DNA of 64,000 bases. Origin: Rutstroemia sp. NJR-2017a BVV2. Lineage: Eukaryota; Ascomycota; Leotiomycetes; Helotiales; Rutstroemiaceae. This document shows positions 1-64,000 of this stretch, one piece after another (position 1 is the stretch's first letter; each line of letters starts with the position of its first letter). The stretch covers positions 124,001 to 188,000 of the forward strand of contig NJPS01000008.1 in the NCBI GenBank assembly GCA_002946415.1, in the 5' to 3' direction. The notes beneath the pieces are model-generated. The model made no database searches. It saw only the letters and a list, made by a program, of their open reading frames with translations, and had not been told where the DNA came from. A program made the position numbers and the translations under genes.

Positions 1-490
1 ACGGAGCTTCGAGTTTTCAATTGGTGTGGGGTAAGTTTACAAGAAGCGAGTGGATCTGGCAGGAAGGAGGAACATGAATATCCAAGGGAAATGGCACTTC
101 TCGAATCCACACGCAAGTACGAAGTACGAGAGCAAAAGCGAGTCGTCGATGATTTCACGGCATACAGTCTAGAGGCAGAATCGAATCTCACGTAGTAGAA
201 TAGAACTGTACTCAAACAATGCTAGAACGCGTCACTGCGCGACTTGGGGAACTACGAAGAGGCAGTAGAACAGAGCAGCGGGAACCTTGAAAGTAGACTT
301 TTTTCGCTAAAAGCTACGTCTCGAGGCGTTCTTTACAATTTAGCAAGAAGTCAACTATTTCGGATGAGCGCAAAATACTCTGTAGTTATTTCGCGCCTTC
401 CGATACAGGAGCAGACGGCAGACGCATGCTCTGGTCTCTGACCACCTGGCTCTGGTTTGGGCAGGTATGGGCGACAATGACTGGGGTTTC

Positions 491-531
491 CCGTTTATCT
501 GCCGATTCGAGATGATCTGATGATCTGATAA
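491..531 (+). promoter_or_regulatory. Cluster of iron-regulatory GATA motifs
   Basis: A perfect ATCTGATAA lies at 523-531. This matches ATCWGATAA, the site bound by fungal iron-sensing GATA repressors (SreA/SRE/Fep1 family). Two related motifs sit beside it: TTATCTG at 494-500 and ATCTGATGA starting at 514. The cluster is about 750 bp upstream of the permease start and could serve either that gene or an unseen neighbour to the left. Binding is inferred from the motif only. Confidence 0.55.
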
Positions 532-1094
532 AGACTATCGATATGACTAAAACCGAGGAGCTGTCCAAGCGACCCGAGGATCTCGACTTCTCTCCGCTTT
601 GCCCTTACAGTAGGTCATGAAAAGTCAAGAGGGTCAATATTTTGGAGATACGAAACTCAAATTCGACGTTGGTTCCGAAAAGAAGACCGCGGCACTTTCA
701 ATTCTGTGCTTGTACAATGGTTTCGAGACAGAAATGGCATGCGGACATACTTCGCAGTACAGCTAAGTAGTGTTAAGAAGCCTTTGCATCATTTCATGGC
801 TGTGGGTGGATTTGAAAGGGGAAATGAATCGCACTCGCTCCTGACCAATGAGGTCCCCCCATGTCCAGAAAAAAAGGTTTCATCGGGTGATAATAGGCTA
901 GAATTTGCGATTAATCCCGCAGAACCTTCGTTGTAAATTTTCTTCTCTTACCGTACTGCAAGACCGGGATCATCAAAGTGGACAAGCTATAGCTCTGCAT
1001 GTGGTGGAACACCCCAAAACTCCAGCACTCCAGCTCCCAGAAGAAACCATTTTATTCGGCCGCTTCGCCCAACTTAATCAGATCTCTTCCCGTC

Positions 1095-1103
1095 TTATCT
1101 GAT
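1095..1103 (-). promoter_or_regulatory. Iron-regulatory GATA site (ATCAGATAA on - strand)
   Basis: TTATCTGAT on the + strand reads ATCAGATAA on the - strand, a perfect match to the ATCWGATAA iron-GATA repressor consensus. It lies 178 bp before the permease ATG, a typical position for SreA-type control, which represses iron uptake genes when iron is plentiful. Confidence 0.6.
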
Positions 1104-1280
1104 CCTCGTTTCCGGCACCCCTCCTTCCTTTTCTCGAATTTGTTTCCATACATGTACAATACTACTGCACACCACACTTGTCCATGATAATTGATACCCA
1201 AAGAAAAGGACCATCTTCAAAAAGCTGCTGAGCAGCAATTGCAACTTCATCGGATAATTAGAAAGAGAGCCTCAACAAAA

Positions 1281-2651
1281 ATGACGGTCAGCGTTTTCTC
1301 CGTCCCAATCTTCTTCGTTGTGTTCCGAGAATCTCTAGAGACCGTGGTTATCGTTTCTGTTTTACTCGCTTTCATTAAGCAGAGTTTGGACGGTTCGGAG
1401 AAAGATGCACAACTGCGCAAGAAGCTATTCTGGCAGGTAAGAACTGGCTGGCCTTTGGAGGAACTTTAGTTCTTTACTAAACATCTGAAAAGGTCATCTG
1501 GGGAGCACTGGCTGGACTTCTTCTCTGTTTGATTATCGGCGGTGGCCTGATTGGAGCCTTCTATGGACTGGGTAAGGACAATTGGACCACCACCGAGTAC
1601 TACTGGGAAGGCTCTTTTGCAATCCTCGCATCCGTTATTATCACCTTAATGGGTGCTGCGCTACTCCGCGTGTCCAAGATGAAGGAAAAGTGGACAGTCA
1701 AGCTCCGAAAACACTTGGAGCCCACTGAATCGACCAAGAAACGGAGATGGTATACTAGTTGGGTGGACTTCAAAATCTGGGGCGAGAAGAACTTCATGTT
1801 TGTTCTCCCCTTCGTCACTGTCCTTCGAGAAGGTCTGGAAGCAGTCGTCTTTGTTGCGGGAGTTTCTTTCTCGACACCGGCAACAAGCATTCCTCTTCCT
1901 GTCGTAGTTGGCCTAATCGCAGGGCTCGTGGCAGGATATGCCATATATAAGTAGGTGTTCCTCTTAATGAAACGTTCCACGACACACCCGTTGACCAACA
2001 TTAGGGGTGGTGCGACATCGAAACTTCAATTTTTCTTAGTTGTTTCAACCTGCCTCTTGTACCTCGTCGCTGCTGGTTTGTTTTCTCGAGCAGTTTGGTA
2101 TTTTGAAGCACAAAACTGGAACGATCTCACCGGAGGTGATGCAGCCGAGACAGGTGCTGGTGCTGGCTCATATGACATCAGAAAGAGTGTGTGGCATGTC
2201 AATGTATGTATTTCCCATGGCAAGACATATCTCGTGCTAACACTGGTAGTTTGGTAACCCGGAGCTTAACGGTGGTGGTGGATGGGGTATCTTCAACGCC
2301 ATTTTAGGATGGCAAAACTCTGCAACCTATGGTTCTGTCATCTCCTATAACTTGTATTGGCTTACAGTAATCACTGGATTTCTGATGATGAGATATAAGG
2401 AGGTCAAAGGGCATCTACCTCTTGCTCCGACGCTAGGTCCATATCTCGCTCCTGCAACCCGTCGGCATGCAGCGATAAAGGATCGCGTCGCTTCGATGAA
2501 GCAACGCGCCATTTACAAGACTGATGCGTCTCAGCCAGAGACTGCAAGTGACAAGCATGGAAGAACTAGTAGTGGTTCTTCTGCTGCTAAGGATTCCGAG
2601 AAGGCTATCGAGACTGTGCGAGCAATACCGGCACGTACTATCTCGGATTAA
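1281..2651 (+). CDS. ftr1: High-affinity iron permease, FTR1 family
   Basis: Plasma-membrane iron permease that, in this family, works with a multicopper ferroxidase to import oxidised iron. Exons are 1281-1436, 1493-1950, 2005-2203 and 2250-2651, with phases that join cleanly to a 404-residue protein. It carries the two R-E-x-L-E iron-binding motifs of FTR1 proteins: RESLE at residues 16-20 and REGLE at 164-168. Several hydrophobic membrane segments and a polar, lysine- and serine-rich cytoplasmic tail follow. The first motif sits where yeast Ftr1 has its first REGLE, which supports the chosen ATG. Perfect iron-GATA motifs upstream point to iron repression. No ferroxidase gene is seen within the window. 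The serine for glycine in the first motif is a difference from the classical form. Confidence 0.93.
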
Positions 2652-3376
2652 ACGAATCGCAATCCAAAGTGATGAGGAAAGCAATCACAGAGGTTTGCAA
2701 GCAATGGGCTTCTGCACCATCGAGGAAGCTCGAGGTGATAGAAGGGTCGGTTGCATTGCCATTCGAAATGTTTCCGCAGGAGATCTCCAGCAGTCAGTTG
2801 GCGGTAGTAATGGTAGACGCGAGATCTTTGGGCCATCAAGACATGTAATGAAAGTCTTCAGAGACTTCCTTCACGCCGTCCTCCGTCTTCTACTTATATC
2901 GGACCATCCGTAATGGTTTCTGATGGGTTCTTCCTCGGTCGGACTGCAGATCATCGCAGCTTTGCCTCGTACTCGGCGTGGATGGCGAACGAAGATATAC
3001 TATGAAGCAATTGAAGTGCCCTTACGTCGTGTCATAAAGTACAATCCGCTTTGCCCAAACATATTTTGCTTAAAAGGTCGTGATGACAAGTTGTGGTTGA
3101 GAATGTGTGGTGAGCAGTTTTCAAACCTGCGACGAGGATGACCATTAGTTGTACTCTTATTGGCCAGAATGATGCTTAGCGTGATTTGACACATAACGGC
3201 TAATGATGATCTTATACCATTTCCAGCGTCTGGGGATATCAATGCTGATATGCTAAGACCTACTGTATGAACAGGTACAGCACTTGGGAGATATTTATGA
3301 TGGATTATATTATCCTCCAATCGTCGACAATCTATAGCTAAATATCATCAGGCAAAAAACATGGAGCAATATCTAA
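2652..3376. other. Convergent intergenic spacer
   Basis: This is the 3' flank of the iron permease (+) and of the COG8 gene (-). I see no coding signal, RNA gene or repeat in it; the open frames are short and lack family features. Confidence 0.5.
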
Positions 3377-4804
3377 TCATGTCTCTACTTTAGCTCCCAC
3401 CATAGATTCGAGTTTCCCAGCCAGAACTCTATGCTTTTTGATAACCTCAGCCCATTCCTCATCATCGTCTTCATCATCATTTGAACCAGTCTCTGCTGCA
3501 TCCACTTCCCGGCGCGCTTTCTCTCCTATCTCCGCAAGCACCAGACTAAAGTCCCCTCCTAGCCGTCCCAAACTTCCAGCACAGTATAAAACTTGCGTGA
3601 GCAAACTATCTCGGCCGCTTTTGTCCCTTACGTTAGGTAAATACATACGCAACGTCTCCTCCAGCATGCCAATCAACTGTAGAGGAAAGGTAGACAGCGC
3701 ACTTGGCAGCGGCTCTAATAAATCATCCCCCTCCTTGGCATTCACACCGATCTTGAGCCCTTCTATTGTCACTGGCGCCGCTGGAGGGGGGAAAATAGAC
3801 CGGAACATGGAGATAATAGCGAAACTTTGTTCTCGGAAAATCTCAATATACCGTTTTAGATATTTTTCTGTCTGCTGCCCCGCTTCGAACTTACTTCCCC
3901 CGGGTCTTGCAGGCGTGGCGGGATTTCCTAATCGTAATGATTCTTGGTCTGCGAGATCGCGTAGAGGATTCAATGCATTGAGCATAGCTTTCAGACTTGC
4001 AAGCCGGCAAACGAGGAACAAGGACCCCAGGGCCCCCTCTCTGCTCTGACTAGATGCAGCGCTCGCAGTGGCGGGGTCGAGCTCTGGAGCAATGCGCCGT
4101 AGCCAGGATATAGTGCGCATAGCCGCCGCAAGCTTAAGAGACGGCTGGCGTAATGAGTGGATGAGGTTGGTGGCCATGGATTGCATCTTCTCCTCCGCCT
4201 GCACGGAAACGCTCGTCACTAAGGGTGAGTCGGGATACAGGGCATGCAGACGTCTTATGTGCGCATTGAGATCGAGCGCAGAGGCATAATTCAGCGTGTT
4301 GTTTTCTCGACTGGTGCTGCTGGCGGCTGTGGTGGTGGAGGAGGAGATTGCGGAGGATAAGAGATTCGGGAGGTCGAGGACATCCGCTAGTCTGTCTACA
4401 TTTCGTGAGAGTAAAAGGGCTTTCCGCCGGCGATCTAGCGCGGCGTTTTCTATGCGATTATTGTAGTTTTCGCTGAAGTGGATGGCGGCGTCGTCGAGTT
4501 TGGGGAGCGCATCTCGTAGGTCGGCGGTGGCTCTTGCGAGGGTAGGTAGGGTTGTAGTGAGGGTGGAGAGGTGGTCTGAAGATGTAATTACGGATTTATG
4601 TGAGCGTTTGGATAGAGCTTGGAGGGATAAGAGGAGAGAGTGTTGTGTCTGGGAGAGCGATTGTGGTTCGGATGTGTTGAGCGCAGTGAGGGGGAGAGTC
4701 GACAGTCGATTTAGATAGGTGGCCGATGTAGGATCCACCGGCGCCGGTCGGGGTAATGGTCTATCGAAGTATGGAATAAGGAGCTCGTACAATGGATCTG
4801 CCAT
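3377..4804 (-). CDS. cog8: Conserved oligomeric Golgi complex subunit 8 (Dor1 family)
   Basis: Intronless, 475 residues. COG8 is part of lobe B of the COG complex, which tethers retrograde vesicles within the Golgi. Recognition rests on the Dor1-type region around residues 100-330. It contains an RRKALLLSRN...LPNLL segment matching the 'L-x-R-x-x-E-x-L-D-x-P-x-L' region of COG8, an alpha-helical HIRRLHALYPDS segment, and a later FREQSFAIISMFRSIFP segment corresponding to the human COG8 'IIxQYRAIF' region. The C-terminus is very acidic. The protein is shorter than human or yeast COG8 (about 600), the missing part being C-terminal. It is divergently arranged with the hydrolase gene at 5227. I considered COG5, but the motif order fits COG8 better. 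Confidence 0.8.
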   Translation of the reverse strand: MADPLYELLIPYFDRPLPRPAPVDPTSATYLNRLSTLPLTALNTSEPQSLSQTQHSLLLSLQALSKRSHKSVITSSDHLSTLTTTLPTLARATADLRDALPKLDDAAIHFSENYNNRIENAALDRRRKALLLSRNVDRLADVLDLPNLLSSAISSSTTTAASSTSRENNTLNYASALDLNAHIRRLHALYPDSPLVTSVSVQAEEKMQSMATNLIHSLRQPSLKLAAAMRTISWLRRIAPELDPATASAASSQSREGALGSLFLVCRLASLKAMLNALNPLRDLADQESLRLGNPATPARPGGSKFEAGQQTEKYLKRYIEIFREQSFAIISMFRSIFPPPAAPVTIEGLKIGVNAKEGDDLLEPLPSALSTFPLQLIGMLEETLRMYLPNVRDKSGRDSLLTQVLYCAGSLGRLGGDFSLVLAEIGEKARREVDAAETGSNDDEDDDEEWAEVIKKHRVLAGKLESMVGAKVET

Positions 4805-5226
4805 AATGGCAGATGGCCCGAGTTTGGCCTGTGGTGCGTAAATATTTCGACGTTGACACTTGGTGATGGATCGAGGGGTTGCACAGCGCTACTACTACTA
4901 CAGGGTTACTGTAGCTCTGGCTACACAACGAACCACATCCCAAATCTACAAAATAAAGCTATGTGACAAGCAAATCCTGTATTTGGAACAAATATTTGAA
5001 AAATTTAAATATCCGATTGAGCTTCTGATAATCAAGGCCCAGATATCTATTACGAATCAGAATTGAAATGAATATTTCGATATCGCATTCTGTGTTAGTC
5101 CGTTGTTTCTCTTGCTAATCCCCGGAGACTAAAGGTCTACATTTCCTCAGTAGATTGTGGACTCCCTCTATCTTTTTCTTTTTTACAATTCATTGGTTCC
5201 GCACAGTTATTCTGAGACTTTCAGTC
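4805..5226. other. Divergent promoter region
   Basis: A 422-bp spacer between the starts of the COG8 gene (-) and the hydrolase gene (+). It presumably holds both promoters. It is AT-rich towards the right; no specific site is recognised. Confidence 0.5.
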
Positions 5227-6722
5227 ATGGCTATTAATCACATTGAAGATGATTCTTCAATCGTACTTGAAGATGTTCGTATTCCAGGAAAGACTTTTGC
5301 CAGCTGCAGCATTCATTGCAGAAACGGATTGATCGAATCTATCAATACAGATGCGTCGTCGAGCGCAAGCCATAGTACACCACATCGTCTGCTGGTACCT
5401 GGCTTATGCCATCCTCACATCCATCTGGATAAATGCTTTCTTCTCTCACATCCTAAATATGAGGATCTGGAAATCAAAGAGGGTGATTTCGCTGAAGCGA
5501 TGAAAATAACCAGTAGGCCTTTCACCCTTTCATCTGGCTGTCGCTGTATAAGGAGTTCCTTTACGTCTTTCTTTTTTTTGGGTTCTGAAGCAAATCGAGT
5601 CTAGGTGAAGCAAAATCGAGATTCGAGCATGAGGACCTCATGGAAAGGGGGCGAGCACTGATCGAGGAAAGCATCCAGTTTGGAGTTACTCACATGAGAG
5701 CCTTCGTGGAAGTAGACTTTGGAGTGCGAATGAAATGCCTAGACGCAGGACTGGCTTTGAAGAAAGAGTTCAGCGACAGATGTTATGTTCAAATATGTGT
5801 ATTTGCACAAGACCCGATATTCAGCCAGGATAACGTTGATGAGTCAATGACCAACTTGCTCGAGGAGGCAATCAAGAAACCTGGAGTGGAAGTCCTCGGC
5901 AGTACCCCCTATGTAGAAAAGAACCCCGAGTTACTGGAAAGGAACATACAATGGACTGTTGAGAAGGCGAAGTTGCATAAATTGCATTTGGACTTTCATA
6001 TCGATTACAACTTGGATACTAGCAAAGAAGTTTCTGTACTTTCAGCAATCGAAAAGTTGCATCAAGTCAAATGGCCTACCAGCGTGGATGCCGAAGAGTA
6101 CAGAACCGTTATGTTTGGTCATTGCACTCGTCTTACACTTTTCGACAACGACGACTGGCAAAACCTACGCCGGGCAATAGGCGAGCTACCAGTTTCATTT
6201 GTTGGGCTACCTACATCAGATCTGTTTATGATGGGTCGTCCGGGAAGTGCTGGCGGGAGCAATAGGGTTAGGGGCACACTTCAGGTACTTGAGATGATCA
6301 AGAAGTATGGACTGAATGTGACAATGGGCATAAATAACGTGGGAAATGCCTTCACACCCCAAGGTAGTTGTGATCCTATGAGTCTTGCTAGCCTAGGTGT
6401 AGGTATCTATCAAGCAGGCACGAAGGCAGATGCTGAACTCCTACTGGTAAGCTTATTGTGCGACCTTTGGTCAACCCCCTTTATACAGCACACACTAATA
6501 CTGCGATATTAGGAGTGTGTATCTACGAGAGCTAGGGTCGCTATCGGTCTTGGAAAGAACGCTGATCTCAAAATCGAAAGCGGAGGACCTGCAGACTTCG
6601 TCACATTCAATGCTAATGAGCCGGGGAACTTCAGAGCGAGAAAGTCCATACAAGAGTTGGTGTACGATGCAGGTCACAGTCGGACAACAGTATTTCGTGG
6701 CAAGATAGTCACACCTTCGTAG
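5227..6722 (+). CDS. Cytosine-deaminase-like amidohydrolase, altered active site
   Basis: Exons 5227-5512, 5605-6446 and 6513-6722 give 445 residues. An upstream ATG at 5155 is in frame, but the conserved beta-strand region begins after 5227. The protein has the amidohydrolase-superfamily fold signals of bacterial cytosine deaminase (CodA). H64-I-H66 in a PGLCHPHIHLD segment matches the CodA HxH metal ligands. Q in a VFAQD segment fits the substrate glutamine. H227 in HIDY fits the third histidine and H268 in FGHCT the later catalytic histidine. Two key CodA residues differ: the glutamate three places after the third histidine is tyrosine (Y230), and the metal-ligand aspartate in GHDDV is replaced in GINNV (N339). 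It may act on another substrate or be non-catalytic, so the substrate is not predicted. Cytosolic, no signal peptide. Confidence 0.8.
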
Positions 6723-7401
6723 GTATCATGTGGTAGAATCACTTTGTTTGCTTCTTTGCATATGACATGGGAGTTGTATCACATGGCAGTTATATCATTC
6801 ATTCGGATTATATTGTCGTACTCTCACTGATGAATGAGCTACCCCTTCTGCAAAGTTGGGAAACAAGACCCCGAATGTCCGTAGTAAGCCTCAAAAATGG
6901 ATCCCTGAGAATCAATCCTCTATTACGAAAACGTATTCATGATATAAAATCTCACCCTGCGTTGGGTTGTATTCCAGGTTCATTTGCGGGTAGCAGTTTG
7001 GTTGAAGATTCTCGAAATCCGAACGCGGATGCCTCGAAAAGGCGAGGAGGGATATCTGATATACAAAACATTAGGCAGGATTTCCTAATATCTAAACGTC
7101 TAAAACATGACCGAACACTCAAGCTGTCAAATGGAATATATACTCATAACGGCCGAAATACAGCTCATTCTTATTCGGTGAACTACTTCGTCATCAGCCA
7201 AGACTGCTCATGTGCCGCTCTCCTTTTGCAGGCACGCTGTGGTCGGGGTTAGCACCGTTGGCTCCCCGTGCTCCCCAACAAAACAGCCAACTAACCTGAA
7301 CCAAGCGCCCGCGCTAGCGCCGCCAGCCCGCCAGCGTCGACCTTTATACTTCGACTGCTCAGCTTCAAACCTGGGACAATGTATACTTTTCCGCGCCCAT
7401 A
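6723..7401. other. Intergenic region with an unsupported open frame
   Basis: Spacer between two + strand genes. A 161-codon open frame (6767-7252) spans much of it, but it shows no known motif, has no intron signals and ends in what should be the promoter of the next gene. I see no RNA gene or repeat. Confidence 0.45.
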
Positions 7402-8542
7402 ATGCACGACCCTTTTCCTATCCCGCCGTCGCCCTGGCTCAGTAAGGCAGTACAGCCATTTGCCGATTACTGGTCATTACCTACATTACCTTTGCACATT
7501 CATGAAGTTCTTGGATCCTTCTTAGCCTACACATTTATCAATAAAGTTGTTGCGCCGACAGTTTCTAGACGCCTCTTCCCTAGTAAATATTCGAAATTCT
7601 CGCCTGAACGAAAGCTCAACTGGGACGTTCACGTTGTGTCATTATGCCAGAGCACTCTTATCAACGCTCTCGCGCTATGGGTTATGTTCAACGATGACGA
7701 ACGCAAGAACATGACAGCGCATGAGCGAGTTCATGGATATACTGGAGCCTCTGGAATGATCCAAGGTCTGGCAACAGGCTACTTCCTCTGGGATCTAATG
7801 ATCACCCTGCAGAACATCAAGGTCTTTGGTTTGGGAATGTTGGCACACGCAACAAGCGCTTTACTCGTCTTCTCTTTCGGTTTTGTAGGTATCCCCAGCC
7901 TCGGCAGATGGAACCCCCACTAACCATTCATTGCAGAGACCATTTGTCAACTTCTATGGCTGTACTTTCATTCTTTACGAGCTCTCCTCTCCTTTTCTGA
8001 ACTTCCACTGGTTCTTCGACAAACTCGATATGACCGGATCGAAGCCTCAACTATATAATGGAATTGCACTCCTCATCACATTCTTTAGCTGCCGTCTTGT
8101 TTGGGGAACTTATCAGTCAGTACGCGTATATCAAGACGTATGGAAGGCACTTCACAACGCACCCGTAACCTCTAAAATCAACATCGATAATCTCGCAAAT
8201 GGTAGCGCTTCAACACTTAGCGCAGCAGGAGGTCACAGCGCAGCACCGATTCACAACGACATCATGAAATATGCTGGCGAAGAGTTCGTTCCCCTCTGGT
8301 TGGCAATTACATACTTGGCTAGCAACCTTGTCTTGAACACTTTGAACTTCTACTGGTTTGGGAAGATGATTGAGGCGGTCAGGAAGAGGTTCCAACCACC
8401 TAAAGAAGCAAGAAACAAGGAAAAACCTGTTGCCATCAAGAGCACTGGTGCTGATGGTACAAAGAGCATCCATGTTGTCGATAGCGAGGTGCGCAAACGA
8501 AAGGGACCGGAAGACGAAGACTTTGTGGCCGCTGCACAATAG
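7402..8542 (+). CDS. TLC-domain multipass membrane protein
   Basis: Two exons, 7402-7884 and 7937-8542, separated by a 52-nt intron with a CTAAC branch site, encode 362 residues. The order of features is that of TRAM/LAG1/CLN8 (TLC) proteins of the TMEM56 type. There is an N-terminal membrane segment, an RKLNWDVHVVS motif, a GYFLWDLMI segment, a histidine in GMLAHATSALLVF, then NFYGCTFILYELSSPFLNFHWF and two further membrane helices. Such proteins sit in the ER or other endomembranes and have roles in lipid handling. The LAG1 ceramide-synthase double histidine is not evident, so ceramide synthesis is not claimed. The C-terminus is lysine-rich and cytosolic in character. Confidence 0.82.
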
Positions 8543-8959
8543 TGGATTTGTATATGATTAACGAACGACAGTATGGTTTAGACCTGGTGGAGACTAACAG
8601 TGGTATGCTTATAATTGGCTTGGTGGATGGGGTTTCTTATAGTTACTTCTTACTTTCAGATTGTCGATAAATCACAATATCATATTGTTGCAAATCATTT
8701 CAGACTTTGTCCTTCACACTTTTCATCTTCGTTGATTTAATGATTTTCATGACTTGGCAAATTCAAGCAGCTTCTTTTTATGGTAAAGTAAGTCCTGTAT
8801 TATCATGATTCTTAGCACTTTGTATCATACATCAATTGGTATAAAGCAACGCCAGAGGAAAGTTCCATCTCTCCTGCATATCAACCAAACCCAAAAAGAA
8901 AAACAAAATTATTCCAATGAATTTTCTCCAAGCTTCGTACTCCATTCAATCAGAATCCC
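8543..8959. other. Convergent intergenic spacer
   Basis: AT-rich 3' flank shared by the TLC gene (+) and the PLAC8 gene (-). Nothing else is seen. Confidence 0.5.
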
Positions 8960-9498
8960 TTAGTTGTATCCTGGTGGTCCAGCAACCATTCCTTCAGGCT
9001 TCTTGTATCCTTGCGGTGGAAGACCATTGTTCTCAACCAAGATGTAGTCGAGCTCCTTGCTCGTCTGCATCATCTCGCAGCACGAGCAGCAGCACGAGCC
9101 CATACATCCAGTGCAGCCATTTCCGGTACGTCCTAGTTTCTATGTTAGGAAAGCATCTTGAGAGGAATCAGGATGGCAAGCACTTACCATATCGGCTTTG
9201 CAGTGTGGAGCGGTCCATCATTTGCATGATGAATCCCCAGCCTCCGAGAAGACTCAATCCGTACCACGCGCAACAAGCACCGTTACATGAGCTGTATTCG
9301 CTGTCGTTGCCGTGAGAGAGACGGTGGTGGTTGCGGCCGTAGACGAAACAGGGACAGCATGCTGCTTTCCAGCCTGGGAGAGATGTTGGTTAGTGATTGG
9401 GGAGACTAATCTATGACGGCGAGGAAGGACTACATACATAGACCGCATGGTGAGCAGCATGCCCAGAAGGAGGTTTCGTATGGTCTTTCGACGCTCAT
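8960..9498 (-). CDS. PLAC8-family cysteine-rich protein
   Basis: Three exons on the minus strand, 9498-9438, 9373-9188 and 9132-8960, join in phase to a 139-residue protein. The PLAC8 pattern is clear: an early WACCSPCGLC-type cluster, a CCPCFVYGRNHHRL segment, a small hydrophobic LLGGWGFIM stretch, then SRYG...GCTGCMGSCCCSCC and a short proline-rich tail. Family members include plant FCR3/PCR cadmium-resistance proteins and animal PLAC8. In fungi the role is mostly unknown; metal handling or membrane association is an inference. An ATG at 9654 is in frame and would add 52 residues with no PLAC8 character, so the ATG at 9498 was preferred. Confidence 0.8.
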
Positions 9499-10852
9499 TT
9501 TCGATGTGGTGATGGATAAGAGGGATTGGAAGGGTTGGTTTGGTGCGAATGGGCTTTGGGGATGGGTTGGAAAAGTAGACAATGGCTTGAGGACTCGACG
9601 AACGGATGGGAAGAGCTCTTTAAAGAATAAATTTCTCGGAATGGGTTTTCTCAAGAATGCAAAGTCAATGGATAGAAAAGCTGGTATCTGAGGGTCCTTT
9701 TACGTAGATGAGGGACTGAGTATCGCACGAAGGATCCATGCAAGGTATGGTGGCACGGGTAGTAAGTAGGTGAAGGGTAAGCCGCAGGGTTGCAGGCTGT
9801 GTTCCCGTTTTGTGCATGTCCATTCACTCGGCTTTTGGCAGCGTCTAATTGGGGGAATTGGTCTAATTACACGATAATCTTAATGAAACCACTTGGATGT
9901 TGTAAGCTGAGCAGCTAATTTATATTCCATCGCAAAGTCTATTTTGGCTTGGTCGACATGCCGAGGTAGCGGAAGTTGATATGTCGTCGTGAGGTCGACG
10001 ACTGTAAACTAGAGGAAGACGCCTTGACGCAACATTCGGGGACCAGGTCGTTTGCTGGTAGGTTATGGTCTCACACTCCACCGCCGATTATACGGTTTGG
10101 TACCCACATGGCCCCATGGAGTAGTAGGTAAGCTTTTTGACGTGAAATTAAAGATTCACCGGTGGTTCGTTTTTATTCAGCTAAGGGATTTGGGAGTTGG
10201 AGCTTTTCCGGATAGGGAAATTTATAGACGGTTGCTGTGGCATGCTCGCTAACGTCTAAGGTAGACGGAAATTTGCGCAGTAAGGCTGAAAATACTGTGC
10301 CTCATCCTTCGACTGTTTCTGGTTTGTTTGAGTGGAGACGCGAGAGCGAGGTTAGTAAGTGCCAGCCAGATGGAAGGATTCTGACAGGTAGCTAGCCGGT
10401 GCTGTAGAATTTTAGGGGGATTCCGTTTGGAGTGTTTTGTAATCATCTTTTATAGGGGTTGCGACGCGGATGGAAAAATAAAGTATATATCTGCCTGTTT
10501 CATGGGGGACTTTCGAACGGCTTCGTGCTTCGTTGCTGGTAGCAGTATCATGATACTCGGAAAGTTGCTGCACTTCGTGTAATGATATGAATGTTTCAAA
10601 GCTGTTTTTGCATGGCACAGCAGTGCTCGGCATGGCTTCTTGTCGCATGGGATGCTCAGATTGAATCCACCTGTTTTACATACTGAAGCTATCTGATTAT
10701 GTAAGTATTTTCTGAGCTGACTGGGCTCAGGGGGTAATCTTAGCCGCTTGATACGAATTCTAGAAATAGGTATGCTGACAGATGCCTAACCTTGTGGACC
10801 GTTGTTGGGGGCTGGATGTGCATATGTTTCTTATTTAGAGTTGCTGACCATA
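9499..10852. other. Intergenic region left of the transposon-like island
   Basis: About 1.35 kb with no supportable gene. A short perfect hairpin (GTCGTCG at 9983-9989, CGACGAC at 9996-10002) is the only structure noticed. Confidence 0.45.
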
Positions 10853-10951
10853 CAGTGGGCTTCGATTGCGGTATCCTCTTTCCACACTATCTTCAAGTTT
10901 ATATACTCTCTTGTGCACTAAACTTAATACAGTTAGTCTGAATGTTTGTCA
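10853..10951 (+). repeat. Left terminal inverted repeat of the HET-ankyrin element
   Basis: This repeat matches the reverse complement of 14082-14188. The first 20 bases are identical. Similarity then continues through CTTCAAGTTT and, after an AT-rich length difference, through GCACTA, CTTAATAC and GTTAGTCT. It ends at GTCA, about 120 bp before the HET-gene ATG, so it may also serve as that gene's promoter; TATATA occurs within it. Confidence 0.75.
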
Positions 10952-11074
10952 TCAATATGGCTTAAGGATTCCCTGGGAAATGGAGCTTACCGAGTACCAT
11001 CAACTAACTTCAACTCTCACAACTACATGAGATATCTCTCTATATATCTCAGTTCTGACTTCAAAGCACTAAAA

Positions 11075-12931
11075 ATGACGAACTTCGAGTATAAGCCAAT
11101 CAGTCTTAAAGGTCCTGCCTTTCGCCTTCTCCGAGTGCTCAAAGGCCTTGACGACGACCCTATTCAGTGTCAGCTTTTTGAGTCAAAGATCCCCTCATCA
11201 GAAGATTATGCGGCTTTATCTTATACATGGGGCAGCACATCTAGACCATGTGATTTAATTATCAATGGCAACAAAATGACAGTCACCAAAAATGTATATC
11301 TTGCACTTCGGGATATCCGTTGCCGAGAAAAAGACCAGGTTCTTTGGGTTGATGCCCTTTCTATCAATCAAAGCGATAAGAATGAACAAGGACAACACGT
11401 TCAGCAGATGGGATCTATTTATAGCAAGGCTGAACGAGTAATCATCTGGTTAGGCGAGGCTACATATGATACAGACTATGTTATGTATTATATGAAGCGG
11501 CTAGAGGAAGAGAGTGTTAAATACGCCCCTAATGACCAGCACCGCCAGGAAATTCCATATAAACAGTGGGTCGATATTTGGTCAGCAGTAATCCGCGATC
11601 TGAGACCTGACCAGAGGGGCCTTTTGGTCGAAGGCCTACAATTGCTCCTTAATCGTAACTGGTTTAAGAGAGTCTGGGTTATACAAGAAACTGGTAATGC
11701 GCGAGCTGCTGATATTGTTTGCGGTAGCAAATCTGTTTCAGCAAGCATCTTCGCTCTTATACCATCTCTACTAGAGGTCACCCCAGACCTGCACTGCCAA
11801 TCTATCATTGATATCATGCCAGGTTCTCTCCGAGATAGCTCATGGTGGTCTAAAAAGCGGGATCTTTATACAATGCTGGGTAAATTCCGCAACAGCGAAG
11901 CGACTGACCCCCGAGATAAAATTTATGCCTTACTAGGTATATCTTTAGATACATATGATACTGATCTTCTAAAAGCGGACTATGGAAAGGATCTTCAAGA
12001 TGTTGTTTTCAAAACTGTTTCATTTTTGCTTAACTTCCATAAGTTCAATACTCGCCGTTTCTTCGACTGGACATTGCCAGAGTTCTTAGGAAAATTAGAT
12101 AAACTTCCTGTTGAAGTACTTAAGTGCGCAATGGATACTGGACACAAGTGGGCTTTACAGGAGGGCCATGAGGCAATCGTGAAGTTGCTGCTCGAGAAAG
12201 GCGCAGAGCTCGAGACCAAGAGTACCTCTGGTCAGACACCGCTATCATGGGCTGCAGGGAATGGGAACGAGGCGATCGTAAAGCTACTACTCGAGAAAGG
12301 CGCAGAGCTCGAAGCTAAAGATTCTTTTTATAGTCGGACACCGCTATTATGGGCTACAGGGTATGGGCATGAGGTGGTTGTAAAGCTGCTACTCGAGAAA
12401 GGCGCAGAGATCGAGACTAAGAGTACCTCTGGTCGGACACCGCTATTAGTGGCTGCAGAGTATGGGCGCGAGGCGGTTGTAAAGCTACTACTCGAGAAAG
12501 GTGCAAAGCTCGAAACTAAAGATTTATATGGTCGGACACCGCTATCATTGGCTGCAGGGTTTGGGCATGAGGTGGTTGTAAAGCTACTACTCGAGAAAGG
12601 CGCAGAGATCGAGACCAAGAATACCTCTGGTCGGACACCGCTATCATTGGCTGCAGAGTATGGGAACGAAGCAGTCGTAAAGCTGTTACTCGAGAAAGGC
12701 GCAGAGATCGAGACCAAGAGTATCTCTGGTCGGACACCGCTATCATTGGCTGCAGAGTATGGGAACGAAGCAGTCGTAAAGCTGTTACTCGAGAAAGGCG
12801 CAGAGATCGAGACCAAGAGTATCTCTGGTCGGACACCGCTATCATTGGCTGCAGAGTATAGGCGCGAGGCAGTCGTGGAGTTGCTACTTGAAACACGGAA
12901 GAAACGAAAAATGGAAAGAGAGTTAAATTAA
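11075..12931 (+). CDS. HET-domain protein with C-terminal ankyrin repeats
   Basis: Single exon, 618 residues from the ATG at 11075 (context AAAAATGAC). An in-frame ATG-like start at 10946 lies inside the terminal repeat and was not used. Residues about 45-225 form a full HET domain: ALSYTWG, LWVDALSINQ, MGSIYSKAERVIIWLGE and the later NWFKRVWVIQE. A helical DPRDKIYALLG section follows. From residue 366 there are seven 33-34-residue ankyrin repeats with the core VVKLLLEKGAE and RTPLSLAA, plus a broken eighth. HET domains trigger incompatibility cell death in filamentous fungi, and the repeats probably sense a partner. No NACHT or NB-ARC domain lies between them. The last residues (TRKKRKMERELN) leave the ankyrin pattern and look like part of the transposase-like tail that follows. 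Confidence 0.88.
   Translation: MTNFEYKPISLKGPAFRLLRVLKGLDDDPIQCQLFESKIPSSEDYAALSYTWGSTSRPCDLIINGNKMTVTKNVYLALRDIRCREKDQVLWVDALSINQSDKNEQGQHVQQMGSIYSKAERVIIWLGEATYDTDYVMYYMKRLEEESVKYAPNDQHRQEIPYKQWVDIWSAVIRDLRPDQRGLLVEGLQLLLNRNWFKRVWVIQETGNARAADIVCGSKSVSASIFALIPSLLEVTPDLHCQSIIDIMPGSLRDSSWWSKKRDLYTMLGKFRNSEATDPRDKIYALLGISLDTYDTDLLKADYGKDLQDVVFKTVSFLLNFHKFNTRRFFDWTLPEFLGKLDKLPVEVLKCAMDTGHKWALQEGHEAIVKLLLEKGAELETKSTSGQTPLSWAAGNGNEAIVKLLLEKGAELEAKDSFYSRTPLLWATGYGHEVVVKLLLEKGAEIETKSTSGRTPLLVAAEYGREAVVKLLLEKGAKLETKDLYGRTPLSLAAGFGHEVVVKLLLEKGAEIETKNTSGRTPLSLAAEYGNEAVVKLLLEKGAEIETKSISGRTPLSLAAEYGNEAVVKLLLEKGAEIETKSISGRTPLSLAAEYRREAVVELLLETRKKRKMERELN
12170..12890 (+). repeat. Tandem 99-bp ankyrin-coding repeats
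   Basis: Units start at 12170, 12269 (102 bp), 12371, 12470, 12569, 12668 and 12767, with a truncated eighth at 12866. Units six and seven differ at only three of 99 bases, all at the end. Variation is concentrated at the beta-hairpin codons (KSTSG, KDLYG, KNTSG, KSISG) and at the repeat ends (GNGN, GYGH, EYGR). This indicates recent unit duplication. Confidence 0.88.
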
Positions 12932-12934
12932 AGG

Positions 12935-13125
12935 GAGGATTTGTATTTAGTATAGAGGAAGTGTTGAAAATCGTCAGGGAGGCTGAATGGACCTCTGCAT
13001 CTAAACAACGACGTGGTAGACCCCCTAAGCGTCCAATTGCTGAGATAGAGCAAGAGATTAAAGAGGAAGAGGATAGTGATGATTCGGTAGGATCGGTAAT
13101 AGTTGTGGAGTATTCTGTAGCATAA
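12935..13125 (+). pseudogene. Transposase C-terminal tail remnant (AT-hook)
   Basis: After the HET-gene stop, another frame reads KGGFVFSIEEVLKIV, then a spacer, RRGRPPKRPIAEIEQEI, and an acidic end that stops at 13123-13125. The RGRPPKR core is an AT-hook. A basic MEREL region followed by GGF and an AT-hook resembles the tails of fungal pogo-type transposases, from memory of the family rather than a search. The HET reading frame is continuous with the first part of this tail, and a single missing base would explain the stop. It may instead be an unrelated AT-hook fragment. Confidence 0.4.
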
Positions 13126-14081
13126 AAATTGAGATCGAATACAGAAGTGTAGTTTTAGTGACCCATATCCCCATATGACCCACTTCTGAGTACATCACGT
13201 TGTATTATAAAACATTAATTACTCATACTTATTTATCTTCATTTAACTGGGCCAGAAGAGAGGTCTAGGGAAGCCCATGGTTTTATACCTTTGTATTCCC
13301 ACGGCCGTGATCGTATATTAAATTCTAGAAGATTCGAGAAACATCGAATATTCTCTCTTCGTTCAGGAGCAATTGTAACATGATAACTAAACATTGCCAT
13401 AGGCGACGAGAATAAGAATTCGTTTTGTCTACACAACAGACCAAACTTGCAAACCTGCTTGTATACCTGATGGTAGGTAAGGGGTAATGTATAATTTGAC
13501 TTGTTAGAATCTTTATATCATGGAGGTGTGATTGCCCAACTTGAAGGGGCACAAATTTGTTATGTTGCTAAACGCTATAGAACAAATCTTTTGTCTCAGT
13601 TCCAATAGAAGCTGGAGTACGTGACGCTTTTGGTTGCATTGTACAGAACCCGATGGTGTGTCCGAGCCTGTATTATATTAGTAATATATATATGGTAGTT
13701 GAGAATTTGTCTTACATTGCTGTAGTAGCCTATGTTGTGTTAGAAGAAATGAAAGCTGTAAATGGAAGTCTGTCGAATTAGCTATAATGCAATTGCAATA
13801 CTTCCAGATCTGTAAGGAAGACTCTCGTACGGCCACTGCCGTACGAAATACGACAGTGCGGAAAATAGCTAATGTGCTCTGTGCTCATAATCACTTTCGG
13901 TGAAAGTGAGGAAGCCGATTTTGCAAGTGACTGTAAAGCAACTTGCGACTTCGCAAGATATGCTGCCAATCTGAGGTGCTAATTGCTGTTGAACAGGACG
14001 CATTGTTGTCGTTGATAAGGTTAGCACAAAAGTCTCAACTCGATATGCCAAAAGCAGCAACTCGCACTCTGAGGCTACATA

Positions 14082-14188
14082 TGACAAAACGTGTAGACTA
14101 ACCGTATTAAGCCTAGTGCTGACTAAGTGTGGCTTATACAAAACTTGAAGACAGTATGGGAAGAGGACACCGCAATCGAAGCCCACTG
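14082..14188 (-). repeat. Right terminal inverted repeat of the HET-ankyrin element
   Basis: Inverted copy of 10853-10951, ending in GCCCACTG followed by TA. Most differences from the left copy are C/T or G/A transitions, and three of the first four fall where one copy has CpA and the other TpA. Confidence 0.75.
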
Positions 14189-14976
14189 TATCAATACGAT
14201 TACTTCGCTTGCATTAATAGCTTTGATGCCAAAAAGGACGTCTAGCCATGACCACCTTGGAGTGCGCTTCCGTTCGCCCATTGCTCAGGATTCATCTGAA
14301 AATATACTCTACACTACCGACAGCTTCGTACTCGACGAGAGTAAATCTGACGGCAGCTTCTGTGAATGAGTGTCATATAATAAAGAGGTAATAAAAGGGT
14401 CCATGAAAATAATTAATAGCCTCTGAATCACCCAGGTTCCTGAGCAAAGTCATAAGTAGAGACTTATCCGAACCCCTGTGTAGACAGATCTGCCCGGAAA
14501 TTGTGGGGAAAACTTTATTTCTTGGACTTGATGTGATCACCAACACCAAGAATGGGTTTTTAGATTCTACCGGTTCAACCACATACACTCTCTTTCATGA
14601 ATTGGCCCTCTGTCGTTTTCTAGGGGTGATAGATCTCGGATTTCGCGACGGACTGTTTTGTAGGGGCACAATTGGAGCAACGTTTCTCCCTATGAGATTG
14701 CTTATCATCCTTGCCAACATTGCTTCTGACGACCCCGCGAAAGTTGGTACGCGATCCATGGACGTCCGAAAGAATTAGAGGACTTGGTTCGGATTCCCTG
14801 TGAGGTAGTGTCGGCTTGTGTTCTAGAGGATGAGAAGCATGAGACTACCCTCGCAGAGGCCATGGTCTCTGGCGGATTCTTATGGTAAGTTGGAAAACTG
14901 TATGTTGGTCTCTAATGAACGCACTAACAACCATTTCGCATTCGCAGGCTTCATCTTTACGTTCCTCGGTAGATCT

Positions 14977-16671
14977 ATGTCCAAGAGGGCCCCAGCTCTT
15001 CAATATCATGTCACCAAATCCTGCGAACGAGCATTCAGTACTACGTATGCGCCTTCGAGACATTGCATCAGAAATTACAGACCAAGCAAACAAACATTGA
15101 TATCCCAAGAAAACCAACGAAGATGGTTCCACGATTATTTCACAACCCATCTGCCATCATCATCGCTGCATCCAGATTCTAGATCTATGGGTCCCCATCA
15201 CAAACTTCCGCGATCAGCCTCAACGCCACATACACCGGGATCCAACCGTTCGCCCGCGGCAGCACCGCCGATGATCGGCACATCCCGCGAGCTTACGGTT
15301 GTTCGAATACCTCTGCGAAGTGCGAAGCATCATTTCGGAGTCTCTGTCTCTCGCGGTACAAGATCATACAATGAAGATACATATCAAGCCGGGACATTGG
15401 AAATACCTGCATTTGCGAAGCGAGCACCTGTCAGTCTAAGTAGATCGGGTGCTAAGGCAAACGCAGGAGGCGCTACATCGGCGGATAGTGCGAGTGGAGA
15501 TCCGCAAGTGTTCTATTTTGGAGTTTTCGATGGGCATGGAGGAAATGAGTGCAGTGACTTTTTGAGGGAGGAATTACACAACTATGTCGAATCGGCAGCG
15601 GGGAGCTTTGAGCTGCCATCCAGTTTGAAGAAGAGACGGAAGGACGGCGATAGCAATGAGCCGGTTTCTGGGGAGAGTGAAGGCCAAGATGACGCGGCGA
15701 GTACATCCGCACCATCTGGTAGAGCCAAAGCTATTGAATTGGAAAAGTCACTCATTGCGGAATGGAAGACTACGGTTGGGGGCTATTTCCGACGGTTCAA
15801 ACCGGAATATTTTGAGCATCTCTCTTCTGCAAAGGATGATTCATCGAGCAAACCCATATCGATTGAAACCGTATTAATGTACGCTTTCCTCAAAGCAGAT
15901 CTTGATTTCATCTCAGCGCAAGCTCGAAAACCCGACGCAAATGATACCAACACCGACAAACCCTTGAATGCAGACGACATACTCGGGGAACCGGCTCACA
16001 GGGCAACTAAAGATCGCATTGGCGGACCTACACGTTTTGCTGGGGGTTCTACTGCTTCTGTGGCTATGATATCTACGCCTTCACCCACACCTTTCTGGCA
16101 TCCTGCCTCACCTTCGGCATTAGTTGTCGCCCATGTAGGCGATACTCGTATTCTACTCTGCGAGACTGTGACGGGCTTGGCTAAACCAATGACGACGAAT
16201 CATCATCCTAGTTCGCCAATTGAAGGTGGAAGACTACGAAGATATGCCGCAACATTTGTCACTGACTCATTTGGCGAAGAGCGCATGTCTGGGCTAGCAA
16301 ATACAAGGGCCTTTGGCGACATGCGCTCCAAGAGAATTGGTGTTTCTGCGGAGCCGGAAATAAGGCGCATAGAAATAGGCCCTGCGGAATACAGTTTCAT
16401 GGTTTTGGTTTCCGACGGTGTTAGTGGGACGCTCAGCGATCAGGAGATCGTGGATGTAGTGAAGGAAGCAAAGACTCCAGAACAGGGCGCACAGGATGTT
16501 GTGAGCTTTGCTACAGAAATAAGCAGAGAAGGTGATAATGCGACATGCTTAGTTGTGAGGCTCGGCGGTTGGGAAAGGAGAATGGAAGGCGGAATGGGAA
16601 GTATGGGCACGAAAGAAGTTAGGGACTATAAAAAGCGCGATGCAATGGACCCACGAAGAGGCAGGACGTAG
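14977..16671 (+). CDS. PP2C-type serine/threonine phosphatase, probably mitochondrial
   Basis: 564 residues from the ATG at 14977. The N-terminus (MSKRAPALQYHVTKSCERA, then arginine-rich) looks like a mitochondrial targeting peptide. PP2C motifs appear in order: SRGTRSYNED at about 125, FGVFDGHGG at about 184, a long charged insert, ASVAMIS, VAHVGDTRILL at about 385, LANTRAFGD, VLVSDGVSG and GDNATCLVV. They supply the metal-binding aspartates. The layout resembles yeast Ptc6, a mitochondrial PP2C linked to mitophagy, but the match is by pattern only. A well-formed 63-nt intron (14885-14947) lies just upstream. It is a multiple of three without a stop, so an earlier start at 14830 would give 592 residues when spliced. 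Confidence 0.85.
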   Translation: MSKRAPALQYHVTKSCERAFSTTYAPSRHCIRNYRPSKQTLISQENQRRWFHDYFTTHLPSSSLHPDSRSMGPHHKLPRSASTPHTPGSNRSPAAAPPMIGTSRELTVVRIPLRSAKHHFGVSVSRGTRSYNEDTYQAGTLEIPAFAKRAPVSLSRSGAKANAGGATSADSASGDPQVFYFGVFDGHGGNECSDFLREELHNYVESAAGSFELPSSLKKRRKDGDSNEPVSGESEGQDDAASTSAPSGRAKAIELEKSLIAEWKTTVGGYFRRFKPEYFEHLSSAKDDSSSKPISIETVLMYAFLKADLDFISAQARKPDANDTNTDKPLNADDILGEPAHRATKDRIGGPTRFAGGSTASVAMISTPSPTPFWHPASPSALVVAHVGDTRILLCETVTGLAKPMTTNHHPSSPIEGGRLRRYAATFVTDSFGEERMSGLANTRAFGDMRSKRIGVSAEPEIRRIEIGPAEYSFMVLVSDGVSGTLSDQEIVDVVKEAKTPEQGAQDVVSFATEISREGDNATCLVVRLGGWERRMEGGMGSMGTKEVRDYKKRDAMDPRRGRT

Positions 16672-16870
16672 ATTGTAGACTTGTATATTCGAGATAATGC
16701 ATAGAATTGTATATTTGTATCATGTTTTATGTATCCTTATAGCGTGTAACGTGCACGGTGATGTCCTTTCAAGCGATTGATCTCTTACGTCACATCAGTC
16801 CACATAGATTCATATAGCATTTGAGAATCTCGACCAACAATGCAGAGCAGTAGCTTTTGTACATTCGGAC

Positions 16871-18029
16871 ATGACACCTAAAATTGACCCTGCCATTCTC
16901 AGAGCTCTATCATTAGATGCTAGTACTTCTACAATTTCCAGACATGGTGGAGGTGGATTTTCTGAGACGCTGAAAATCAGTAGCACAGTAGATGGGAAGA
17001 CGAAGTCATACTTTGTGAAAACGGGAGGAAAAGACAGCGAGGTGATGTTTACAGGTACATCCTCCGTTTCCTCCAGCGAACAATCAACGAACATCATAAA
17101 CCGCATTCTAAAAAGGTCAAGTACGAGGAGAATCACGTGCTGACACATACCCAGGAGAACACACGTCTCTGAACGCTATCCACTCTGTCGTGCCTAGCTT
17201 ATGCCCCCAGTCCTACGCTCATGGTGCTCTAGACTCCGGCGGCTTCTTCCTCGCCACCGATTTCCTAGATCTCTTTCCCCGCGGAGGCCAACCCGGTTCT
17301 GGGCAATCCCTCGCCCAGAAACTCGCCAAACTACACAGCACAAGAGCTCCCATCCCAGATGGATATGACAAGCCGCAATTTGGTTTCCCGGTGACTACGT
17401 GTTGCGGTGATACGCCGCAGGATAACAGCTACAAGAGCTCATGGGCGCAGTTCTACGCGGACAATCGGCTGAGACATATTCTCAGGAAGGGGGAAGAGAG
17501 TAATGGGACGAATAAGGAGTTGAAAGGATTGGTGGAGAGGGTTGCTGAGGAGGTTGTTCCGAGGTTGTTGGCGGATGGACATTTGAGGGATGGGGAGAGT
17601 GGAGGGAATGTTAGGCCCGTGGTTGTGCATGGGGATTTGTGGAGTGGGAATCATGGGCGGGGGAGGATTGGAGAGGGGGATGTAGAGGAGGTGGTTTATG
17701 ATCCGAGTGCGTTTTGGGGGCATGGGGAGTTTGAGGCGGGTATTATGGGTATGTTTGGTGGGTTTGGGGGAGCGTTTTGGGAGGAGTATTATAGGTTTAA
17801 GAAGAAGGATGAGCCGGTGGAGGAGTGGGAGGATAGGTGTAAGTTGTATGAACTGTAAGTGTTATGCTATGAAGCGAATGAAAAGGACTTTGGGGAAAGG
17901 AAGCATGCTGACGAGGTGCCCAGGTATCATCACTTGAATCATTATGCCATTTTTGGTGGAGGGTATAAGAATGGAGCAACGAGGATTATGAAAAGTCTTC
18001 TCCAGAAATATGGGGAGGATACTGCCTAA
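16871..18029 (+). CDS. Fructosamine-3-kinase / ketosamine kinase family protein
   Basis: Exons 16871-17054, 17155-17854 and 17924-18029 join to 329 residues. The family repairs glycated proteins by phosphorylating the sugar attached to lysine, which destabilises the adduct. Features in order are GGGGFSETLKI (glycine-rich loop), SYFVKTG (ATP-binding lysine), MFTGEHTSLNAI (helix C region), the hinge FFLATDFLDL, the catalytic VVHGDLWSGNHG at about residue 218, and YDPSAFWGHGEFEAGIMGMFGGF, which carries the metal-binding aspartate. The C-terminus HHLNHYAIFGGGY is also typical. The middle of exon 2 is unusually rich in G. It follows the PP2C gene by only about 200 bp on the same strand. Confidence 0.87.
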
Positions 18030-18565
18030 TGGCTATTCTCAAAACCAAAGCTTGATATGCCTGGATATGAAGTAGGACATGTGGAGAAATAGTACCTAGT
18101 ATCCAGAACGGTAGAGTTGGGTGCTCGAAACGTGCTGTTAGGTAGAGCAGCCTTTCGAACCCATGAGTAATCCTAAGCTGGAAATATTGTAGAGATGCAC
18201 CTCGTTCAGACGCTGGTAGTCATTGTGTACGAGACGATATAAGTTCAAGTAAAACGAGCATAATGCGTGCTTATCAAAAGTAAATAACTGAGAGCAGGTG
18301 CTGTGTGGAAGTAGTAGAGGGGGGGCCGAAAGTGAACACCGCCTTAGCGGCATTTGTTACCCGACCTCCCCACGTCAACACGAAAAGCATCGCGTCGCAT
18401 TCCTTCCAGTTCGCGCACAGCCTTACCTACTAAATCATAAAATCGCAATTATACACGCGCCTATCTCCTTGAGCCTTGCGTATAATCTCACTCAATTGAA
18501 TTGAAGACTTCATCTTTATCTCCTATTCGGACGCGTAAACACGACTCCGGTGTGCGAATTTCGTC
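18030..18565. other. Intergenic region, CENP-C promoter
   Basis: A 536-bp spacer. The right part has a C/T-rich stretch and the MluI box listed separately. No gene is seen, and a possible tRNA B box near 18150 was rejected. Confidence 0.5.
18531..18536. promoter_or_regulatory. MluI cell-cycle box (ACGCGT)
   Basis: ACGCGT lies 30 bp before the CENP-C start codon. The motif is the binding site of MBF-type (Mbp1/Swi6) G1/S factors in fungi. A single six-base motif is weak evidence. Confidence 0.3.
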
Positions 18566-19458
18566 ATGGCACCAGAAACATCAGCATCTCCGCCAGGCAG
18601 GCGCAGAGGGGGAGCAAACCGGGAGAATCAATACATCTTCGACCTCGGAGTCAGAGGAAGGTTGGTATTCCCGTCATTCATGTTTGCGCGGTACTGACAG
18701 ATCATCTCATTAGAAAAACTGGTGTTACTATTCCTGACACAGGAATTCGAGATGAGGAAGGCTTCGAACCGATGGATGATCTTTTCTCCCCCGATAAGCC
18801 TGAAAGTGTTAGACCTGACAAGAGTACAAATGGGAAGCGTAGAAATGCTACTGAGGACGGGACAATCTCTAGTGAGGAGGATATGGAAATGGATGAGAGT
18901 ATGTCAATAGTAGCAAAATGAGTCGCATTGGGGCACCCGTACTGATTCTTTCCAGACACAGCTCCGGATCCAACAGAGGTTCTAAACCAACGAAAACGAG
19001 ATGCGCGAATAACTATGCCAATTCCCCGGTCGAAGTCCCCGCTGAAGACGAATCTACAATCGCCGGCACGTAGACATCCTTCGGTTGGCGTTCCATCTTC
19101 GCCTGGACGAGGAGAATCCAGCGATAATGAAACAGGACCTGTTCGCCGGAAATTGGATTTCTCGGGTGATGATGCTGGAAGCGAAGCGCCGAGCAAAGCC
19201 AGTAACGGCACAGCGAGAGGACGAGGAAGACCGGCATTAGGCAAGCTCACAAACGGGACGCGACTTACCCCCGGCCGACGATCGCCCTCACCGGTAAATC
19301 AGAGTGAAGATGAACAGACAGCATTGGAGCCAGAAGACTCTGTAAATTATATCGTGCCCGGCGAAGAAGAAGATGTTGCTGTAGGAGACGCCGAAGATGA
19401 TGCAGAGCCGGAGGAAGAGGAGGGGGAGCCGGAGCCAGAGGTGGAAGCAGAATCAGAG

Positions 19459-19537
<79 letters not shown>

Positions 19538-20721
19538 AAGATTCAGAACCCGAGCTAACTAGGAATAAAACCGGCAAGAATAAAGGCAAAGGCAAAGTAG
19601 TTGAGGAACCAGAAGCACCCGTCGCGAAGCGCCGAGGCAGGAAACCCAAGAACCAGGAAGCCCCTGCTGCAAAAATGGCAGAGAAGGAGGAGGTTAGCGA
19701 ACGACCCACCAAAAAGGCACGACGTTCTCTTGATGAGGCCCCAGCTCCAAAGCCTAGGGGCAGATCTGGAAGGCCTAGTAATGGTACTAAAACTGGATCA
19801 AGAACGAAGGCGAATCCGAAGGCGAATCCGAAGCCCAAAGCCAAAGCCCAATCGCGGATGGCACCCATATCAGAAGTTGACTCGCCCCAGGTTCAGCGTG
19901 GTCCGCCCATTCCTCGTAACAACGGCTTGTTTATCCTCCGCCGCGAGACACCCGCAACAGGCGCTGGATTTCAAAGAACAAGATCTGGCCGTAATTCTAT
20001 CAAGCCGCTCGCATTCTGGAAGAACGAGCGTGTCGAGTATGACGAGGATGAGACGGCGGCGGATGGTCGCACTAAGATTCTTTTGCCTAGTATTAAGGGG
20101 ATAGTGCGTGCCGAAGAAGTAGAGCGGACTAAGTCAACAAGATCGGGAGGACCGAAGCCCAAAGGCAAAACGAAGAAGAGACCTAGGGAGGAAGAAGAGG
20201 ATGATGACGAAGTTGAGGAATGGGAAACCGAACCCGGCCGCATTGAAGCCGAAGTACAGACCTGGGATCCTGAAGACCAAGTTGGCGAGCATGCGGATGA
20301 GAAGGTGGAAGAAATCGCTCTCTCTGCTGCGGCAATCAGAACTCGCGATATCCCAGGCGCGTCATTCAAGTTCGCTAAAACTCTTACATTACCGTTCTTC
20401 GGTTCCGGCATGGTTGATCTGGAACCGGGCGCTGTTAAGAAACCGAAAAACTCGAGGAAGATGCAAATGGTCTTTTTCGTCTTCTACGGCAGGGTTGAAG
20501 TTACGGTCAACGGCACTCCTTTCAGAATTGGAAAAGGCGGCATGTGGCAAGTCCCTCGAGGTAAGCATTGTCAAAGTACGCTCTCTGTAGTTGGAAAGAT
20601 ACTAATTTTAGCAGGAAATTTCTACAGTATCTCGAATGACTACGACAAACCAGCACGAATATTCTTCGCGCAAGGATGTGAATATCCCCAAGACGATGGT
20701 GCGCCGTCTGCCAGTCAATAA
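18566..20721 (+). CDS. mif2: Inner kinetochore protein CENP-C (Mif2)
   Basis: Exons 18566-18660, 18714-18898, 18956-20560 and 20615-20721 give 663 residues. CENP-C binds centromeric nucleosomes and recruits the outer kinetochore. The N-terminus (IFDLGVRGRKTGVTIPD) matches the fungal Mif2 N-terminal region. A long basic/acidic disordered part follows, with an uninterrupted Glu-Pro repeat near residues 260-290. The CENP-C motif occurs near residue 420 (RRETP...TRSGRNSIKPLAFWKNE). A C-terminal cupin dimerisation domain starts near 565 (GSGMVDLEPGAVKKP, MVFFVFYGRVEVTV, MWQVPRG, NFYSISND). The last intron (54 nt) has no in-frame stop, so unspliced RNA also reads through, but splicing restores the conserved VPRG-NFYSI junction. 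Confidence 0.92.
19455..19535 (+). repeat. GAGCCA hexanucleotide repeat encoding (Glu-Pro)n
   Basis: About thirteen uninterrupted copies of GAGCCA lie in frame within the CENP-C gene and encode Glu-Pro dipeptides. The copies are identical at DNA level, which indicates a young, slippage-prone microsatellite. The opposite strand reads Gly-Ser and is a shadow. Confidence 0.9.
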
Positions 20722-21335
20722 GCTTTCAGGTCGTACCTTGTTTATTTTGCGCTTTCAGTCTCGTCAGTCATTATTGCGTTTCAGTCACTTGCATCGGAAA
20801 AGTGGTGGAGGAGTTTTAGTTCTTCATAGCTTTGATGAAGGGCGTGAATAATGTCCTGTTTGAGTTCATCTTATGATACCATGCGTCTTACTTGCTGATG
20901 GAGGATGCGTCCATACGAGAGGCATATCTTCTTGAGATGGTATTAATCAAATCTTGCTCAATTTCACAAACATGTCTCTAGATGCTCTCCAATGTCTGTT
21001 GAAATGATGAGCGCATCGAACTCTTACTGTTGCATAATTATGTATGCAGATGTCGCACTGGGTGTTTTCTTGCATGTAGGACAAAAGATCGGTGAATTTA
21101 GCACTGTGGAATTAGACTAGGATTCCGGTATGAAGATAATCATGATAGTGCCTCTAGAGCTTTACGATGTGCAACCTCGAGATATAGTACTCGTACGTAC
21201 TTCGTACAATTTACCCCTGCTCTCGGGCTAACCACTCTACGCGAACTCGCGTCGCGAAACGCGTCTTCCCAAATCCAAAAATCAGTAGAGCAAACCAAGG
21301 AGCCATTTCCCACAACACAACTTACGCAATTCAAT
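20722..21335. other. Intergenic region, RNase H2A promoter
   Basis: A 614-bp spacer between + strand genes with no coding signal. The right end carries an ACGCGT box and an overlapping TCGCGAAA, listed separately. Confidence 0.5.
21252..21264. promoter_or_regulatory. MBF/SBF-like cell-cycle element
   Basis: TCGCGAAACGCGT combines a CGCGAAA core with an ACGCGT MluI box, about 72-84 bp before the RNase H2A start. Fungal G1/S genes are controlled through such boxes. The composite arrangement makes it more convincing than a lone hexamer. Confidence 0.4.
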
Positions 21336-22409
21336 ATGGCAGACTCACAAATGGACGAAGATATAAGTTTGGAGACTCCAGCATCCGACGTTTTCATAGC
21401 ACCTTCAATCAAACATTCTCTGCTTCTTTCCGGCACATCATATACACATTTCTCAGAAGTTCCACCCTCGCTGCTTTCAAAGCCCAGCACCGATAAATCG
21501 AACCCAGATGCAGCACCAACGCCAGGTCCTCCCTGCGCATTAGGCGTTGACGAAGCTGGGCGCGGTCCTGTTCTAGGTCCTATGGTTTACGGATTATTCT
21601 ACTTGCCATTACCGCTTTCTGATCCCCTTTTGCGAAAAACACACCATTTTGACGATAGTAAAGTTCTTACACCAACAGTGCGCTCCGAGTTGATGAAGAA
21701 GTTATGTACACCAGAGACAGATCTATACACACAATGTGGTTGGGCGGTGGATGTCATGTCTGCGAGGGATATTGGGGCGAATATGATGAAGCCGGCTGGA
21801 ACGTATAATCTAAACGCGCAAGCAATGGACGCGACGATTGCGTTGATCCAAGGAGTTTATGACAAGGGTGTTAATATCCAGGAGATCTATATTGATACAA
21901 TCGGTCCTCCTGCTACGTACCAGAAGAAATTGGAAAGAGTCTTCCCAACGGCTAAGATCACGGTTGCGAAGAAGGCGGATAGTCTGTATCCGTGTGTGAG
22001 TGCGGCTAGTGTATGTGCAAAGGTTACCAGAGATGCTGCGTTGGAGGCATTGTATGAAAGCTATGTTGCTCCTGAGGAACAAACAGATACCGAAATGACT
22101 GGCACGGAGGTGGAGGCAAAAGTCACAGAGGAGGGATGGGGCTCAGGATATCCTTCTGATGCACGAGCTGTCACTTGGCTGAAGCGCAATATGGATCCGG
22201 TCTTTGGTTGGGGAAGTGAATGCCGTTTTAGTTGGTCAACGACGAAGGATCTGTTGGAGTTGAAAAGCGTTGCTGCTAAGGTCGATTGGCCGATTGAGGA
22301 AGACGATGAGACAAGTAGGCTGACGGATTTCTTTTCTGCGGAGAAGGATAAGGATACGGATGAATTGGGGACGTGGTATGGAAGCACGGTGGGGACGGAG
22401 GTATTTTAG
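21336..22409 (+). CDS. rnh201: Ribonuclease H2 catalytic subunit A
   Basis: Single exon, 357 residues. RNase H2 removes ribonucleotides misincorporated into DNA and RNA in RNA-DNA hybrids. The catalytic subunit is shown by GVDEAGRGPVLGPMVYG near residue 70, with the first Asp-Glu pair and the GRG substrate-sensing motif. FDDSKVLTP, the IYIDTIGPP aspartate near 186, and KKADSLYPCVSAASVCAKVTRD with the last metal ligand follow. The N-terminal 60 residues are a poorly conserved leader. The C-terminus (GWGSGYPSDARAVTWL...FSWSTTKDLL) is typical of the eukaryotic type. Subunits B and C are not in the window. Confidence 0.94.
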   Translation: MADSQMDEDISLETPASDVFIAPSIKHSLLLSGTSYTHFSEVPPSLLSKPSTDKSNPDAAPTPGPPCALGVDEAGRGPVLGPMVYGLFYLPLPLSDPLLRKTHHFDDSKVLTPTVRSELMKKLCTPETDLYTQCGWAVDVMSARDIGANMMKPAGTYNLNAQAMDATIALIQGVYDKGVNIQEIYIDTIGPPATYQKKLERVFPTAKITVAKKADSLYPCVSAASVCAKVTRDAALEALYESYVAPEEQTDTEMTGTEVEAKVTEEGWGSGYPSDARAVTWLKRNMDPVFGWGSECRFSWSTTKDLLELKSVAAKVDWPIEEDDETSRLTDFFSAEKDKDTDELGTWYGSTVGTEVF

Positions 22410-23012
22410 GACTTCTCCTGGGTAGGAAGATAGGCGTTTTGGGCGAGTGTTGCTTGTGTCTGGTCGATTGTTTAGTCGGCGCAATGGGGAAGATTTTGAA
22501 AAACAGGTGCATGTTTAGACATCTTATGATGCTTCCGCACATGGAGTTCGTCTCAAGAACTCCCGCCTAAGGGAAGCTTTAATCAGAACCACACAAAACA
22601 AACCAGTAGTCATTAGTGAATAAAGTAGCTGGTCCCTCTCAGAACATAAATACGTCAGAGTTGGATTATGATTTTTAAAATGTGAAATTTGGAAAATATC
22701 GAGAACTCCTGGACCAATCAAAACATTCTATAGTATCAACAGTAAACATTGCCAGATCAGCTCCACAACTTTTAGCCTGCTGCACCAATCATCGTTCACA
22801 GATGTTGGAGAGAACTAACATTGTTAGCGCATAACCTTAATTTCTATCAACAGCTCCAAGAGTCGCGTATGCCAAAAAAAGTTACAAGCTGTTTCTACCT
22901 TCTACCTAAGCTTCGACCTCCTTCTTTCCTCCCGCCCTTCCTATTTCCTTCCATTATCGTCAGCAGGATCAGTTTCTGTCTACGGTAGTTTTTTCTTGAT
23001 CACTCTTTCACA
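22410..23012. other. Intergenic region
   Basis: 603 bp holding the RNase H2A 3' flank and the Nic96 promoter. A pyrimidine-rich stretch (about 22900-22960) precedes the Nic96 start; no gene is seen. Confidence 0.5.
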
Positions 23013-26000
23013 ATGTCTCTTTTCGGAGCCGCGCAACCACAACAACCGCAACAGAATAATAATGGGATACTGGGAGCCTCAACTGCACCGCAAAACCCGT
23101 CAGGATCAATGTTTGCGGCCACTTCACAAGCCCCGCTAGCACAGTCGCAACAACAGAATGGAACAAGCGGGGCATATTTCGATGCTATCTTGGAGAGGAG
23201 CCGTAAGAGAGCGCACGATGGGGACTCTTTGGGCCTACAGCTAGGGCTAGGAGATATTAGGCAGCGCATGAAAAAGCTCAATCCGGGAGCAGCAGATGCC
23301 AGCGTCGATGCTAAGGCGCATTATCTGCTGGCAGCGTCTGGCGTCGATCCTGGAGCCGCGATCCGCGACCTCAACTTCTTCAATACCAATGCAGGAAGAA
23401 TCGACAAAACTCAGCCTCAGGAACCAGTCGTGGATGCTGATGTGGAAGGATACCTTGCGCGACTCGAAACACAGACCACGATGAGCATGATCTCTGATGG
23501 ACTAGCACGATCGGTCCGTGACTTTGATGACTTTCTAGAGGAAAACGTTACAATGGAATGGAGCGCGCAACGCAGGAGGATATACGAACATTTTGGAATC
23601 AAGCCAAAACGAGAGCCGACGGCCGGCACTGCTGCGAGCTTCTCTGCTACCACTGTCGAGTCTAAGGGCGGCTTCGGCCGATCGAGACGTGGAAAAGGAC
23701 TTGCGCCAGGAGCATCTAGAGGGCCAGGAACGGCTCGAGCCAGTACTTTCGGAAAATCAAGCATGCAAAGATCCGTCATTGGCACTGCGGGGCCAGGAGG
23801 ATCTGGAAACCAAATCTTATTTGTTGACATGGAGAAGAAGACAGAGGCCAATGGCGTTTCTCCAGGACCAAGTGATCGATTCCTGCGAGAGAAACAAAGT
23901 CGATACATCGAGAAAGTGCAAGAATTCAACGAGGCGAGATTGCGCAAACTACATTACCCCATTGCCAATGAATTTTCATCGATCATCAACCAGGCTGGCG
24001 AGCAGCATGCGGCGGATGTTGTTAAAGCATATCAATGCTTGATGCAGATCGTTGGAGAAGATCCTGACCCCGAAAAGCTCCAACTTCCCAGTGCGGTCAA
24101 ACAACGACAATTCGCAAAAGCATACTTAGATGACAATCAGAATTCGCCCCAATCTGTGGACATGAAGAAGCGGATCCTCCGCGGCACATTAAGATATCTC
24201 GAAAAGGACTTTTTTGATACGGTAGAAAGCTTTGTTGCAAAGAACCCCAGGGAGGCACTCGTTGGTGGTAGACCTACTCCGTTGACCAAGATCAAGGGCT
24301 ATATTCGTCTCCGCTCAGCGCGAAAAGATCTTGTCCCTGACAACACTTCTCTGCAGATGATTGGCGATGATTACATCTGGGCTACAGTCTACTTTCTGTT
24401 GAGATCGGGTCACATCTCGGAAGCTAATGATTACGTCGCGGAAAATGCTACTGCTTTCCGCGCCATTGACCGCAATTTCCTACACTACATGGCTGATTAT
24501 GCCAGTAGCCCCGAACGAAAACTCCGCCGCGAATTGCAGGACCGAATCCACAGCGAATACAATCAGAGAAGTCGAATTGCGCCAGAAAACTCGATTGACC
24601 CCTTCAGGATGGCTTGCTACAAAGTCATTGGTCGCTGTGATTTAGGGAATCGCTCCTTAGACAACTTGAGCACGACAGTTCATGACTGGACATGGCTGCA
24701 ATTTGTCCTTGCACGTGAAATCAACCGTGTGGACGAAATTGCATCTGAGGTTTTCGGCCTTACTGAAGTTCAGAATACAATCTCTGAAATTGGAGTAAAG
24801 CACTTTTCTAAAGTCAACGAGGTGGGCAGCCCATTTAGTGTGTACTTCTTACTCTTGGTCTGTGGTGGCTTATTCGAGAATGCAATTGACTTGCTCTACC
24901 GCCATACCCCTACCGATGCGGTTCACTTCGGAATCGCGCTCGATTACTATGGTTTATTGCGCGTCTCAGATCCAGACGTTGCAGAAGGTGGCTTCCTGAC
25001 CTACACTACCAGGCAGAAGCCCCAAGTAGCATTTGGTCTCATGGTGGGATACCACACTGCGGACTTCAGAGCTGCAAATGTCGCTGCTGCGGTTGATTAT
25101 CTTACTTTGATCTGCCTAAACAGTGACCTTCCTGGCGATGCCGGGCGCAAGCAAGTTGCGTTGTGTCATGAGGCTCTTCGTGAGCTTATCCTGGAGAGCC
25201 GAGAATTCGCCCTACTACTTGGCGATATTCGACAAGACGGAATGCGTATACCAGGTATTATAGAAGAACGATTGTCACTGATCAATCTCGCCAACACCGA
25301 TAACTTCATGAAGATTGTGACAATCCAAGCAGGAAGTGTCGCAGACGATAATGGAAGGACAACCGACGCAGTTCTGCTTTATCATTTGGCCGAAGAGTAT
25401 GACAATGTTGTTGTCATTCTCAATCGTGCTCTCAGCGAAGCCATTGCTGTACCGATCGGTAGTGACCAAATGCGATTACAGCCCCTGAAGCCCAGGACAA
25501 CAGCAAATGGCTCTGCGAACGAGACGAATAACAGCCTAAGTCTCACCTCAGTCGACGATCCTGTAGAATTGGCTAGAACGATGATCAAAGTCTACTCCTC
25601 AAATCGTATGTATCTCGACAGAATTAAGGAGGCCAGTCGCACCGCTTGTGAAGCATTATTGAACATCACTCGAGCCAAGGTACTTGTGGAGAAAGGAGAA
25701 TGGAAAGCAGCATTAGCGGTACGTTTCTCCAGGTGCGTTTGGTACTGCGGCAATACTAATCATTCCTCTTCTAGGTTATCATAGAGCTTGACATTCTTCC
25801 ACTCAAGGATGAAGCCTTGGGAAACATCAATGAGATCCGAGCTTATGCCACTAAGTTCTCATCTCTGTCACAATATGTCGCAAACAGCGTACCGAATCTT
25901 TTGCTGTGGGCAATAACGTGCTGCAACAACGAAAGAAACAAACTCATGAATAGCCCTTATGGAGTTAATGCCGGGTCCAGACGACAGATCATGGACCGAT

Positions 26001-26101
26001 ACAAGACTCAGACTATGGACTTAACGACATACACTGGCCAGCTGAGATATCGGTTCCCGAGCAATTTACACGAAGCTCTAGCGAGAGCTCAATCGGAGTA
26101 A
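23013..26101 (+). CDS. nic96: Nuclear pore scaffold nucleoporin Nic96 (Nup93)
   Basis: Exons 23013-25718 and 25775-26101 give 1010 residues. Nic96 is a linker/scaffold nucleoporin of the inner ring that anchors the Nsp1-Nup49-Nup57 channel trimer. The protein starts with a short glutamine-rich MSLFGAAQPQQ segment, followed by a helix (YFDAILERSRKRA) that fits the trimer-binding region. It continues as a long alpha-helical Nic96 solenoid with recognisable stretches such as HYPIANEFSSIINQAGEQ, IWATVYFLLRSGHISEA and SPFSVYFLLLVCGGLFENAIDLLYR. The length agrees with fungal Nic96. The single 56-nt intron lies near the 3' end, and the second exon ends LHEALARAQSE. Confidence 0.93.
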
Positions 26102-27190
26102 TGGGTTGAGGAGTGAAAGGAGCATGCGGGAATCAAAATGTACATTAAGTTGGTGAAGCAAACTGTGGAGAGACCTAGAAGGAACATTTGATTTGTTTGG
26201 ATGGAAAGATGAGAGCGTGCTTGCTATGATTGTGATGGTTCCAATACCTTAATACCGGATGGGTCAATGAATAGACGATGAACGGATTGGATGGAAATAC
26301 GAATTTGGTATTAGTGTTGACTTGTCTGTTCCATCTAGCAATCGAAAGAGTGAGAGTGCGTCCTAAAAGGGAGGAGATTAGCCATCGAGATCTACACATC
26401 AAGCTTTCTATGATGGAGACATTCGTTTGCGTAAAACATATCGAGATGCACGCCAATGTAGATGGTCCCTAGTACTGAGTAGTTTGACCGTATTCTGCTT
26501 TAGTTGCAAGATGACATCGAGGATAAACCTTGTGCGGGTGTCGTGACCGGCTCCGCATGCTATTCTCGAGTACTGTATGACCAGTCACCTAACTCGGGGA
26601 TCCGGATACTCACAAAGAACAATCCATACTGTATTTGTAAGATACTCACAAAGAACAAATCCATACTGTATTTGCAAGGTTGTTCTGCACTCGTCACAGT
26701 TTGCTAGTCTTCTAGACGTTCTGGACAATAAACCTAGTGCTAGACGGAGGTCGAGCCTATAAAGGGTACGTACCGTAACCTTGCATGCCAAGCTTTTACC
26801 CTTACCTCTACGTTGATGAAATAGCCGGGGCGGCTTACAATACTAACGATCGATGAAATTCTTCACCGAACTCTTCCCTGCTGCTACTTTCCTTTCCCCT
26901 CTTTTCTATTGTATACCTCGAAGTACATGCTTGTACGACTCTACATGACTCGAGCTCCCTTCACTTTCTTCCGTATATGACCATTACACGACCATACCTG
27001 AAATGACCCCTCACTATCTGTGATAGAGCTCGCCTTGTCGATAAGATCGAAAGCGAAATCGAAATCGTAAATCTGCATCCGCACCTGTGGTCTACATCTG
27101 TTTTTGACCATTGGCCACTGCAATCGGGATTGTAATTAGCAGTCTCGGTGCATGCGAAACCGAGCGGCGCGGGTCCTCGCAGATTTCAGA
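26102..27190. other. Intergenic region, bZIP promoter
   Basis: About 1.1 kb without a supportable gene. It contains a 36-37-bp tandem duplication, listed separately. The right part is the probable promoter and leader of the bZIP gene. Confidence 0.5.
26605..26677. repeat. 36-37-bp tandem duplication
   Basis: Two head-to-tail copies start with GATACTCACAAAGAACA at 26605 and 26641. They differ by one inserted A and by T/C near the end. The duplication is non-coding and probably arose by replication slippage. Confidence 0.85.
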
Positions 27191-28853
27191 ATGGCACCTG
27201 ATGCAACAGTACAGGGATCAGAGGAGAGAAGCATGTCGAATGAAGGCGGGGAAGATGGCGCGAGTGCTGGCAGCAATGTGAGCGCAAGCGGAGAACAGCA
27301 GAACAAAAGAAGAAAGACTGGGAGCGCTTCGGGTGCGAGTGGCAGCGGAGGCACTGGTGTGAGCTCGAGAGGCGTTGCGAATCTAACTCCCGAGCAATTG
27401 GCGAAGAAGAGGGCAAATGATCGCGAAGCTCAGAGGTCAATCCGACAGCGGACGAAGAACCAGATCGAGAGCTACGAGAGAAAGATTCGGGAATTGACGT
27501 CGCAGCAGCCGTATCAAGAACTGCAACATGTTATGCGTCAGAAGGAAATGGTCGAGGCGGAGAATTTGGACATCAAGAAAAGGCTGTCACAGGTCATTTC
27601 TCTCATCCAGCCGATACTCGGTTCTCATGGTTAGTAACGGGGTTTGTGGCTCGGCAGAACCCATTATGAAGCTTTACTTATAGCTAATTGGCGTTCTAGG
27701 ATTTGAAGCTCCGACTCAATACTCCTCGCCTTCCACATATCCTCCCCCGAACCGACCAGGCTCTGCGAATCGCAACGTTTCTACTCCGAATAGCATAAAC
27801 TCGCCAGGAACTGTCATCGGCCCTTCATGGCCAACCTCAACTGCGCCAACTTTGGTAACTGCGGCACCTCTTACGCCATTCGGGCAGGACATGAGAAGCA
27901 TTGTGCATATCCAGCAAGCCCAACAGCTACTACAGCAACGACATGAAATGACACATAATTTAGATATGGGACCAGAGAGACTAGGATTGGATTTCTTACT
28001 AGAAGATGGGCAGAGAGTTAACAAGATACCGAATCCTCCTGGTAGTAGTGGAGGTGCTCAAGAGTCGCCGAATCTGCAGCAAATCCAGAAGCCCATGCAC
28101 CATCGGAGCAATTCCACCGCTAGTACCTCTACGAGCTTCAATACACCCAATTCCAGCTCGTCTGAAATGAATGGGCATTCCGCTCCAATCCGCAATAGTC
28201 CTCCGACCTGCCCTCTCGACTCTCTTCTCCTCGATTTCTTACATGAGCGCCAAGCCGCAGCTGCAAGCGGGTTATCCACCCCCAAATTAGTCGGGCCATG
28301 CTACCCATCCGTTTCCTCTCTCCTCAACCCTTCTCGTAGTGCCGGCTCGCACCCGGTCTCCAAAGTCTTCACCGACATTCTTGGCACATTTCCCGACCTC
28401 AGCACGCTTCCCGAAAAGGTCGCAGTTCTCTATATCATGTTTCTTCTCATGCGCTGGCAAATCCACCCGTCTCGAGAAAACTACGATAGACTACCCACTT
28501 GGATCACACCGCGACCATCTCAGCTTTTCACCCCACACCCGGCTTGGATCGATCATTTACCGTTTCCGAAAATGAGAGATGTGTTGGTGAGAGAGTATAA
28601 TCCGAGGGATTATCTGTTTGATAACTTCTTCATCCCGTTCACGAGTACACTGAGTCTGAACTGGCCGTACGAACCGACGGATACCTTGTTGAGTGCGGGT
28701 GCTGGGGGAGAAGACGGCGAATTGGTCATCAACCCCGTATTTGAGAGACATATGCGGAGGCTAGAAAACTGGAGTTTGGGCCCGGCGTTTGCGAGTGCGT
28801 TTCCGGGGTTGAAAGATACATATCGGTTAAAGACGGATGGTGATAGAAGGTAG
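27191..28853 (+). CDS. bZIP transcription factor with DUF3425-type C-terminus
   Basis: Exons 27191-27629 and 27700-28853 encode 530 residues. A basic region near residues 70-95 (KKRANDREAQRSIRQRTKNQ) is followed by a short leucine-zipper-like coiled coil. It uses the NDREAQRxIRxRTK signature of a large filamentous-fungal bZIP group whose C-terminal half is the DUF3425 region. Here that region runs from about residue 340 and includes HPVSKVFTDILGTFPDL, AVLYIMFLLMRWQI and RPSQLFTPHPAWIDHLPFPKMRD. Target genes are unknown. The ATG at 27191 has a better context than the in-frame ATG at 27152, which would add 13 residues. Confidence 0.85.
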
Positions 28854-29706
28854 TGACAGGCTCGCAGGAGAGAGAAAACACGGGCTCGGTTTAGAGAGCT
28901 AAGAGCATCCATCCATCTAATGGGTGGGCTCTGTATTATACATACATATAGAGAAAACGGGTAATATGACCCGTCGACGAGACTTTTGACGAAGAAAAAA
29001 AAAGGTGCTAGAAAGGGGTTATTGGTATATGCATGGATTGGACTGCGGATTGATTTTTTTTGGGTTGGTTGGATATACATGGGAAGAAAGGCAACAACAT
29101 ATTGGACGGTTGAAATACACGTCTGGGAATGGAATGCAATTGTACACGGAGTTTGCGAATGCTGGGCCGGGCTGGGCTTGTTGGGATATCTTTCCTTCAT
29201 GACCTTGACGTTAATGTCGGGATGGGAAGATGAGGGAGGGAGGGGAGTTTTTATGGAAACATGAGGAGGTGGGCGGCTTGTTGTTTAGCATCGGGTACTT
29301 CGGGATGTTTTATGAGAGGTGTGTAGAACTGAGAGATCTTGGCAAATCTCGGGTTCGAGGCAACATAGATGAGTGGGTGAGTGGTTGGTGGCTATACACA
29401 CTTAGTATATTATAATATGACAATAATCACAAACGGGTTTTGTTCTTTGCTACAACAATTGTGTATACGCTGTCAATGCCACCGTTTGATTAGTGAACAA
29501 GGGGTTGTATTAAGTTCTCAATAACTTGTTAATCCTCAAAGTTCAATACACATTCAACTGTTGAGATCCATTTCTAAAAACTACTCTAATCGAATCTTGT
29601 CGTCTTTACAGAAACTAGTTTTGTCCTAGACAATAACCGTGTCATAATGAATAATGTGAACCCCGCAGTATCTAACATCTACCTCCCAGATCTATCCTCT
29701 ACCCCT
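28854..29706. other. Convergent intergenic spacer
   Basis: 853 bp between the 3' ends of the bZIP gene (+) and the reductase gene (-). Open frames here have skewed composition and no family features. Nothing else is seen. Confidence 0.5.
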
Positions 29707-31008
29707 CTACTCCTTAATCTCCTTCAAACTCTTCACCAAATCCGTAATACTCTCCTCCAAACCTCTAAACTTAATCCCCAGAATCTCCACCGTCCTCTTA
29801 TTATCATACTTGTACAAGCCTCCTTCGGGGTAATCCCCCCCCTTGACCTCCTTCCCCGGCAGCTGGCTCTCCAGCTCCGGGAAGTTCTTCCGGATGATCT
29901 CGCAGATCTCCTTGTTGCTAAAGTACCCCGCGGTAATGAAAAAGCGCTTCCCCGCCGCCTCGGGCACTTCGATCGCTTTCACGTGCGCGAGCGCGAGGTC
30001 CCGGACATCGACCCAGATGAAGGTTCCAGTGTCTGGGATCTGGTCTTTGCATTTGCCGGTCATAAGATCGCGGACGCGCTGGTTGGAGGTGTTGAGTGCG
30101 GAGAGGGAGTTTAGGTAGTGCACGATGGGGCCGAGGACTAAGGGGGGGTTCATGGTGCTGAGAGTGAAGTTGGGGTGCTCCTTTTCGACGAATTCCCAGG
30201 CGGCTTTTTCGGCGAAGGTTTTGGAGGCGCGGTAGCCGAACGCGGGGTTGTCGTTCGCTTGGGAGAGGGTGATGGGGTTCCAGTCGGCTTCGCTGTAGGT
30301 GTGGGTGGGGTAGTTGCCTTTGGAGGCGTCGAGGATGGCGGCGAAGGAACTGGTTACCACGACGTGTTTTACGGAGGGGGCGTGGGCTTTGATGGCGCGG
30401 AGGATGCTGGTGGTGCCGATGATGGCGGGGTCGAGGAGATCTTTTTTGGTGTCGGTTACGTTGAAGTGGAACTGGGGTTTTGGTTAGCCCTGTTTCGTCT
30501 ACTTTTCTTTTCTATCTTAATTTGGCCTCCAGCATTCAGATACCTAGGGGCATTGAAGGATAGGAAGAAGGATAACAGAAATCACTCACAGGACTAGCAG
30601 TATGGATAACCGCCTCCAATTCACCCGACGTCTTGACACACTCATCGAAAGCACCTTCCTGGGCAATATCCTCTACGATTCGGAAATCGAGTTTAGAGGA
30701 GGGCACATTGGGATGAGCGGCTTTGATGGCATCGGCTTTCTGCTGAGAACGCACCGTGGTGATCACAGTGTGGCCATGCTCGAGGAGAATGTCAAGTACA
30801 TGGGCGGCGATGAAGCCAGATCCACCTTTGATGGCATGTTAGCTTGTGTATTTGGTAGTGGAATGGAGAGGCTTCAGGGTAAAAAGAAGCTGCAAAAGAG
30901 CTCGTGATGGTGTCAAGTGAGGTGCGGGGTAGTCGTGCAATGGTGGGGGAAGCAAGTGAAGGTGTGCGACGAGATAGTCGTATACGTACCGGTGAGGAGA
31001 ACATGCAT
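29707..31008 (-). CDS. NAD(P)-dependent ketoreductase, GRE2/dihydroflavonol-reductase-like SDR
   Basis: Minus-strand exons 31008-30990, 30825-30590 and 30471-29707 join to 339 residues. The 19-nt first exon encodes MHVLLT and half of the nucleotide-binding loop, which the splice completes as LLTGGSGFIAAH, the TGxxGxxA motif of extended short-chain dehydrogenases. Further features are VITTVRS, AVIHTASP, HVVVTSSFAA and the catalytic YRASK near residue 164. Relatives such as yeast Gre2 reduce methylglyoxal and other carbonyls with NADPH. The exact substrate cannot be read from sequence. The first intron (164 nt) is longer than most in the window and has a GCTAAC branch site. Confidence 0.88.
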
Positions 31009-31689
31009 CTTGAGTTGGAGTGTGTTTATTCTTGGTTTTCTTGTAACTTCTGCGTCTGATTTGGGCAGGATTGAAGTCTATTGTCAGAGGTTATAAATGG
31101 ATGAATCTGTGGAACTTTATATGTGGCGGAAGTCGAAGAATCGTGGGGTTGCGGAATGACGTTTATAGTCGATATTCCCGTAGACTCCACTGACAATGGG
31201 AGTAAGTACCTCAGAGTGGGGGGACCTTCCCTTACGGCGTTTAGTCTCGCTATTAACCGGACTTTATGCCATCAGGATGGGAATTGACTCATCCACGTGC
31301 ATTTAGATGATATGCCGACATTTGAGTTCTGAATAGCGACAAAAAACTACTTCGCCGATGTTCTTTGCGTGATGGCGTCTCCAGCTAACAATATTGTGCA
31401 TAACCGAAAAGTATGAGCCAACGGAGATAGGCAGTTAAATCCTTAATTTCAGGAACTCTAATGTTTAAAGCCCACTATTTGTACAGAACTTGTGTCTATT
31501 TGACTGGGAAAATGAACCAAAACATTGCAAGGAGATGTGGTATCTACAACGAAAGAGACTCCTGATGCGCGACGTTACCCCATATCCCTGACGCCAGCGC
31601 TCACATTTGAGGCATTATTAAGTAAACAAGGAAAATTTTATCTCATCCTGACTCCCAATCCTGACTCCCAATCCTGACTGAGCGCGCGT
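31009..31689. other. Intergenic region
   Basis: 681 bp between the promoter of the reductase and the 3' end of the exchanger gene. A 13-bp unit (ATCCTGACTCCCA) is repeated nearly three times at 31645-31680. No gene is seen. Confidence 0.5.
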
Positions 31690-34600
31690 TCATTGTTGAA
31701 ATGCATGCCCTGCCCTTCCTCTACCAATAGTTTTAAAACTACCACCAGCAGTGATAATGTCGAAACGACTTTCGCCCATAGATTTGAGGTCCGTCATTCC
31801 AGAGAAGTAAAAGCCAACGACAACGACAAGATAACTTAGGAGCAAAATCGACCCTTTGAAGTAGTTACTCTTCCCTTCGCCGTACATGTAACTAAGTAAG
31901 AAAACACAGAGGATAACTGTGACCATATCCCACTGTGGAAATATGAGACTGAACGTCCGATCGGCAAGATCAACTCCATCAAGCCACTGCCCGTTTATTG
32001 CACTGAATAGAACAAGAGCTGGTATTTGAAGTAAACACACTTGAAGCGCATAAGCCGAACCGATTTCCATGGATAATGCAATATTACCGTTCATAGCGAA
32101 AGAGATAGCATTCTGTGTGTAATGTTAGTATGCAATATGTGATGAGGGTGATGAAGATAACTTACGAGGAACTCGGTCGTGTTCGGGACAAGCGCGAATA
32201 GTGTGATACCTAAGAACTTTTCATCGATGGCTACGTTGGAAAGAACAACGTCCACGGTATTAACCAAAATCTCTGCAATGAGGGCATACAATATGGTAGC
32301 CCCGCATAGAATGATTGAACTCTTCATTCTGCTCCAGTTTGGTGCATCGTGGCCGCCACCTGCAGCATGGGCTTCCCCGTTGACAGGCTCCTCTATTTCT
32401 GCGTGAACTGCCCCAGTTTTTATTTGGGGTAGCTTGTGAGAGGTGTGTGTAACATTGGACGTCCTTCTGGGAAGACGCCCTGCATCTCTTGCAGCAATAG
32501 TAGCAGCAGTAGCTGCCATTTCAGCCACTTCCCTAACAAGTGTTGTGTTTTGAGCTTCTGAAAGACCGGGGATCTGAATATCTGATCTCATACTGTCTCC
32601 CATAGAACTCTTTGGAGGAACCATGTGCGGGGTTTGTGCAGTACCGTTCGTGGTAGATTCGTCGTTCAAGTCTCGTCGCACATCATCTTTCGGGCTCAAG
32701 CCAACTTGCTTTAGAGACTGTCCCAAGATGCGCTTGTAAAGCTGAGAATCGCGAATCTCAGCGCCCCGAATTTCTGAAGAAGTCTGGTTGTTTTTCTGAA
32801 CTCTTGCATGGGCTGCACCGCCTGATGGTTGTTGAGAAGTAGGGCCTTCCTGTTTTGGTTTTTCATCTACTTCGTTCCAGATTACTGCCGCGTGGGTTCT
32901 CAGAGTGAACCATAGCCCAATAACGTAAGAAAGGAAAAGAAGAACGGCAGCAAACCAACAGTAGGGTCGAACAGCTTCGAGGTAGAATCTGTCATCTAGT
33001 GCTGGAGTTTGTGAGAAGTAGCATCGACGGCAATCGCGACTCGGAGAGGTATCGTGAGAGTCAATGCAAGAAAGACAATTGAGCTCATGCTATTCATAAA
33101 AGTCAGTTCACGTTCTTTAGATGTTCAAAATAAGTAGCAGACTTACAGTGCCGTAAATTTGATAGAACAAAGTTGGTCCGAATGCTGCAAGAACAGCGAA
33201 GAGCAGCATTGTCGACGTGACACCTGCAGACTTCGCGTTGAAGCGCTGAGTTTTCCTCTTAATCGCACCGAAGCACATAGACAGTCCAGGTAGGAATAAG
33301 ATACCAGCAAAGATACTTCCAATGATGCTGCCCTCGACAAGCTGACCCTTTCCTTGGTTCAGAGCAATGCAGTAGAGGAACACCTCAACAAGGGTAGAGA
33401 AGAATGCATTGATTGCAGCACCAAGTCCCATGGACGATTGAGCAGAAATCGATGCTACAGCCTGTCCTATAAAATAAGCTAGCGGAATGATCGAGAACAG
33501 AGCCATGATGAATAAGAAGGCTGGGTGAGTAATCGTAATATGCATTTCGAGTACCTCTAAGAGAATCCAATAGTCGAAGATCACGAATAGCACGACGCCC
33601 ATAAGGTTGATCAAGAAAATGTTAGTGCCGTCAACTGTGTACTTCCAATACTTGATACCTACTGCACGGTATGTGCAAACGAGAATTGAGGAATTTGGAA
33701 TAGAACCGCGCGAATAGGCAGAGTCGGATTGGAAAGACAGTGCCAAGGGATGCCTTCGGAGATGGTCCCAAAGTAACATGGTGACTTTGCCCATTGGGAT
33801 CCAAAACACTAAGAACCAACATACGCCAGAGACGAGAAAGAGTAATGGCGTGATTAACCCGTAGAAGAACAGAAAGAAAATAACACGGCCTGTGTTCCAC
33901 TGACCTCGACCAAAGAGTCTTCTTTTCAAGGGTCGTGCAGAGTGAGCAGAATCATCTCGCCGATGAACTTGGCTTGTACGGCCAAGAAGACTGTCTGTCT
34001 CACTGCCACCAAAAGAGTCTACGCTCCCTCTTGATCGTCCAACGATTGAACGGCTGTTTTGCGGACCAAAAAAGAGCCTCCCATCCTCAATGTCTCCGCT
34101 TTGCCATTGTTCGTACTCGGTGATGGTGCGTCCTTCGCCTTCATCCTCAAGTGCATACGCTTCGTCCTGCTCAAGTCTAACGAACTTTCCGAAAGGATAC
34201 ACCAAATAGCCGGCAAGTCCCCAGAGCACCCGACCATACTCTATAGCACTTGGCGCAGCTCCGAAAATGAAGCATACGACCGCTCCGAGGAAAGCAGCAA
34301 GACCCAGCCACCAACCGAACGCGAGAGTCCAGATTATATTGAATAATAGTAGCCAGTTATTCACACGACCACCAGGAGATGAATGAATGTCACCTTCAGC
34401 AGTCTTCTGAACAGATCTGTTCTTCTTGTATAAAGCCGGTTTCCATATCCTGATACCAAATGGATGGGTTTCGTTTATCGCCTCCTGTCGATCTTTCAGG
34501 GTGAAGCTCTCAGCATCGCTTAGGTCCGCTTCGTCGTCATCATCGTCGTCTTCGTCTTCTTCGTCTCTGGCTCCATCCCCTCCAAGGGTTCCCTCACCAG

Positions 34601-35380
34601 ATGCTGCCATAGCATCATCCTGAGCCCTGTCACCAACAATGGATCCTTCGGCTTCGGCAGCCTCAGCTTCCATTTCATCTTCTTGGGAGGAGTCCAGTCT
34701 TGGTAAAGTAGGTTGAGTTGCCGCTGGTCGCCTCCTCACCGTTCCTGGTGGATGTCTCGCAGACCCGAATCCAGACGAGATACCTCCAATCCCGAGCCCC
34801 GCTTGCCTATTCATGTCATCCTCCATTTCATTAACATCGTCATCCACAGAAAATTCCTGGCCTCTGTGCGGCGCTTGAACATTCGAAGAGGCCCGGCGCG
34901 GCATGGGGGGTTTCTTCGGTCGTTGACCTGCTCGGCCACGGTCGGAAGGGCCTAGCATGGGCGATCTCGCTGGCTGGAACGATCGAGATGATTCCATACT
35001 ATGGGGTTGAGGTCGCTCTGTGACTTGGGAGGCATCGCTATTTCTGTGATCTGCAGACTGTGGGGCTGGTTGTATGGTCCCTAATTTTGAGTGTTAGTAA
35101 ACAACTTGTAGAATAGCCGAAACAAAGAGGCAGATATGAGCTTGGGAGGGCGGAATCATCTCCTACCATATGATACGTTGTCTGGCTTGCGGCGCATTGT
35201 TTCCGTCGACTGGAAGCTTTCTGAGAGTCCATCATTATTGCTCGCGACACTTTCGTACCTAGATAACGGATGCCTCGTGTCTGTTGGACTCGTCGGTGTC
35301 GACATGCCGCTTGGAGTCTGGGTCGCGGATTCTTTTGGATCTTTGGTAGACTGAGAGGATTCACCTGGTGCGGAAGACAT
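31690..35380 (-). CDS. Vnx1-like vacuolar cation/proton exchanger (CaCA superfamily)
   Basis: Minus-strand exons 35380-35167, 35080-33147, 33089-32166 and 32112-31690 give 1164 residues. The N-terminal third is serine-, proline- and acid-rich cytosolic sequence. Two hydrophobic units follow (NNWLLLFNIIWTLAFGWWLGL and RVIFFLFFYGLITPLLFL) that look like the YccF-type domain found in fungal Vnx1. Two cation-exchanger halves come next. The first has SSMGLGAAINAFFSTLVEVFLY and the second has LGITLFALVPNTTEFL spliced to NAISFAMNGNIALSMEIGSAY; these are the alpha-repeat GNxxE-like regions. A long polar loop separates the halves. Yeast Vnx1 exchanges Na+/K+ for protons at the vacuole. Calcium transport is a family alternative, so the cation is inferred. 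Confidence 0.87.
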
Positions 35381-36734
35381 TTTGAGAATACAAAAGCTGG
35401 GATTCTAGTTCGGGTTATTTTTAAATCATGAGAAAAACGTTTCCGACTCGTAGCACATCGGACGCAGAGCTTGCTTCTTGTCTCCGTAGGTTGTTTCGAG
35501 TGAATTAAGATTAGGATGATTAGTTCCCGCGTTTTCCCACCGCAGCCGTCTTTGTTTGTGAAAGCTCAAGCATGCGAAGACCACGACAGTAAGCAGATGA
35601 TGGGTTCGGTTTGCCAGGAGAGTTTTGACGGTTCTCTGGTCTGAGAAGTAGAAGATTTCGGTAGTCTTTCTTATGACTTTGTGCACTCTGGTCGAGAAAA
35701 TTACAGATCTAGGGATATCTGAAGAAAATGAAAGGAAAAGAATGGAAAGGTTCAGAAGTGGTGCTGAAGTTGGAAATAGAGTTGGAAAAGCGCTTGATAA
35801 AGATCCCAGCTGCAGATATTCGGGAAGTTTACAAGTAGATCTAGCACGGGCACGGCACCTACCAAGACCAAGGAAGTAAAGTGTGCTGCTGGTGCAAATA
35901 GGAACGGAAATGGAAATGCGGGTACCAAGAGATCAGGCGGGAAATGTTGGTCTTGCGCGCGTCTTAGCTCTGGATATTACTAGGTAGTTGTCGAATAGAA
36001 TGGGATGGCTTCGAAGCTTGATTGGAAACATGCACACTCAGAGAGGTGTACAGTATCGTGCTATTGCATAAGGACGCAAAATTGATACATCAGGTGGGTA
36101 AGGCAAGCTGAGGTGAAGTGAGGTAAGATATCGGGACATCTGCTAGTCCAGCAAGTAGTCCGGTCCAGAGTCCGAGTACGAGTACATGGTGAAAGGAAGA
36201 AAAACACAAACAAATGATTCATGACGGATCCGGAGCGCATGCAAAATGATATCAACATGAGTCGAGCTACGAGCTGATGACTAATTGATGGCTCGCATAC
36301 ATGGTGGACTTTAGAAAGCTGCCGGCGAATATAATGAATTAAACAAATAATAACGTTAATCGTTCAAAGTATAATAGACATCGATGAACGATAGCGCATC
36401 AATACAATCTCCCCAATGCACCTAAAAGATGAACTTGGTTTTGGACTTTGATAATCACTAAGCACACTCTGCACATTGTAAACGCGTCTACGCTGTCAAC
36501 CTAAAATAAAAATAAGCTCGGAGGCGCTACAATTTAGCCTCCTACAGTAGCCTCTAGCCTCGTGCAACGCAATCCAAACAGCGACGAGGCGAAACGATTC
36601 CTATTGACCTTACGCTATCAACCATCAACAAATAGGACAGCCTTGGAGATAGAACAGCATCGAATATTTCGAGCCACCGATCATCCTATCATCTCAATCC
36701 TTCTTTCTCTCTACAAACCCCTTCGTTCTTCATC
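35381..36734. other. Divergent promoter region
   Basis: 1.35 kb between the starts of the exchanger (-) and Rpt6 (+). No coding signal or RNA gene is seen. An ACGCGT occurs at 36482-36487. The sequence CAGTAGCCTCTAGCC after a TA near 36543 resembles a pogo-type end, but no partner was found. Confidence 0.45.
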
Positions 36735-38017
36735 ATGGCGTTGGACAGCTTCTTTCACAATAAGATCGAGAGCATGAAGCTCGAGATTATCCAAGGTCAA
36801 GCCGTTCTTCGCAGACTGGAAGCTCAAAGAAATGATTACAACTCCAGAGGTACGTCCGCAGCGCTCCATTAGATGCATCACACAGCTAATCACAGTTATC
36901 ATGACAGTGCGACTCCTGCGAGAAGAGCTTGGCTTATTACAACAACCGGGTTCATATGTTGGTGAGGTGGTCAAAGTGATGGGCACCAAGAAGGTTTTGG
37001 TGAAGGTGCATCCCGAGGGCAAATATGGTACGGAATTCATTGGAGACTTGCGTGGCGTTAAAATTACTGACTTGCGATCTAGTCGTTGATATTGCGGATA
37101 GTGTTGACATTTCAAAACTCACTGTTGGTAAGCGGGTCACCCTTCTGTCCGACTCATACAAGCTCGAGAAGATGTTGCCATCCTCGGTGGATCCGCTCGT
37201 TTCCCTCATGATGGTCGAAAAGGTGCCGGACAGTACATACGACATGATTGGTGGTTTGGATCAACAGGTCAAGGAAATCAAGGAGGTCATTGAGCTGGGT
37301 CTGAAGCATCCCGAACTCTTCGAATCTCTCGGTATAGCCCAGCCAAAGGGTGTTCTGCTGTACGGACCCCCAGGAACAGGAAAGACTTTACTAGCAAGAG
37401 CCGTTGCACACCATACCGACTGCCGATTTATCCGTGTATCGGGTTCGGAACTTGTCCAAAAGTACATTGGTGAAGGTTCAAGAATGGTCAGAGAGTTATT
37501 CGTCATGGCAAGAGAACACGCGCCTTCCATCATCTTCATGGACGAAATCGACTCGATTGGTTCATCTCGTGTAGAGGGGTCTTCAGGTGGTGATTCGGAG
37601 GTTCAAAGAACCATGTTGGAGTTGTTGAACCAGCTGGACGGTTTCGAACCAACAAAAGGAATCAAGGTTATCATGGCTACTAATCGTCTGGACATCCTCG
37701 ACCCTGCTCTTCTACGACCAGGACGTATCGACAGAAAGATTGAATTCCCACCGCCAACTGTTGAAGCTAGAGCGGATATTCTACGAATCCACAGCCGCAG
37801 CATGAATCTTACCCGTGGTATCAACTTGACGAAGATTGCAGAGAAGATGAATGGGTGCTCGGGAGCAGAGTTGAAGGGTGTTTGCACAGAAGCCGGGATG
37901 TACGCTTTGAGAGAACGAAGAGTCCATGTTACCCAAGAGGACTTTGATCTGGCAACGGCTAAGGTGCTGAATAAGCACGACGATAAAGAGGTATCACTTG
38001 GGAAGCTCTGGAAGTGA
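36735..38017 (+). CDS. rpt6: 26S proteasome regulatory ATPase Rpt6 (SUG1)
   Basis: Exons 36735-36849, 36908-37027 and 37083-38017 encode 389 residues, the usual Rpt6 length. It is one of six AAA ATPases in the base of the 19S particle, which unfold ubiquitinated substrates and feed them to the 20S core. The N-terminal helix ([18 protein letters not shown]) forms the coiled coil. The OB domain includes [25 protein letters not shown] across a splice junction. The AAA module has GPPGTGKT (Walker A) near residue 174, [30 protein letters not shown] (Walker B) and [11 protein letters not shown] with the arginine fingers. The ending LGKLWK is typical of Rpt6. Confidence 0.96.
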
Positions 38018-39205
38018 TTGTTGGGTTTGTGGTGGCGACTATATATGTACAACAGCACGATCAGTCCAGAAGAGACATCAATATAATCAACCTCTGATGG
38101 CTCCAAGATTCAAAAGAGACATCTCCGATGCACTAATCGAGTAATTCAAAAGCAAGTTGGTGAAGTATTCCGGATGCCGCCGGACCCTGCGTGCTTGTAC
38201 GATCCTTCCCTGAACTCTCACGATAATGCAGATCCTCGTTTTTTTCTTGTTGTTGGACAGATTTGCCACACGAATAAGCAAGAAAGCTTTGAGTGTGGGT
38301 GGGCCTGAGTTGGGCTACGGAGTCGGGGAGCTTCTCCACATTATTCCTTCGCACCAATTTTCACAGCATTGTGCATGTGTGCTTTCGATAGAGAGATTGA
38401 TGCGGGAGATGGCATTGATGCCTCGAGACGAGGCCGCCCGCCCGTTGTTTGTAATAGTGACACTTCGCGGGATCATATATCCATCGTGTAAAAGACACAT
38501 TATCCAAAGTGTGAAATCTGGGGTTTAAAAGCGACCATACTTTTGTTCTAGATAGTTGGTGGATCCTCCTTTGGACAACAGTGCGAGATGTGAGCTACCT
38601 TTCCTTTCTAGCTAGATATCGATAGATAAGTGGAGGAGACGAGAGGTTAAAAAAGGGTGGGGTGGTTTTTGGGGGTCCTCTATGACGACGAAAGCTCCAG
38701 GTGGAGCTTGTTCGTCCCTTTTTCTCGAGACCCTAGAGGTCGAGATCCTTTGCTACCTGCATCGTGAACTTTCTCTGCATGATAGATAAAAACATATTAG
38801 AGACCCTCTCCCATTTCATCTTTCTCTCAAAACTCCTCATCTTCAAGCTTTGTACATTATACAGCAATTATACAGCAGTTTCATAGATTTCTCAATTAAT
38901 TGTCAGCAATAAAAAAGGTACGCACATCCCTCCTTTACCCCGCCGTGGCGCCCAGATTTCACCCATGTTTTTCAATATTCAACAGACACGGCATGCTATG
39001 TCAGTCCAATAGCCTATGTCTATCACCCATTGCTCGTGGTACAAACATGCTAATTGCTTCTTTTCATTCGTAGATCGTTGAGAGGAGACGGAAAAGGAAA
39101 GAAAGTACAAATACCGGCACAATGAATCACTCGCTGCCATTTCGTCAAAACTACAGGAAGTAAGCAAATCCGAGACCTTCTAATTGATTTTAAACACAAC
39201 CCAAA
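38018..39205. other. Intergenic region, probable long leader of the FGGY kinase gene
   Basis: About 1.2 kb with no supportable gene. A perfect hairpin (AAGCTCC at 38692-38698, GGAGCTT at 38703-38709) and a C/T-rich stretch near 38810-38850 suggest promoter and transcription start sequence for the kinase gene. Confidence 0.45.
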
Positions 39206-41576
39206 ATGACCCTGATTGCTTCACTGCAAGAGGCTTTTGCTAACCCTCTGTCGTCTAGACCCTCGCGTCAAGCGAGTATGGAGTGAGTTCCCTTTCTCAT
39301 ACCCCGGACTGCCGCAGTCACCAGCAAACACCCGCATGAAAACGGCACAATGAAATTGTCGGATATTGAGCATACCCAGCCAGAGTTGAATAAGAACTTT
39401 TGTATACTTCTCTCAAACCAATCGCGGGCGGTCGAATTCGAAAACGATGACTAGCAGTTTGCGTGGGTTGCTTAGGACGCTCGAATTGACATGCGAGTCC
39501 GGTTGAAGCATGCTGCTTCCCCGAGTAGAGCATACGAAAGAAGGTCTTACTGACAGGTCTGCAGTCCGCACAATGACTTGAACCCTCATGTAGATCATTT
39601 CAGTAAGTTCTAATTTTCATTCACGGGCACAATGAGCTCCATCTTCAGTTACCTGTTCTTTTCTCTGATTTCAGTTCTCCCACCTCTCTCTTGTTAAGAC
39701 CATGCTAATATATCTGCCAAACAGTTGGAATAGATGTCGGAACGGGCTCTGCCAGAGCTTGTATCATAGACGCTTCCGGCGACATTAAGGCTTGTGCGTA
39801 GCAGCAATGATAACTATGCTGAAAACATAGGCTAACGGCTTTCAGTGGCAACGGAGAATATTGGCTTATGGCAACCTGAAGTTGGATACTACGAGCAATC
39901 TACCACAGACATCTGGAGATGTATCTGCATGTGTGTGCAGCGAGCTCTGAGTCAACATAACATCGACCCAACAACCATCCGTGGTATCGGTTTCGATGCT
40001 ACTTGTTCGCTTGCAGTATTCGCAAGCGACACCGACGAGCCGGTACCTGTGACTGGTCCAAACTTCACGAACGACGGAAACGACCGCAATGTCATCCTAT
40101 GGCTTGACCACAGACCTGTCGAAGAGACCGACAAAATAAACGCCACTGGCCATAATCTGTTGCGTTATGTAGGAGGAAAGATGAGTATCGAGATGGAAAT
40201 TCCCAAAGTCTTGTGGCTTAAGAACAACATGCCTCCCGAGTTGTTCGATCGCTGCAAGTTCTACGACTTGGCAGATGCGTTGACGCATATTGCTACTGGA
40301 AACGAATCGCGAAGTTTCTGCAGCACTGTGTGCAAGCAAGGATTCGTTCCGGTTGGAGTGGACGGGAGTGTGAAAGGATGGCAAGAGGACTTCTATGAAC
40401 AGATCGGATTAGGTGATCTCGTAAAGGATAACTTCAAGCGAATGGGAGGAGTCAACGGGGTGGTGAGCCCTTTCCTATACTTCTTGGCTCCCACGAAAGT
40501 GCTAATCACTCTTGCAGAATGGCCATTACCTTAGCGCAGGAGAACTTGTCGGTACCTTAAGCGAGAAAGCTGGTCATGAGCTCGGTCTCCCAGCTGGTAT
40601 CGCAGTCGGAAGCGGTGTTATCGATGCTTATGCCGGATGGGTTGGCACTGTAGGCGCCAAGGTCAATCTTGGCGCACAGCAACTTGAAGTTGGTGTCCCT
40701 AAAAATGATATGTCTCAAGCTTTCAGCCGTCTTGCAGCGGTAGCTGGAACATCGACCTGCCATCTGGCCATGTCTAAAGAACCTGTATTTGTGGACGGAG
40801 TGTGGGGCCCGTACCGAGATGTTCTCTTACCCGACTACTGGATGGCAGAAGGCGGTCAGTCTGCTACCGGTGAACTTCTCAAACATGTCTTGGAGACCCA
40901 CCCAGCATACAACGAGGCTATGTCAATGGCAGAGTCATTCAACACCAGTATTTACGACTATCTAAACTCTCATCTGGAAGAACTACAAGAGAAGCACAAT
41001 GCTCCAACAATTTCCTATTTGGGACGTCACTTCTTCTTCTATGGTGATCTATGGGGTAACAGGTCTCCTATCGCCAACCCAAAAATGACTGGTTCAGTCA
41101 TCGGTCTCACAAACGACCGTAGTATGGATGGTCTCGCCATCTATTACTATGCTACCATGGAATTCATCGCCATGCAAACGCGTCAAATCGTCGAGACCAT
41201 GAACGGTGCCGGTCACTCTATCACATCCATCTTCATGTCCGGTTCGCAATGCCAAAACAAAATCCTGATGGAGCTGATGGCCACCACCTGCGCCATGCCC
41301 GTCCTCATCCCAAGATATGTCCACGCAGCAGTTGTGCACGGCGCAGCCATGTTGGGCGCCAAGGCCGCAAGTGCCGACAAAGAGGGCAAGACCGAGGATC
41401 TATGGAGTATTATGGACAGAATGAGCAAGCCTGGAAAGGTGGTTCGTCCGGGTAAGAACGAGAATGAGAAGAAGTTGCTGGATATCAAGTACAAGGTTTT
41501 CCTTGAGCAGTGCAAGACTCAACAACAGTATAGGGATAGTGTCGATGAGGCGATCGAGGGCTGGGGTCCTGAGTAA
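39206..41576 (+). CDS. FGGY-family carbohydrate kinase (D-ribulokinase-like)
   Basis: Five exons, 39206-39282, 39565-39602, 39725-39793, 39846-40462 and 40518-41576, give 619 residues. The first three are small and hold the N-terminus. Splicing builds VDHFIGIDVGTGSARACIID, the phosphate-1 loop of the FGGY fold, which supports the model. Later features include GIGFDATCSLAVF, ILWLDHRP with the catalytic-region aspartate, LPAGIAVGSGVIDAYAGWVGT, AGTSTCHLAMS (phosphate-2), and MSGSQCQNKILMELMA near the adenosine site. Yeast YDR109C and human FGGY are D-ribulose kinases with this pattern. The 282-nt first intron splits the codon after ATG GA, and the exact 5' end is the least certain part. Confidence 0.88.
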
Positions 41577-42565
41577 GGATGTTGGTGTAGATAGATAAAT
41601 GAATGATGATTGGGCTGGGTTGTATGGGAGGTTTGGGAATGGGTATATAGAGGTTTAGTTACCCATAGGCTTCGTTTCTTTGAGCGGGCGGAAAATAGAC
41701 TTTATTACTTGGAAAGTATGTTGTGAAGTCAATCGTTGAGATTGTGTATGCTGTAAGATCTGTGGGAATTGGTATACGGTAGTGATACTGTGGCTAATAT
41801 TATGCTACGTATCTATATATATACATATTAACCAAACTTACTATGAGGATATACCGAAAAACCGGAACACAGTAAGTACCTACTTATGATAGGATGATTG
41901 AATGCAATAGGAGAGCGAAGTGTCGGTGGTATAGAAACACATTGACAAAGAAGAGAAGTACAAGAATAGGAACTGACGAGGTTTAAGTACTTGCGTAGAA
42001 TCGATACAGAATCGATGTAGCTCCTCCTCTCCTGTGCCTTCTGGTTCTCTTATTTTGCTTACGCTGCTGGGTTGATTCCTTGGGATTTCGGGATTTAAAT
42101 GGTGGGGAAGAGGGAGGAGGGAGGAGGGAGGAGGGAGGAGGGAAGAGGGAAGGCAAAGTGTAGATAGAAGCTAAGTACTGGTGCTGGGTACTGAAACCCA
42201 CTTCGATTCTCTTCTCATATTTCGCTTCACAATGAATCGTGTAAGTGCTACTTTGGTTTTTGTACTACCTTGTTGTTGTCTGTTAGATGAGCTTCCTAAT
42301 CAGGAACTTGTCAGGTGAACTTTTGTTGACGAGGTAGTTGGAGTAGTTGGAGTATAGTCAATATTAGCACTATTTAGTAGAAGTGATAGTGTTGTAGATA
42401 ACGATGTTCTAGATATAAATGATGATATGAGAATTATACAAAGATAAACTAAGTTCCTACACCAGCACCGGTTACTACTTGTTAGAATATATCCTCAAGA
42501 ATCTGATATATCTCACTGCCAACACTGGATGTAAGCAAAGGTGAAGTATAACACCTCATCCCGTT
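41577..42565. other. Convergent intergenic spacer
   Basis: 989 bp between the 3' ends of the kinase (+) and F-box (-) genes. A G-rich polypurine repeat is listed separately. An ATG AAT CGT followed by GTAAGT at 42232 mimics a first exon, but no following exon was found. Confidence 0.45.
42105..42153 (+). repeat. Polypurine GGGAGGA repeat
   Basis: About seven near-copies of GGGAGGA or GGGAAGA lie in tandem, forming a pure purine tract of close to 50 nt. The runs of three Gs spaced by four bases could form G-quadruplex or triplex structure. Non-coding. Confidence 0.85.
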
Positions 42566-44510
42566 CTAAGGTCCAATATTGTGACTCCAACGCTTGGGTA
42601 AGGTGGTAGTCTCATCAAAACTCCAGACGATATACCCATTTTCGTCGCTCCATACTAAGAAGTCATCATCACCCCAATAGCGTTCTACCGAATCTCGAAT
42701 ACCTTCAGCGCGCTCGCCCGTCGGATGAGTAATGCTGTGTAAATCGTCGAAGACAAACGCGGTTCCTGTCTTTTGGTAGTTAAAACCTATGTATGATGGT
42801 GAAGCCTTCTCCAAGTTCCGAGAGATATGCCGGTGTTGCGTACCACAGCTGTTCACTGCAATCAAACGACTCATGTTGGGCAAGTTTGGTTGAGTGATAA
42901 TAGTTTGATCTCGCCATACCAAATGAAAGAGCTCGCTTGAGTCATGAACATGTTGCCAGGGAATATCCCTCACATGGTTGGCATGTGTTTTGAATTCACC
43001 AGTGAGAATATTGAATGATGTGAAAATCCACCGACGTGACATTTCCCTATTGTCATGGTCGCATGGAGGTAGTTTCATGCACGCTCCGTTCTCGTCGCAA
43101 GGGATGTGTTTCCCTGGTGACCTGATCGAGACAAGTCCATTATCGTCCATAGGTTCAATTATGAATTGGACCTGGTCCTCATCGCCACTGTATTCAGCCC
43201 CACATGATGAGGCAAAGGGTTGAAACCACATTTTTTGAGGTATGACGTGATTGTATTCTTGGATATGTAAGCTGGTCTCGAATTGAACTTTACGCTCATG
43301 TTCGAGTATGTAAAATGGCTGATAGAAAACGTAAAGGCGTTGCTGATCCGTTGGGTGGAAGATGAGACCTGTTAAACGAAAGGACGAGGTCATCCAGGTT
43401 GGACTGTGCATATTCTGCACTGTCTGCCCAATATACCAGATGAAGAGGCCTAAGTCGTTCGTGTAACTGGAGAAAACGACTCGATTTCCGCTCGCAACCA
43501 GAAGCTGAATCGTGGACTCTAGGTAAATGCTTATTGGATCAGCTTCTTGATCCAATGGCCATGCCAAAAATCGGGGTCTCCTGAAAGTTTTAGTAGGTCA
43601 AATCTCACGGCAACTACTCTTTAGAGGGGGTGATCGTATGAAGAAACAGTATAACTCCACAGAGAGTGTCTGACAGAAATGAGACACTTACGGGCGATCT
43701 ACGTAGACCACGAGATAGCTGTCGGTTAGCACCCAGGCGCCAAATGCCCTTCTATGCTCTTCCGTGTAGCGCATTGAGACGTGACTTCGGAGGTTATTGA
43801 CTACAATGCAATAGTCATGGTCCATTATCGCCACTCTGCCATTTTTGTACTGGAAAGGTTCTTGCTCATCACTCCATAAACCGAACTCTACCCATCTTGG
43901 ACGCTCGCCAGAGTCATTCTCGAATGAATAAAAGGCCATCGAGTGGTACTTTCCACTGAGTCTTCTCTGGCGCTTCAAACATAAGGAAGGCAAGAGAGTT
44001 CCTATCTTCTCAAAGTATGCCTTCTTGCTTAGATCGTCTAATGGAACATACTCTCGTTCCCACGTTGCAGGGAAATGCAGTCGGAGCATGCTGGCACAAA
44101 CGTTCTCACTAAACAGCTTTCCCCTCCATACTCGCGATACACAGAACATGGCAATGTAATCATCGAGGCTCACATGCTGCAGGATAAGTTCAAGGATCTC
44201 AACGGGTAGCTTCGTTATGAAATCGCAGCAAAGCATGGGCTTGTCGAAATGAGCTTTGAGCAGGCGCAGTTCGTCAAATGTCAGGGTGCGACTGTCAAGA
44301 AGCTCTTGGAGCCTGTTGGATGTTTAGCAAGGAGTGAGCTTTAATGTGCGGGTAAGTAAGAGCTCCAGAAGGGCTACACTACTGCTGTAGAGCGATTATC
44401 TCGAACGAGGAGAGCAGTTCTACGTACGCTGATTTACGCAGGTCCACATCAGGCGAGCCATTTGCGAGTCGCATGCCATTGAGGACTGTGACCAAACTGT
44501 TCGAACCCAT
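42566..44510 (-). CDS. F-box protein
   Basis: Minus-strand exons 44510-44383, 44312-43692 and 43580-42566 join to 587 residues. An F-box lies near residues 70-115: KLPVEILELILQHVSLDDYIAM, then FCVSRVWRGKLFSENVCASMLRLHFPATW. It would bind Skp1 in an SCF ubiquitin ligase or a related complex. The remainder is rich in aromatic residues and beta-strand-like (for example LFIWYIGQTVQNM, WIFTSFNILTGEF, YIVWSFDE) and could form a propeller-like substrate domain, but no repeat family is recognised. The start was set at the ATG at 44510, although an in-frame ATG at 44567 adds 19 residues. Fungi have many such fast-evolving F-box proteins, and the target is unknown. Confidence 0.8.
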
Positions 44511-46087
44511 TGTAAAATGGAGAAAGGATAGAAAACTACCGTAAATAGTGAGAGGTCTCTTTAACAACCATGAGTACGGACGACTGCTGTTCTGCCATGC
44601 ATATTCCTCCCAATATGTGGTAGTTGAGATGAGATGCCTTGCATGCTGGGCCTAAATGCACGTTCGGAACAAAGCGGCCGCTTCGGGAAGCGTAGCTCGA
44701 CCCTGTGAAATAATGTTTTTTGGAGCTTGATGTGAACTTGAATCCATCAAATTATCTGAGCACACGACGTATTCTCAGGAGTACGATTATTCCGGATCGT
44801 TTTCACTTCTTCACCTCGATTGTGAAACGGAATTACAGTTTGAAAGAAATCGCCACTTGTAAATTGATCCAGGAGAAAGATCGGAAGTATGGACAGAGGT
44901 CGGGATAGAAGGTTAGTTATTGAACGTTTGTTTATTTATTTACAGCTGTGCCCCGTCGATATAAAGTGCTTGAGATGAGGGGTTCTCGAGGAGATGATAC
45001 CGATCGCGAAGTCGTACACGGAAGGAGCAACTTCATTGCAGCAACATACGAAGTCATGGGAATTGGAGAATGGGCGACGATGTGAAATCTACTGCTTGCA
45101 TACCGACTGGAGGCAGCTCTTTCACGAGAATCATTCCAGACACCCATACACCGGTGGCAGACCTTTAACATGAGAATGCGCATGCGAATACGTCGGTGCT
45201 ATACTGATACAATCTCGTCGTACGATCCTCACGCTCCGTCCTTCTGTTTGCTCATGGACCTGGCGAGAGAGCCCGCCAGATGAACGACACAGCAAGGTCC
45301 CAGAACTCTTTCAACCAACGAAGAAGACCACTGCCCTTATGACTGTCGCGCGACCTCGACTTATTCAATATGCCGCTGCGGTAGATCATATTTCGCAGAT
45401 GTCGATGTTGCACCACAGCTTCCTTAGAGCTCATGCCCTTACGCTCGATCAGCAGATGGGATGGATGTCTACAAACCAACGATGAGCACTATTACAGTCT
45501 CTGGAGTGGGCGCTCAGTTCAAGAAATGCTGCTGTGTCGATAATATCCAATGTCTCAAGTCTGCGATACTGCCATTCGAAACAAATGATTACGAGAACAG
45601 TGGAGATTCCCTTACAATGTAATGGAGCCCAAAGCCCAGCCTCACAAACGGACTAAACGATTGCTTCATATGAAGACGGACGAGAAAAGGAACCTTGCGT
45701 CACAAGTCCATGGTCAATCATTCACCAAGCAGCATTTCTCTGATCATTTACAATTATTGAATGGACGAAGCAAGCGTTCAGGCGCCCATCATGCAGCGGC
45801 AAATGAGGCTTCCCTTCTACCGCCGCACCTCCATAGATCCCACGAGCATCTGGAATACGTTTGCGCTTGGCGTGCACCACCGGTAGTGTCTTCCACTGAT
45901 GGATGAATCGGCCCCACAATGAGAAACATTGCGGTGTTCGAGCAATCTTGCTTGGATGACATACCTTGACGGCTGAACTCCAATTTCTTCGCCGGGAGAT
46001 TGACAGGGGATACGGTCAGATGAAAGCGCAGCAATATTTGATAGACATTAATATTTGCAAGTGAATGAACGACCGGGGCAGCTGCTA
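44511..46087. other. Intergenic region
   Basis: About 1.6 kb between divergently transcribed genes. Open frames on both strands (for example 45622-45906) overlap each other and lack family signals or splice partners. Extra 5' exons of the SR-rich gene might lie here but none can be supported. Confidence 0.4.
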
Positions 46088-47816
46088 ATGTCATCTTTGA
46101 GTGAATATGCACTAATCAGCAATCCCAATAGGTTAGACAGTCGTGGCGATGGGGAAGTAACAAGATTAGGAGCGGGTGAATCATATAGACCCAACCCAAG
46201 ACCACGATCACCGCGGGCCGACACTTTCAGATCTGATCGAGACAGAGATCGGTCACCTCGTAGAGACCGACGTACCCCCCCATTGTCTAGCGACAGCTAC
46301 CACCCAGGTGCACGAGATCGGTCGCCGAGACGCAGGTCAAGAACACCGCCATACCGCGCGAGAGATAGATCGCCTGCTCGCGATATGAATTGGCGCTCCA
46401 GGGCTAGATCGCCAATTCGAGCTCGAAGTCCTTTACGAACTCGAAGCCCAAGAAGATATTCCCCAAGACGAGATGACGACCGTAGAGACAGAGTTAGATC
46501 ACCAAGAAGAGATGACAGGTAAATAATCTTACTTTAGTGTGCTCTGATTGATGCTGATTATTTACAGGAGAAGATCGAGGTCCCCATACGACCGTGATCG
46601 TGCGCCTCCACGCGCTCGATCACCTCTGCCATCACGAAGATCACCGCCACCTGGTCCCAGAGGGTCGTGGCGCGGACGTTCTCGAACTCCTGACCGCAGA
46701 GATATACGCACTCCCATAGGACCCAGTTCTCAAAGTTGGAGACGACGTTCCCCGTCACCAGTTCGCAGACGATCTCCATCCCCTATCAGACGACGATCTC
46801 CTTCTCCAGCGCCTCGGGATTCTGAAAGATCTTCCGTGAGAAGTTCAGGAAGTAATTCCCGTCGCTCTTCTCCCCCAGTGCATCCTAGCAGACAAGCTTT
46901 AACACAAGCAGCAAGCCGAGATAGCAGACGCTCGCCTCCACCCCGAGACCGGTCTCCCGGTGGTTTAGCATACAGACAAAGAGAGCAAGAATCAGCCAGA
47001 TCTACACCAAAAGAAAGATCGCCTGCTCGTCCTACAGCTCCACGTTCACCACCCCGTGGACCGGCTGCCTCATTCCGTGCACCCACAGGACCAAGCAGCA
47101 GTCGCAATTTTACTACACCCATCCCATCTGGTCCATCCTCCTACACGTCAAGTCAAAATAGGACGGAGAACAATGGTCCAGTAGTTCCTCCATCCGGTCC
47201 GCGAGGCTACGTCCCACCCCGTGGTCCTGCAGCCTCAATGAGAGGCGGAAGAACATCGTTCAGCGCAGAGCGCCATAGCCGACCAGATACTTCATCATGG
47301 GCACAAGCGCCTCCAAGCCGACCAAGCGCTGATTTAAATCCAAAGCCTATTTCTCACTCTACCCGTCCGCCACCAAGCGTCTCGCCATCACCCGCGGCAG
47401 CGACACCACCGGCCATTCCCACCGGACCATCAGGTATCCCCACCGGTCCTCGCGCCGGCACAACAATTCCCACTCGTCCTTCAAACTATCACGGACGCGG
47501 CTCCGTCTCCGGTCCCTCATCTGGTCCTCGAATCCACCCAGCTATGATAGGCATCACGCCCATTATCCCCGGTGGCAGAATCGATCCCACCGCTTCTGGC
47601 ATCCCGGCGGATGTAGCTGCCCGTTTGAAGAAAAAGGAAGAGGAAGCGGAAGTTCTGAGGGAAGAATTAAAACAGAAACAAGAGAAGTTGAGGAAGGGTC
47701 TTAAGACTTGGGATCGATTGAGCAGAGAGAGCCAGAGCATGGGCCATAAGAGCGAATTAAGTGAGAGACATGTCAGGTTGTTGGCTGGAGAGGGAGTTGG
47801 TGGGAAGGCGTTCTAA
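46088..47816 (+). CDS. Arginine/serine-rich (SR-repeat) protein, function unknown
   Basis: Exons 46088-46518 and 46568-47816, separated by a 49-nt intron, give 559 residues. Residues about 30-300 are dominated by RSP, SPRR and RRRSPSP repeats like those of splicing-related SR and SRRM proteins. Proline- and glycine-rich disorder follows (PRGPAAS appears twice, GPSGIPTGPRAG). A conserved-looking helical C-terminus begins GIPADVAARLKKKEEEAEVL. No RNA-recognition motif, zinc finger or PWI domain is visible, so a splicing role is only suggested. The start codon is uncertain because the region before residue 20 is unremarkable and upstream exons may exist. Confidence 0.7.
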
Positions 47817-48185
47817 ATTTGATCTGAAGGGGTGAGAGTGATTTATCTTGGTCTACTTCTTAAGACTATAAGTGTGTTAATGATTCAACGGATTGAGTAC
47901 AGAGGAAGAAGTATGGATGGATAATTTTACTACTTGAAGGGGATTGGGCGTTATTTCTCTATGATTGATCTTTCCTAGTTTCGATACCATTGAAAGCTTG
48001 ATATGAAAAGCGTGGGAATGATGATTGCCGATGGTTTTACTAGATTCTAGGTTGATACTCACAAACGTCAAGAATGAATGCGAATATTTTAATGATAGTC
48101 CAGTTCGCGCCGTGGATGCGCTGTCAGTTAATGTCTTAAGTCTAAATATGGTATCCAAAAGCTTCTCACCCTGTCCCATCGCTCT
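47817..48185. other. Convergent intergenic spacer
   Basis: 369 bp of AT-rich 3' flank between the SR-rich gene and ORC5. Nothing recognised. Confidence 0.5.
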
Positions 48186-49794
48186 CTACTCAGCCAGATA
48201 ATCCTCAGCCTCCACACCCACACTCCTCGCAATCCCCCTCACCACCTCCCACCCTACCGCAACCCTCCATTTACTTGCGCCCTCTAACGCATCCCCCGCA
48301 TTCGCACTCCCCATCTTAACCACCAGCCTCAAGCTCGCCAGCGTCGCAATCGCCATCTGGATATCCGCTTCTCCGCCCCCGTAGCCCTTTTTCTTCTTGT
48401 TCCACACGCTTTTGCTGTACGAGCCGCGCCCGTCCGCGTCTTCGAGCACGACGTGGTAGATGGCGAGCATGCGCTCGAGTTGAAAGGCTTGCGGCCCGAG
48501 CAGCTTGCGTGAGATTTTGCGCGATTTGCTAACGCCGGGACGGGAGCTGGTTGCGGTGAGAGCGGTGCCACCGCCGCGCTTTTTGCGTTTGGCGGTGGTG
48601 TGTCGGAGGAAGTGGTGTTGGTCGGTGCGGGGGGGGTTGTGGGAGGCGAGGTAGCAGGCGAGGAGAAGGAGGCGGGTGTGGTAGGGGAGGTGGGTGGTTA
48701 GCTTGTTGGGGGCGTTAGGAGTTGATGTGGGGTTGGTTGTTGTGGGTGATAGAATGGAGGGTGTAAGAGGGGTGTCGTTCTGCAGGAGTGTGCGGTTGGC
48801 GATGAGTAGACGAGAAAATTGGTGGGATGTGTAGGTCCCGTTCAGTAGTGGTTGGATAAAAGTCGGCCATATTTGTAGACAGACTGTGCGAAACGAGAGT
48901 AGGTCTCGACCGGAGTGCTTGGATAAGGAGTCGTATACTGTAGGGAGGAAGCGTTGCCAGATGGCTGCGGTTTCTTCGGGGCCTTCTAGTAAACGGGGAT
49001 GTGGTTTGCACGTTCGAGAGAGGATTTTCACGAGCTCGGTTTTATTGTACGTCGGGAAGTTGATGTGCGGTATACCGGGAAGGTGGAAAGAACTCGGACG
49101 CGGAATGGTGGTTATAAAGATTGTTGTAAGATTTGAGATCTGTACTTGTTAGCTACCGAAGGAGAATTGGGATACTCCCAAAAGACATACAATCTCGCTC
49201 ATCCGTGCTAGAGCTGGAAGCATAGTCGGCGGAGCCTCCCTCTGCTTGTCTATACCATCAAACACCAAAATGAATCTCTGCTGCGCAGCTTGTGCCGAGT
49301 CTGTAGATTTCCATCCCACGAGAAGTTTCTCGACCTCGACAACTAATTGCGCAAGATTTTCACATCTCGGCACACTCCCTTCCCATTCGACGGCTTTCGC
49401 AACGGCTCCTAAGGTCTGTTCCAACAAGTGTCTTCCCGAAATACACTCTGCGCTTTTGATGATTGCGTATCGCAACTCGTCGTCGATGTGATGCGTTTCG
49501 GGGCTTCTATTTGTGGTAGAGGAATCAGGGGACGATAGCGCTTCCAGCAGTGCTCTAGTTATGGCGGACTTGCCCGTAGCTTCGAGGCCATGGAGAACGA
49601 CATTTCTGCAAGGAGCAGATTGGATCTGCCAACAAATGGTTAGATGAATGCTTGTTTGCGCTGTGCTGGAATAGATGGAATGCGCTCACCGAAAGCAGAG
49701 TAGCTAGGGAACGAATTTGCTGATCACGACAGGGGAATTGGGGGGTTAAAGAGGAAAGCAACAATTCATTTGGCAGATTGAAGAGGGTGGCCAT
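48186..49794 (-). CDS. orc5: Origin recognition complex subunit 5
   Basis: Minus-strand exons 49794-49690, 49625-49191 and 49139-48186 give 497 residues. ORC5 is an AAA+ subunit of the complex that marks replication origins and loads the MCM helicase. The N-terminus (FPCRDQQIRSLATLLS) contains the ORC5 'F-x-x-R-x-x-Q-I' start. Walker A is HGLEATGKSAI at residues 47-57, and a Walker B-like stretch is RFILVFDGIDKQ. The sensor region is TTIFITTIPRP. The C-terminal third (SRKLLGPQAFQLERMLAIYHVV...SLRLVVKMGS) is the ORC5-specific winged-helix part. A short basic insert (AKRKKRGGGT) lies in the linker. Codon use in exon 3 is notably GC-rich. Confidence 0.9.
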
Positions 49795-50432
49795 TGTATC
49801 ATCATCATATTAAGTAGCCGGTTTTATTGACAAGTCGCGGTTGTTGTACTTCCTTAGCCTGCAAGCATTGGCATTGGAGTACACCAGATCCGCGCGTTGG
49901 CACGTGAACACGAGCCTAAATTGCCTAAGGTGTAGCAGAGTTGGGCGCCACGGGCGCTTTAAGCTCCTTTAAGACTCACGAATAGGCGGATTTATACCCT
50001 GTACATTCTGTAAAGTGAGGTTAGAACATCACAATGCAGGGAGTTTTGACAGTGAGAAACTGGTCAGCTTCTGCCTATTTTCATATGTCAGACTTGTCCA
50101 TTCTCCCTTCGACGGACTCCCACGATCTCATATCTCGTTGCTTGCACGCTGGTGACACCGTTTGATCTCTTGTTATAGGAAGGGATCGGACTTTGGCTGT
50201 CTCGTGTCCGGTGTTCTCCACTTTCGCAGTCCTCTTCCCCGTCGTTTCTCAAGCCTCTTTTCTATGATATTTGCGCCGAGAAATTTCCAATATTATTCTG
50301 ATATGATCTTGTCATCATCACCTTGACAGCATCAAGGAAGTTCATGTGCCTCAGCGATATCCAGACACATCAGATATTTGGAATCAATTCTACGAGCCTA
50401 CCATACGAGCAATCGTCGAATGTTGAGCAGAG
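49795..50432. other. Divergent promoter region
   Basis: 638 bp between the starts of ORC5 (-) and the Zn2Cys6 gene (+). No MluI box is seen here. A CACGTG-like element occurs near 49901 (GGCACGTGAA). No gene is seen. Confidence 0.45.
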
Positions 50433-51718
50433 ATGACGACGACTTTCACAACAAAAAGACCTCACAAAAAGTCACGAGGTGGTTGCCAGACATGTAAGAA
50501 GAAAAAGATTAAGGTAACATCAACGCCTCTCAAAGGGCTTCATAGTTCAGTGTATGGTCGCTGATCATTGACCAAAAGTGCGATGAAGCTCAGCCGAAAT
50601 GTGGTTTCTGCGAACTCAGAAAACTAGATTGTTTATACGTGCCAAAAACTACAAAATCGGCTGAGGCGGCTAATCCAACAAGCACTAGCGATGCTACAAC
50701 CGAGCTTACTCTAAGTAGGAGGGGCAGTAGTTCTCGGAGTAGTGTACAGCCTGTCGAGACTTGGAATCTCACGTCTTCGCTATTCCCCCCTATCACTACT
50801 GCAACTGAAACTCTATCCGTAATGGACCTACGGATGATGCATCACTACTCCATGTACACTGGGGGTATTATCGCTCTGGGTCCCGAAGCTTGTTATGTCA
50901 TGCGAGTTGCAGTCCCATCGCTTGCTTTCGAGAATGAATTTCTCATGCATGGCATGTTGGGAATGGCGGCTCTTCACAATTGCTATTTACTTCCACACGA
51001 GGATATCCATCAGCGGCAATTGGCTGTATATCGTACCAAAGCTTTAAATAGCTACCGGTTGGCATTGTCAAGCGTTAGTAAAGACTCAAAAAACTACGAG
51101 GCGGTGTTGATAATGTCACTGCTCTTGGTTGTACTGCTGAGTGGGGGTCCTGCTACTACAGATGACCTTACAGTGATCAACTGGCTGGGCCTATATAGGG
51201 GACTTGGTCTAATCATACGGCTGAAAGACGGTGATGTAGTGACAGGGAACTCGATCGGGCCATTGTTCGTTCGAAATCTTAACGACTTGCTTGCAACTCC
51301 GGTGGTTCCTACTGTTCTTTTGAATATGTTATTCATGGAACCCGATGACGAGGATTTCGGAGACTTACAATTGTACTGCCAAACATTAGACGCGCTTGGT
51401 TTATTATATGCAAGTCTCCGTCAGGATGAACTTACTGAGCCTCTGTTTATACGGATCATTTCGTGGCCTTCATTCACGCCACCTGCATTTACGGATATAG
51501 CGAAAAAGATGCGCCCCAGGGCATTGGTAATTTGCGCGTACTATATGTGCTTTGTCAAACTCGTCCGCGGGCTTTGGTGGATTGAGGGTTTGGCTGATCG
51601 CGATATCAAGAATATCAGCAAGATGTTAGGCCCAGACTGGAACCACGTTATGGATGTTCCGCTTCAAGTATTGCAGATGAAAGACAAGCTCGAGATTGTG
51701 AAGCTACTTCTTCGTTGA
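50433..51718 (+). CDS. Zn2Cys6 transcription factor, UPC2-like architecture
   Basis: Exons 50433-50513 and 50579-51718 encode 406 residues. The binuclear zinc cluster spans residues 18-45 with spacing C-x2-C-x6-C-x6-C-x2-C-x6-C. The intron falls exactly before the third cysteine, a frequent position in this family. A short serine-rich linker leads to a helical middle domain (MDLRMMHHYSMYTGGIIALG, LMHGMLGMAALHNCYL). This arrangement is shared with the many fungal regulators annotated as sterol-uptake control (Upc2-like). That resemblance does not show a role in sterols. It is shorter than most C6 factors and has no fungal_trans-type long middle region. Confidence 0.87.
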
Positions 51719-53131
51719 TCATATCAGCAAGCTCCAAGATTCTTTTCGGCCAAATCAATGGCTGAACATCCAGTTCACTGGCGCTGAGTCGAAATACAAC
51801 AAACTCTGCCGCCGATGATCCCAGATATTATGGCCCTCGTTTAGAGCCTCAATCTTACCGAAAATGGTCAGGAGCATGTGTCACCCTCCTGTTTTGACAT
51901 CAACCGTTGTGCCGTTTTTGTAAGATAATGAGGCGGTACAAAGGGGCGGGGGTTGAGACGCAATGAATTTCAATTCTTGCAACGAAGTTTCACGCGGCCC
52001 ATCCTTGTAAATGCAACATTCTAAGCGGCAGCAGACACTTCGACACTCTACGACATGTTATTACAACAAATCTACACAAAGTCTCATCTACCCTTGTTTA
52101 TATACTGGTGTCTAACATTGGAACTTTAATGGAAATGGAGATGCTTTCTGTAACCTGCACAGGAGTTCCAAAATAGCAAAAGGAAGGCACTTCTTAATTC
52201 TTTATTATTAATATAGCAACAAGCCAACTCAGTCAATCAATAATTCTCTCTGCTCCGACCCAAACAATCAATTCTTACTTCGAGGAAAGGTCGATCACCT
52301 GGCCGATGTGCCTCAATCTCGAAAATAAATCGCGGCGCGAAGAAAAGTCCAAAACAAGACACGAACTGCGCCCTTTTCAATACTGTTTCAATATCGGACG
52401 ATATTCCTCGCCGCCCCAGATCTGACAGGAATGAAAAAGGTCGGTTAGCAAGGAGATCTCACACCAACATGCATCAGGACCACATGGCTTGTTTGAGCTA
52501 AGCGCGGGGGATCAGAATAGCTCGTCCCGTCATAGGCCCGTCATGATGCCAAGTTTGGGGTTCTCGCGCGCATGCATGCGATTCGGGCAGGGTAGCTCGG
52601 ATGGAGAATAGCCGAGCTTATCAGATGCTGGGGAACTCAGCTGTAAGGCTATGGACTGGGGGTTCAGGGGGGTTGGTGTTTTATTTTGGGGGATCCGAGA
52701 CAACATAAGATGTAACCCCCCTGTTTACGGCGCAGACATACGGGGTAATTATAGTTGTGGGTTGCTGTTGGGGTCGTACTCAGTACGGTTGTGAACCAAT
52801 TACGGATGCGGCTAGGTGCTTGTCAGTGTATCATGTGTAACAGCCCATGGGAGGCTTTTCTCAGTTCAACGGTTTGTTGTTTTGAATGTCTAATTCGAGG
52901 ACGTTGAGTGGAAGGCAGTGTATGGTGATGAGGTATATAGTGCGCGACTTTTCTTTGTTTAATGCCCTCATTCTTTCTCATTCATTCTCAGACATACATA
53001 CACAGTAACATACTAGACATTTCTTTGACAGCCTTTCCATTACGGCGAGAAAAGCTAGACTTCTAATCTGATCCAAACAATACCGCCAAGTCAACTACTT
53101 AGTAATAATTAACTCAACCCCAACCTTCAAG
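51719..53131. other. Intergenic region, cupredoxin promoter
   Basis: 1.4 kb with no supportable gene. The right end carries a TATATA-like element near 52935 and a leader of about 150 nt before the cupredoxin start. Confidence 0.45.
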
Positions 53132-53903
53132 ATGTATACCAGCACAATCACCGCCTCCCTTCTCCTCTTCAGCACCGCCTACGCTGCCTATGGTGCAGCC
53201 GACGCCAGCACAACATCAACCACTCCTTCATCCACCGCCTCTACTTCTCCCTCAGACCCCACACACACCATCCTCGTCGGCAAAGACACCTTGAAATTCA
53301 CACCAAACGTCACTTTCGCCAGCCCAGGCACCAAACTTGAGTTCCACTTCTACCCTCAAAACCACTCCGTCGCACAATCCTCGTTCGCCAACCCCTGCCA
53401 GCCAAACACCAATGGCACAAGCTTCTTCAGCGGTGCGGTTCCCACCACCGAAGGTGCAAATGTGAATGTTTTCACGGTCGACGTCAATGATACCAAGCCC
53501 ATCTGGTTCTACTGCGGTGCCCCAACTCATTGCAAGAAGGGTATGGTTGGTGCGGTGAACATCCCGTGAGTAATCCATTTCCTCCACATCGTAAGAAGCA
53601 TCCTTACTAACCTAATGAAGTATCGATGGATCGAAAACCGTCGAGCAATTCGCCGTTGCCGCTGCTAAGATCGATACCACCGACAACGTCGCAAGCATCC
53701 AAGGCGGAGTTCTGGGCCCACTTAACAAGGACTCGAACTCTACCTCAGCCTCTGGCTCGGGCACAACTGCTAGCTCCACTGGTACCGCTACTGGATCATC
53801 TGCAAGCGCCAGTTCGTCGAGTGCTGGTGAAGCAAGTGCGAGAATTGGATGGATGGGTGTCGGTGCTGCTGTTGTGGGTTTCGGATATTTGTTGGGGATG
53901 TAA
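53132..53903 (+). CDS. Secreted cupredoxin-like protein with GPI-type tail
   Basis: Exons 53132-53565 and 53621-53903 give 238 residues. A signal peptide (MYTSTITASLLLFSTAYAA) is followed by a Ser/Thr-rich linker. A cupredoxin domain (about residues 44-150) includes HTILVGKDTLKFTP, the HSVAQSSF histidine and the C128-x4-H133-x4-M138 cluster. With the earlier histidine this gives a complete set of type-1 copper ligands. The C-terminus is Ser/Thr/Gly-rich and ends in a hydrophobic stretch (WMGVGAAVVGFGYLLGM), as in GPI-anchored fungal wall proteins. Such extracellular serine-rich cupredoxins are common in Pezizomycotina. Their redox partner is unknown. The intron splits a Pro codon. Confidence 0.88.
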
Positions 53904-54683
53904 TGTGTTTTTGAGTTGTAGTGAAGAATATTAGTCAGATGCATTGATGGGGGTTAGATAAAGAGTTTATTGCGTTGCTGCTTGATTGTGTTGGCTTTGA
54001 GGGAATATCATCGGGTGTTAGTGGCGTTTTTAGTAACAATCGGGGTTTAATATGATACACAGGAAATGCATTGATTGCTTCAATCTAATGTTCTCACTGG
54101 GAATAGTGAGTGTATTCATGATCCGCGTGTTGAAACTTTCCAAGACATGATCCCAACACCGAGTCACCGACTGATATCGAAGCTCTTCGAGACTTTCCAA
54201 AGCCGTTACTAGACAACACAGTGAAGTCTAATTTGTCGGAAGTGATCTTGTAAAACGAACGGGTTATAAAAACTCGAAGAACATGCTTCCACTTGGGATA
54301 TGAGATTAGTCCAAAGTGAATACGAATAGATGGCACTCTTCCATCCTTTTCCTAATGGACAGTCTCTGATCCCGAGACCGATCCCGACCAAGTGTATATC
54401 TCGCCCAAAGTATGTAACTCGGCCATGGGATCTTATTACCCTTTCCTTTACGGCACAATTACTTCTCACACTCGATAATAGTAGATCTTTCAGTGGGTAC
54501 CGTATTGGGAAATGCTGTCGTTCCAATTACTGTTCCCGGCAGCAGCAGCATACGGCGATGAGAGCTACATAATCTCTTTATGACCAATTTGGGTGGTTGG
54601 TATCCATATTAGGAAGTCGAATCGAGAGTTTCGCGTAGAATACTACAGATGTGCCGGGTAGTTCGAGTGCTGGCGTATGTGCC
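53904..54683. other. Intergenic region
   Basis: 780 bp between the cupredoxin gene and the MITE-like elements. No gene, RNA or repeat is seen. Confidence 0.45.
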
Positions 54684-54685
54684 TA

Positions 54686-55169
54686 CAGTAGTCACGAAGT
54701 GGAGTTTGGTCATAGTCCAATCCTAAAATCTAATTTGAGACTCTTTATATCTCTACCTAGAAGTATAGCTAAACAATTCTTAAAAAAGTTCCTAATATAT
54801 CTCGGGATACTTTTTAGGTAGATAAATAAATCTAAGTTAACTAGATTCTAATATCTTAATTTATTGATTTTTAAATAGATACAGAGTATTAGTGTAATAA
54901 TTTGGGTATAGAGACTAAACTCCACCGGGTGCCAGTCACGCGGCCCCGCTGGTCGTGGCACCCAAATAAACCTCACCAAAATATAGTGAAGAGTGCAAAA
55001 GCTAGCCTTCTAGAACTTTCTCAATTCTCACAAATAAATTACTAGAAAACTTCTCTATATTTTATTGTGAGATTACAAGTAGCTGAGAGCTTCCAGATAT
55101 TAATTATCTCAAAATTTGGAATTTTCCTGATATAAAAGTACAGTTTTGGTGCGGGGCCGCGTGCCAGTC
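54686..55169. mobile_element. Candidate outer MITE with TA ends (interrupted)
   Basis: A TA at 54684-54685 precedes CAGTAGTCACG. Inside, GTGGAGTTTGGTC (54699-54711) is mirrored by GACTAAACTCCAC (54913-54925), 12 of 13 matching. If the inner element is ignored, the right end would lie at 55169 before TA at 55170-55171, and the two ends share a degenerate longer match. The interior is strongly AT-rich. A pogo-type MITE with a disrupted right end is the best reading, but the right boundary is uncertain. Confidence 0.4.
54937..55163. mobile_element. Candidate inner MITE with GC-rich 13-bp inverted ends
   Basis: Perfect 13-bp inverted ends CACGCGGCCCCGC (54937-54949) and GCGGGGCCGCGTG (55151-55163) bound a 227-bp AT-rich interior. 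CCAGT directly precedes (54932-54936) and follows (55164-55168) the element, a likely target duplication. No coding capacity. It sits in the right end of the outer MITE. Confidence 0.6.
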
Positions 55170-55171
55170 TA

Positions 55172-55421
55172 GAAAGTTACAGTTTCTTGTATTTATGCCT
55201 CAGGTAGATCTATCTAACCTTACAGTAACCTCATATATATGCAACTGTTGGTTCTCCTAGAAAATGTTGGTCCGCGTGGCGGTTCCACGTCAACGAGGTT
55301 GTCAAAGACTTCATATGACGCGCCGCGGATAGTAGTGCTGTACGAATAAGAAAGAGAACCTTCATCTGAGCCTGTTTACCGATCTTGTTTACGATCCACC
55401 CTTCCTTCCACCCGGGTTTAT
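55172..55421. other. Short promoter region of the 2EXR gene
   Basis: 250 bp between the MITE-like elements and the 2EXR gene start. Nothing specific is recognised. Confidence 0.4.
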
Positions 55422-56600
55422 ATGTCCTTTACAAACCATACAGCAATGGCAACGACGTTCACTTGCTTTCCAAGGTTGCCAGTAGAGCTGCGACGCAAAG
55501 TCTGGAACTTTTGCATACCAGAGGGCCGCGTCATGGAATTTGATTATCCCGATCCAGACGAACTAGGAAATACATGTGAGACTTGGCCAACAAGCTACGA
55601 TAATGCAAAGCAACCTTGCTTGAGTCGGATATGCCGTGAGTCGCGTGAGGTTGCCTTTGAGAAAGGTGGCTTCTTACGGACGATGAAGCAGTTTGAGAGT
55701 CTACGAGAATACGGAGCGTTCAACAAATCGCGCAACCCGTGGTTTTACCCCAGGACGGATATTGTGCACCTTAACTGGGACCGTTGTTACGAGCCTGGCT
55801 GGTGCTCAACTAAGAATCCGGTTCCATATTTCCTCATGCTTGCCAGAGGTGCTCAGGGGGCTTCGATCATGGCGCCGCTTCTACAGTCCTTTGAAAAGAT
55901 CTACGGCTATGTAAACGGTCACCCAATTGATCTAGATCAGGAGAGTTTATCATACCTAAGTGGCATGAATGAATACAGGGTCACTCTTCTCGTTGTTAAC
56001 ATTCACGCTACTGAGGCGCAAGTTATCGAGTCGGGGCTATTCGAAAGCCTAGCGGCACCTATTCAGCTCGTTGATACCTCGGACGAGGCTACCATTCATC
56101 GTATGTACAAGCTGTGGCGAAGCACTTTTCGAGATGACGAATACAACCATAATGATAGCTCAGGGGACAGACATGCTGAGCTCAAGTATGTGTCAGAGGG
56201 GATGGTTTTCTCGAAAGAAGATTTTGATGCACGTGTTCGTAGATGGCAGGAACAAGTCGAGCGGACTTGGCTTTGGCACAAGTGGGCGAAGAATATCCAT
56301 GAAAATACAATGGATACCATCGAGTCGCCTGAAAAGGTGTGGATAAAGCCTAATTTTGTCGGCAGTTGGGATACAATGGATACAGAGCCTGAGGACAGCC
56401 CCTATTATGGAGTTGATGTTATGCCGGATTATGACGGTGGTGAACCTCCGGTCGCTGGCATTGATTTGAGATCTATAGGTATGCCGAAATATGACTTCAA
56501 TAAGAGTCACCCGTGGGCACAAGCTGTGCTTGACAACATGCCTCGATTCCGGCCAACCATCATGTTTCGACATTGCCCTTATTCGTGCTATCTCAAATAA
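55422..56600 (+). CDS. 2EXR-domain protein, function unknown
   Basis: Single exon, 392 residues. The N-terminal part has the 2EXR pattern common in filamentous ascomycetes: FTCFPRLPVELRRKVWNFCIP, later PCLSRICRESREVAFEKGGF, then FYPRTDIVHLNWD. 2EXR proteins are expanded in Leotiomycetes and related fungi. They are F-box-like in the first helix but of unknown role. The C-terminal half is charged and tryptophan-rich with no recognised domain. The second in-frame ATG at 55446 (MATTFTCFPRLP) is an equally likely start. The nested MITEs end about 250 bp before it and could affect its promoter. Confidence 0.85.
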   Translation: MSFTNHTAMATTFTCFPRLPVELRRKVWNFCIPEGRVMEFDYPDPDELGNTCETWPTSYDNAKQPCLSRICRESREVAFEKGGFLRTMKQFESLREYGAFNKSRNPWFYPRTDIVHLNWDRCYEPGWCSTKNPVPYFLMLARGAQGASIMAPLLQSFEKIYGYVNGHPIDLDQESLSYLSGMNEYRVTLLVVNIHATEAQVIESGLFESLAAPIQLVDTSDEATIHRMYKLWRSTFRDDEYNHNDSSGDRHAELKYVSEGMVFSKEDFDARVRRWQEQVERTWLWHKWAKNIHENTMDTIESPEKVWIKPNFVGSWDTMDTEPEDSPYYGVDVMPDYDGGEPPVAGIDLRSIGMPKYDFNKSHPWAQAVLDNMPRFRPTIMFRHCPYSCYLK

Positions 56601-57083
56601 ATATTTAGGTGGAAAGATGCTTCAGACAGGTCACAGCTAGCTCGATTCCCACTTGTACAGATAAATTGGTGCCATCTATTACGTTATAGTACTTCCAAGA
56701 TTTTCTTAGATTAGTCTTTATGGTACATCTATTATTGATTCCGATGGCATTATCGATGTTTATTATTTGACAGAAGCATGAGAGGGCATAGCAGGATGCT
56801 CAATGATGAAGTAGTTCCACAGTACACTATATATGGAGATTGAATGAGCAAAGAGAAAGAAGTTGCAGGGATGTTCAAGGCTTGATACAAGGAGGGACTC
56901 AGATGGCGCGAGTGCTGGGCAATTACCTGCCCCTTGCCCAAAGTGAACACAATTAAGGAATTAGTTCTTTCCTAAGTCTTTGCGCGGGAATAAACATAGT
57001 GAAGCAGCGAAGCTTCAGTGGCAAGATCTTCGAGCAACCAAATTCATGGTGTCGACAACCACGTTGCAAGCAGCTTGTGCTGC
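56601..57083. other. Convergent intergenic spacer
   Basis: 483 bp between the 3' ends of the 2EXR gene (+) and the GH71 gene (-). Nothing recognised. Confidence 0.5.
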
Positions 57084-60000
57084 TTATCTGGCACAGCTCT
57101 TGGTGATTCTTTGGATAAAGGTTGCGTCTTCGTCAACCGTAGCACCCAGCGAAACGACTTCGGAACCACTCATCGTTCGGCGTAGAGCGGCAATCTTCGC
57201 TAATCCTTCCGCATCCCTTGCTACTGCCCCCAGGCCACCGACACCAAATAATAAGCCTAAAGCAGTCATTGGGGCACTGGAAGGGTCTTCTACTATAGTA
57301 TAGATGTCCAACGCCGCGTTAGCAGCTAGGCCGGCAATAGCGATGGTTGTTGCAATGGCGCCCAATCCAGCAGTTGCAGCGCCTATTTCCCCAACAAACG
57401 GTACAACCCCAATGACTGCGGTCAGAACAAGTAAGATGATCTTCTTTTTCTCCGCATCTTCCTCCTTCTTCCCTAATACTTTGACCTGCTTCATTGCCTG
57501 GATGGCTTGCGAAATCATGGCTACAGGCATGGCAAAAGCTTGGACAACGTCGTCTCCCGAGCCCCCCCATTGTCCCAGTGTCATATCCATCCGTGTGGCT
57601 ACGATCTTGTTAGGCAGGTCGTTCATGGCAGGACCAGCGGCAGTGAATAAATCCTTGGGATTTGTCACTGTGATCTTTTTGGCCGGTTGTGGATATCCAT
57701 GCCAAGTTTCGTAGTGGCGAGAGCAGGGAACACTAATTGGGTCATCAGAGACGCAGCTATCCCAATCTTTGTCTTCCAGGATAACCCAATCCGGGGATAT
57801 GCCATAGTTCTGCTGCAAATCGGCGTAAAATCCCGTAGAATTGATCAGCGTCCAATAGTAGTCGTCGTTGTCACCACCAACGAATGGCGGACACGTCACC
57901 GTTGTGTTTACCTTTTTATCGCGGTCGTAGTGAGCACATTCGAAATACTCCTGACCAGGTGCCGATGTGTCGAACTGGTCTTTATAGCTCCATCCCATGA
58001 AAGAATCCAAAATGCCTGGGACCTCATCCTTGATGTAGGTCGTATAGTATCCGAAAAGGCTATCATAGCCCGCGTTAGCATCGTTATATTCTGCCAACTC
58101 AGCTGTAACGTTGTTGTAAAGAATATCGAGCATGTATATGTAGGCGCAATATGTAGGAAAGTTGTTGGTTTCATCTGCTAACGCCCCCAGATCCGTGAAG
58201 GTGAGATCAAGATCACAAGGAGGATCATCGTCGCCATCTTGACAACTGCAATAATGACCAATGTTACAGGCCCAATTACAGAGACTCACTTGGTCTACAT
58301 TGTTTATATCCGCCACATAGATGGTAACCTCGGGGATATCTTCATCGGGAACAGACAGCACCAATGCTCCTTCAGACGTACACGAACAAAGATGAACTGG
58401 GCAGTATCCGATGCTGCAGGTATAGGCACAGAGCTCTTGTAAACCATCATCACCGTTGACTGCTTGTCCACCTGTACATGCCTTCGGGTTGAAGGGTGAT
58501 GTGGCAGGTACGGTGGTAACTTGCTGCGTTGTTGAACAGTATTCAGGGAAAGTGAATCCATATTGATACTATGAAATTAGAAAGTTAGTGACCATAACCT
58601 TTAAAGATAAAGCTGAACGACGCGGTGACTACATGAACACAATTCTTGGGAGAAATATCCCAGGAAATAAGTCGAAGGGAACGAAGTCGAAACCAAATTC
58701 TGCTTACCGTCCAGGCGCAAAGACCATCGTAATCGGGATCACTTGGAGCGTATCCTTTGTCGCCCGTAAACTTAGGAAGATCTTTCTGCAACCCTAAAGC
58801 AGTGCAATAACATGCTGACCAAGTTAGTACACACCGAATACGGAAGGGGAAACAGGAAGTGAGGGGCCCTTCTTACCACCGATAGGACAGTACCCATATT
58901 CACACACAACTAAACACATCGAAGTAAACCCTTCAGCACCCGATCCTTGTGTACACACTAGATCCAAGACATCATGAGGAGTCTGGGCGGATATCTTTGT
59001 AGAGACAAAGTCGCCGGCGACGAAGGGATTGAAGTTTGCGTAGCCACCCGTAGTACAGCCACCAATGGGTTCCCCAGTTACAGTGAGAATAGTAGCACTG
59101 TTTCGAATCAAATCCGCGGAAACAGCACCGGTGCTTGTTATATACACCGAACCATGGTAAACGCCAACTCCGCCTGCAGGTTCAGATTGCCAGCCGACGG
59201 GATAGACCTGCCCCCCTACAGTAACGGTTACTGAGGCTGCTGAGCCGAGAACAGCAGTGACGCCAATATACTTGTAATTCAGTACATCTACAGGAAGATC
59301 TTCGATCTGATACTGGCTAGCTGTGTTGATGGTAGTACCGCCGTCGCTGCAGTCGTTCGGCGAGTGAAGTACTAAACATATGATAGTTAGAGAACTGAAA
59401 TCCAAAAGCAGCTAGTCGCAACGTACGATACTCAAGAATAAAGCTCTCCTCCGTAACAGTGGCCTTCCCGGTTTTGTATTGCTCTGCCCATATTGCAAGC
59501 GGCCATCGCCATGGCTCGTGAGACATATCGGTCACATAGTCGAAAGTATCATCCCCATCCTGGAAAGGTGGCGAAGGACGGGTATTTCCAATGTAATGCG
59601 ACTAGTTGATTGGTGTTAGAAATATTATCAAGAGACAGGCGAAAAGACCAAAGGGGTGTTCGTTACCTCTCCATAATCATTCCAACTAATAATCTCAACA
59701 TAGTCAGGTTGTGCGAGAAGGATTTCGGTCCAACGATCACTCCAAAGACTCATGGAGACGTCTGGCCAAGCCCAGTTCTTGCCGAAACCAGGCAGGTTTG
59801 TGTAGAACCAAGGGGATGCAGCCATCATGTAAGGCTTTTGAGTGGAGCCATCACTTGGCTCTGAGTAAGATAAATCAGTAACTACAATCACGCAACCCAC
59901 AGTCAGGCGAATGTACTTACTAAGATATTGTAGATAAGATGCATCTATATAAGTTTTCATTCTGGTACCATCGTACGGCCATGCCGCCCAGCTGAACAGA

Positions 60001-60563
60001 CCGTCTGCTACTCCATTCTCAAGTTCAAGAGCTGGTTTGGCGCCGTAGGAAGACCAGTCAGGAATAAAGAAGCAACCTGTTGATGACTTGATTTCGGTCC
60101 AGTCTGCAGCATTAGATGGTCCTTCGAAAGTTGAGACCAAGGGTTGTGAAGTGTTTGTATGGAAATATGCACCGTTTGACACATACTCCCGAAGAAGGGC
60201 TATGAAAGTAGCCTTATCCCAAGCACCTTTACTCGCGTAGTCAAAAGAGAAGAAAAGTTTGAACCCCCCAGCAGCGTTCGCAGCTGTGAAGGCATTTGAG
60301 ATTTGGGCATCATTGAAGGACCTTCCACTAGCGATGTTGAGAGCAAAGGCATCTATGTTGGCAGTTTTGGCTATATATATCTCACTGGTCCAGTCAGTTG
60401 TTGTGAAGTCTTCTGTATTATCAACCTATTGACAGTTGGTTAATGGAGTTTTCTCAACACAGAAGGAGTTTCTACTAACCATGAAATGAGCGAAGACCGC
60501 CTTAGCAGCAGCAGAACGGTTGAAGCTCAGGAGAAGAAAAGTAAATATCAAAAAGATATGCAT
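57084..60563 (-). CDS. Secreted GH71 alpha-1,3-glucanase fused to cysteine repeats and a hydrophobic killer-toxin-like tail
   Basis: Seven minus-strand exons (60563-60480, 60425-59921, 59860-59667, 59601-59427, 59371-58877, 58814-58708, 58568-57084) join in phase to 1014 residues. The signal peptide is MHIFLIFTFLLLSFNRSAAA. Residues about 23-320 are a GH71 domain: KAVFAHFMVDNTEDFTTTDW, IDAFALN, QKPYMMAASPWFYTNLPGF, VEIISWNDYGESHYIG. GH71 enzymes cut alpha-1,3-glucan of fungal walls. After a beta-rich linker come repeated cysteine motifs of the C-x3-C-x2-GYCP type at about 470-635. A C-terminal region near residues 890-980 has long glycine- and alanine-rich hydrophobic helices. Similar tails occur in killer-toxin-like fungal chitinases, where a membrane role is suspected. 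Here that role is an inference. Confidence 0.85.
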
Positions 60564-61943
60564 ATTGCCGACGGCCCTCAAGCTCCGTTCGTATGCAATG
60601 CGAATGTTTGCAATGTGAATGTCTGCAATGGACCTTGATAGCGATGGGGAGGTACTATTATATGTTATGTCCTTGAAATTCTTACTATGTGTTCACTCCT
60701 TGCAATTCAGCCATGTTTGGGTATCTCTGATTATGTCTAGCATCAACTATCATGCATCCAACGTCGACTTGTGTTGGCTCCGGCTCAGCTTGCTTGCTTA
60801 CCAGCAGACATTTGTGCAATCACCGCACCCCCACTGTGTCGATTCTTTTAGAAGGTACCTCGGTAAGGTATCTCTTATGGGTACGATATCTGAAGCATAC
60901 CCAGCGAGGACAGTCCCTCGATTCCACCGCAGCATCTAGGAACTTTGATTGGTAAGTTGATACGATACTCGTCCTTTCCCCCTGCATGAGTTATATATGA
61001 TAATACTGGTTTGAGTAATTAAGGTAGACTAGATACTGGAGGAGTGGAAAGTAGCATCAACCATGTCCTATGTAAAATTAAGAGCACGAAACGAACGCTG
61101 CTGCATCTCCTACCAAAAAATTCAGCCCATAAGCGCATGCATCCTCTAGTGAAAGACGTTTAGGCTAGACCAGGGGAAATTCAAACTAGCGGGAGATCTC
61201 ATGACTCTGACAAGCTGGGGGCTGAGCGTTGTTCCACTCTTAGTAATGCCTAAATTCTGTACCAATAGTGAGCTCGAAGGATTAGCTGATTTAGGATCGT
61301 GAGCTTCATTTCGTCCACCGCGCCCCACCTTTGATTAAGGTTATCTAAACGGGGGATTACAGTACGGCACGGTGGTGACTCTTATCTCTCCCTACCTGAT
61401 ATCCCCTCCCGAATTAGAGGTGGTCCGTAGCCGGACATCGAGGATCATTTTGAAATGGATATGTTGTTGGCAAGTGGATATCTGAGATTGATCTCATGTT
61501 GGCTCTATCCGAAATATCACCTCGGATCGTAAAAATTTCAATTCTTTTTGTCGTGCGGTTGGAATCTGGAAGGAGTAATGCACCCTTGGACGGGGTAGAG
61601 TGTTAAGACCTAATCTATCACACATAGGATATTGTCAGAATGCTGACCGGCGAAAAGTGTAGGGGCACGAAGACTGTCCAGTCACGCCCTCCGAAGATGC
61701 TTCCAGTAACTGGAGTAGCTATGTACTATATAACGGCTGCTTCGTCTCTTGCCATTCTGCATTATTGGTGCGGCAGTCCGTTGGATTGGTGTCCTATTCT
61801 CAACCTCGTATATCTTTCTCGACATCACACTATCTTTCACATATCACACTGTCTTTCACATATCACACTACCTCTCACATATCACACTATCTCTCACACA
61901 TCATACTACCTCTTACACATCACACTGCCTCTTAAACATCGCC
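60564..61943. other. Divergent promoter region of two secreted-protein genes
   Basis: 1.38 kb between the GH71 gene start and the start of the secreted protein gene. No gene is supported. The right end is filled by a 19-bp tandem repeat array, listed separately. Confidence 0.45.
61812..61943 (+). repeat. 19-bp tandem repeat array in the leader of the secreted protein gene
   Basis: The core ATCACACT recurs at 61824, 61843, 61862, 61881, 61900 (as ATCATACT) and 61919, exactly 19 bp apart. A seventh, degraded copy at 61938 runs into the start codon. The consensus is close to TCTCACATATCACACTACC. The unit is not a multiple of three and ends at the ATG, so it is probably 5' UTR rather than coding. 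Confidence 0.88.
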
Positions 61944-62777
61944 ATGAGTTTCCACGAAGTCTGCCTCATTTTCCTAGGCATTACTGCCGGAGCCTCTGCA
62001 TCAAGGGCAGCAGGAGCGTGGCAAGTCGTCGGCTTTTATTACGCGTATCGGATCATGATCGATGCATACGGCGTCGATGGAAATAAATACATCGCCGCAG
62101 ACGCTCGAGGATCGCTTCCGGATAACAGTTGCACTATGGACGAGTTTGCCAAATACATTTTTGAGCCGCATGATATGGAAGGGTGGTCGGATGTGCTGAT
62201 AGGATCGTCAGTTGCACCAGACCCGGTGGACTTTGCTGCAATTGAAAAGTCAGCATGGAAAACAGAAAGTCTCTATATTCCTCAGAACCTTCTCCCGGAG
62301 CTGTACGACCCATCAAGGCCGAAAGTTTTTCCAAAATTTGACGCGCAGGTTAACAGCATGAACAAGTATGTTCAGCAAGCCCGAACAGCGATGTACGATA
62401 ATGGAGTTACGGAAGCCGCCATGGCCGCCAAACCCGAGTTTAAGAACTTGAAGACGGCTCTTATTGGAATATCACAAATGCGGAGAAAAGACATAAATGT
62501 CGACCTCGACAATATTGTTACTAACCTGAAACAGCGTGGCATTATTGCTGTCAAGGAACAGGTTACTGCGATAGATGGGACGACTTTCTATCAACTCGAC
62601 TCGGCTGCAACAGTAGAGGCAACAATAAACAATCCGGACAACAATTTTAAAACATTTTCTGTGGGCAAACTCGACAATGTTATATTGAATACATCCGGTT
62701 CTATAAAGAGGCATCTGCCGGCGATCCAAAACCTGGACAAGTGGGTGAGCGATCTTAAAACTGCCTTACAATGTTGA
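61944..62777 (+). CDS. Secreted protein of unknown function beside the GH71 gene
   Basis: Single exon, 277 residues from the ATG at 61944. Upstream in-frame sequence is the tandem repeat array and was excluded. A signal peptide (MSFHEVCLIFLGITAGASAS) is clear. The mature part is mixed alpha/beta with no recognised domain. It has a WQVVGFYYAYRIMIDAYG start, an IPQNLLPELYDPSRPK segment and a helical second half with MRRKDINVDLDNIVTNLKQR. Only two cysteines remain after cleavage, one near residue 65 and one as the last residue, and they could pair. It is transcribed away from the GH71/toxin-like gene and may share regulation with it. Possible roles as a partner, protector or effector are guesses from position only. 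Confidence 0.65.
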   Translation: MSFHEVCLIFLGITAGASASRAAGAWQVVGFYYAYRIMIDAYGVDGNKYIAADARGSLPDNSCTMDEFAKYIFEPHDMEGWSDVLIGSSVAPDPVDFAAIEKSAWKTESLYIPQNLLPELYDPSRPKVFPKFDAQVNSMNKYVQQARTAMYDNGVTEAAMAAKPEFKNLKTALIGISQMRRKDINVDLDNIVTNLKQRGIIAVKEQVTAIDGTTFYQLDSAATVEATINNPDNNFKTFSVGKLDNVILNTSGSIKRHLPAIQNLDKWVSDLKTALQC

Positions 62778-63546
62778 TCGGGGAACTCGGGTGTAAATTC
62801 CAGACACAGACGTGCGTGGAGAGATGTGTAGTTTTACTATGAAGACTTTTGTTATTTTTGTATCTAGACGTTCGCTGGGGTTGTCGAGAATGGTAATATC
62901 AAACTATGGAAGACAGTTCAGTTCATCTAAATCTCTCTTGTCTTCTTTTTATTCTTTCGTGACTTTTCGACGTCAATTATTCGACATCGCGTCAGGTTGT
63001 GGAAGTAAGCGCGACCTGGAGGATAATTAGCGTCTAGTCAGCCCCCGAAACTAACCCCGCACTCGCCTATTTCAGCGACTTCACGCTACGTAAGAACGTT
63101 ATCCCTTATTTTGACTCACGTTCATTACGCGCCTCAATCCGTATTTGCGTTCAAATGTACACTAAAACTCGCATCGATAGCCATTCCTTTGGCCTGTGTC
63201 CATTATGAGCACAGAAATACGGAAAAATAATCTGTGAGAGGAGTCCGACCGCGATCAATCAAGTGACCTTCCGGCTAGTTTGTGCTGCTGCACCATGCAA
63301 TGTAGTAGTTCAAGGATTAGCAGAACGTAATATGGTGGCTGGTTTGACGATTCCATTGTCCTCGCTCACCAAAAGCAGTTACAATTTTCCATTAAAGTAA
63401 AAGGCCCGGCCCTCAGCAACGTTCAATCACGAACAAGGCATTACAGACAATGGCTACCCTGCACTTTCAATTTCGTGTAACATCACCATATCTGGGGCTT
63501 ACAGAGTAATGAACATCCCTCGCAACACGCTTTTGAAGCTCTCAGG
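62778..63546. other. Intergenic region
   Basis: About 770 bp without a supportable gene; short open frames only. Confidence 0.45.
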
Positions 63547-64000
63547 GTGAGAATTAGCGTTATGCTTCAAAAACATTTCCGAGAAGCAAATGAATTCAGC
63601 TGCTTTTATGATCATAACACTTGTGTTCAGACGGCGATAGCCACACGTGACTTCAAGGTATCTGAACAGACTTGTTTTCAGATCACTAAGCTTCCATTCC
63701 AAACCACCAATCACGTACTGTCGTTTGGATTCGGCCGTTCCAAAATATCACAAAGTGAAATCGGATCTCAGAGAAGTCAATCGAATCTTAGCGGGAAGTC
63801 AATCGAGCAAACTGACGAGTTTGGTTTCGCGATCGGAAATACTGTCGTCACTGCGACGCTACAAGGTTAGTATCCTAGCGCATGTAACATATTATTACCA
63901 ACCTCAACATTAACTTCCCCACAAGGCTACAATCTCAACTCCAGCATTCGTGTCGAACCAACCGTCTTCGATTCTTCACCCCAAAGTGAAGCAATCACCA
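63547..64000 (+). CDS. Possible gene cut by the window end
   Basis: An open frame from 63547 reads to CTA CAA G at 63865. There a GTTAGT donor and a CACAAG acceptor define a 60-nt intron (63866-63925), and the frame stays open to the last base (GYNLNSSIRVEPTVFDSSPQ). Good splice phase and an open continuation suggest a real gene, but the product is not recognised and the true start is unclear; the part before about 63700 may not be coding. Confidence 0.3.

Follow-up and report, generated by a model that had tools for sequence, protein, structure and literature searches.

A unit of 3,336 bp in the genome of Rutstroemia sp. NJR-2017a BVV2, at positions 10853-14188 of the window (the whole 64,000-nucleotide stretch of DNA that was analysed), is best explained as a non-autonomous transposon of the Tc1/mariner type, inserted at TA, with CAGTGGG ends and one intact HET-ankyrin gene as its passenger. 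We give this reading a probability of about two in three. It keeps the part of the original prediction that saw a mobile non-autonomous element, for which a family of TA-flanked ends, a sharp breakpoint at the tip of one of them (the C23 end) and an intact gene argue; it parts from that prediction over pogo membership, spread and transposase. The unit would have lost its own transposase or never had one. Movement would depend on a transposase provided in trans, which would bind the ends of about 100 bp, cut at the TA-CAGT border and carry the gene, together with its short promoter region, as a single cassette. Before or after the gene was captured, its 3' end may have become fused to the tail of a pogo relic unrelated to the unit. 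We infer that the HET-ankyrin gene was captured and that the window copy transposed in the past; the unit is probably not active now. It lies between genes at 7931-8542 and 14830-16671 of the window. Its parts are as follows.

10851..10852 (ATA at 10850-10852), no strand: left TA, read in the sequence; ATA precedes all four ends found
10853..10952, + strand: left terminal inverted repeat, L type; 81% identical to the right end over 100 bp and matched by the end model
11075..12931, + strand: HET-ankyrin gene, intact, 618 aa in a single open frame, from the ORF and the HET and Ank domain matches
12170..12888, + strand: ankyrin array, a 99-bp unit repeated 7.2 times with 84% matches (Tandem Repeats Finder)
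12892..13125, + strand: probably the 3' end of a relic pogo-type transposase (so named by inference), fused to the ankyrin array; similarity to ankyrin stops at 12891
13155..13204, + strand: second end-like sequence, 50 bp, probably the terminus of the tail itself; 84% to C69:66018-66067, with an ACGTGA tip
14081..14188, - strand: right terminal inverted repeat of R type, which contains the AAGCCACACTTNGYCAGCACTAG motif; 78% identical to the C21 and C23 ends across 92 bp
14189..14190, no strand: right TA, read in the sequence

Both ends of the unit are inverted repeats of about 100 bp that begin CAGTGGGCTTCG. An inverted-repeat scan pairs positions 10850-10900 with 14141-14191 as arms of 51 nt (92% complementary), BLAST aligns 10853-10952 with 14081-14188 at 81% over about 100 bp, and the left end matches the end model at 10850-10950. 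At the tips the two repeats agree at each of the first 20 bases and at 44 of the first 48. These tip figures, together with the CAGTGGG start, the length of about 100 bp and the TA outside each end, had all been claimed beforehand and were confirmed. Aligned with each other, the ends score 110; the best of 3000 random window pairs of equal spacing scored 28 when the 441 draws near the element were dropped, and when they were kept one draw scored 104, which we take to overlap the ends themselves. The ends of the unit, with their TA, stand far above chance. The TA outside both ends, in fact ATA, is presumed to be a copy of the target site; this palindromic dinucleotide could also form part of the repeat, which counts against reading it as a target-site duplication. 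The two ends are of unequal type (L and R), the L end being without the inner motif, and in alignment they differ at 26 of 109 positions with 15 additional gap columns, a divergence because of which we regard the unit as old.

The gene between these ends is complete, as had been claimed. The open frame at 11075-12931 is intact, and a Pfam search of its product finds a HET domain (E=4.5e-32, residues 45-205) and ankyrin repeats (Ank, E=4e-60). A HET domain combined with highly alike C-terminal repeats is the form of a HET-domain repeat receptor, and the gene may have a role in non-self recognition. The annotated protein P0001 of Rutstroemia sp. NJR-2017a BVV2 is 99% identical to the product, with different annotated ends, and a Rutstroemia BBW protein matches the product of the window gene at 319 of the first 350 residues; the BBW relative P0002 ends differently. 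The best paralogue in the genome, on C53, is similar only over window positions 11051-12891, with 72% in the HET part, and dN/dS against it is 0.51 over 306 codons, a weak indication of constraint. Helotiales and metagenomes contain many relatives of the gene (7843 scored matches), and this we counted against its being cargo. As a separate observation on composition, the RIP composite index is -0.16 in the element versus -0.52 and -0.62 in its flanks, and the gene is without stop codons; we make no claim of RIP.

How far does the unit extend into a family? In the 43.4 Mb of the genome searched (79 contigs), a DNA similarity search finds the whole 3.3-kb unit once, and the spread that had been proposed for it was accordingly not borne out. 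The 26 matches of that search comprise the unit itself, mostly the HET/ankyrin coding part, one end against the other, and a single 50-bp match on C69. The same kind of search, with the C21 end as query, missed the window ends; since it overlooks true relatives in this way, we used pattern searches that tolerate mismatches, and the numbers that these return may be minimum values. At a tolerance of 3 mismatches, TACAGTRGGCTTCRATTKCGGT matches five places in the whole genome, four exactly and one with 3 mismatches, and its reversed control none; the five are the two window ends, C21:8168, C23:516723 and one weak match. The inner motif has three matches (the right window end, C21 and C23; control 0), and an earlier 20-base pattern had seven, with two in its control. 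At this stringency the family consists of four ends, one pair and two singles, and ATA lies outside every one of them. The search for further copies thus added two TA-flanked single ends, C21 and C23, but no second whole unit. For 105 bp the C21 and C23 ends share 93% identity; past that point they diverge, as is expected of one end type round different contents. Each shows about 78% identity, across 92 bp, to the right end of the unit.

With the full model, scans running inward from the C21 end for about 25 kb (L042, L044, L045) and from the C23 end for about 12 kb (L043 with L047) met no partner end. The best other scores in the 38,941 and 25,905 bases of these scans were 5.5 bits and 8.0 bits (the latter with E 0.077, at the transposase locus L048) and the best other in L047 was 5.4 bits, whereas the true C21 and C23 ends score 104-105 bits. 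A repeat common to the inward sides of the two ends (L043 134-813, L044 4764-5598, 88-93%) was not counted, because it runs in opposite directions relative to the ends; it overlaps a decayed DDE_3 match on C23. The end pattern has no exact match in viral contigs, and no empty allele is present within this assembly, where the left flank of the unit is found once. Eight of 12 HET/ankyrin loci, together with L039, were scanned for inverted repeats (L030 and L031 by their five longest pairs), and no pair was accepted. The one pair that encloses a gene at high identity, with 58-nt arms round the C48 ankyrin array, was taken for two copies of a short near-palindromic repeat.

The single ends lend themselves to another explanation, which we consider unlikely although it fares best among the alternatives: two such ends, arriving by insertion or left by deletion, could have come to stand in opposite orientation round a resident HET-ankyrin gene that was never cargo. 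Ends of this kind do exist, as C21 and C23 have no partner in the DNA searched, and the window ends are of unequal type, the left one without the inner motif. The C53 paralogue, scanned with the end model, has no such ends, and its similarity to the window gene stops near the coding ends. Against this stands the rarity of the ends: with four in 43.4 Mb, it is very unlikely that two should meet by chance within 3.3 kb, opposite to each other and with TA outward.

The reading of the unit as a transposon draws further on a comparison at the tip of the C23 end. About 4 kb of the DNA outside the C23 end has a counterpart in the locus L039 (C69:62000-69936), in four pieces at 87-95% identity, and the similarity stops at ATACAGTA, the tip of the repeat. 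Of the 60 outer bases nearest the junction 57 are shared, and identity continues through TACAGTA before it is lost; C69 reads AAAAAAA-TA-CAG-TA-ACTACT and C23 reads AAAAAAA-TA-CAGTAGGCTTC. The TA-CAG-TA of C69, three end bases between two TA, looks like a Tc1/mariner excision footprint after end-joining repair. The Sleeping Beauty footprint is TAC(A/T)GTA; one cited passage prints it as TAG(T/A)CTA, and the exact letters of the comparison are taken from the former and from the end sequence. Sleeping Beauty insertions read TA-cagttgaag in one table (PMC3271037). The far flank of the C69 site is single-copy in the genome and absent from the C23 DNA compared, so that C69 does not qualify as a clean empty site; the breakpoint could possibly stem from a break within the repeat. 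The far side of the site appears to carry a hybrid histidine kinase gene, by our reading of it rather than by a domain call.

The original prediction also described a transposase-tail-like fragment inside the unit and apparently assigned the unit to pogo/Tc1-mariner. The tail is present as an open frame (12901-13122, stop at 13123-13125), and it looks like what we take to be the basic plus acidic C-terminus of a transposase; no search tied it to one. It has no Pfam family at E 1 and no convincing homologue in the genome, where one other match has E 0.058; when it was compared with a large protein set, none of 20 candidates scored, and against the ORFs of seven loci no score rose above the best of 200 shuffles, L054 and one L044 ORF reaching about the 95% shuffle level. 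About 30 bp past its stop begins the second end-like sequence, of 50 bp, which read from its outer end starts ACGTGATG and is preceded by CA in the window and by TA on C69. A pogo-type DDE_1 element of this genome, L054 on C12, has 63-nt ends and an ORF of 548 aa, and it starts with TA-ACGTGA. The tip match to this element covers only 7 bases in the window copy and 8 in the C69 copy; the whole 50 bp reaches about the 95% shuffle level, the reverse orientation does equally well, and beyond the tip the likeness is not significant. The tip is nevertheless placed as a terminus would be. Since this ACGTGA-tipped sequence follows the tail, we find it more likely that the tail is left over from some other element than that it represents the transposase which this unit lost. 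Taken together, the tail and the 50-bp end are probably a pogo relic that would have replaced the end of the ankyrin gene: ankyrin similarity stops at 12891, and the BBW protein P0002 ends differently.

Pogo membership of the unit, as first proposed, thus gives way to a likely origin of the relic in a different element, on the strength of a tip match of 7-8 bases. A true pogo element in which the HET-ankyrin gene took the place of the original transposase, with the tail left behind, is improbable, and clearly more so than a resident gene between chance ends. The tail does lie within the unit, and its reading direction is toward the right end; however, the terminus-like sequence just past it recurs on C69 with an ACGTGA tip as in the pogo element and stands nearly 0.9 kb short of the right end, and CAGTGGG is the tip given for the ends of impala-type mimps. 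No DDE family, and so no pogo transposase (DDE_1) of its own, was found in the two frames scanned inside the unit.

No transposase with matching ends was found at the five elements opened (of 49 DDE_1/DDE_3 matches, some of which are the same place), one of which, L051, shares only CAGTGGG with the ends of the unit; none fits either at the at least two further transposase places (L043, L045) within the scanned DNA. A full-length transposase with matching ends, which the original prediction had named as support, was therefore not found among the few transposase loci opened. As to class, the unit has the terminal inverted repeats of a non-autonomous Tc1/mariner-type element. That it belongs to another class with terminal inverted repeats, such as the hAT or Mutator type, the TA being fortuitous, is the least probable of the explanations. 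In its favour, ends of about 100 bp are long for Tc1/mariner and the 8-bp flanks TGACCATA and TATCAATA match at 5 of 8 positions; against it, ATA lies outside all four ends, no 9-bp duplication is seen in the flanks, the C69 site reads TA-CAG-TA, and Tc1/mariner ends of up to 169 bp are cited (PMC12506042).

The non-autonomous Tc1/mariner reading finds its nearest described relative, among the systems that we found, in ToxTA (formerly ToxhAT) of Bipolaris, Pyrenophora and Parastagonospora, and the original view that no system of this form was known is to be qualified by it. According to the portions of the two papers that we could draw on, ToxTA is a non-autonomous Tc1/mariner element with 74-bp ends about 92% alike and a TA duplication; it is 14.3 kb long and carries eight genes, including ToxA and a patatin-TPR protein of NLR type, with no transposase firmly linked to it (PMC6737239, PMC12506042). 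On the favoured reading the window unit would likewise be a fungal non-autonomous element, with long inverted ends, TA outside, no transposase linked to it and cargo of NLR or HET type. In contrast to the 14.3 kb and eight genes of ToxTA, it has 3.3 kb and the HET-ankyrin gene as its only complete gene. ToxTA is further set apart by an observed transposition and by empty sites. The likeness drawn here concerns structure and cargo; a text search for CAGT in PMC6737239 found none. By analogy, the unit would resemble a one-gene ToxTA. The tip recalls the impala/mimp elements (Tc1, Fusarium), of which the mimps also begin with CAGTGGG and are non-autonomous, being mobilised by a transposase whose own ends are similar; unlike the window unit, mimps have ends of about 27 bp, a length of 200-220 bp and no coding capacity, and the sequences differ past CAGTGGG, as far as the excerpts available describe them (PMC3599309, PMC6131394). 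In one of these excerpts the ends are searched as CAGTGGG.GCAA[TA]AA (PMC6131394). Starships, which carry NLR accessory genes, are huge and have a tyrosine recombinase in the available account (PMC12506042); neither feature is seen in the unit, with 3.3 kb between its ends and the HET-ankyrin gene as its only long ORF.

The gene itself resembles the HNWD genes het-d, het-e and het-r of Podospora in pairing a HET effector with a sensor of highly alike repeats, and differs from them, as they appear in the passages available, in having ankyrin repeats and no NACHT domain (PMC1805685, PMC12222747). In those passages an HNWD-related pseudogene, NWDp3, is preceded by a relic of a transposable element, and none of these genes is described between transposon ends. 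A gene closer to the HNWD type lies beside the C21 end: about 1 kb inward of it there is a WD40 frame (L042 5777-6361), followed by a 760-aa HET-NACHT ORF (L042 6606-8888), with HET, NACHT and WD40 parts in HNWD order as given in the same passages (PMC1805685, PMC12222747). Both frames read toward the end, as the window gene does; they are separate, either because an intron may interrupt the gene or because it may have decayed. The two ORFs scanned on the inner side of the C23 end belong to no Pfam family. It is conceivable, though doubtful, that CAGTRGG-ended elements of Rutstroemia have repeatedly captured genes of HET/NLR type (HET-ankyrin; HET-NACHT-WD40 at C21), with the 3' end toward the R-type end, and moved them as small cassettes. 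In a search for the HET family, 150 of 247 candidates were scored and all 150 matched, some of them on duplicated contigs; 247 HET genes with 5 kb each amount to about 3% of the genome, and because HET surroundings cover that much, one HET neighbour among two single ends can be chance. We hold repeated HET cargo as a minor case since the C21 neighbour may be such a coincidence and the C23 ORFs are without a Pfam family. If it were true, non-self-recognition genes would be scattered and reshuffled through ordinary cut-and-paste transposition.

In the parts of the literature searched, we recognised no account of a HET gene alone between Tc1/mariner ends. What is new relative to ToxTA is the small size of the unit and the HET-ankyrin gene as its sole complete gene.

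Fungal incompatibility gene repertoires differ strongly among relatives, and the routes by which such genes relocate are poorly known. Units of the kind described here may make allorecognition genes mobile and spread them. A HET gene between cut-and-paste ends would, if true, offer a simple and testable route, visible as presence or absence among strains with a TA empty site. Non-self-recognition genes would then be cargo that gains from movement, as is proposed for Starship accessory genes in the account available (PMC12506042) and as is seen in ToxTA.

The two single sister ends of the window element's terminal repeat lie on contigs C23 and C21 of the strain's own assembly (G000). C69 and C23 share some 4 kb of duplicated sequence at 87-95% identity, one side of which stops at the C23 element tip:

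L039 1-3994 (C69:62000-65993), duplicated segment
L043 4918-9068 (C23), its copy

An ORF of 496 aa (L042 3073-4563) begins on the outer side of the C21 end, some 100 bp away from it. By reading, this ORF carries zinc-knuckle-like motifs and resembles a LINE first ORF; a Pfam family search at E 0.01 returned no match.

The closest HET-ankyrin paralogue of the window gene is a single open frame of 1281 aa on C53 (L028 2107-5952; C53:59106-62951), in which the HET-ankyrin part begins about 580 residues in, after another N-terminal part. On C48, an ankyrin array is flanked by 58-nt inverted arms, 90% alike (L031 2121-2178 and 8906-8963), both nearly palindromic in themselves as read from the sequence.

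The HET family search of G000 gave matches of identical score on the contig pairs C25/C74, C56/C71 and C8/C37 and at two places on C4. Since these matches recur with identical scores, some of the paired ones also at identical coordinates on both contigs, some stretches of the assembly seem to occur in two copies.

The genome also holds other transposon-like elements, including short MITE-like units:

L048 1446-1479 and 1641-1674, 34-nt inverted ends, perfect
L030 1960-1988 and 2361-2389, 29-nt inverted ends, 97%
L048 2046-3314, transposase element, DDE_3 match
L049 1991-3319, transposase element, DDE_3 match
L054 208-2062 (C12), transposase element, DDE_1 match

The last three, of 1.3-1.9 kb, each consist of one long transposase ORF between well-matched inverted ends, and are possibly still-intact transposons of this strain.
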